From a virus, in IMG/VR virus record IMGVR_UViG_3300040806_001028, positions 1 through 29,340 of that record: 29,340 bases of DNA. One strand, 5' to 3'. A program made the position numbers and the translations under genes. Under the pieces are notes generated by a model. The model had not been told where the DNA came from. It did no database searches and saw only the letters and a list, made by a program, of their open reading frames with translations. Below are positions 1 through 29,340 of the stretch, piece after piece (the first letter of the stretch is position 1; every line of letters starts with the position of its first letter).

Positions 1-45
1 TAGCGCCTGCATGGTTGGTAACTAGCTATAAGGTAAATAACCAAA

Positions 46-73
46 AAGCATAAGCATAGAACAAAACGGTATT
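46..73. repeat. 28-bp control-region repeat, copy 1
   Basis: The 28 bases match positions 8268-8295 at 24 places. Shared blocks are AAGCATAAG at the left and AAACGGTATT at the right. Both copies lie just upstream of a rightward promoter that leads into structured non-coding RNA. The repeat is a candidate regulator-binding site or a leftward promoter element. Confidence 0.6.
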
Positions 74-100
74 AAACAAACGCACCGATTTTGCTATAAT
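72..100 (+). promoter_or_regulatory. Sigma70-like promoter with extended -10
   Basis: TTAAAC at 72-77 is separated by 17 bp from a consensus TATAAT at 95-100, preceded by TGC (extended -10). Transcription would start near 107, at the first base of a 6-bp hairpin. It would drive the leader, the small ORF at 423 and the tRNA, ending at the terminator at 696. Confidence 0.6.
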
Positions 101-422
101 GTTTACATCGAGTTAAGGCAGAATGCTCGATAATCTATGTTAGTCGTTATACAAGAAACTGTGCCAGCTCCTCGGAGGGTAGCGACTTAAAATAAGTACG
201 GCAATTGACTTTTATCAACAACCATAAGGTAAGGTGATAAAATCTCGCTGCTCACTTGCGTTAAAGTGGGTTGTAACAAGCTAACTACAGTCGTGAGATA
301 GCAGTTAGCAAACCTTAAACTATAATCTTTTAATTAATAATGGAGGCTGTAGTTCGAGGATTGAATATTTACGTTTTGGCGAACGTGTAAAACTAACGAT
401 GTGAATCAGCAAAGAGGTTTTT

Positions 423-563
423 ATGAGGAAGTCTAGACTATCACTAATGATTGAGCTGAATCTTGCTGGAAAATATGGTGAGGCTAGAAAGCAAGCCCAA
501 TATTTTATGGGTGGATTTAATTTAAATTGCTGGCTTGGTAATGAAGAAGATTTGCCAATTTAG
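423..563 (+). CDS. Small hypothetical protein (46 aa)
   Basis: An ATG ORF of 46 codons preceded by a good ribosome binding site (AAGAGG, 6 nt upstream). The product starts MRKSRLSLMIEL, has a basic N-terminus and a mostly helical look, with LAGKYGEARKQA resembling an amphipathic helix, and ends with an acidic tail (GNEEDLPI). It has no membrane segment or known motif. It lies between the structured leader and the tRNA, presumably on the transcript from the promoter at 72-100. The ribosome binding site supports translation; the function is unknown. Confidence 0.55.
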   Translation: MRKSRLSLMIELNLAGKYGEARKQAQYFMGGFNLNCWLGNEEDLPI

Positions 564-574
564 AGTTTATTTGA

Positions 575-653
575 TACTCCAATAGCATAATAGGTTAATG
601 CACTCGACTCATAATCGATAGAAGGAGCGGTTCAAATCCGCCTTGGAGTACCA
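575..653 (+). tRNA. tRNA with anticodon CAU (Met or Ile2)
   Basis: Acceptor arms TACTCCAA (575-582) and TTGGAGTA (643-650) pair perfectly, followed by an encoded CCA at 651-653. The D-arm pairs GCAT with ATGC around a GG-containing loop. The anticodon loop is CTCATAA, giving anticodon CAU. The T-arm has loop TTCAAAT on a stem ending CGG/CCG. One mismatch lies at the outer anticodon stem and one at the outer T-stem. The acceptor can be drawn with 8 bp, and the gene is 79 nt with CCA. CAU could mean Met, initiator Met or lysidine-modified Ile; the sequence alone does not decide. Confidence 0.8.
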
Positions 654-695
654 AATACGCTTTCCCATGGTGTATTACATTGAACGAGAGTAAGC

Positions 696-722
696 AAAGC
701 CACTTTAACAGGTGGCTTTTTA
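696..722 (+). terminator. Rho-independent terminator after the tRNA
   Basis: Perfect 8-bp stem AAAGCCAC (696-703) with GTGGCTTT (712-719), loop TTTAACAG, followed by a T-run. It ends the leader/tRNA transcript. Confidence 0.85.
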
Positions 723-789
723 TTATCTGTTGTAAAATTGACCTTAGATATAAAACCCATTAACATTTACCAACCGAGGAACGATAAGA

Positions 790-1290
790 ATGGAGAGTGA
801 TTTATGTCTACTCTTAAACGCCGCACAGGTGGCGGTAAAAAGCGTAAGTAACGTAACTTTAATAGCTGTGTTCTTAATCGCTTCATTTAAAGTTCACAGC
901 TATCCTGTTTTTGTTCACCTGGTTATTTGCAATATAGCTTTTATATTAACAGCGGCTCAACCTGCGGAAGTTTACTGGCTGTTATGCTTTATATCAGCAA
1001 CATATATGTTTGAGTATTATTACAAACTTAGAAAGGCCGCTTGCATACCTGCTTTTGCTTTAAGCGCTGTAACTCTGGCAATGGGATGCGGAGTGATATT
1101 TGAATATCTGGGATGGTACAATATTTATGATTCACTTTTTAACCGCTATGAGATATACGTCAATATCATTTATATATCTCTCTTTTTGTCTCTTATTGAT
1201 TGGCGACGAGTTCAAAAGCATCTGGGCGACTTCATTGATAATGTACGCAGCGGGCAGGTTGGTTTTAACAATCTATTTATTGTACTATAG
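790..1290 (+). CDS. Multi-pass membrane protein, possibly frameshifted
   Basis: A 166-codon ORF with a GAGGAA ribosome binding site. About five hydrophobic segments are visible, near residues 17-35, 40-56, 58-76, 83-106 and 121-137, so an inner-membrane protein is likely. After residue ~137 the product becomes non-hydrophobic and stops at 1290. In the next frame, ATG 1100 to a stop at 1391-1393, a further membrane-like stretch (SLIMYAAGRLVLTIYLLYYR) continues past that stop. The true protein may therefore switch frame near the CTCTTTTTG at about 1180-1190. It sits directly before a coiled-coil/single-TM protein, an arrangement seen in some lysis cassettes. No family is recognised. Confidence 0.55.
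   Translation: MESDLCLLLNAAQVAVKSVSNVTLIAVFLIASFKVHSYPVFVHLVICNIAFILTAAQPAEVYWLLCFISATYMFEYYYKLRKAACIPAFALSAVTLAMGCGVIFEYLGWYNIYDSLFNRYEIYVNIIYISLFLSLIDWRRVQKHLGDFIDNVRSGQVGFNNLFIVL
804..851 (+). CDS. Nested basic minipeptide (15 aa)
   Basis: ATG at 804 follows a strong GGAGAG six bases upstream and opens a 15-codon frame, MSTLKRRTGGGKKRK, entirely inside the start of the membrane protein gene at 790 but in another frame. Seven of 15 residues are Lys or Arg. Two start codons each have their own ribosome binding site here, which is unusual. It may be a leader peptide, a real micro-protein or chance. It is too short to recognise. Confidence 0.3.
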   Translation: MSTLKRRTGGGKKRK

Positions 1291-1325
1291 ATTTAAATAC
1301 GGTGAATTTTTAAACTTGACTTACT

Positions 1326-1688
1326 ATGGCAACAAACGAGCAAATACATCAAGACTTGAAAGAGATAGCGCACAAGCTAACAGAAACCAATGAGCTATTA
1401 GTTAAAGTTGTTGCTGATAATGAGCACAGAGATAAAAGAATGGACTCTCAAGATAAAGCTTTAGCTGCTATGAACCAAGAAATCCAGGCAATGAAAACGC
1501 AGCGCATATCAGACAGGGAAGAGTATAAACCTGTTTGGGATAAGTCCAAGAATGAGCAGGAAACAAAAGCGGGCTTTATTCGCAACGGCATTTGGATATT
1601 TATAGTTTGTTTGGTTCTTGTTGTGAGTAATAGTATTTCTTCTGGTGCAATTAAATTGCCAATGCAGGGAGAAGTTAAAAATGAATAA
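1326..1688 (+). CDS. Coiled-coil protein with C-terminal TM (XhlA-like layout)
   Basis: A 120-residue product. Residues ~5-65 are charged and helical with heptad-like spacing, suggesting a coiled coil. Residues ~87-104 (NGIWIFIVCLVLVV) form one membrane helix, followed by a short tail. This matches the layout of haemolysin XhlA-type phage lysis accessory proteins, a resemblance of architecture only. No clear ribosome binding site precedes the ATG, so translation may be coupled to the upstream membrane gene. The gene overlaps the next minipeptide by 8 bases. The role is unknown; a membrane-associated lysis helper is one option. Confidence 0.65.
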   Translation: MATNEQIHQDLKEIAHKLTETNELLVKVVADNEHRDKRMDSQDKALAAMNQEIQAMKTQRISDREEYKPVWDKSKNEQETKAGFIRNGIWIFIVCLVLVVSNSISSGAIKLPMQGEVKNE

Positions 1689-1737
1689 GAAAAGAAAAGA
1701 CTTCAAAAAATCCCACTCAAAATACAGACCGCGTTAA
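1681..1737 (+). CDS. Basic minipeptide (18 aa)
   Basis: ATG at 1681 with a strong GGGAGA site 8-9 bases upstream. The peptide MNKKRKDFKKSHSKYRPR has nine Lys/Arg in 18 residues. It overlaps the stop of the preceding gene by 8 bases, and its own stop lies inside the loop of the following terminator. The placement and ribosome binding site suggest it is translated. Possible roles are nucleic-acid binding or a coupling peptide; nothing in the sequence decides. Confidence 0.4.
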   Translation: MNKKRKDFKKSHSKYRPR

Positions 1738-1748
1738 TGCGGTTTTGT
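1726..1748 (+). terminator. Probable terminator
   Basis: AGACCGC pairs with GCGGTTT around loop GTTAAT (7 bp with one G-T pair), followed by TTTTG. It ends the membrane/coiled-coil gene group. The T-run is short, so termination may be partial. Confidence 0.6.
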
Positions 1749-1830
1749 TATATCTATATTCCAATAAGTTATTTCTAAAGCTTCAATTAATGAATTAAGA
1801 TTGGGTTAATTTAAACAATGGAGAAGAAAA

Positions 1831-2148
1831 ATGATTGAGCAGAAAGGTTTGGTGAGCAAATTTAAAACATCCGTTGATTACCTTAACGAGTGCATTGAAG
1901 TGCAAGCTGAACGCGGCAAGCAATACGATGCAAGCGGTACAGGTGAGCGCTCATTTGATGCGGCAGCAAAAGCTTTTAATGCTTTAACAGGTGAGAAGTT
2001 AAGCGGCTCTGATGTTTGCTTGTTGTTGGCTTGCGTTAAAGTTGTAAGGCAGAATAGCGATAAATCAAGACTGCATGATGATAGTTTGCTTGATGGTGTT
2101 AGCTATTTGTCACTATGGGCGGAAGAGCTGAATAAGGAGTTATCATAA
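1831..2148 (+). CDS. DUF6378-like phage protein (105 aa)
   Basis: ATG with a GGAGA site. The product contains NECIEVQAERGKQYD, then GTGERSFDAAAKAFNAL, LSGSDVCLLLACVKVVRQNS and DDSLLDGVSYLSLWAEEL. This order (R..YD, an F/AFN block, a 'DV..LL..KV.R' helix, then D...D..SYL) is how I remember the DUF6378 family of small phage proteins, an all-helical fold of unknown function. The family name is from memory and unverified. Its stop overlaps the start of the next small ORF (TAATG), so the two are translationally coupled. Confidence 0.65.
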   Translation: MIEQKGLVSKFKTSVDYLNECIEVQAERGKQYDASGTGERSFDAAAKAFNALTGEKLSGSDVCLLLACVKVVRQNSDKSRLHDDSLLDGVSYLSLWAEELNKELS

Positions 2149-2252
2149 TGAAACGGCTAATAACAAAGAAAATGCGCAGTAGCTTCGGCTATCCAACATT
2201 GAGCGGAACAAAGAAGCAGAGAGTTTTAATTTTACGGAGGGTGGTTAAGTGA
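2148..2252 (+). CDS. Basic small protein (34 aa)
   Basis: ATG at 2148 with AAGGAG 8 bases upstream, overlapping the preceding stop by one base. The 34-residue product begins MKRLITKKMRSS and ends LILRRVVK, with 11 Lys/Arg and no acidic residue. Its stop overlaps the next gene's GTG start (GTGA). Tight overlaps on both sides and a good ribosome binding site argue for a real gene. The function is unknown; nucleic-acid binding would fit its charge. Confidence 0.55.
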   Translation: MKRLITKKMRSSFGYPTLSGTKKQRVLILRRVVK

Positions 2253-2443
2253 ACCTATCAAAAAAAGAAGCGGAAGAGGTTTCGGAGATTCTAAGCCGCA
2301 GGGCGAACGAGATAGCTATTTATAAAACTGACATGATGAAGGAAAAGCATTATCTTGGAAGTGTCGAGCTTGCGCTAACTAGGGAGATGGAAAGGCTAAG
2401 GAGTTTAGCTGAAAAAGTAAATCCAATGATTTTGGAAGATTGA
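2249..2443 (+). CDS. Small helical hypothetical protein (64 aa)
   Basis: Starts with GTG, preceded by GGAGG at 8-9 bases, and overlaps the upstream stop by 4 bases. The product is charged and predicted helical from end to end (KKEAEEVSEILSRRANEIAIYK, then ELALTREMERLRSLAEKV), probably a short coiled-coil hairpin. It has no known motif. It is the last gene before a terminator, just ahead of the terminase genes. Confidence 0.6.
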   Translation: MNLSKKEAEEVSEILSRRANEIAIYKTDMMKEKHYLGSVELALTREMERLRSLAEKVNPMILED

Positions 2444-2448
2444 CATTA

Positions 2449-2475
2449 AACCTCACTTTTTAGTGGGGTTTTTTA
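2449..2475 (+). terminator. Rho-independent terminator
   Basis: AACCTCACT (2449-2457) pairs with AGTGGGGTT (2462-2470), 9 bp with one G-T pair, followed by a T-run. It separates the small-gene block from the terminase operon. Confidence 0.85.
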
Positions 2476-2490
2476 TTGCCTGTAATAAGC

Positions 2491-2525
2491 TATAATAACT
2501 TAGATGCTCTATCAGGAGATAGGGC
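2491..2525 (+). promoter_or_regulatory. Terminase promoter (-10) and leader hairpin
   Basis: A consensus TATAAT at 2491-2496 follows the terminator. No good -35 is seen. Upstream AATAAGC resembles the base context of the late promoter at 14834. Just after the expected start, GCTCTATC (2506-2513) pairs with GATAGGGC (2518-2525) around AGGA. The hairpin sits a few bases before the ribosome binding site of terS and may affect RNA stability or translation. Confidence 0.45.
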
Positions 2526-2552
2526 GCTTAATTATCAGGAGATAATGAGTGA

Positions 2553-3002
2553 ATGACAAAGTTAAACGAAAGCCAACCGACAAAATACAACTTTAGGGTT
2601 GCAACTCAAATAATCAAGCGAATTATGAATGGCGAAGCTGTTTGCAGTATCGTTAAAGATCCAGAAATGCCAGCTAACAGCACTCTGTATAAATGGCTTG
2701 CAAATAAGCCAAAATTCGCGGAGAGATATGCGCAGGCTCTAGAGTTTAGAACACATCTAAAAGCCGAAGAAAGGCACCAAGTAATAGACTCAGCAATTAA
2801 AGAATTAAAGATTGGCGATATGCCAGAAGGCTTTAATTATAATGTTTGGGGCAATCTAATCAAAGAGAAGGTTAGAGCTATTGAGTGGGACGCTGAAAGA
2901 TTAGCGCCTATTAAATACAAAGCTGGTCACATAGCCAAAGAAGAAGATCAAGACGAGAAGTTAACCGTTATACCTGTTAGAATTGTTGATGCCTCTAAGT
3001 GA
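2553..3002 (+). CDS. terS: Terminase small subunit
   Basis: A 149-residue protein with an N-terminal helix-turn-helix-like region (about residues 14-58, including PANSTLYKWLANKPKFAERY), typical of terminase small subunits that recognise the packaging site. A helical, charged second half (FRTHLKAEERHQVIDS onward) would serve oligomerisation. Its place directly upstream of the large terminase, with a 14-base overlap, supports the call. AGGAG lies about 11 bases before this ATG; an earlier ATG at 2544 gives only a 3-codon frame and is ignored. Confidence 0.85.
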   Translation: MTKLNESQPTKYNFRVATQIIKRIMNGEAVCSIVKDPEMPANSTLYKWLANKPKFAERYAQALEFRTHLKAEERHQVIDSAIKELKIGDMPEGFNYNVWGNLIKEKVRAIEWDAERLAPIKYKAGHIAKEEDQDEKLTVIPVRIVDASK

Positions 3003-4320
3003 AGGTATACAGCTTAATGAGCCTCAAGGTGAGTTTATAGCTTCAACAACTCCATTTAGGGGTTATGTTGGCGGTTATCGAGCAGGTAAGACTTTTGTGG
3101 GTTGCTTTAGGCTTTGGACTTTGGCAGTTAATTACCCGGGCATTAAACTTGGATACTTTGCCCCGACCTATCCACAAATCACGGATATTTTTTACGATAC
3201 TATCGCAGAAGTTGGCGAGGCTTTCTCTCATCATGTTGGTGTGCAATGCTGGGTTGATATTAACGTATCAAGTAAAACAGTTAAGTTAATGGTTGGCCGT
3301 AAATGCTATGCAACTGTTAAGTGCCGCTCAATGGAGCACCCGCACAGAATAGTAGGCTTTGATATTAGCCATGCTTTGGTTGATGAAATCGACACCATGA
3401 AGAAAGCCAAGGCTGATGCAGCGTGGAAAAAGATAGTCGCTCGAATGTCATCGGTTCGGGATGATTACAAGGTTAACACGGTTGATTTTACGACTACGCC
3501 AGAGGGCTTTAATTGGGTGTATGACTTTTTTGTCAAACAGTTAAGGGAAAAGCCAGAAATGCAAAAGTATTACTCACTAGTTAAAGCTAGTACGTTAAAG
3601 AACGCTAAAAACTTGCCTGATGATTACATAGATAAATTATATGCAACTTACCCGGGCAATTTAGTTGACGCTTATGTGAACGGCGACTTTGTAAACCTAA
3701 CAAGCGGTACAGTATATCCGCAATTTGATAGGCAGTTAAACAACTCAAATGAGCAATACCAGCAAGGCGAATCTATTTATGTAGGTATGGACTTTAACGT
3801 TGGTCGTATGTGTGCGGTTGTTTATGTTTTGAGAAACGGTAAACCTCATGCAGTCGATGAGTTTATAGATGCTTATGATACGCCAGAAATGATTAGATTG
3901 ATTAAGCGTAAATACTGGTGCGAGGTGTCAGAGGGTGAATTTGAAAAGCTTAACACTATTTATGTTTATCCTGATAGCTCAGGTAAAAATAGAAAGTCAG
4001 TCGGGGCAAGTGAAACTGATATAAGCTTACTTAAAAACGCAGGTTTTACAGTTAGGGCAAAATCAAAGAACCCGCCTGTAAAAGACCGGGTCAACTCAAT
4101 GAATGCTGCTTTTTGCAACTCGAAAGGCGAGCGTACTTTATTTATTAACACTAAGCTTTGCCCGCACTATACAGAGAAGCTAGAGCAGCAGGTTTATAAT
4201 GATAGAGGTGAGCCAGACAAAGACGGCACAGAAGACGTCAATGACGCTGGTGGCTATTATATCGCCTATGAATACCCTATAATCAAGCCTATGTGGACTG
4301 GCGGATTAAAAATGAGATAA
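2989..4320 (+). CDS. terL: Terminase large subunit
   Basis: DNA-packaging ATPase and nuclease, 443 residues from ATG 2989, which is preferred over the TTG codons at 2983 and 2986. The ATPase domain shows a Walker A GGYRAGKT at residues 28-35 and a Walker B ALVDE at ~129-133, with E133 as likely catalytic residue. A coupling motif is plausible at DFTTTPEG (~165-172). The C-terminal RNase H-like nuclease shows three acidic positions: D268 in VGMDFN, D329 in YPDSSG and D419 in NDAGGY. The start lies inside terS, so the two are translationally coupled; no clear ribosome binding site is seen. Length and motifs are normal for the family. Confidence 0.96.
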   Translation: MPLSEGIQLNEPQGEFIASTTPFRGYVGGYRAGKTFVGCFRLWTLAVNYPGIKLGYFAPTYPQITDIFYDTIAEVGEAFSHHVGVQCWVDINVSSKTVKLMVGRKCYATVKCRSMEHPHRIVGFDISHALVDEIDTMKKAKADAAWKKIVARMSSVRDDYKVNTVDFTTTPEGFNWVYDFFVKQLREKPEMQKYYSLVKASTLKNAKNLPDDYIDKLYATYPGNLVDAYVNGDFVNLTSGTVYPQFDRQLNNSNEQYQQGESIYVGMDFNVGRMCAVVYVLRNGKPHAVDEFIDAYDTPEMIRLIKRKYWCEVSEGEFEKLNTIYVYPDSSGKNRKSVGASETDISLLKNAGFTVRAKSKNPPVKDRVNSMNAAFCNSKGERTLFINTKLCPHYTEKLEQQVYNDRGEPDKDGTEDVNDAGGYYIAYEYPIIKPMWTGGLKMR

Positions 4321-4322
4321 AT

Positions 4323-5801
4323 ATGAATGCTAACAATTTAGTGAATCCAGAATACGCGCTCAACTATAAAAAATATCAGTTAGTGCGCGACTGTATAAAT
4401 GACATGGTAAAACAGCGAGCTTGTAGAGGCGCTAGCTGTGTTTATGAGCATCAACAAAGCGTAAATCATGGTTACATAGTAAGAGCGCCTGACATTAGCG
4501 ATGAGTCCTATTATGCTTTTGCTAATCGAGCTGTATTCAAAAACTATGTAGGTAATACGCTTGATATTTTGTGCGGTGCAGCAATGATGCGGCCTTATAA
4601 ATTAACGGGCGAAAGCTTAGATGATCAAGAGCAAGACCTTCCAGAGTCTATCGCATACATTACTGAAACATTCACACGCTCGGGAAATAGCTATTACGAC
4701 AGCTTAAAAGAAAAGCTTAGGGAAGTTTGTTCGGTTGGTCGTTATGGTGTCTGGGTTGATTATCCTGGTTCATCGGATGGCAAAACAGCAGCAGACATTA
4801 AGCAAAATAAGCTATACGCTAGGGCTCAAGCTTTCAAGGCTGAGAATATCAAAGATTGGTCTGAGAAGATCATAAACGGACGCAAGCAATTAAACTATGT
4901 TCGCTTGGAAGAGTGCAGAACTGAAATAGAATTTACTGGTGGCTCACCCAATCGTGTCGAGTTTAATGTTTGTTACGAGCTTTATCTTGATGGTGATGGT
5001 TATTACAGCGTAAAGCTTGATGATGGCACTAATGAGATTGTCTATCAACCAACTCTAGGTAATGGCCAAAAGCTTGATTTCATCCCATTCCAGTTTTACG
5101 GCTCGATTGATAACACGCCAAGCGTTGATCCGTTGCCACTTTATAAGATTGCAGAGATTAACATTGCGCTGTTTAACTCTGATGCAACTATGAGGCAGGC
5201 CACTTGGTTGTTCGGTTCGCCCACTGCAACATTTAGTCTAAACGAGGGTGTATCACCTCAGGAGTTCATGCAAATTAACGGCATTGCAGAAGGCGGTTCA
5301 CCTGTGTTCGGTGGCTCTGCTTATGTTGGTTGTGAAATCGGATTGGCTCAGATTAGCGTTGATTCAATGTTACTTGAAACCATGGATAAAGACGTTGATT
5401 CAATGGCTCAGATTGGCGCTCAGATTATCACTGTAGGTCAGAACGAAACAGCGGAAAGTGTACGAGTAAGAAAAGGGTTGAGTCTTGCTAGCTTGAGCGG
5501 CATTGTGAACAACATAGAGTCTGGCGATAAAAACGTAATCAAATGGATGATGATGTTCAATAACCAGTCTGGTGAAGCTGACGAGTTTATCTTAGAGTTA
5601 AACAAGAAGTTTTATGATGACAAGATTGACGCTCAGTCGTTGCAGCAATTATTCCAAGGTCACTTCCAAGGTGTTTATCCGTCTGAATATCTATTCAGAA
5701 TATTAAAGGATAACAACCTTACAATTGAATCTGATACCGCCACGGAATACAAGGAAAGGCTAGGTAATGAAATACCTAGCGGCAATATGAATTTAGACTA
5801 G
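4323..5801 (+). CDS. Portal protein (DUF4055-like)
   Basis: 492 residues from ATG 4323; an in-frame GTG at 4293 overlaps terL and is unlikely. The position directly after terL, the length and the composition fit a portal: the dodecameric ring at the capsid vertex through which DNA passes. Features include the N-terminal RDCINDMVKQ and RGASCVYEHQQ, an YAFANRAVFKNYVGNTLD segment, and the helical stretch TAESVRVRKGLSLASLSGIV near residues ~378-397 that resembles the DUF4055 portal family. The family assignment is from memory; the portal role itself is well supported by context. A bidirectional terminator follows. Confidence 0.88.
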   Translation: MNANNLVNPEYALNYKKYQLVRDCINDMVKQRACRGASCVYEHQQSVNHGYIVRAPDISDESYYAFANRAVFKNYVGNTLDILCGAAMMRPYKLTGESLDDQEQDLPESIAYITETFTRSGNSYYDSLKEKLREVCSVGRYGVWVDYPGSSDGKTAADIKQNKLYARAQAFKAENIKDWSEKIINGRKQLNYVRLEECRTEIEFTGGSPNRVEFNVCYELYLDGDGYYSVKLDDGTNEIVYQPTLGNGQKLDFIPFQFYGSIDNTPSVDPLPLYKIAEINIALFNSDATMRQATWLFGSPTATFSLNEGVSPQEFMQINGIAEGGSPVFGGSAYVGCEIGLAQISVDSMLLETMDKDVDSMAQIGAQIITVGQNETAESVRVRKGLSLASLSGIVNNIESGDKNVIKWMMMFNNQSGEADEFILELNKKFYDDKIDAQSLQQLFQGHFQGVYPSEYLFRILKDNNLTIESDTATEYKERLGNEIPSGNMNLD

Positions 5802-5806
5802 AAAAG

Positions 5807-5830
5807 AAAGCCCCGTTATTGGGGCTTTTT
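5807..5830. terminator. Bidirectional terminator (portal / minus-strand block)
   Basis: Perfect 8-bp stem AAAGCCCC (5807-5814) and GGGGCTTT (5821-5828), loop GTTATT. T-rich tails on both strands let it serve the portal operon and the converging minus-strand genes. The same arms recur at 14546 and 17728. Confidence 0.9.
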
Positions 5831-5832
5831 AG

Positions 5833-6543
5833 TTATGGTTTGTATGTTAAACCTTTTATTTCACCTTTAATGATTGCCTCTGCTAATCTATCGTAGGTTT
5901 TCCCGCTTTCAAGGAATTTTAAGATTGACTCGCTTAACTCTTCTTCTGGTGTTTTTGGTTTTTTAATCCATGAGCCAAAAACCATGGCAAAAATACCATC
6001 AGATTCATTTTTGATAGTTATGTAATCAATGCCATCAAATGAGTATTTTGCAATTACTTTTGAAACCGCCCCTTTTATTGATTTAAATCTACTCGATGAA
6101 CCATTATACAAAACCTCATCACCAACTTGCGGCCAATCTTTGCTTTCAGGCTCTTTAGGTGGTAATGGGATTGTGATTTGCTCTCTCCCCCTTGCATGAA
6201 CAAGTTCGCCAGTATCTTTTTTGTAAAAGCAGAATGTACTGTCAGGGTAAAATATAAATGACTTGGTGTTTTCCATGGTTACGCCTACACCTGCAAACTT
6301 AATCCCAGCCACCTCGACAAGCTTAGCAATAAACTCAGCATGCTCTTTACTCTCAATCTTGCCGTAGGTGTTAGCTAGGTATTCGCGAGTGATGTTTTTG
6401 AATACTTTCTCATTAATGCAGTTGCTATATTCAAGGTCTTTGCTGGCCCAAGTTTTTGATTTTAAAGTTACACCTGCGCCTTGCTCGTAAAACAAAACGA
6501 TTGAGCCACTTTCTAAACCTTTACCTATATACTGATATTTCAT
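5833..6543 (-). CDS. Hypothetical protein (236 aa)
   Basis: Last gene of the minus-strand block, with a good GGAGAG ribosome binding site. No known domain is recognised. Residues ~1-115 contain mixed strands (YQYIGKGLESGSIVLFYEQG). A central stretch around ~136-186 starting WPQVGDEVLYNG looks like a small beta domain of the kind found in many phage proteins of unknown role. The C-terminus (~196-236) is helical and charged. It is soluble, with no signal peptide. The gene begins 3 bases after the stop of the next upstream gene in the operon. Early or accessory function is inferred from placement only. Confidence 0.7.
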   Translation of the reverse strand: MKYQYIGKGLESGSIVLFYEQGAGVTLKSKTWASKDLEYSNCINEKVFKNITREYLANTYGKIESKEHAEFIAKLVEVAGIKFAGVGVTMENTKSFIFYPDSTFCFYKKDTGELVHARGREQITIPLPPKEPESKDWPQVGDEVLYNGSSSRFKSIKGAVSKVIAKYSFDGIDYITIKNESDGIFAMVFGSWIKKPKTPEEELSESILKFLESGKTYDRLAEAIIKGEIKGLTYKP

Positions 6544-6545
6544 TT

Positions 6546-7025
6546 TTACTCTCCACTAACAAGCTCGGTTAAAGCCCAAGCTCTTCTAACTGTTAAAATA
6601 TTATCAATTTGTTCATTGCTGATTGAATCACCATTAGGCACAGCTAACCAGCATAAATTAGTAAGCGTATTGCGCTCTCTAAAACTCTCTGCAAGCGCTT
6701 CATGAGCTTCATTAAGGTAATCTACTAACTGAGACTGCAAAAGCGGCTCAGTTAGTTTTACCTCTTCAACTTCGAAGCGTGATTTGCCGTTACTCTCTAC
6801 ACCTACTGCAATTAGGTGAATATTCCATAGGTGGCGGATTTTTGGCACTGCTTGAGCCATTGAGTAACCAACATCAATACTGCGGCCTGTTTTAAAGTTC
6901 AATATATGCGCTGTGAACTTTTCATTTTCATCAATTTGACTATGAAAAACAGCTAAGTTTTTAAGGCCAGCCCTAGCACAAGCTAGAGCCCCTTTCATTT
7001 TGTTGTACTTCTTTTTACGAGCCAT
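6546..7025 (-). CDS. Hypothetical protein (159 aa)
   Basis: Start chosen at ATG 7025, giving MARKKKYNKMKG. The longer frame to 7076 would run deep into the upstream gene. The N-terminus is strongly basic and could bind nucleic acid. The rest is mixed alpha/beta with a Trp-rich patch (RHLWNIHLIAVGVES) and a long helix (DYLNEAHEALAESFRERN). No motif is recognised. It overlaps the upstream gene's end by 11 bases, so the two are coupled. Confidence 0.7.
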   Translation of the reverse strand: MARKKKYNKMKGALACARAGLKNLAVFHSQIDENEKFTAHILNFKTGRSIDVGYSMAQAVPKIRHLWNIHLIAVGVESNGKSRFEVEEVKLTEPLLQSQLVDYLNEAHEALAESFRERNTLTNLCWLAVPNGDSISNEQIDNILTVRRAWALTELVSGE

Positions 7026-7257
7026 ATTTATATCTCTTTGCGCTTGACTTTGCATAACCGAATTTATCGCTAACAATCACACCGTTTTCACGAATAATAA
7101 CGCGCTTCATCCTTCTGTTATGACAAGCGGCAAGGTTTCCAGGTGTCTTCATTGGGTGACTTGGATCTTGCGCTGCGTTGTAACGCTTCATGTGCATAGT
7201 TGTTTGCGTGAACGATAAATCACTCATTGATTCAGGTGCGAATATGTTATCTGTCAT
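7015..7257 (-). CDS. Hypothetical protein (80 aa)
   Basis: ATG at 7257 with CGGAG 8 bases upstream. The product has a Ser/Thr-rich N-terminus and a basic C-terminal half (HNRRMKRVIIRENGVIVSDKFG, then AKRYKYGS). One His-Asn-Arg-Arg stretch and a single Cys are present, which is not enough for a zinc finger. It is a short protein of unknown function within the minus-strand operon. An 87-base gap separates it from the HTH-like gene upstream. Confidence 0.65.
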   Translation of the reverse strand: MTDNIFAPESMSDLSFTQTTMHMKRYNAAQDPSHPMKTPGNLAACHNRRMKRVIIRENGVIVSDKFGYAKSSAKRYKYGS

Positions 7258-7344
7258 TTTATTTACTCCGTTTGTTTCGATAGCTGAATACTATTGGATT
7301 ATTTTGCTGCGGTGAAATAACAAATTGAAATATACATATAACAA

Positions 7345-7521
7345 TTACGAATGGTTATTTAGGTTAACATTAGTCGTAGATTTGATGTAAACATTACCCT
7401 CATCATCAACTAGGGCGCCTTTATCTACTAGGCGCTTTAGTTGCATTGCTGATACGTTTAAAGCCTTAGCCGCAGCGTACATGCTGCGGTATTTGGCGGT
7501 TATTGATTTAAGTGTTTTCAT
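7345..7521 (-). CDS. Small HTH-like protein (58 aa)
   Basis: A 58-codon ORF with ATG at 7521, starting just after the stop of the upstream gene. The product contains SMYAAAKALNVSAMQLKRLV, which reads as helix, turn (LNVS), second helix, the pattern of a minimal DNA-binding helix-turn-helix. It is followed by DKGALVDDEGNVYIKS, a possible beta wing. It may be the block's own regulator. The heptamer ATAACAA occurs twice just downstream of this gene (7317-7323, 7338-7344) and as an inverted pair in the promoter region at 8244-8265. The HTH call is by eye. Confidence 0.6.
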   Translation of the reverse strand: MKTLKSITAKYRSMYAAAKALNVSAMQLKRLVDKGALVDDEGNVYIKSTTNVNLNNHS

Positions 7522-7522
7522 T

Positions 7523-7933
7523 TTAAATTTCTTTTATTATGTTTCTAGCTTTTTCGATATGGCTCTGGTCTATAAAAAACTCACCATAACCGAAATCAAC
7601 ACCAATATTCGCAACATCGTTAACCAATGAAATCATGCGATCTCTTTCTGTTGGCTTTGCTTTTTCATCTAGTATCGCCTCAAGTTGGTTTAGTAAGGGT
7701 GCGGGTAATTCGGTTTTGTATTTTTCAAGTAGAAACAATATATCTTTTACAACTTTCAAATCTACTGCTGACACCTCAACTTTCATGCTTAATCCAGCCA
7801 TTTCAAAACCCTCATAATAATCACGCAAAGCATACCCGTTAACACCATTAATGCCGCAAATGAGTATATCTTTGCAATTTTCAGTTAGGGAGCATCTGCC
7901 GCTAGCATCGACTCCCCATGTGTAACGACTCAT
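7523..7933 (-). CDS. Hypothetical protein (136 aa)
   Basis: ATG at 7933 overlaps the upstream stop by 4 bases (ATGA), showing translational coupling. The N-terminal ~45 residues look beta-rich with two Cys (RCSLTENCKDILICGINGVNG). The rest is mainly helical (AVDLKVVKDILFLLEKYKTEL, then a second helical half). No motif or membrane segment is seen. It is the second gene of the minus-strand operon; function unknown. Confidence 0.7.
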   Translation of the reverse strand: MSRYTWGVDASGRCSLTENCKDILICGINGVNGYALRDYYEGFEMAGLSMKVEVSAVDLKVVKDILFLLEKYKTELPAPLLNQLEAILDEKAKPTERDRMISLVNDVANIGVDFGYGEFFIDQSHIEKARNIIKEI

Positions 7934-8169
7934 AGCGACTTTAAGTAACTATCATTGATAGAGCAAACTTTCGAATATCTTGCAGCACCAGACTTTGTCA
8001 TTCTCGAATAGTAAGAGATTTTAAGAAGGTGTTGACGAATCTCATCTTCAGTTTCAATAATGTCGTGCTCATTCATTTCATTGTGAAAATTAACCGACCG
8101 TATTAAATCAATAGTTGTCATTCCCATTGCTTCTGAAATCTCGTTAATTAATTTAGTTAATGTTTTCAT
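7930..8169 (-). CDS. Hypothetical protein (79 aa), first gene of the minus-strand operon
   Basis: ATG at 8169 with a GGAG site, about 40 bases downstream of the promoter at 8211-8238. The product is helical, with a segment EISEAMGMTTIDLIRSV that loosely resembles a helix-turn-helix, and an acidic middle (NEHDIIETEDEIRQHL). The C-terminus is Ser/Lys/Tyr-rich. A regulatory role is possible from position and the weak HTH look, but is not shown. It overlaps the following gene by 4 bases. Confidence 0.65.
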   Translation of the reverse strand: MKTLTKLINEISEAMGMTTIDLIRSVNFHNEMNEHDIIETEDEIRQHLLKISYYSRMTKSGAARYSKVCSINDSYLKSL

Positions 8170-8210
8170 AATAATCTCCAGTTGTTTAAGTATTTCGTTT
8201 CAGTGGGGTT

Positions 8211-8238
8211 ATAGTAACAAGCCTGTGATTAATGGCAA
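8211..8238 (-). promoter_or_regulatory. Promoter of the minus-strand operon
   Basis: Read on the minus strand: TTGCCA at 8238-8233, 16-bp spacer, TACTAT at 8216-8211. It lies about 42 bases upstream of the first gene of the block. A second, TATACT, box lies on the same strand at 8280-8275. Confidence 0.6.
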
Positions 8239-8243
8239 CACTT

Positions 8244-8265
8244 TTGTTATTAATTTATATAACAA
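8244..8265. promoter_or_regulatory. Inverted repeat, candidate operator
   Basis: Perfect 7-bp arms TTGTTAT (8244-8250) and ATAACAA (8259-8265) around TAATTTAT. It sits just upstream of the minus-strand -35 and between the divergent promoters, where a repressor or activator would act on both. Confidence 0.5.
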
Positions 8266-8267
8266 AT

Positions 8268-8295
8268 AAGCATAAGTATATAGCTAAACGGTATT
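8268..8295. repeat. 28-bp control-region repeat, copy 2
   Basis: Matches 46-73 at 24 of 28 bases. Read on the minus strand it contains TTTAGCTATA, the core of the late promoter element found at 11248, 14815 and 18181, followed by a TATACT -10-like box. Confidence 0.6.
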
Positions 8296-8323
8296 TATAA
8301 TCTAATCGGGTTTGGGTTAAGGT

Positions 8324-8351
8324 TTGCACTGTTGGTTATGTGGTGTATAAT
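8324..8351 (+). promoter_or_regulatory. Sigma70-like promoter of the small RNA
   Basis: TTGCAC (8324-8329), 16-bp spacer, consensus TATAAT (8346-8351). Start expected near 8358. No ORF follows before the terminator at about 8464. Confidence 0.65.
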
Positions 8352-8357
8352 TCAGTT

Positions 8358-8464
8358 ACAAGCTTTGGTCGGCTTAAAAACAAATAGTAGAGCGTTTACA
8401 CGTGGCTTCGAGGGTTTTTAATATTTGTCCCTCAGACCAGAGGCCATCTGTAAGCGCTTTTTTA
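8358..8464 (+). ncRNA. Candidate structured small RNA (~107 nt) with its own terminator
   Basis: A promoter lies upstream and a long nested hairpin ending in six T lies at the end. The outer stem is AGCGTTTACA (8391-8400) with TGTAAGCGCT (8449-8458), 10 bp with one G-U. The middle stem is TGGCTTC (8403-8409) with GAGGCCA (8440-8446), 7 bp with one G-U. The inner stem is GAGGG (8410-8414) with CCCTC (8429-8433). The T-run is 8458-8463. The stacked, interrupted stem is longer than a simple terminator needs. A free 5' segment of ~33 nt (8358-8390) contains AAGC/GCTT. It could be a regulatory RNA, a decoy or an attenuator. Confidence 0.6.
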
Positions 8465-8646
8465 TTTCTATAATCCTACCTTTGCTTGTCCTGGTGATGT
8501 CGGGGCAAACTGTAACTGAGCCATTACCTTGATAAATCCGTTAGCTGATACCTAGCAAAGCGGAGCTGTGAGAGTTGAGTTAATATTCATATAAAGCAAA
8601 ACCTAAATTGGCGTTTCATTCGGTTTCCCATTGTGATTATTAATTG

Positions 8647-8747
8647 ATAGTGTGCAGTGCTAGGGCGTGACAGACACGTAAACACTATTGAGCTATAAAC
8701 CTGTACTTTATAGCTTAGCCATAACCTCAGATGATGAGATTGGTTAT
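8647..8747 (+). other. Three-hairpin block in the HNH gene leader
   Basis: ATAGTGT (8647-8653) pairs with ACACTAT (8682-8688), with CGTG/CACG inside. AGCTATAAA (8691-8699) pairs perfectly with TTTATAGCT (8707-8715) over a 7-base loop CCTGTAC. ATAACC (8721-8726) pairs with GGTTAT (8742-8747), with competing CTCA/TGAG inside. No tRNA fold could be closed. It may be an RNA structure, or on DNA a pair of inverted copies of the AGCTATAA core of the late promoter element. Confidence 0.5.
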
Positions 8748-8825
8748 CTTCTAAGGCTGTTTCATAACGGCTTTAAGGAGAGTATTAGCCAATTATTTCC
8801 TAGATGATAAGTAAGAGGGGTAAAA

Positions 8826-9332
8826 ATGGGTAAATTAACGAAAGCAGAGAGAGTGAAGCGCAACCAAGAGCGCAGACTCAAAAATAAACAGGCTTTTAAT
8901 GATGATATTAAGTTGCTCAAATCATTTTGCGGTATTGGTGGCAATTATTCAGCTCTTGAGCTTGCTGTTGTCACATCTGCAAAGCTTGGTTTAACTGTTA
9001 GAGGTGACGTTCATCCACACACTCAGATAAAAGTGCTTGCTGGCAAGGTTAGAAAGCTTGACGATAAGCCTAAGTTTAAATGCAGGACAAAGAAAGATTT
9101 TTACAGCAGTAGAGCGTGGAAGATATTGCGGTATCAGGCTTTTGAGCGGTACGGCAATAAATGCGCTTGCTGCGGTGCAACTCCATCTGACGGCTTGGTT
9201 ATGCACGTTGATCACATTAAACCAAAATCAACAAGCCCAGAGCTTGCGCTTGATATTGAAAATCTGCAAATACTTTGTGAGGATTGCAATGTTGGCAAGA
9301 TCAATCAATGGCAAACAGATTGGCGACCTTGA
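8826..9332 (+). CDS. HNH endonuclease
   Basis: 168 residues, ATG with GAGGGG upstream. The basic N-terminus (AERVKRNQERRLKNKQ) probably contacts DNA. The HNH domain covers ~110-160: zinc-binding C113-x2-C116, the HVDHIKP core with catalytic-type H130, the N-containing DIENLQIL helix, and C151-x2-C154 (CEDCN). This is the zinc-stabilised beta-beta-alpha metal fold. Phages use such enzymes as free-standing homing endonucleases or as packaging accessories near terminase. Here it is separated from terminase by ~4.5 kb and lies beside the accessory block and structured RNAs, which favours a mobile or accessory origin. Confidence 0.9.
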   Translation: MGKLTKAERVKRNQERRLKNKQAFNDDIKLLKSFCGIGGNYSALELAVVTSAKLGLTVRGDVHPHTQIKVLAGKVRKLDDKPKFKCRTKKDFYSSRAWKILRYQAFERYGNKCACCGATPSDGLVMHVDHIKPKSTSPELALDIENLQILCEDCNVGKINQWQTDWRP

Positions 9333-9380
9333 TGCACTAACGTATCTAATGACACTTATTGTTTAAATTTGGAGTAGAAA

Positions 9381-9602
9381 ATGATTAAAAGCGAAATGTT
9401 AAAAGGTAAACTTTCAAAAGACGCCTATATAGCAGTTTTAGAGGCTGAGATAGCCATGAATAATACGGTCATTGACAATATTAGTAAGCTAGGCGCTATG
9501 TCAGTTGCGGCAAATGCAGCAGCGGCAGCGGTTTACGCGCATGCAGTTGGACTAATCATCCAAAAAGATGCGCAGGCAAAAAACAGCGAAGAACACTTTT
9601 AA
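9381..9602 (+). CDS. Small hypothetical protein (73 aa)
   Basis: ATG with GGAG and a leader (GGAGTAGAAAATGATTAAA) nearly identical to that of the next gene. The product is helical, with a Lys-rich N-terminus and an Ala-rich middle (NAAAAAVYAHAVGLII, about residues 45-60) that is moderately hydrophobic but interrupted by a His. It could be a weak membrane helix or an oligomerising helix. No family is recognised. Confidence 0.65.
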   Translation: MIKSEMLKGKLSKDAYIAVLEAEIAMNNTVIDNISKLGAMSVAANAAAAAVYAHAVGLIIQKDAQAKNSEEHF

Positions 9603-9620
9603 TTAACTGGAGAGTAGAAA

Positions 9621-10064
9621 ATGATTAAAGTATTTAACTTGGCAATGTTTGCAGCGCTAATAATTGGAATTTACTATGACAATGAAGGGCTGCTTGAGCT
9701 TTATTCAGCATACGCATTCTCATTGCTTGTACTAATTTCTATTGCTGGCGCTTATTGCGTCTACCTAGCTTTTGAATTTGATCAAGAAAGCGACAAGTCT
9801 TTTTACTTGAAAGACAAACTTCTAACTAGTTTCAACGGTGAGATTACCAATTATCAAAAATTTGTGGTTATACCTGTAAGGGTGGCATCTTTAGTCTTAT
9901 TGGTTTTCTCTCAACAGTATTTGGCAGCGGCGGCACTTTTCTTATCAATTGCAATGTTTCACAGAATAAATAAGGGTATGACTAAAAGGTTTAATCAAAT
10001 GAGTGATTACATGGCATCAAAATCAGACTCTAAAGTTGTTATTGCTGATTTCGGTAAAAGCTAA
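9621..10064 (+). CDS. Membrane protein with four hydrophobic segments (147 aa)
   Basis: ATG with GGAGAG. Hydrophobic stretches at about residues 5-19, 30-52, 81-96 and 98-113 suggest four inner-membrane helices, with a charged loop at ~53-80 and a basic soluble C-terminus. No motif is recognised. Such proteins in accessory cassettes can be superinfection-exclusion or holin-like proteins, but nothing specific supports either. The gene ends just before a combined promoter/terminator at 10071-10126. Confidence 0.7.
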   Translation: MIKVFNLAMFAALIIGIYYDNEGLLELYSAYAFSLLVLISIAGAYCVYLAFEFDQESDKSFYLKDKLLTSFNGEITNYQKFVVIPVRVASLVLLVFSQQYLAAAALFLSIAMFHRINKGMTKRFNQMSDYMASKSDSKVVIADFGKS

Positions 10065-10070
10065 CCTTAA

Positions 10071-10098
10071 TTGCCCCAATTCCCCACCATGCTATAAT
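10071..10098 (+). promoter_or_regulatory. Promoter of the head morphogenesis gene
   Basis: TTGCCC (10071-10076), 16-bp spacer, TGC-TATAAT with the hexamer at 10093-10098: a strong extended -10 promoter. The expected start (~10105) falls inside the hairpin that follows. Confidence 0.65.
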
Positions 10099-10099
10099 T

Positions 10100-10126
10100 G
10101 CCCTATATCAAATTAGGGCATTTTTT
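10100..10126 (+). terminator. Terminator hairpin overlapping a promoter start
   Basis: GCCCTA (10100-10105) pairs with TAGGGC (10114-10119), followed by six T (10121-10126) and, two bases later, an ATG. It would end transcripts from 8826-10064. Its right arm holds the AGGG likely used as ribosome binding site for the ATG at 10128. Confidence 0.6.
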
Positions 10127-10127
10127 C

Positions 10128-11231
10128 ATGCAGAGTCCAGAGCTTTTTGCAGCATTAACAAATCGAAGCATATTAGACCAACGCTTTGCTTCATCATTAA
10201 ACAAGCAAACAACCGAAGCGCTTCAAGAGCTTGCTAAATGGCTACGTGAGCGTATTAATCGCGAAGGTGCTACCATTGCATCTAGAAAGCGCTATCAGAA
10301 GTTATTAGATGATGTAGAGACAAAGACAGCACAAGTGTATGAAGATATCACAGCGCTTTACTATGAGCAGTTTAAAGCACTATCCGCCGATGAAGCTGAA
10401 TTTATAACGCAAGCAATTCAAACCTCTGTAGTCGCTGACGTTATTGTCGAGTCACCATCAAATAGAAAGCTATGGGCGGCAGTAACTAAAAACCCCTTAG
10501 CCATTGGCGGCAATAACTCATTCGTTGATTTTGACGAAATGATAGAGAGGTTAGGCGATAATAGTCGCAAAGTGGCTAGTGTAATATCTGGCGGCTTTTC
10601 TCAGGGCTTAACACTTCAAGAAATGACTCAAACCATTATTGGTACCAGGGCGCAAAAGTATACCGATGGGATTATTGATGCTTCTAGGCGTGAAGCTGAA
10701 ACAATCGTTAGAACTGCGGTAACTCATATTGCATCAACTTCACGTGATGAAATATTCAGACAGAACGACGATATTATCTGGGGCTATACAATCTTAGCCA
10801 CTTTAGATACTCGAACATCTGAAACGTGTCGATATTTTGACGGCAAGACTTTTAAATACTCTGATAGTTATAATCCTAAACCGGCCTTTCATTATCGCTG
10901 TAGGTCACAAATCACAGCAGAGTTTTACAATGACAAGCTAAACCGCACAGGCTCGACACGATCGGCTAACTTTGAAGATGAAAAAGGCCAAGTTGACGCA
11001 ACTAAGCAATATTATGATGTGCTGAAAAGACAACCTGCTTACGTGCAAGATGAAGTCCTTGGTAAATCTCGCGGCTTGATATTCCGCAACGCAGGATTAA
11101 GCGCGCAAGAATTTAGAGATGCTTTAGCCAATCGCATGGGTGAGCCTCTAACGCTCGCAGAAATGGCGCAGAAGAATCAGAAAATACTTGAATACATGAA
11201 CAAGAATGAATTTTTAAAAGGTTATATCTGA
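10128..11231 (+). CDS. Phage head morphogenesis protein (Mu F / SPP1 gp7 family)
   Basis: 367 residues from ATG 10128; a TTG start at 10098 would lie inside the terminator hairpin and is rejected. Residues ~195-262 carry the family signature: RTAVTHIASTSRDEIFRQN, then GYTILATLDTRTSETCRYFDG and HYRCRSQI, with paired Cys and His as in Mu F domains. These minor head proteins attach to the portal and are present in a few copies in the capsid. They normally follow the portal gene directly. Here 4.3 kb of accessory DNA lies between, which points to an insertion. Confidence 0.9.
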   Translation: MQSPELFAALTNRSILDQRFASSLNKQTTEALQELAKWLRERINREGATIASRKRYQKLLDDVETKTAQVYEDITALYYEQFKALSADEAEFITQAIQTSVVADVIVESPSNRKLWAAVTKNPLAIGGNNSFVDFDEMIERLGDNSRKVASVISGGFSQGLTLQEMTQTIIGTRAQKYTDGIIDASRREAETIVRTAVTHIASTSRDEIFRQNDDIIWGYTILATLDTRTSETCRYFDGKTFKYSDSYNPKPAFHYRCRSQITAEFYNDKLNRTGSTRSANFEDEKGQVDATKQYYDVLKRQPAYVQDEVLGKSRGLIFRNAGLSAQEFRDALANRMGEPLTLAEMAQKNQKILEYMNKNEFLKGYI

Positions 11232-11238
11232 CGATAGT

Positions 11239-11273
11239 TTGACGCTTATAACCTTTAGTTATATCATTATAAC
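11239..11273 (+). promoter_or_regulatory. Promoter of scaffold/capsid operon with late element
   Basis: TTGACG (11239-11244), 17-bp spacer, TATCAT (11262-11267) is a good sigma70 promoter. Overlapping it is ATAACCTTTAGTTATA (11248-11263), then TATAAC (11268-11273), matching the element-plus-box arrangement at 14815 and 18181. Confidence 0.6.
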
Positions 11274-11324
11274 AATTATTAACCAGTAGCAGGGCTACAA
11301 CCATTTTAATCAGGAGATTATCAA

Positions 11325-11960
11325 ATGGCAGAGTACACAGAAGAGCAATTGAAAGAACTGCTAGCTAAGCAAGAGCAAGAGCTTAAAGCCAAATTTGAAG
11401 CTGAAACCGCAGGCTTAAAAGCCAATAAAGATGCGCTACTAGCAGAAAAGAAAAAGCTAGAAGAAGAAACGCAAGCTAAGTTATTGGAAAAAGAGCAAGC
11501 GGCAATTGAGGCAGCAAAAGAGGCTGGTGATGTTAAAAAGGCTTTGGAGCTTGAGCAAGCTAAATACGAGCGTGAACGCAAAGAGTTATCTGAGCAATTA
11601 AACGCACGTAACGAAATGATTCTTTCATCTAAAAAGCAAGCTTCTGTTCAAAGCATCGTTTCTAACTTTGCTAAAAACGATAAGCTCAGTCAGTTAACAG
11701 CGAGTCAATTAGTTGATTATGGCTTTGGTGAAGACGGTAACGTTGTAGCTAGCTATAAAGACTTAGATGGCAAGCATATAGCTGATAACCATGACGATTG
11801 GTTAAAATGGGCTAAGTCTGACCCTGATATGCAAAATCATTTGGCAGGGTCAAAAGCTTCTGGTATTGATCAAAGTATTGTAACACCGTCGAGCCAAGGG
11901 CAGCGCCAAGAGCTAGACAAGCAGTCTAAGATCGCAGAAATTAACGCTAAATTTAGTTAA
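11325..11960 (+). CDS. Capsid scaffolding protein
   Basis: 211 residues, ATG with CAGGAG. Residues ~5-105 are an almost unbroken run of Glu, Lys, Ala and Leu with heptad spacing, a long coiled coil. A more globular C-terminal part includes LTASQLVDYGFGEDGNVV and DDWLKWAKSDPDMQNHL. Position immediately before the major capsid gene, coiled-coil content and length all fit a scaffold that guides procapsid assembly and is then removed. The C-terminus is charged (KQSKIAEINAKFS), as expected for coat contact. Confidence 0.85.
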   Translation: MAEYTEEQLKELLAKQEQELKAKFEAETAGLKANKDALLAEKKKLEEETQAKLLEKEQAAIEAAKEAGDVKKALELEQAKYERERKELSEQLNARNEMILSSKKQASVQSIVSNFAKNDKLSQLTASQLVDYGFGEDGNVVASYKDLDGKHIADNHDDWLKWAKSDPDMQNHLAGSKASGIDQSIVTPSSQGQRQELDKQSKIAEINAKFS

Positions 11961-11973
11961 AAGGTAAAAAGTT

Positions 11974-12942
11974 ATGGCATTAGCAAACATGCAAGTTTAC
12001 AACAATGAGATTGTAGGCACTACTATCGAGCTTTTAGGTCAAATGACTAATAAGTTCAACCAAGCGTCGGGCGGTGCGATTGTGCTATCTACTGACGGCT
12101 TCCGTGGTGACTTTGATAAAGAGTCATTCTTCAATCAAATCGCAAGCGCACAACGCCGTGTAGATCGCTATGCAGCAAACGGCGCTCAAGGTGCAACTAA
12201 CCTAACTCAAGGTGAAGTTGTTGGCGTTAAAGTTGGCGGCGGTTTTGGCCCTGTATTGTTTGAGCCTTCACAGCTTTCATGGCTACAGCGAGATCCAGGC
12301 GCGGCTATCATGGCTATCTCAGAAGGTTTTGCCGATGCTTTAATTGCAGATCAACTAAACACTGCGGTAGGCGCAGCAGTTGCAGCAATCGAAAACCAAG
12401 CAGCACTAGTAAATGATGTTTCTGGTACTGGCGGCATTAGTCAAATCGCGCTAAACGGCTCTCACGCTAAGTTTGGCGATAGCTCATCAATGCTTATTAC
12501 TGATGTAATGTCTGGCTCTGTTTATCACCGCTTAGTAGGTGAAGCAATTAGCAACTCTAACCGTTTATTTGAATCTACAAACGTTAAAGTAATTGATATT
12601 TTAGGTAAGCTTGTTGTTGTTTCTGACATTCCAGCGCTTTACGAAGCTGGTGCGCCAAACAAAGATAAGGTTCTGTCACTTACTAACCGTGGTATCGTTG
12701 TTGATAATACATCGGATATTATCTCTAACCTTGAAACAACAAACGGCAAGCAGCGTATCGAGACAACTTGGCAGGCTGACTACACATTTGGTCTTAAGCT
12801 TAAAGGCTTTAGCTGGGATGTTCAAAACGGCGGCGCTTCACCAACTGATGCAGAGTTATTCACTGGCACTAACTGGGATAAAGCTGTGGCAGAAGATAAG
12901 CATTTGGCTGGTACTCTTGCTATTGGTTCAGCGGGCGCATAA
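11974..12942 (+). CDS. Major capsid protein (Gp13-like)
   Basis: 322 residues, likely HK97-fold. The N-terminal SGGAIVLSTDGFRGDFDKESFF and QRRVDRYAANGAQGATNLTQGEVVGVKVGG, and the later TWQADYTFGLKLKGFSWDV near residue ~270-290, match what I recall of the major capsid protein 13-like family. It follows the scaffold by 13 bases and is followed by a small gene with AAGGAG. Ala/Gly-rich composition and balanced charge are usual for abundant coat proteins. No decoration domain is seen inside it. Confidence 0.88.
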   Translation: MALANMQVYNNEIVGTTIELLGQMTNKFNQASGGAIVLSTDGFRGDFDKESFFNQIASAQRRVDRYAANGAQGATNLTQGEVVGVKVGGGFGPVLFEPSQLSWLQRDPGAAIMAISEGFADALIADQLNTAVGAAVAAIENQAALVNDVSGTGGISQIALNGSHAKFGDSSSMLITDVMSGSVYHRLVGEAISNSNRLFESTNVKVIDILGKLVVVSDIPALYEAGAPNKDKVLSLTNRGIVVDNTSDIISNLETTNGKQRIETTWQADYTFGLKLKGFSWDVQNGGASPTDAELFTGTNWDKAVAEDKHLAGTLAIGSAGA

Positions 12943-12952
12943 GGAGTAATTT

Positions 12953-13099
12953 ATGGCTACTGCATACGCTCAACACCCGCTAACAAAGGAAGAAAAGAAA
13001 GCTCTTCTAAAGAAGTTTGACAAGGTTTTAGACTTACGCTTTAAACCAGAAAAGCTAGAAACGGGTGATAAAGTTATCGAAAAAGAAAAAGCTAAATAA
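12953..13099 (+). CDS. Small Lys-rich protein after the capsid gene (48 aa)
   Basis: ATG with AAGGAG 6 bases upstream, starting 10 bases after the capsid stop. The product is helical and rich in Lys and Glu (TKEEKKALLKKFDKVLDLRF, then KVIEKEKAK). It is probably translated in the capsid operon. It could be a minor head component or decoration peptide; no family is recognised. A strong terminator follows. Confidence 0.65.
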   Translation: MATAYAQHPLTKEEKKALLKKFDKVLDLRFKPEKLETGDKVIEKEKAK

Positions 13100-13127
13100 G
13101 GCTTAAACTTTGGATAACGCTTTTAAT

Positions 13128-13154
13128 AGCCTCACCTTTGAGTGGGGCTTTTTT
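13128..13154 (+). terminator. Terminator of the capsid operon
   Basis: AGCCTCAC (13128-13135) pairs with GTGGGGCT (13142-13149), 8 bp with one G-T, loop CTTTGA, then six T. Confidence 0.85.
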
Positions 13155-13167
13155 ATGTGAGGAAATT

Positions 13168-13278
13168 ATGAGGAACGATTTACTTAAGCAAATTGTAGTT
13201 GCGGCAGGTGGAACAGTTACCGACCCAAACAATAGAAATAAACTATTAAAAGATTGGCTTACAGCTTTAGGAGGTTGA
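13168..13278 (+). CDS. Small hypothetical protein (36 aa)
   Basis: ATG with GAGG upstream, 13 bases after the terminator. The product starts MRNDLLKQIVVAAGG and ends LLKDWLTALGG. The short motif TVTDPNNRNKLLKDWL reads like a compact helical peptide. It precedes the fibre-like gene by one base, and its last codons carry that gene's ribosome binding site (AGGAGG). Probably coupled to it; function unknown. Confidence 0.55.
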   Translation: MRNDLLKQIVVAAGGTVTDPNNRNKLLKDWLTALGG

Positions 13279-13279
13279 T

Positions 13280-14542
13280 ATGGTTGACGAAACAAGAAAC
13301 GAGCTATTAGCAGATATACTGACAGCAACACAGAATATCAGCGGATCTTATGATGGCAGGGTTGTCGTAAAGCAGGCGTCAGACCTTGCAGGGGCTCTTG
13401 ATAGCACCAAAGAGTATTTTATTGATGGTGTTGTTGATATGGGGTCTCAGTCGATTGAGGTGCCAGCAGGTGGACTTTATTTGTCTGGCTATAACTTTGA
13501 CACATCCAAACTAATATCTAGCGCAACAAACTATACAATGTTCACCTCGCCCGTTGGTGGTAGCGGTAATGTGATTGGTAAGGATTACGCGATAGAGGTC
13601 ACAGGAGCAACATCAAAAGTATATGACTTAACTAGCGCAACTGGTTTTGATGCTTTTGAGTTTAGCAGGATCAACTATAACAACTGCGAATCTCTTGGTG
13701 AAATAAACGGGTACAGACAAGGCTTTGAAAGTGGAACCGGTAGGTTTGGCGGAAAACCAGAACTGACACTATCTGGCACTTGGGTTGGCGGGTATTTTAT
13801 CGACGCATCAATAGTTAGAAGCCTTGCCGATGGCGCTTACTCGCTATTCAAGGCAGGGGCTGGCTTTAGCATGGCCTCACGATTTAGAACTAACATGAAT
13901 TTAGACTTACCAGCTAGCGCTTCATTCTTTGACTTTGCTCCCGCTAACTTTCCAAACCCATCAACAGTACAAGTGGATGGCGCGATAGTTAGCAGGCAGG
14001 GCGTACAAGATGCAACCGACGCAAACTACACACCAAATATAACAGCAGGTGACTTAGTTTGCGCGTGGTCTAACAATGTAGGTATGCCAAATACATTTGA
14101 AGGTGGTGCAATTGGTATTGCGGCAGAGACTGCAACAACAATTAATGCAGTTGGCACTTTTGAAGATGTTAATGCTGTGGCGTGGAATGTGACTGACTTG
14201 CAGCATTTTGATAACCCAGAAGACGGCCAGCTAAGACATATAGGCATAAATCCAAGAGAGTACAAAGTTGTAGCTTCAATGTCTGCATCGTCAACAGCAA
14301 ATAATGTTCTAACCTTGAGGGTTTTGAAATGGGATAACTCAGCCTCAGCATTTGCAACTGTTTTAGATCAAGTTAGACCAGTTAACAATTTCACGGGCGC
14401 AAGGGATGTTGCTTTTTTCGATGTGAACATAAACACAACGCTAGACCAAAATGACTACATAAAGTTACAGGTGACAAATAACACAGCCACTAACAGTGTT
14501 ACTTTTGAAACTGATGGATATTACCTGGTAGAGGAAAGATAA
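13280..14542 (+). CDS. Putative head-fibre or surface protein (420 aa)
   Basis: ATG with AGGAGG. The first ~25 residues are helical (ETRNELLADILTATQN). Residues ~28-230 look beta-rich with turns and many Gly/Ser/Asn, similar to a short right-handed beta-helix. The C-terminal third (~290-420) resembles a jelly-roll carbohydrate-binding-like domain (NNVLTLRVLKWDNSASAF, then LDQNDYIKLQVTNNT). That arrangement fits a virion surface fibre or decoration protein. Its place between capsid and connector genes, flanked by terminators, suggests an optional add-on (moron). The function is inferred from composition and location only. Confidence 0.55.
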   Translation: MVDETRNELLADILTATQNISGSYDGRVVVKQASDLAGALDSTKEYFIDGVVDMGSQSIEVPAGGLYLSGYNFDTSKLISSATNYTMFTSPVGGSGNVIGKDYAIEVTGATSKVYDLTSATGFDAFEFSRINYNNCESLGEINGYRQGFESGTGRFGGKPELTLSGTWVGGYFIDASIVRSLADGAYSLFKAGAGFSMASRFRTNMNLDLPASASFFDFAPANFPNPSTVQVDGAIVSRQGVQDATDANYTPNITAGDLVCAWSNNVGMPNTFEGGAIGIAAETATTINAVGTFEDVNAVAWNVTDLQHFDNPEDGQLRHIGINPREYKVVASMSASSTANNVLTLRVLKWDNSASAFATVLDQVRPVNNFTGARDVAFFDVNINTTLDQNDYIKLQVTNNTATNSVTFETDGYYLVEER

Positions 14543-14545
14543 CAA

Positions 14546-14570
14546 AAAGCCCCATTAATCGGGGCTTTCT
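14546..14570. terminator. Bidirectional terminator after the fibre-like gene
   Basis: AAAGCCCC (14546-14553) pairs with GGGGCTTT (14561-14568), loop ATTAATC. It lies between converging genes and has the same arms as 5807 and 17728. Confidence 0.9.
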
Positions 14571-14758
14571 TCATTCGCTTGATGGTCTATCTGACTGTCA
14601 ATAACCGCAACACCACACAGGAATATAACTGTAATCGCCATCAATGCAGTTAACAGCGGAAACATGCCGTGAAACTCTAAAAGCTCGAAAGCCTCACTAA
14701 TCATCCAAAGGCAAGAAGCAGTTAATGCTAAAGACTGTAAAAATATTTTAATTTTCAT
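14555..14758 (-). CDS. Small membrane protein, two TM segments (67 aa)
   Basis: ATG at 14758 with GGGTGA upstream. Hydrophobic stretches at ~5-20 (also readable as a signal peptide) and ~33-53, then an acidic C-terminal tail (DHQANEESPD). The stop overlaps the shared terminator. The minus orientation inside a plus-strand structural cluster marks it as an accessory gene. Superinfection exclusion or an envelope role is possible but unsupported. Confidence 0.65.
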   Translation of the reverse strand: MKIKIFLQSLALTASCLWMISEAFELLEFHGMFPLLTALMAITVIFLCGVAVIDSQIDHQANEESPD

Positions 14759-14810
14759 GATTCACCCATTTGTTTAACTAACTCGAATGTAGCCCATAAT
14801 CATTTGAATG

Positions 14811-14839
14811 TTTAATAACCTTTAGCTATAAGCTATAAT
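14811..14839 (+). promoter_or_regulatory. Late promoter of the connector operon
   Basis: ATAACCTTTAGCTATA (14815-14830), then AGC, then consensus TATAAT (14834-14839). There is no good -35 hexamer; the conserved 16-bp element takes its place, suggesting an activator site. It restarts transcription after the accessory cassette. Confidence 0.6.
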
Positions 14840-14871
14840 CAAAAGCAATAAAAACATTATAGGCTCTTAAC

Positions 14872-14928
14872 ATGATTGAATTTAACGAAGAAGATTGGCC
14901 GATAATTGAAGAAGATTGGAGTTTTTAA
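14872..14928 (+). CDS. Acidic leader peptide (18 aa)
   Basis: ATG at 14872, about 25 bases after the expected transcription start, opens MIEFNEEDWPIIEEDWSF, with seven acidic residues and no basic one. Its stop overlaps the next start by one base (TAATG), and its last codons include the GGAG of that gene. It looks like a coupling leader peptide for the connector operon. Its own ribosome binding site (AGG, 8 bases upstream) is weak. Confidence 0.45.
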   Translation: MIEFNEEDWPIIEEDWSF

Positions 14929-15401
14929 TGGCTGTCACAGTTGGTACAGATTCTTACTTAACACTAGCAGAGTTTAAGGCGCAAGCTGATGCGTTAGCGC
15001 GTGATTACACAAGTTATACAGATGAACAGATTGAAGCGGCATTAATTGAGAGCTCACTTTTTTATATTGACCCAACTTACACATTTAGAGGTAGCAAGGT
15101 TGATGAGTCTCAAGCAATGGATTTACCGACCACGTCAGTATCTATTGCTGATATTTCAAAAGGTGCATTCCAAGCGGCATGGCAAGCTTTGACTGGTTAT
15201 CTATTTGTTGATCAAGCAGTGAACGCTAGCGGCAAAGTAATCAAAGAGCGCAAAAAGCTAGCAACGCTAGAAAAAGAAACTGAATACAAGGATGGTTCAA
15301 TTCCTACGGTTACTTATGACACAAGCAGAATCACAGCTTTATTAAGGCCTTACTTAGTAAATCAGTCAAGCGCTTTTATGGTCGCTAAAGGTTATAGTTA
15401 A
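14928..15401 (+). CDS. Head-tail connector protein (DnaT-like/adaptor)
   Basis: 157 residues; ATG 14928 has GGAG at 6-7 bases and is preferred to the TTG at 14916. The pattern GTDSYLTLAEFKAQADAL, DEQIEAALIESSLFYID and AFQAAWQALTGYLF is typical of the helical connector proteins annotated as 'DnaT-like' in phages, which bind beneath the portal. It starts the four-gene neck module, each gene overlapping or touching the next. Confidence 0.8.
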   Translation: MAVTVGTDSYLTLAEFKAQADALARDYTSYTDEQIEAALIESSLFYIDPTYTFRGSKVDESQAMDLPTTSVSIADISKGAFQAAWQALTGYLFVDQAVNASGKVIKERKKLATLEKETEYKDGSIPTVTYDTSRITALLRPYLVNQSSAFMVAKGYS

Positions 15402-15754
15402 TGGCTACGTTTAAAAGTGAATTTCAATCTTTAGCCGTTGAGCTTTTTAATGAGTTTGCTGACTTTCAAGTAAACTTTACGATTAAAAAAGACATTGGTT
15501 ATGATCCAATTACTGACACTGAGACGAAACTCAGTGAAACGGTTGGCGCTATACCTATCGACATTAAAACTGCTGAAAATATTTTCGGTGAAGTTACAGC
15601 GAGCGATATTTATTTAGTGATTCTTGATGCTTCACCTGTACCTGATGACTTTGATGCAAGTTACTATTGCAACTATGACGGTGCAGACCGCGAAATAGTG
15701 CAAGTAATGAGCGATGCAGCTGATGCTGCTTATTTTGTTCGGGTAGTTATCTAA
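15401..15754 (+). CDS. Head closure / neck protein
   Basis: 117 residues, overlapping the connector gene by one base. A beta-rich product (VNFTIKKDIGYDPITDTETK, then a DIYLVILDASPVPDDFDASYY block and a C-terminal strand AYFVRVVI) of the size and position of head-closure (SPP1 gp16-like) proteins. These stopper proteins keep packaged DNA in and receive the tail. The assignment rests on gene order and composition rather than a clear motif. Confidence 0.65.
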   Translation: MATFKSEFQSLAVELFNEFADFQVNFTIKKDIGYDPITDTETKLSETVGAIPIDIKTAENIFGEVTASDIYLVILDASPVPDDFDASYYCNYDGADREIVQVMSDAADAAYFVRVVI

Positions 15755-16134
15755 TGGCTGGGCGCAACGAGTTAAATGCTGACGTATCGGACTTTTTAGC
15801 TGATGCAGTTAATAAAGAGACTCGCGAAACTGCTTTATATATCGAGCAAGAGCTTGTTAGGAAAGCGGCAGTTGATAAAGGTGTGTTAAGAGCTAATTTT
15901 ATTGCTAGCGTTGGCGCTCCTGATAACTCTGAGATAGATAGCGAAGACTTAACAGGCAATTCAACAATAAACACAGCATTCAGCGTTATAGCAACAGCAA
16001 AACCTATTAAGTACCCGACTATCTATGTGCAAAACAATTTACCTTATGCTTATAGAATTATGGAAACTGGTTACTCTAAGCAAACGCCACCAAAGGCGCT
16101 AAGCTTAACAATACAAGCGGCGGTTAATAAATGA
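15754..16134 (+). CDS. Neck/tail completion protein (HK97 gp10-like)
   Basis: 126 residues, overlapping the preceding stop by one base. The N-terminal helix carries many charged residues (LADAVNKETRETALYIEQELVRKAAVDKGVLR), followed by a small beta domain and NLPYAYRIMETGYSKQTPPKAL, which is characteristic of HK97 gp10-type proteins (the '...Y....E.G....P..' block). These help join heads and tails. Confidence 0.75.
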   Translation: MAGRNELNADVSDFLADAVNKETRETALYIEQELVRKAAVDKGVLRANFIASVGAPDNSEIDSEDLTGNSTINTAFSVIATAKPIKYPTIYVQNNLPYAYRIMETGYSKQTPPKALSLTIQAAVNK

Positions 16135-16550
16135 GTTATTTAAACAATCTAACAAGAGCCTTTCAGCTTAGGCTCGCGCAGAATTTACCAACTGGCTACA
16201 CTGCTACTGATATTGTAAATCTAGATAGAGGGCCAGAAGCAACCAAGAAAGAAAGACATTTAGTGCAGTCAACAGGTTTAGGTTTAAGGCAGCAAACAGC
16301 GCCAGATACAAAGCGATGTATTAGGCAATACTTTATTCATACAATATCGGTTAACGTACCAAATTCAAATAGAGCGCAAAGAGCTGATATAATGACAACT
16401 GTATCGGAGATTCAAACGCTTTTTGAAAAGCTTGAGTTTGACGAATACAAAACACAGACAGCGGCTATTGATGTTGTCGGCAAACTAACAGATTCAAAAT
16501 TTTACAGAGTTGACGTTAATGTCAACGGCTACTACGAGGAAATTTTATAA
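16131..16550 (+). CDS. Tail terminator protein
   Basis: 139 residues, overlapping upstream by 4 bases. The start NLTRAFQLRLAQNLPTGYT and the beta hairpins IRQYFIHTISVNVPNSN and KFYRVDVNVNGYYEEIL fit phage tail terminator proteins (DUF4128-like), which cap the tail tube. Its position immediately before the tube protein agrees. The family call is by eye. Confidence 0.75.
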   Translation: MSYLNNLTRAFQLRLAQNLPTGYTATDIVNLDRGPEATKKERHLVQSTGLGLRQQTAPDTKRCIRQYFIHTISVNVPNSNRAQRADIMTTVSEIQTLFEKLEFDEYKTQTAAIDVVGKLTDSKFYRVDVNVNGYYEEIL

Positions 16551-17722
16551 TGGCTACTACAGTAACAGATAGAGAGCTAGTCGGCGAAGATATCAGCGTC
16601 TACTTATCAGCTCAAACAATTAAAGGCACAGTTGATGCTACTCCCGAGTTTTTTAAAGTTAAACGAGTTGGTGGCGCACCGAAGCAAGCGGTTAGCTCGA
16701 CCACATCAAATACTTTAAGCAATTCACAGAATGGCAAGCAAAACATTCAAACCAACTCCGAGCAAGCGGCAGAGTTATCGACTGAGGTATTTCAACAAAC
16801 AAAAGATCTACTTGTTGCTGCGATTCATTCTGAGCTTGATGATAACTCTTACACTGGCACTGATGTTGAAATCACTGCTACGGGTGTGACATATCCAGGC
16901 GCAGGCTCATTGCTTTCAATCGGTGATTTTGTATTTATCAGTGGTGCAACTGATGATGAAAACAATATTACTTACCATGTTTCTAATGTTGTCGGTGACG
17001 TTGTTACATTAAGCCCAGCTCCACCAACAACCGAAGCAGTTGGTGCAAGCATTACAGTTGCAAGTAGAAAATACGCAAACGGCTTGAGTCCGACTTACTT
17101 CTTAGGCCAGCGCAGACAGTTAGACAAATCTGCTGCTGGCGAAACTACATACTTTAACTTTGTTGACGGACTTATCGACTCGTTAACGCTTGAAGTGCCT
17201 GAATCTGATTTAATGACTGCTACGACTAATATTTTGTGGGAAACTGCAACAGATAGCCGCCTAGCAATCGCAGGTCAAACCGATGCAGCGGACGACACAA
17301 GCGAAGCGGCAGGCGTAGAGAATCAATTCAAAAAATTCTGGCTTGATGGTGCTCCTGCTGAATGCTCGCTCAAATCTGCAAGCTTAGAAATCGCTAACGG
17401 CTACCAATCAAGCGCTGCGGCTGGCTGTAAACGCAACAGTTTAGGTGGCCGTCAATTTGCTGTTACAGGCTCATTTGTGGCTAAAAACTTTATTTCAGAC
17501 TCGACCTACTGGGAAGAATTGTACCTTGCAGGCTCTCGCGTTGACTTGGCTTTTGAAATTGTGTGGAATGATGGTAAGTCTATGATTGTTCAAGTTGAGC
17601 AGGCTTATTTATCTGAGCATGAGCAATCTATGGAAACAGGATTCTCTAACTCAACGCTAAACATTAGCGCGGAAGAAAACACGACAACAGGTACAACGGT
17701 TCGAGTTTTCTCAAGCTTCTAA
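16550..17722 (+). CDS. Major tail tube protein
   Basis: 390 residues, overlapping upstream by one base. The N-terminal FKVKRVGGAPKQAVSSTTSN and EQAAELSTEVFQQTKDLL, and the C-terminal CSLKSASLEIANGYQSSAAAG, RQFAVTGSFVAKNF and SMETGFSNSTLNISAEENT, show the beta-sandwich pattern of siphovirus tube proteins. At 390 residues it is longer than a minimal tube subunit. Residues ~100-167 (TGTDVEITATGVTYPG through TVASRKYANG) look like an inserted Ig-like or barrel domain that would decorate the tail surface. A bidirectional terminator follows. Confidence 0.85.
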   Translation: MATTVTDRELVGEDISVYLSAQTIKGTVDATPEFFKVKRVGGAPKQAVSSTTSNTLSNSQNGKQNIQTNSEQAAELSTEVFQQTKDLLVAAIHSELDDNSYTGTDVEITATGVTYPGAGSLLSIGDFVFISGATDDENNITYHVSNVVGDVVTLSPAPPTTEAVGASITVASRKYANGLSPTYFLGQRRQLDKSAAGETTYFNFVDGLIDSLTLEVPESDLMTATTNILWETATDSRLAIAGQTDAADDTSEAAGVENQFKKFWLDGAPAECSLKSASLEIANGYQSSAAAGCKRNSLGGRQFAVTGSFVAKNFISDSTYWEELYLAGSRVDLAFEIVWNDGKSMIVQVEQAYLSEHEQSMETGFSNSTLNISAEENTTTGTTVRVFSSF

Positions 17723-17727
17723 AAAAT

Positions 17728-17751
17728 AAAGCCCCGATTATGGGGCTTTTT
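17728..17751. terminator. Bidirectional terminator after the tail tube gene
   Basis: AAAGCCCC (17728-17735) pairs with GGGGCTTT (17742-17749), loop GATTAT, T-run following. Same arms as 5807 and 14546. It lies between converging genes. Confidence 0.9.
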
Positions 17752-17753
17752 AA

Positions 17754-17957
17754 TTATTTCACGGTTATTGAAAAAGGTGAGTTTTGAATAGCTAAATAAA
17801 TCAAAAATAACCCACCAAAGAAAGCTATTAAACACATGACAGCCTCCCACCTTTTTAGGCCACCACCAAGACCTGAGAGCGCTATAACTGGAATTGGTGA
17901 AAGCGTAACTAAAACAGAAAAAGCTAAAAACACTAAAAAACCTAGAATCTCCATCAT
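17754..17957 (-). CDS. Small membrane protein (67 aa)
   Basis: Start codon overlaps the upstream stop (ATGATG/TGA). Two hydrophobic segments at ~4-30 and ~38-57 are joined by a short Gly/Lys loop (GLGGGLKRWE), a two-TM hairpin of the size of small holins, though no family is recognised. It is the second gene of a two-gene minus-strand cassette between tail tube and tail chaperone genes. A 79-residue frame on the same DNA (17719-17961) is considered a shadow. Confidence 0.65.
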   Translation of the reverse strand: MMEILGFLVFLAFSVLVTLSPIPVIALSGLGGGLKRWEAVMCLIAFFGGLFLIYLAIQNSPFSITVK

Positions 17958-18124
17958 TCAAACGCCTCTAAACCGTTAAAACCCAAATACAAACCACCGC
18001 AAACCATGCTATTAACCATTATTGCAGGCCAAAACATAACGCCCAAAACAGCATTATTGTACAGATAATAATTAGCTAAGCTTGCACCGATAACCCACAA
18101 GCAAGATAAAATAAATCCGATCAT
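17954..18124 (-). CDS. Small membrane protein (56 aa)
   Basis: ATG at 18124 preceded by GGAGAG at 5-6 bases. The product begins MIGFILSCLWVIGAS and has two hydrophobic stretches (~2-20 and ~26-48), then GLEAFE. It overlaps the following gene's start by 3 bases, so the two are coupled and may form a membrane complex. Role unknown. Confidence 0.65.
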   Translation of the reverse strand: MIGFILSCLWVIGASLANYYLYNNAVLGVMFWPAIMVNSMVCGGLYLGFNGLEAFE

Positions 18125-18180
18125 TTTTACTCTCCATTTGAAAACACCCTAAACATATCACCTAACACCAATGGATCTAA

Positions 18181-18224
18181 ATAACATTTAGCTATAAGCA
18201 TATAACTTTTTATTTTGCTAGAAT
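18181..18224 (+). promoter_or_regulatory. Late promoter of the tail operon
   Basis: ATAACATTTAGCTATA (18181-18196), then AGCA, then TATAAC (18201-18206), as at 14815 and 11248. A second box, TGC-TAGAAT (hexamer 18219-18224), lies in a context nearly identical to the promoter at 95 (TTTTGCTAxAATGT). Confidence 0.6.
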
Positions 18225-18254
18225 GTAAGCATTGATATTAATAAGAGTAGAAAT

Positions 18255-18716
18255 ATGTTTTTTCGTAAACGCAAGCAAGAATTAAACGAGCAAGTAAGCG
18301 CATCAATATCATGTTTCAAGGAGTGCGCTGATAAATTAAAAAATGGCGCGCCTATTTATCCCTTTCCTGATAATGCAGATTTATTTTTCAATGTGTTGCG
18401 AGTTGGTACGCATCAACAGCAAATTCAAATTGAAGAAGTGCGCAAAGCTGTTTACGGATTTAATCCGCCTCGACACGTTGACCACAACTTATTATTTGCT
18501 CATTGGCTTGGTAATTACGGAGTCACTGGATGGGGTTATCTGGAAGATGAAAGCGGCAAAGAGTTAAAATTCACCCGGGAAACTTGCCGCAAAATATTCT
18601 TGGATGAGTCACATAGAAACTTTTTAGTGCCAACCTTAATCAACGGTGCAAGCGATGCATACGCGTATCTAGCTGATGAAGCAATAGAGGCTATAGAAGA
18701 GCTAAAAAAGCGCTAG
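18255..18716 (+). CDS. Tail assembly chaperone, short form (gpG-like)
   Basis: 153 residues. Start ATG follows AGAGTAG. Position between tube protein and tape measure, an N-terminal basic segment followed by a mixed fold, and an Ala/Glu-rich helical end (ASDAYAYLADEAIEAIEELKKR) fit the lambda gpG role: the chaperone that coats the tape measure before tail tube assembly. The gene ends two codons after a slippery A AAA AAG at 18704-18710, which leads into a longer product. Confidence 0.85.
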   Translation: MFFRKRKQELNEQVSASISCFKECADKLKNGAPIYPFPDNADLFFNVLRVGTHQQQIQIEEVRKAVYGFNPPRHVDHNLLFAHWLGNYGVTGWGYLEDESGKELKFTRETCRKIFLDESHRNFLVPTLINGASDAYAYLADEAIEAIEELKKR

Positions 18717-19075
18717 CGTGGGATTCAAGTGGCAATCAAGCGACTTTAGACACTTTACTGCGGACACCTGTTAAACATTTATCGCCGCACTTAAAAAAGA
18801 TGCTTGAGCAACTACAAAAACAAAAGCCGAATCTCACGGAAAAGACGCAGGAATTATTAGGTGCTTTTTACAGGCTGGATAGAGAGCGCGAGCGGGTGGG
18901 TCAAATGGCAAGTCCTCAACATATTAAGCAGAGTCAAATAATTGACTACATAAAAAATAATGGCTCGCATGGATTCGAACATGATTACTTTGAAAAGATT
19001 ATTTTTGAAATTGACGAAGCGCACTTAAAAGCGTTTTACGAAAAGCAGAAACAGGAGGCCAAAAAATATGGCTGA
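18255..19075 (+). CDS. Tail assembly chaperone, -1 frameshift product (gpGT-like)
   Basis: A -1 shift at 18704-18710 fuses 152 residues of the short form to a 121-residue extension, 273 in total. The extension runs from GCG at 18710 through 30 codons (ALAWDSSGNQATLDTLLR...) to the internal ATG at 18800 and then to 19075. It is charged and helical (LEQLQKQKPNLTEKTQELL, YFEKIIFEIDEAHLKAFYEK), like the T domain of lambda gpGT that contacts the tape measure and tube. It overlaps the tape measure start by 8 bases. Without frameshifting this reading frame has no good start. Confidence 0.85.
18704..18710 (+). promoter_or_regulatory. Programmed -1 frameshift site
   Basis: Heptamer A AAA AAG in the zero frame (CTA AAA AAG CGC TAG), the classic X XXY YYZ form used by dnaX and by many tail chaperone genes. 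The zero-frame stop follows two codons later. GCGCTAGCG directly downstream is self-complementary and could pause the ribosome. Confidence 0.85.
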
Positions 19076-21515
19076 TGAAAGAATTATCCGAATACGCCTA
19101 GATGGCAGCGGTGCAAGGGCGGAAGCTGGAAAGACTAACAAAGCTGTTCAATCAGTTGGTGCGAGTGCTGATAAGGCGTCAAGCTCAATGATGCAACTTT
19201 CTTCCGTTGCAAATGCTGTTATCACATCTTTGGCGACTGCAAAAGTTATTCAATACGCCGATGCGTGGATTAATGTTAATAATAGACTCAGGTCTGCAAC
19301 TGCAACATCAAAAGAGTTCAGCCTTGCTCAAGATGAGATTATACGCATAGCGCAAAGGGCTGGTGTTGACCTTGGTGGGGTTGCTGAGGCTTACTCAAGG
19401 ATAGCTCAAGCCACTGCTGAAATTGGCGTTTCGCAGGAGCGTGTAATTGATGTCACTGAAAAGCTAACTCTAGCATTGAAGGCTGGCGGTGCTACCGCTA
19501 CTGAAACCTCTAGTGTAATGGTTCAGTTTGCACAAGGTTTAGGTTCTGGAGCGTTACAAGGCGATGAACTAAGAGCTATTCTAGAGGCATCAATACCAAT
19601 CACAAGGGCTTTATCTAAAGAGTTTGGAGTTACAACTGGCGAGCTTAAAAAGCTAGGCTCAGAAGGAAAGCTAACCGCTGATAGAGTTGTACAGGCGATA
19701 GAAAACATAGATGAAAAGTCTTTAACGTTTACAAAAGACGTATCAAGCGGATTTACAGAAGTAAACACGGCTTTAACAGTTTATGTCGGCAAGTTAGACG
19801 AGACACTTGGCGCATCAGAGAATCTTTACGGCGTACTGCGTGGACTATCAGAAAACATTGATGAAGTCGTTAAGGTTATCGGTGTATTTATCCAAATCGG
19901 TGCTACTGCTTATATTTTAAATATGACTAAGGCACTAATTGCTAACTCTGCTGCATTTATAGCAAATCAGGCGCAGGTGGTTAGATACAACTCAGCTTTG
20001 GCCTCAATGGCTGGTGTTAGTAGGGTGTCGGCGGCAGCAACAACAGCTTTAACTTACTCACTTAGAGCGTTAAAAGCTGCATTACCATTCGGTGCAATAT
20101 TCCTTGGGTTGGAAGTTATGCAAAGAATGCTGACAGCAACCAATGACCAAATTGCAGCAAATGACAGGTACGCAGAAAGTACTAGGAAGCTAAATGAGCG
20201 ACTTGAAACAAGAGCGGAAAAAGAGCGAGCGATTTCACTACGAACTGCGGCGGAAGTTAACGTTAGAAATCAAGACAAGCTGCTTGCACAACAAGCCAAG
20301 ATTGACGCTGAAAGATTAAAGCTTGAGCAAGCTAATGCTGCAAAATCAGCAAAGTTGAGAGGTGAAGAGTATAATGCCGCTGACGAACTTACGCTTTTTC
20401 AGATAACAAAAACGCAAAATAGAATTAGAGTCATGGAGGAGGAAGCTAGAAGATTGCAGCGTATAGCTGATAACTCTAGAGAGGCGTTTTTAAAAATCCA
20501 AAACTCAATAGGTGGTGAATCAACAAAAAGCCAGGTTACAAAAGGCGCGTTTGTAAATCCAAATCAGGCGGCAGGCGCAGCGCTCGGTAGGGATTTAGAC
20601 TCATTCTTTGATCAAGAAAAAGAATCGAACCCATCTGTTAGCTCTGGCTCTGACAACGTGCTAACCGAGCAGTTAACAAGAGAAAATCAGTTAATACAAA
20701 ACTCATTGCTAGCTAGACAAGGTATTTACCAGAAATACTACCAAGACGCTAACGATCTGAAAAAGTCTGATTTTGAGCGCGCTCAAGCTCAACTATTAAT
20801 GGATATAGAATTGCAAAAGCAAACCGAGCAAGAAGCTTTTGTGCAGCGCTTGCAAGTAATATCTGATAGGCAGTTATCTATTGCTGAAAACAAATCACTG
20901 ACCGATCAACAAAAAAGTGAAGCTGATACTCTACTAAGAGAGCAGGCGGTTTTAGCAGCTCAAGAGTTTGAAAATACCCTGACACAAATAACAGAAGAAG
21001 GTAATGCAAGAAGGCAGCAATTAGATCAAGCAACCTTAAACGCTCGTATAAGTGCATACTCAGGATTTGCTAACTCAGCACTATCATTAATTAGCGCGTT
21101 TGGAAGTCAATCTGAAAAGACACAAAAGAAATTTGCTATTGCAGAGTCTATAATCAATATAACTGCTGGTGTGGCCAAAGCATTAAATAATCCATACCCT
21201 GCAAACTTAGGATTCGCGGCACAGGTAGCGGCTCAAGGGGCTGCACTAGTTAGCACCATAAAAGGCACAAGCTCAGGCAGCACAACAACGCCAAGCATTA
21301 GCGCCCCATCAACTAGCGCGGCATTTTCTAGAAGCTCAGCGCAGGCTAGTGAAAGTCAATCTCAAAGAAGGGTTATTGACTTAAGAGGCTTTGAGAGTGG
21401 CGGTTATTTAACTAAGCAACAGTTAACAGAATTACTACAAAGCGATGATGATGTTATACTAGCTAGCAACAGCGGGCAGACTCAAGCGCAACGCACAGGA
21501 TTAATAAATGGCTGA
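19068..21515 (+). CDS. Tail tape measure protein
   Basis: 815 residues. The N-terminal ~45-230 region shows the conserved tape measure domain: WINVNNRLRSATATSKEF, IAQRAGVDLGGVAEAYSRIA, SVMVQFAQGLGSGALQGDEL and ILEASIPITRALSKEFG. Hydrophobic stretches at ~262-285 and ~325-350 fit the membrane-inserting segments. Long coiled-coil stretches occupy ~370-480 and ~540-680. The C-terminal ~720-815 is Ser/Thr-rich. The protein sets tail length and enters the host during DNA delivery; 815 residues suggests a tail near 120 nm by the usual 0.15 nm per residue rule. No muramidase or lytic domain is apparent. Confidence 0.93.
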   Translation: MADERIIRIRLDGSGARAEAGKTNKAVQSVGASADKASSSMMQLSSVANAVITSLATAKVIQYADAWINVNNRLRSATATSKEFSLAQDEIIRIAQRAGVDLGGVAEAYSRIAQATAEIGVSQERVIDVTEKLTLALKAGGATATETSSVMVQFAQGLGSGALQGDELRAILEASIPITRALSKEFGVTTGELKKLGSEGKLTADRVVQAIENIDEKSLTFTKDVSSGFTEVNTALTVYVGKLDETLGASENLYGVLRGLSENIDEVVKVIGVFIQIGATAYILNMTKALIANSAAFIANQAQVVRYNSALASMAGVSRVSAAATTALTYSLRALKAALPFGAIFLGLEVMQRMLTATNDQIAANDRYAESTRKLNERLETRAEKERAISLRTAAEVNVRNQDKLLAQQAKIDAERLKLEQANAAKSAKLRGEEYNAADELTLFQITKTQNRIRVMEEEARRLQRIADNSREAFLKIQNSIGGESTKSQVTKGAFVNPNQAAGAALGRDLDSFFDQEKESNPSVSSGSDNVLTEQLTRENQLIQNSLLARQGIYQKYYQDANDLKKSDFERAQAQLLMDIELQKQTEQEAFVQRLQVISDRQLSIAENKSLTDQQKSEADTLLREQAVLAAQEFENTLTQITEEGNARRQQLDQATLNARISAYSGFANSALSLISAFGSQSEKTQKKFAIAESIINITAGVAKALNNPYPANLGFAAQVAAQGAALVSTIKGTSSGSTTTPSISAPSTSAAFSRSSAQASESQSQRRVIDLRGFESGGYLTKQQLTELLQSDDDVILASNSGQTQAQRTGLING

Positions 21516-22398
21516 TAACTTATTTAACAACTTGATAGTTACTGACTCAGTACAGGGTGCTGAGTTAGTGCCGATGAGCAATAATGTTTTTGTACTTGGT
21601 AGTGAGGATAGCGCTGGTGGTGGCATTGATGGTACTGGCGGCATTTGCAAAAGCATTATAGGCTTTAGAAACTCAATCCTAACCTCAACAGTAAGCGGAC
21701 AGCAAGAGGATTCAAACTATCCATTTTCTAACTGCCTAGACTATCGAGATAATACGCAATACAGCCCATCAATAACTAGCGGCTCAGTCGTTATTGAGTT
21801 TGCCCAAACTGCTAACATTGATATTGATTACATTGGTATTGCTATTCATAACGGGCGAACGGCTAACCTGGTTGGTTCGCTTGAAGCGCAAATCAACGGT
21901 GCATGGGAAGTGGTGGCAACGTTTACCCCTATAGGTGATTTACGCACTATCTGTGAGAAATTTGATACTGTATCAAGCCGCAAGCAACGCCTAACACTTA
22001 ACTTTGACTCTAAATTGTATATTGGCACTATCTACATGGGTAAGTCGTGGGAATTCGACAGAATGCCTAACGTTGGCTTTACTCCCGCAAACTCTAACAA
22101 CATTGATGAGGTTGTTAATTTCCAATCAAACACAGGTCAATTTATTATCTCAAGGCGCAAGCAAATTGGTTACGCGCAGAGCGGTGATTTTGACTTCATT
22201 GCATTTGATGACATTAACGTGAATTACATTGACTATATGCACCATGTGAAAGATGGTAAGCCGTTTTTTATGAAGTGGGACAGCGAAGCAGATCAAAACA
22301 TTTTCGGGCAACACGCAAACCCTAACAACTTGAGAGCGCCAAGCTATACAAGCCCAAACACCGCAACATTTAGCTTTGAAATGGTGGGGTATAACTAA
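21508..22398 (+). CDS. Distal tail / tail-tip protein (296 aa)
   Basis: Overlaps the tape measure gene by 8 bases. Residues ~55-190 resemble a discoidin/galactose-binding-like sandwich (SVVIEFAQTANIDIDYIGIAIHNG..., LEAQINGAWEVVATF, KQRLTLNFDSKLYIG). The C-terminal third contains DDINVNYIDYMHHVKDGKPFFMKWD, a pattern often seen in siphovirus tail-tip proteins. Gene order (tape measure, this gene, hub, spike) supports a distal tail or baseplate role. The exact family is not recognised. Confidence 0.7.
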   Translation: MADNLFNNLIVTDSVQGAELVPMSNNVFVLGSEDSAGGGIDGTGGICKSIIGFRNSILTSTVSGQQEDSNYPFSNCLDYRDNTQYSPSITSGSVVIEFAQTANIDIDYIGIAIHNGRTANLVGSLEAQINGAWEVVATFTPIGDLRTICEKFDTVSSRKQRLTLNFDSKLYIGTIYMGKSWEFDRMPNVGFTPANSNNIDEVVNFQSNTGQFIISRRKQIGYAQSGDFDFIAFDDINVNYIDYMHHVKDGKPFFMKWDSEADQNIFGQHANPNNLRAPSYTSPNTATFSFEMVGYN

Positions 22399-25001
22399 TG
22401 TCATTTGATAACAATAAAAGCCTACACGGCACAAAAGTAATCCAAGCTGTTGCTATATACCCAAACGCTTGCAGATACTCAACGCCCGAGGCATTGGCTG
22501 CTGGTGAAGTTGTTTCTGGTGGTGGTTACTCAGATAGCTACACAGGCAATATAACGGTATCAGGTGGCGATTTGACTATATTTACAGCGCAATCCAACGA
22601 ATATCTAAAGATTGGTAATGAGCTAGCTAAATGCACGGTTGTTAACGCTACAACTGTAAATATCACATCTAGAGCGCAACTTGGTACAACTGCGGAAGCA
22701 ATAACAAGCGGCCAAGCGCTAAGAGTATTGCATGGCGGTGAAGCTGACGGCTCATGCCGTGGCTATCCCAAGCGACCAGACGGTAAAGGATGCTCTACTG
22801 ATGACAGTTTTGACGCTGATGTAACTAGAGAGTTTTTGATAACCGATACACAATTAGTTGCTGGTGAGATTTATTACAACGGATTGCGCTCAATCAGTCA
22901 CAGTCCGACACTTTTAAAACCTGGTAAAGAGATTGCAAAAAATGCGAGTGTAACAGTGACTATCAGCGACAACACTGATGATGATGTTTATTCTGTGCCA
23001 TACCCAAGTGTTAGAAATAGCAGATCTACCTACTTGCGTAAATTACACGCTCGAACTGGTGGCTATCTAAGAAATCGCAAAATGATAGTTTACTCTGGGT
23101 TTACGTTTGGCAATACATTTGATCCAAATGAATGCATATCAAGAGAGTACATAATTGATGACTTTAATATCAGCAATGATGATGTTGTTACTGTTCGCGG
23201 TGTTGATCCACTTATATTTACTGAGGAAGCAAAAGCTAAAACTCACGATGTTAGTGCAGGCGTATTGCTAGCCGATATTGATAATACGTCAACTCAAATC
23301 ACGCTTAAAAACTTTGCTGTTGGTGAGTATGGCGCAAACACAGAAAGTGGTACGGTTTTAATTGATAGCGAGCTAATTGATTACACTGTAAATGATAGCA
23401 CCACAGGAGTTTTAGACATTGTTAATCGCGGCGTAGGTGGCAGCACTCAAAAAGACCACAAAATAAACGCGTCTGTTCAAAAGTGCCTGGTCTTAACTGA
23501 CTTTAACCCGATAACTGAAATTGTAAATATCCTACAGTCACGCACAACAATAGAAAGCCGTTTTTATGATGACTACACCGATGTAACTGCAACTGTGCCA
23601 AGTAACAGCGGGACGGTTTACATTCCAAAACCTGAAAGCATAAAATCATTTATAAACACAATTATTAGATCGTGGGCTGAAAACAATATCAGCTTATACT
23701 TTGATGAGTCTGCCAAAAAGATAAGGATTAAAGCGGTTGGAGATTTTGAGCAACAGCCTGTAACAATTACAGACACCGACATCAAGCGTGACAGCGTTCG
23801 AATTGACAGCAAGTATCAAGAACAAATTACTCGCGCTTCAATCGGTTTTGCGCCATTTGACGCAAGCAAAAAGGTTAACGATGAAAATAGTTCAATATTA
23901 TTTCAATCAATAAACCTGCAAGCAGAATCAATCGGCACACTTGAGCCGCAGGAAGATAAAACGTTTTACTCTAAATTCTTAACCTCTAGTGACACTGATG
24001 TAAGTATCGCTGTTGGCGGCGTGTCGCGTATTGCTAACGTAAACACCAAGCCACCGCAGGAATACACACTAACACTAGACTATGAAAATTACGGTAATGT
24101 ATCAGGCGGCAAAGTTGAAGAGGGCGAGATAATAAACGTAAAGACTGAATTATCAATAGATGATGACGGCCAGCCAATGTCGCAAAACCTGCAAATTCTT
24201 AGCATTAAAGATGATATGAAAAACAAGCAAGTGCAAGTTAAAGCTGTTACATATCAAGACGTTATAAATGAACAAGACTTTGATTTTGTAATCAATGAAA
24301 ATAAAGAAAATTACGTATTAAGTGATGAGTTTTCGCCCGTTGACGCTGGCGAGTACACTGTTTTTATAGCTTCAAATGTAACCATCGGCGCAACATCATC
24401 GAGCGGCTTTGCCTTTAATGTTGGCACTCAAAACCATGGCGTAACACTTAGGATAATTCACCGCGGGCAAATTCTAGGGGCTGGTGGTGATGGTGCGGCA
24501 GGGCCAATTGCTAGAGCGCCAAACCCTAACGACAATCCGCGAAGAGTTACCGCGGGTGGATTGAATGGCTTAAATGGCGGTGACGCAATAAACATTACAA
24601 CACCAACCATAATAGATGCAACGCAGGGTGTTGTTTACGCTGGTGGTGGTGGAGCGCCATCAACCGATTCAATAGCTGATAGCTCTGTCGAGCCGTTTTT
24701 TCTTAGTGGCGGCAATGGTGGCAGTGGCGGGCAGGGATATATCGGTGGCAATGGCGGCGTTGGCGGCTCTGCAATAGTTGAGGGTGAGACTGACGAAGAT
24801 GCTGGTATAGATGGCGTTGACGGCTCACGATCAGGCCCTGGCTATTTAGCTGGATTAAGCGCTGGAGCATGGGGTGAGGACTCTGATTCAAACTTACAAA
24901 GCGGCGAAGCAGGCCAGGCAGGTTACGCAATACGCTCAAACGGAAATAGTGTTACAATTATCGGTGACAATGACGCAACAATTCGCGGAAAGAGAGACTA
25001 A
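22398..25001 (+). CDS. Tail-tip hub protein with glycine-rich C-terminal domain
   Basis: 867 residues, starting at the base where the preceding gene stops. Two internal copies of an Ig/hub-type motif, NITSRAQLGTTAEAI and DIVNRGVGGSTQKDH (R-x3-G-[TS]), mark barrel-type hub domains near ~90 and ~345. Cys-containing CRGYPKRPDGKGC is at ~133-145. From ~685 to the end the protein changes to glycine-rich repeats (GGNGGSGGQGYIGGNGG and AGGGGAP), interspersed with strands (GVTLRIIHRGQILGAGG, DAINITTPTIIDATQGVVY). This resembles the polyglycine-helix adhesin domains at the ends of some receptor-binding proteins such as phage gp38. Receptor contact is likely but inferred. Confidence 0.75.
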   Translation: MSFDNNKSLHGTKVIQAVAIYPNACRYSTPEALAAGEVVSGGGYSDSYTGNITVSGGDLTIFTAQSNEYLKIGNELAKCTVVNATTVNITSRAQLGTTAEAITSGQALRVLHGGEADGSCRGYPKRPDGKGCSTDDSFDADVTREFLITDTQLVAGEIYYNGLRSISHSPTLLKPGKEIAKNASVTVTISDNTDDDVYSVPYPSVRNSRSTYLRKLHARTGGYLRNRKMIVYSGFTFGNTFDPNECISREYIIDDFNISNDDVVTVRGVDPLIFTEEAKAKTHDVSAGVLLADIDNTSTQITLKNFAVGEYGANTESGTVLIDSELIDYTVNDSTTGVLDIVNRGVGGSTQKDHKINASVQKCLVLTDFNPITEIVNILQSRTTIESRFYDDYTDVTATVPSNSGTVYIPKPESIKSFINTIIRSWAENNISLYFDESAKKIRIKAVGDFEQQPVTITDTDIKRDSVRIDSKYQEQITRASIGFAPFDASKKVNDENSSILFQSINLQAESIGTLEPQEDKTFYSKFLTSSDTDVSIAVGGVSRIANVNTKPPQEYTLTLDYENYGNVSGGKVEEGEIINVKTELSIDDDGQPMSQNLQILSIKDDMKNKQVQVKAVTYQDVINEQDFDFVINENKENYVLSDEFSPVDAGEYTVFIASNVTIGATSSSGFAFNVGTQNHGVTLRIIHRGQILGAGGDGAAGPIARAPNPNDNPRRVTAGGLNGLNGGDAINITTPTIIDATQGVVYAGGGGAPSTDSIADSSVEPFFLSGGNGGSGGQGYIGGNGGVGGSAIVEGETDEDAGIDGVDGSRSGPGYLAGLSAGAWGEDSDSNLQSGEAGQAGYAIRSNGNSVTIIGDNDATIRGKRD

Positions 25002-25004
25002 AAC

Positions 25005-27398
25005 ATGGCATTACAATCATTTACTATAACCATAGGCGCGCTAACTGATGCGGGCAACAATGGTAAGAATTATGTAAACAATCAACCTGTTTACATTAAG
25101 CAAACCAATGGAACACTGGCGAGCATTTATCGTGACTTGGCGGGAACATCGCAAATTACTCAAGATGGATTATCTAACGTAACAAATTCGAAAGGGCAAT
25201 TTACATTTTTTGTTGATGCTGGTGATTACAATGCAGAGTATCAAAGTCAAGTTACACCAATTACAGTAGTCGGCCCTGATTACTTCAACAGTCGAATTGA
25301 CGAAACTGTAAACCAAATAATTTTAGATTTATCAACTTCTCGCGGATTTAGAGTTCAAGGCACTTTTGCGGCTGGCTTTACTTATGAGCTGCCTAATGAT
25401 GTTGGTTTAGATGCAAGCGGCAACGCATGGATTTATACTGATGTTGATGCCTTGCCTTTTGCTGTGCCTGCCGCAACATCTCCTAGTTTTCCAACTTATA
25501 CGCAGGTTACATTCAATCAAGCCTCAAACGTTATCTATACGGAAAATGGCAATATTGAAAATGCACTGAGGAAGCGCGCAGGGCATTACACGCTAGCAGA
25601 AGCGCAGGCGGCTGATTTAGAAGTTGGGCAGCGTGTTGTTTTGACTGACTATGCTGATGCCATGTATGAAGTTGCTGTTGATGCCGATACTGGTGGCTTC
25701 TACTTACCTTACAAAAGTGGGTTTAAGTTTTCTTTACAGGAGCGTGGAGATCTAGATCTCCGCTACTTCGGGGTCGTCGGTTTTGAAAGCGAAGGATCTG
25801 CAAATCACATTGATAGTACACAAGCATTTATTGGCGCTCACGATTACGCCAAAGACGGAGAAACGATAAGTTACAAAGGTGCGTATATTGGAATTAGCGA
25901 CACTGTTACTATATCAAAACAGATTAACGTCAACATAGATGCAACCGTACAGTATGCCGGCCAGAGGGACAGAAGTGCTATTAAGTTTGACTCTGTAAGA
26001 CGTGGCAAACATTATATAAAAAGAGTAATAGACGTTGAGCGCGGCACATGGCATGGCATGTCTGATGACGATTATGCAGGTGTTGAAATTGAAAACATGT
26101 CATGGAGTAACGTTACGATTGATGAAGTTGAAAATTTCACAACGTCAATAAAGCTTGTTACAAGCGGTGGTTATAGCTCATTTTTTGCATTTAATACGTT
26201 TAATTTTAAAAGGTTAGCGCAGTCTAAAAATCAGATTCTTATCGTAAAAGATGGGGTTGACAGCTGGTTTAATAGTAACGTGTTTAACGATGTTGTATTT
26301 GTCTATAATAATTTTTTGGATAAAAACTACGCCAGAAGATGTATAAAACAAGTTTTTACTAACGGGAACGTTATACCTTGCGACAGTAATGTATTTAACG
26401 ATGTTAGATTTGAAATATATAACATGACAGCGGGAACATACAGAGGTCTTGACTTAAAGAGGGCATGGAATTGGAGGTTTAATAGCTACAGAGTTGAGAT
26501 AGTTGCAGACCCCGCCTTAGCTTACTTTGCGGATTTAAATTGCGAATATGATAATATATTAAACATTCAACTTGATCCAGTAATGGAGGTGTATCAAAAC
26601 GAGCAGAACGCCCGAGTTGAAATATTAAACAACTTCGACCTAACTAAAGACTTGCTGCAAGTATATAAAAAGCGCAGCGGGGTGCTTGTAAACACAGTAA
26701 AAAATCTAATCTATGCGGACGATAATTTACACACAAGATACCGCAAAAATCGGACTAACTATCAATATGTTTCTGGTGTTTATTATCGACCAACGACTGA
26801 GCAGGTTCTTTTAAATGAGTCTACAGAGTTCTACGCAACAACAGACAGGTTAACTGAAAACGGTGTTAATATATCGACTCCGTTAGCACTGTACTTGCGC
26901 GAGCTATCTTCGTACGACACCTTCGGAATAGAAGTGATCACTGGTAGTGACAGCGATGCACCAATTAACGTTGCTATCAAGGGATGGGATGATGCCGGTA
27001 ATATATTAGACTTATCAGTTAATAACAGAGTCCTTGCAAGTAATATGTTCTGGAGGTCTAGTGATAGTACCTTGACACAAAGCGTGCAGAGGCAAACACA
27101 AGAATTTACTGTAAACAGCAGCTTGATTAGTACTCTTGCAATTTTAATATCAGGCAACTTAAACAGCGTCAGGATTTATTGCTACAACAGTAAAGATAAA
27201 ACAGTTGAAAGGTCTGTGATAGAGCAAAGGCAGCTTAGTTTGAATCATGTGCTAAATTCAAAACCAACAAATACGATGCTGGATGGTCTATACAATAACG
27301 CCGAATCTGTTTTAAATTCAAATACAAGCTCAGGCCAGTCGATTGCATGGATTTTTGATGGGGTTACGGACTCATGGGTAGACTCTATAACAAGATAA
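25005..27398 (+). CDS. Tail spike / fibre with beta-helix (797 aa)
   Basis: The N-terminal ~1-100 (LQSFTITIGALTDAGNNGKN, GQFTFFVDAGDYNAEY) resembles a virion-attachment domain. Residues ~185-250 hold a conserved linker ending in ERGDLDLRYFGVVG, the usual entry to a pectate-lyase-type beta-helix. After it come IDSTQAFIGAHDYAKDGETI and repeated short strands with N/D turns through ~560 (FNTFNFKRL, NSNVFNDVVF, DSNVFNDVRFEI). The C-terminal ~600-797 looks like a separate beta-sandwich or trimerisation domain. A depolymerase or receptor-binding function for surface polysaccharide is likely; catalytic residues are not identified. It is the last plus-strand gene. Confidence 0.8.
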   Translation: MALQSFTITIGALTDAGNNGKNYVNNQPVYIKQTNGTLASIYRDLAGTSQITQDGLSNVTNSKGQFTFFVDAGDYNAEYQSQVTPITVVGPDYFNSRIDETVNQIILDLSTSRGFRVQGTFAAGFTYELPNDVGLDASGNAWIYTDVDALPFAVPAATSPSFPTYTQVTFNQASNVIYTENGNIENALRKRAGHYTLAEAQAADLEVGQRVVLTDYADAMYEVAVDADTGGFYLPYKSGFKFSLQERGDLDLRYFGVVGFESEGSANHIDSTQAFIGAHDYAKDGETISYKGAYIGISDTVTISKQINVNIDATVQYAGQRDRSAIKFDSVRRGKHYIKRVIDVERGTWHGMSDDDYAGVEIENMSWSNVTIDEVENFTTSIKLVTSGGYSSFFAFNTFNFKRLAQSKNQILIVKDGVDSWFNSNVFNDVVFVYNNFLDKNYARRCIKQVFTNGNVIPCDSNVFNDVRFEIYNMTAGTYRGLDLKRAWNWRFNSYRVEIVADPALAYFADLNCEYDNILNIQLDPVMEVYQNEQNARVEILNNFDLTKDLLQVYKKRSGVLVNTVKNLIYADDNLHTRYRKNRTNYQYVSGVYYRPTTEQVLLNESTEFYATTDRLTENGVNISTPLALYLRELSSYDTFGIEVITGSDSDAPINVAIKGWDDAGNILDLSVNNRVLASNMFWRSSDSTLTQSVQRQTQEFTVNSSLISTLAILISGNLNSVRIYCYNSKDKTVERSVIEQRQLSLNHVLNSKPTNTMLDGLYNNAESVLNSNTSSGQSIAWIFDGVTDSWVDSITR
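25746..25761. repeat. 16-bp perfect palindrome inside the spike gene
   Basis: GGAGATCTAGATCTCC, encoding part of ERGDLDLRYFG. It lies exactly at the junction between the attachment/linker part and the beta-helix part of the spike. Confidence 0.85.
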
Positions 27399-27496
27399 GT
27401 TAAACTAGACAACTTAGTCCGGAAGATAAAAATTAAATATATTGCCAAATAAATAACGCATAACTCAACAGCTAACTGGTTGGCGTCGATAAAATT

Positions 27497-27524
27497 AAGG
27501 GCGCTTAATTGCGCCTTATTTTTT
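27497..27524. terminator. Terminator between spike and holin
   Basis: AAGGGCGC pairs with GCGCCTT (one G bulged), loop TTAATT, followed by a long T-run on the plus strand. The stop of the minus-strand holin gene lies in the right arm. It ends the tail operon; action on the minus strand is weaker. Confidence 0.7.
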
Positions 27525-28025
27525 AATCCAATCTTTCAACTTACTTCCAATCGTAGAGCCGAAGCGGTAATTCATTACTTGCTGGCGCTCTTGCATCAAC
27601 TGATTTACGATACCACCGATTAACGCGCTCAATGCCATTGACACGTCTTTGCTTAAATCTAATTGCATTACATGGATAAAAGCATAAACACCAACGCCGA
27701 TTAACAGCGGGTTTAAATACATAACAACATAGCTAAGGTTTCTAGTTACCTCATCGTTGTTGTGCTCTCTGGCGTGTTGAATATCCTCAAGATGCAGCTC
27801 TAGCTCTTTTAATATTGATTGCTCATGCAGTCTAAAAAACTCAGGCGAATCCTGCACTTTGTTAAGTGCTTTTTGCGGGTCTGACTCACCTGTAAACTCT
27901 TTGGCCGCTTCAAATATTGTGCTTGCAATGGACTTGGCTTTTGGCGATTCAATTTTTGACTCTATCAACTTAGGTATAAACTTGCTTGCTGCTGATATTG
28001 CTAGCTGTATTAATAGTGGACTCAT
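27516..28025 (-). CDS. Holin (GTA/3TM-type)
   Basis: 169 residues. The charged N-terminal half (SKIESPKAKSIASTIFEAAK, then LHEQSILKELELHLEDIQHA) is followed by membrane segments at ~98-120 (YVVMYLNPLLIGVGVYAFI) and ~127-143 (SMALSALIGGIVNQLM). The C-terminus NYRFGSTIGSKLKDWIKK is typical of the GTA_holin_3TM family, where FGSSxGS-type ends recur. It would open the inner membrane to release the endolysin. It is the last gene of the minus-strand lysis operon and overlaps the gene before it by 4 bases. Confidence 0.85.
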   Translation of the reverse strand: MSPLLIQLAISAASKFIPKLIESKIESPKAKSIASTIFEAAKEFTGESDPQKALNKVQDSPEFFRLHEQSILKELELHLEDIQHAREHNNDEVTRNLSYVVMYLNPLLIGVGVYAFIHVMQLDLSKDVSMALSALIGGIVNQLMQERQQVMNYRFGSTIGSKLKDWIKK

Positions 28026-28204
28026 TGCGCTAACCTCGCGATAACTGCAATTAATAATAAAAAGAACATAACAAAGCAGTAAAAATTAAGCTCTGCTATC
28101 TTCTTTCTTAGCTTGATATTTTCTTTAACTAGAGCGTGTGGGTCGTGCGGGTTACATTCGCATTGCTCCGTCTCTTGCTCTTGGTTGTCAATGTGGGCTG
28201 TCAT
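28022..28204 (-). CDS. Tail-anchored small protein (60 aa), lysis cassette
   Basis: ATG 28204, with GGAG 6 bases upstream and a one-base overlap with the endolysin stop, is preferred to a GTG four codons earlier. The hydrophilic N-terminus has two Cys and His/Asp (CECNPHDPHA), then a short helix (ENIKLRKKIAEL), and one membrane helix at the very end (~40-59, FYCFVMFFLLLIAVIARL). Position between endolysin and holin suggests a lysis accessory such as a holin regulator or an unusual spanin subunit. No spanin lipobox is seen. Confidence 0.65.
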   Translation of the reverse strand: MTAHIDNQEQETEQCECNPHDPHALVKENIKLRKKIAELNFYCFVMFFLLLIAVIARLAQ

Positions 28205-28545
28205 TAATAACTCCACATAACGCGATAACCTTTACGAGTATCGACATGAACAAAACCTTTTGCAACACCGATACCGTTAAAGCCTAGAGCAATAGCGCAC
28301 TCAACAACTCTAGCGCGCTGATAGCCGTCTCTAACCTTTATATCCGCTGCTATGCCTTGCGCATGAGTGCCTGGTGTCGACTTGTGAGCTTCTTTTGAAT
28401 GACTTGGAGAGCGATAGCCACTATTAATAACAAAAGGAAAGCCGCAAGCATCGCGCAATAAATCAATTCTCTGCAAAAACTCAGGCTGCATTTTGTTTTC
28501 GCCAGTTTCTTTACAGTCAAACTCTGAGATAGTGAAGTTTTTCAT
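28204..28545 (-). CDS. Endolysin, M15 peptidase
   Basis: 113 residues, the size of a stand-alone M15_3 peptidase. The fold-defining segment is VINSGYRSPSHSKEAHKSTPGTHAQGIAADI. Likely zinc ligands are H61 and D68 (HAQGIAAD) and H100 in FVHVD. The enzyme would cut the peptide cross-links of peptidoglycan (L-alanyl-D-glutamate or D-Ala-D-Ala type bond). No signal peptide is present, so export depends on the holin encoded two genes downstream. Confidence 0.93.
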   Translation of the reverse strand: MKNFTISEFDCKETGENKMQPEFLQRIDLLRDACGFPFVINSGYRSPSHSKEAHKSTPGTHAQGIAADIKVRDGYQRARVVECAIALGFNGIGVAKGFVHVDTRKGYRVMWSY

Positions 28546-28691
28546 TACTCTACCCCCTTAGATTTTAAATAAAGCATATCTTCTGCATTTCTGCGGCGCT
28601 CTAAATTTCTCGCTGCTTTTTCCTTGTTGCGTCTATTAACAATTGATTTAATCAATCTATGGCGTGCCGCTTTTTCTTCAAGTGTTAGCAT
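28545..28691 (-). CDS. Small basic hypothetical protein (48 aa)
   Basis: Start set at ATG 28691, with GGAG at 7 bases; upstream codons in frame (to 28730) overlap the preceding gene too far. The product MLTLEEKAARHRLIKSIV... is highly charged and helical, rich in Arg/Lys (RRNKEKAARNLERRRNAEDM). It touches the endolysin start by one base. Function unknown; RNA or DNA binding is possible from charge. Confidence 0.6.
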   Translation of the reverse strand: MLTLEEKAARHRLIKSIVNRRNKEKAARNLERRRNAEDMLYLKSKGVE

Positions 28692-28932
28692 TTTCATTCT
28701 CCAATTTTGCAAGTTGTCGCAAAAGCTCAAGCTCTAGCGCCTCGTTATTTGTGTTTTGTGCCGTTCTAATCTTGCGCAATAACTCGCATCTTTTGGAGTG
28801 CTCATATCTTGCGCGCTTAGTAAAGTCTAGTGCATTTTTTCGCAATACGTGCATCTCACCGCAATTGAGTGGCGCGTGCATTTTTAGCACTAGACTGTCA
28901 ATTAAGTCTGCCTGGTCGCTTAAGTAATTCAC
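28678..28932 (-). CDS. Hypothetical protein (84 aa)
   Basis: Starts with GTG overlapping the previous stop by one base (TAGTG), so it depends on coupling; an internal ATG 17 codons in is an alternative. The product is helical, with His/Cys near the middle (HAPLNCGEMHVLRK) and a Leu/Glu-rich coiled-coil C-terminus (EALELELLRQLAKLENENA). No motif is recognised. Confidence 0.6.
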   Translation of the reverse strand: MNYLSDQADLIDSLVLKMHAPLNCGEMHVLRKNALDFTKRARYEHSKRCELLRKIRTAQNTNNEALELELLRQLAKLENENANT

Positions 28933-29219
28933 TACGCTTCAATCCTCATTTTCTTTTTGTATCTATACCTATACTGCGATGCGTGTTCGCCTGTCATATT
29001 TAGACTTTTTGCAATCTCTTTTATTGGCATATCAGACATTAAAACTTTTAGCTCATTTGCTTTTATCTGGCGATAAGGGCCAATCAAGCCAAGTCTTTTT
29101 CTTTCAGCTTTAATTTTGTAAATGCTGCAACCTGTTATTTCAGAAATTTCTTTTATTGATTTTCCGCTTTCAATACTTAACTTCAAAGCAAGCTCGATGT
29201 TTTTATTTCTATCGCTCAT
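28932..29219 (-). CDS. HTH-type DNA-binding protein (95 aa)
   Basis: ATG at 29219 overlaps the upstream stop by 3 bases. Two helix-turn-helix-like units are visible: SGKSIKEISEITGCSIYKIK (~18-37) and MPIKEIAKSLNMTGEHASQY (~64-83), both with the [AI]-x3-[GN] turn pattern. The C-terminus is strongly basic (YRYKKKMRIEA). It could be a transcription regulator of the lysis or late genes. The tandem HTH arrangement resembles resolvase- or sigma-like DNA-binding domains, but no catalytic domain is present. Confidence 0.75.
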   Translation of the reverse strand: MSDRNKNIELALKLSIESGKSIKEISEITGCSIYKIKAERKRLGLIGPYRQIKANELKVLMSDMPIKEIAKSLNMTGEHASQYRYRYKKKMRIEA

Positions 29220-29340
29220 TGGTTGCCACCAAATTGCAAATCTGCAAACGGGTCTAGTATTGTTTTAACTGGTTTTCTAATTCGCTTTTCTTCAAATGGA
29301 TCTAGACCATTTTCAAGCATCCAAATAAGCTGACCTTGAA
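29216..29340 (-). CDS. C-terminal end of a gene cut by the window edge
   Basis: An open frame enters from the right edge on the minus strand and stops with a TGA overlapping the HTH gene start. The visible 40 residues include GQLIWMLENGLDPFEEKRI and DPFADLQFGGNQ. The tail is repetitive in DPF motifs. Too little is visible to identify it. Confidence 0.6.
   Translation of the reverse strand, partial: QGQLIWMLENGLDPFEEKRIRKPVKTILDPFADLQFGGNQ

Follow-up and report, generated by a model that had tools for sequence, protein, structure and literature searches.

The window, as we call the whole 29,340-base stretch of DNA that was analyzed, is the structural part of a tailed phage, as read from its gene content. 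Its genes encode TerL (a weak NCBIfam match), a MuF-like head protein, a scaffold, a Gp13-like capsid protein, Ad1, Hc1 and a tape measure. The window belongs to a bacterial virus, and its closest named relatives are of marine origin. At the DNA level, no named phage aligned to more than 20% of the 8.9-kb head/neck region of the window. Between the capsid gene and the gene for the head-tail adaptor Ad1 lies a slot that contains, among other features, a microgene and the gene for a 420-residue protein, which we call the spike:

11974 to 12942, plus strand: major capsid protein, Gp13-like (PF20036, 1.7e-110; phrog_247)
12953 to 13099, plus strand: 48-residue small gene directly 3′ of the capsid gene (phrog_16180, 7.7e-6)
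13128 to 13149, plus strand: terminator-like hairpin with a T run at the boundary of capsid operon and cassette (terminator scan)
13168 to 13278, plus strand: 36-residue microprotein, RNELL repeats at 13171 and 13234
13280 to 14542, plus strand: 420-residue spike protein with an ATG start (ORF call, match to phrog_16509, AlphaFold2 model)
13295 to 13336, plus strand: RNELL motif of the spike, RNELLADILTATQN, residues 6 to 19, overlapping a predicted helix at 3 to 18 (left-out matrix; model)
13358 to 14089, plus strand: parallel beta-helix domain, residues 27 to 270 (VIA-align; identity)
14102 to 14539, plus strand: C1q/TNF-like jelly roll, residues 275 to 420 (VIA-align; identity)
14544 to 14570, listed on the minus strand by the scan: terminator hairpin at the boundary of the spike gene and the convergent gene (scan; shuffles)
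14555 to 14758, minus strand: 67-residue predicted membrane protein, a convergent accessory gene (two hydrophobic stretches, by eye)
14928 to 15401, plus strand, start at 14916 or 14928: head-tail adaptor Ad1, the downstream edge of the slot (phrog_477, 4.4e-18)

A preliminary description had placed a cassette of a 420-residue ORF, a small upstream gene and a minus-strand membrane gene between capsid and connector genes. All three genes are present in that arrangement, with the Gp13-like capsid gene upstream and Ad1 downstream, and the spike gene sits in the head module and not with the tail genes. The frame of the microgene also holds a TTG-started version of 46 residues (13138 to 13278); the start common to its relatives is the ATG at 13168, which gives 36 residues. 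By eye, a protein resembling the 48-residue one is encoded at the matching position in Vibrio phage 1.131.O. Family matches of the 67-residue membrane protein in PHROG and NCBIfam were weak (best E, 0.011).

The spike was said to fall in no named family. This is true for Pfam, where no family matched at an E value of ≤1, and for NCBIfam, which gave no relevant match. Residues 27 to 420, most of the protein, match phrog_16509 (1.2e-174), a family of unknown function. Relatives at an E value of ≤1 were found in 9 of 50,697 phage records, representing five Pseudoalteromonas phages (H105/1, HS1, HS5, H103 and PH357). Over residues ~27 to 420, identity to the window spike is 73 to 76% in these phrog_16509 phages, which carry the same family with no function assigned there, except for PH357, where it is 42%. 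The N termini of the H105/1, HS5, H103 and PH357 spikes differ from that of the window. PSAHS1_00032, a candidate for this protein in PMC5498523, could not be matched to it from the available text. Relatives are also encoded by 109 IMG/VR stretches, the best 80 of them being carried forward, and a scan of genome contigs gave three more, all in metagenome-assembled genomes (MAGs); both scans detect close relatives only.

The preliminary description had read a helical N terminus, a beta-rich middle and a jelly-roll-like end from the sequence and had proposed structure prediction and a fold search as a check. An AlphaFold2 monomer model built on 37 sequences (mean pLDDT, 85.6) bore out this reading, with a helix at residues 3 to 18 followed almost entirely by strands. 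The N-terminal helix was modeled with low confidence (pLDDT, 57 to 58). Residues about 23 to 273 form a beta-helix of the tailspike/pectate-lyase type, and residues 271 to 420 form a C1q/TNF-like jelly roll, together a fiber-like fold. In VIA-align, the beta-helix was nearest to pectate lyase A (Z, 16.7; rmsd, 3.3; 224 residues aligned), and tailspike-like folds lay within 1 Z unit and are therefore tied with it. The jelly roll matched C1q/TNF-type folds with Z of 13.6 to 14.6 and rmsd of 2.1 to 3.0 over 116 to 136 residues. Foldseek against the PDB listed the K2-2 tailspike first (6.7e-7, with a whole-chain TM score of just 0.21), followed by tailspikes and TNF-family chains. Against predicted viral structures it gave 356 matches at an E value of ≤0.001, the top four of them nameless. 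When PDB sequences were searched with a profile of the spike family, tail-needle entries matched weakly (E, 0.14 to 0.19). A model of the monomer cannot show trimers; the jelly roll is presumed to be a trimerization domain and is a possible lectin domain.

The spike is under purifying selection. The pN/pS ratio of the two larger domains was 0.06 to 0.14 against five of seven near relatives and 0.11 to 0.30 against L006 and L007, two relatives that barely differ from the window. Mean pairwise identity was 65.5% for the beta-helix versus 52% for the jelly roll, and 49 of 244 beta-helix positions were invariant versus 11 of 145 in the jelly roll; a block rich in invariant positions lies at about residues 132 to 180. 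The relatives were retrieved by six short patterns, three of them from the beta-helix, which may favor conservation there. Because residues 27 to 420 are conserved, the beta-helix more than the jelly roll, the conserved part should be the displayed domain.

The microprotein consists of two copies of a 14-residue motif, RNxLLxxIVxAxGG and RNxLLxDWLxAxGG, and a third copy starts the spike. The small gene noted earlier is therefore not only present but also part of the system, as it carries two copies of the motif with which the spike begins. It too is under purifying selection (pS, 0.20 to 0.32, and pN, 0.012 to 0.048, against nine near-relative copies). The microprotein is 75% identical to that of 1.189.B (pS, 0.74) and 78% identical to that of HS2 (pS, 0.68). 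The microgene was found at an E value of <0.001 in 31 phage records, 28 from Vibrio phages (27 of them from V. breoganii) and 3 from Pseudoalteromonas phages, and 13 further phage records gave weaker matches. Seven Vibrio phage records were deposited without an annotation of it, as expected for so short a gene. In a PHROG scan (E ≤ 0.01), 5 of 10 proteins had no match, including the 1.189.B microprotein. The short RNELL profile found nothing significant among PDB sequences, the best match being an unrelated enzyme (E, 0.25). The literature matches listed (titles and abstract openings, with subscription literature thinly covered) held no description of a shared capsid-docking repeat or of such a microprotein.

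A motif matrix, trained each time without the genome under test, was scored on all six-frame 14-mers. In six of six genomes the slot copies ranked first, occupying the top three (window, 1.189.B, 1.131.O and HS2) or top four (1.168.O and BS5) places, all in the capsid-Ad1 slot; the slot edges in the unannotated HS2 record were placed by hand. The copy in the window spike ranked second with a matrix trained without the window. The slot proteins of BS5 and HS2 are related, so these tests are not fully independent. In 1.168.O, a site outside the slot (13.5) outscored a fifth copy (10.0), and a PH357 region reached 16.1 although its spike relative has no RNELL start; weak single copies are therefore not diagnostic.

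When IMG/VR was searched with the repeat alignment, 76 loci were recovered. Adding four earlier loci, the window and five phage records to these gave the RNELL set, which came to 83 loci after three duplicates were dropped and to 64 nonredundant loci. The set holds 177 ORFs with the motif at ≥14 bits, two of which, on the minus strand, are probably spurious. The 54 nonredundant loci with 1.5 kb of upstream sequence could be tested for a Gp13-like capsid gene, and 51 of them have one that starts <2.2 kb upstream. As for the three exceptions, the contig of L123 also holds L124, a locus preceded by the capsid gene; by eye, L157 is accompanied by a different capsid-like ORF; and neither applies to L138. 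Downstream, Ad1 was detected in 37 of the 52 RNELL loci whose sequence extended far enough. The first RNELL ORF was free-standing (≤45 residues) in 49 of the 64 nonredundant loci, and in 48 of these 49 it was followed by a payload ORF that itself carries RNELL, at a gap of ≤46 nucleotides in 45.

The payloads are diverse. Before removal of redundancy, 93 payloads of at least 80 residues fell into 19 clusters, with 33 members in the largest, 20 in that of the present spike, then 8, 5, 5 and smaller numbers. Since taking the nearest ATG biases motif offsets towards the N terminus, offsets were measured again from in-frame stops; by this measure, 96 of the 100 ORFs of >45 residues have the motif starting ≤20 codons after such a stop (redundant set). 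One member of the largest cluster was modeled as an N-terminal helix and a TNF/C1q-like fold (pLDDT, 89.0). Its leading VIA match was a cyanophage short tail fiber domain (Z, 12.2; rmsd, 3.2; 154 residues), with the next rows within 1 Z unit, and in Foldseek the TNF-like lectin PLTL was nearest, with tail-needle knobs and BC2L-C close. Below the Pfam cutoff there were hints of a GDSL/SGNH-like domain in BS5 gp11 and of a laminin-G-like domain in L014; BS5 gp11 also matches a tail fiber PHROG (5.1e-12).

The N termini of 87 spike relatives, a redundant set that excludes the window itself, were sorted into classes by ad hoc regular expressions and compared with the upstream genes. In class A (RNELL, n = 14), the Gp13-like capsid cluster was among the three preceding ORFs in all 12 members with upstream sequence. 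The Hc3 cluster held that position in 13 of 13 members of class B (MAQQ type). Class C, with N termini of at least 100 residues (n = 32), had the Ad3 cluster directly upstream in 23 and no upstream sequence in 2; a representative capsid of that context is of the P22 type (PF11651). Classes D (n = 8) and E (n = 20) comprise other N termini, among which rows L049, L050 and L088 resemble class B and L082, L084 and L085 have class C context. Overall, spike relatives sit among head and connector genes, with capsids of the PF20036 Gp13-like, PF11651 P22-type, phrog_1328, phrog_267 and phrog_3437 families. Residues 27 to 420 are thus conserved while N termini vary with head/neck context, and this modularity is the new point.

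The association runs in one direction. H105/1 and HS5 (class D) carry the spike and a Gp13-like capsid (42% identical to that of the window) with another N terminus, MGKFLGISGGAIELKD, and the motif scan of H105/1 gave no good RNELL copy (best score, 12.9, on the minus strand). Not every such capsid therefore needs RNELL, and the link goes from motif to capsid and not from capsid to motif. In L026, the spike gene lies immediately 5′ of the capsid gene. This locus may hold a second anchor that occurs both free and fused, since by eye its 87-residue N terminus resembles a free 91-residue protein whose gene lies immediately 3′ of the capsid gene. The beta-helix/C1q domain is encoded near baseplate or tape-measure genes in L069 and L083, so the display domain is not confined to heads. 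The original idea of a virion surface protein added as an optional module agrees with the fold, the capsid-connector slot, the context-dependent N termini and the other phages' payloads in the slot; it has to be amended in that the upstream 36-residue gene belongs to the system and the domain also occurs outside heads.

The cassette had also been described as terminator fenced. Hairpins exist on both sides. The one at 14544 to 14570 was far more stable than shuffled sequences (z, −4.6 on one strand and −4.5 on the other; 0 of 200 for both), and the one at 13128 to 13149, which is also present in near relatives, was modestly so (z, −1.65; 13 of 200). Phage H105/1 has terminators annotated at places matching both. 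Terminator-like sites in the 8-kb region numbered 10 versus 7.4 expected (standard deviation, 3.4), which is not above chance. A terminator was found in 14 of 67 distinct regions upstream of RNELL loci, versus 0.6 expected from shuffles; just 14 of 67 is too few for terminators to be the module's defining feature, which ruled them out in that role. The scan listed no plus-strand promoter-like site between 13149 and 13280, so the gene pair may need read-through or a promoter type outside the scan.

These data place an ORF from a family without assigned function in what looks like a modular head-display cassette. We consider it probable that the cassette is a two-gene head-surface spike, or turret, module. 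The 420-residue protein would form a trimeric spike whose N-terminal RNELL helix docks onto the Gp13-like capsid protein, the proposed docking partner. The beta-helix would present a conserved glycan-binding or glycan-cleaving surface, and the C1q/TNF-like end would trimerize the spike and may bind sugar too. The microprotein, with its two docking motifs, would sit on the capsid and receive the spike, as its base or adaptor. Computation gives the genes, the predicted fold class, the sharing of the motif and its concentration in the slot, the variety of payloads and the link to the Gp13-like capsid gene; beyond this, we infer that the spike is present in virions, binds the capsid and a glycan as a trimer, and serves in adsorption, with the slot providing a first, reversible contact with host or environmental polysaccharide. 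Related phages would retain the microprotein and motif and swap the payload; because the former are kept while the latter is exchanged, the capsid/adaptor slot appears to be a plug-in site.

If so, the cassette is a new version of head fibers and turrets and not a new category. SPP1 gp12 is collagen-like, whereas no Gly-X-Y run was seen by eye in the window spike translation. Pfam includes a phi29 head-fiber model; the window spike had no Pfam match at the threshold given above. According to the available text of PMC5498523, the SPP1 capsid spike gp12 sits on gp13 hexamers; the window has a capsid of the same Gp13-like family (PF20036, 1.7e-110) as this head with its small spikes. Head fibers of phi29 and P68 are described as capsid attached, those of P68 as trimeric, and are thought to aid adsorption or positioning (PMC9863714, in the text available). 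The nearest arrangement found is the HFTV1 turret. In the accessible part of PMC12494034, its base protein forms a hexamer on each capsid hexamer and its outer protein is a trimer (gp30 and gp31, numbered consecutively); the outer protein has carbohydrate-binding and deacetylase-like domains, and reversible head-first adsorption is proposed. The window cassette likewise has a small gene adjoining a spike gene, with the base role of the former put forward here. According to the same text, the HFTV1 base inserts a beta-barrel into the capsid, whereas the base candidate of the window type is a peptide of 33 to 39 residues with two repeats whose motif is common to the spike. The window cassette would achieve the same with different components, RNELL-docked trimers on a helical microprotein base.

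Since the neighbors of the spike include neck genes, a neck site fits almost as well, and the protein could be a whisker-like spike on the neck or collar, with portal, adaptor or neck rather than capsid hexamers as its docking site. As regards location, this is the chief competing reading. The frequent presence of Ad1 downstream (37 of 52 loci) and the adjacency of class B and C relatives to Hc3 or Ad3 connector genes agree with this. The recurrent upstream neighbor of RNELL is, however, the capsid gene (51 of 54), and the L026 spike gene directly precedes a capsid gene; we therefore regard a neck spike as unlikely. A tail-borne receptor-binding protein or tailspike whose gene merely lies in the head module is less likely again. 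Tailspikes do head the Foldseek list, and beta-helix tailspikes and capsule depolymerases have the same parallel beta-helix (Fri1 gp49: Z, 15.6; rmsd, 3.4; 227 residues aligned). In the window, though, the protein is encoded in the head module, with an exchanged anchor and a conserved spike, and the usual tailspike pattern is the reverse. Against a head spike, and for the tail, stand the baseplate or tape-measure context of L069 and L083, the tail fiber PHROG match of BS5 gp11, and the position of an HS2-type payload homologue, gp17 of podophage HP1, between tail appendage genes. Yet H105/1, which has this spike family, carries a separate annotated tail fiber adhesin in its tail module, N termini vary with head/neck context, and in six of six genomes it is the capsid-Ad1 slot that holds the strongest RNELL copies.

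A further question is one of activity and not of location: the beta-helix could be enzymatically active as a polysaccharide depolymerase or lyase rather than mainly an adhesin, which is compatible with a turret. (A marine tailspike depolymerase is the subject of PMC13317679.) The closest folds include pectate lyase A and tailspike depolymerases, and the greater conservation of the beta-helix, with its invariant-rich block at ~132 to 180, is what an active site on a common substrate would give. A common fold does not show function, however; no catalytic signature was identified, Pfam and NCBIfam gave no match, and the retrieval patterns can themselves favor conservation in this domain. We hold the enzyme reading as a tentative one, somewhat below even. 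That the cassette is an accessory moron with no role in the virion would suit the terminators on both sides, the convergent minus-strand membrane gene and the exchangeable content. It is hard to reconcile with the fiber-like fold, an N terminus matched to structural context, the conserved microgene pair and the HP1 homologue of the HS2-type payload, which is probably the structural protein PC49 (PMC5498523, available text), and we think it very improbable.

Whether the turret arrangement extends to the whole family, as a plug and socket in which a microprotein of ~35 residues with two repeats pairs with spikes bearing the same repeat and Gp13-like heads display interchangeable domains, is a proposal on which we are evenly divided. 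If true, the domains displayed would include beta-helix/C1q spikes, TNF-like lectin folds, and esterase-like and laminin-G-like domains, and the protein in the slot would make a second, head-borne contribution to adhesion to hosts or particles. Tail proteins are the usual guide to phage host range; a recurrent head-display slot with a recognizable docking motif would be a second place to seek adhesins and polysaccharide-active proteins and would explain unannotated genes between capsid and adaptor genes. The docking motif would also offer a natural short tag for capsid display of proteins.

Published virion proteomics touches on these payloads. The available text of PMC5498523 reports Pseudoalteromonas phage virion proteins identified by mass spectrometry and uses SPP1 gp13 to model the capsid proteins of HS1 and HS8. 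It lists "PSA-HP1 ORF 17, PC49" as a structural protein and host-range candidate, one of only two structural proteins common to podophage HP1 and the HS2-like siphophages and absent from HS1-like phages. The HS2 slot payload is 41% identical to HP1 gp17 over residues 33 to 185, and HP1 gp17 is probably ORF 17 of that paper, judging from the matching numbers and the homology. The HS1-like phages H105/1 and HS5 have the present spike family in the slot. HS1-like and HS2-like Pseudoalteromonas phages thus have different slot payloads, and the host ranges reported for them show no overlap. The HS2-type payload occurs in RIO-1 as well, but HP1 did not infect the isolation host of RIO-1 (PMC5498523, same text), so the payload alone cannot set host range. 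Among PDB sequences, Ad1 had no solved relative at an E value of ≤1, and the window capsid protein has solved relatives (8xb6_M, 1.8e-41).

Five relatives of the spike (the window's 420-residue protein with a predicted beta-helix and jelly roll), from loci L008, L009, L010, L012 and L013, are 94 to 97% identical to it. The capsid proteins of these loci reach no more than 28 to 29% identity to the window capsid protein, against 87% to a different Gp13-like query. Because the spikes match so closely while the capsids do not, the neighbouring capsid gene seems, from these sequence comparisons, to have been swapped for another while the spike stayed the same.

The RNELL motif, the proposed docking motif of the spike N-terminus, stands in three and in five copies in proteins of two named phages, and a microgene carrying it lacks annotation in deposited records.

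L097:7090-8415, Pseudoalteromonas phage BS5 gp11; three RNELL repeats, then a GDSL/SGNH-like domain
L096:6900-7763, Vibrio phage 1.168.O protein; five tandem N-terminal RNELL repeats in a single protein
L095:6151-6264, unannotated RNELL microgene of a deposited Vibrio phage record

The BS5 domain is weakly similar to GDSL/SGNH hydrolases, and its gene lies between those for capsid and the head-tail adaptor Ad1 (capsid, gp11, Ad1). The microgene is unannotated in seven deposited Vibrio phage records (L095 and six more; H20-H26), three of which are isolates of one phage.

Two L026 features were compared.

4785-6236, spike relative with an 87-residue N-terminus
7341-7616, free 91-residue protein, encoded immediately 3′ of the capsid gene

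By eye, the free protein resembles that N-terminus, suggesting that L026 may carry a second anchor, free as well as fused.

Other window genes were as follows.

576-653, tRNA-Met gene (CAT anticodon), close to the window start
12953-13099, 48-residue protein gene immediately 3′ of the capsid gene; phrog_16180, function unknown
14928-15401, Ad1 gene; matches PF20557, “Putative DnaT-like ssDNA binding protein”

As a label for a head-tail adaptor, that Pfam name seems misleading. The 48-residue protein resembles, by eye, one at the equivalent place in Vibrio phage 1.131.O.
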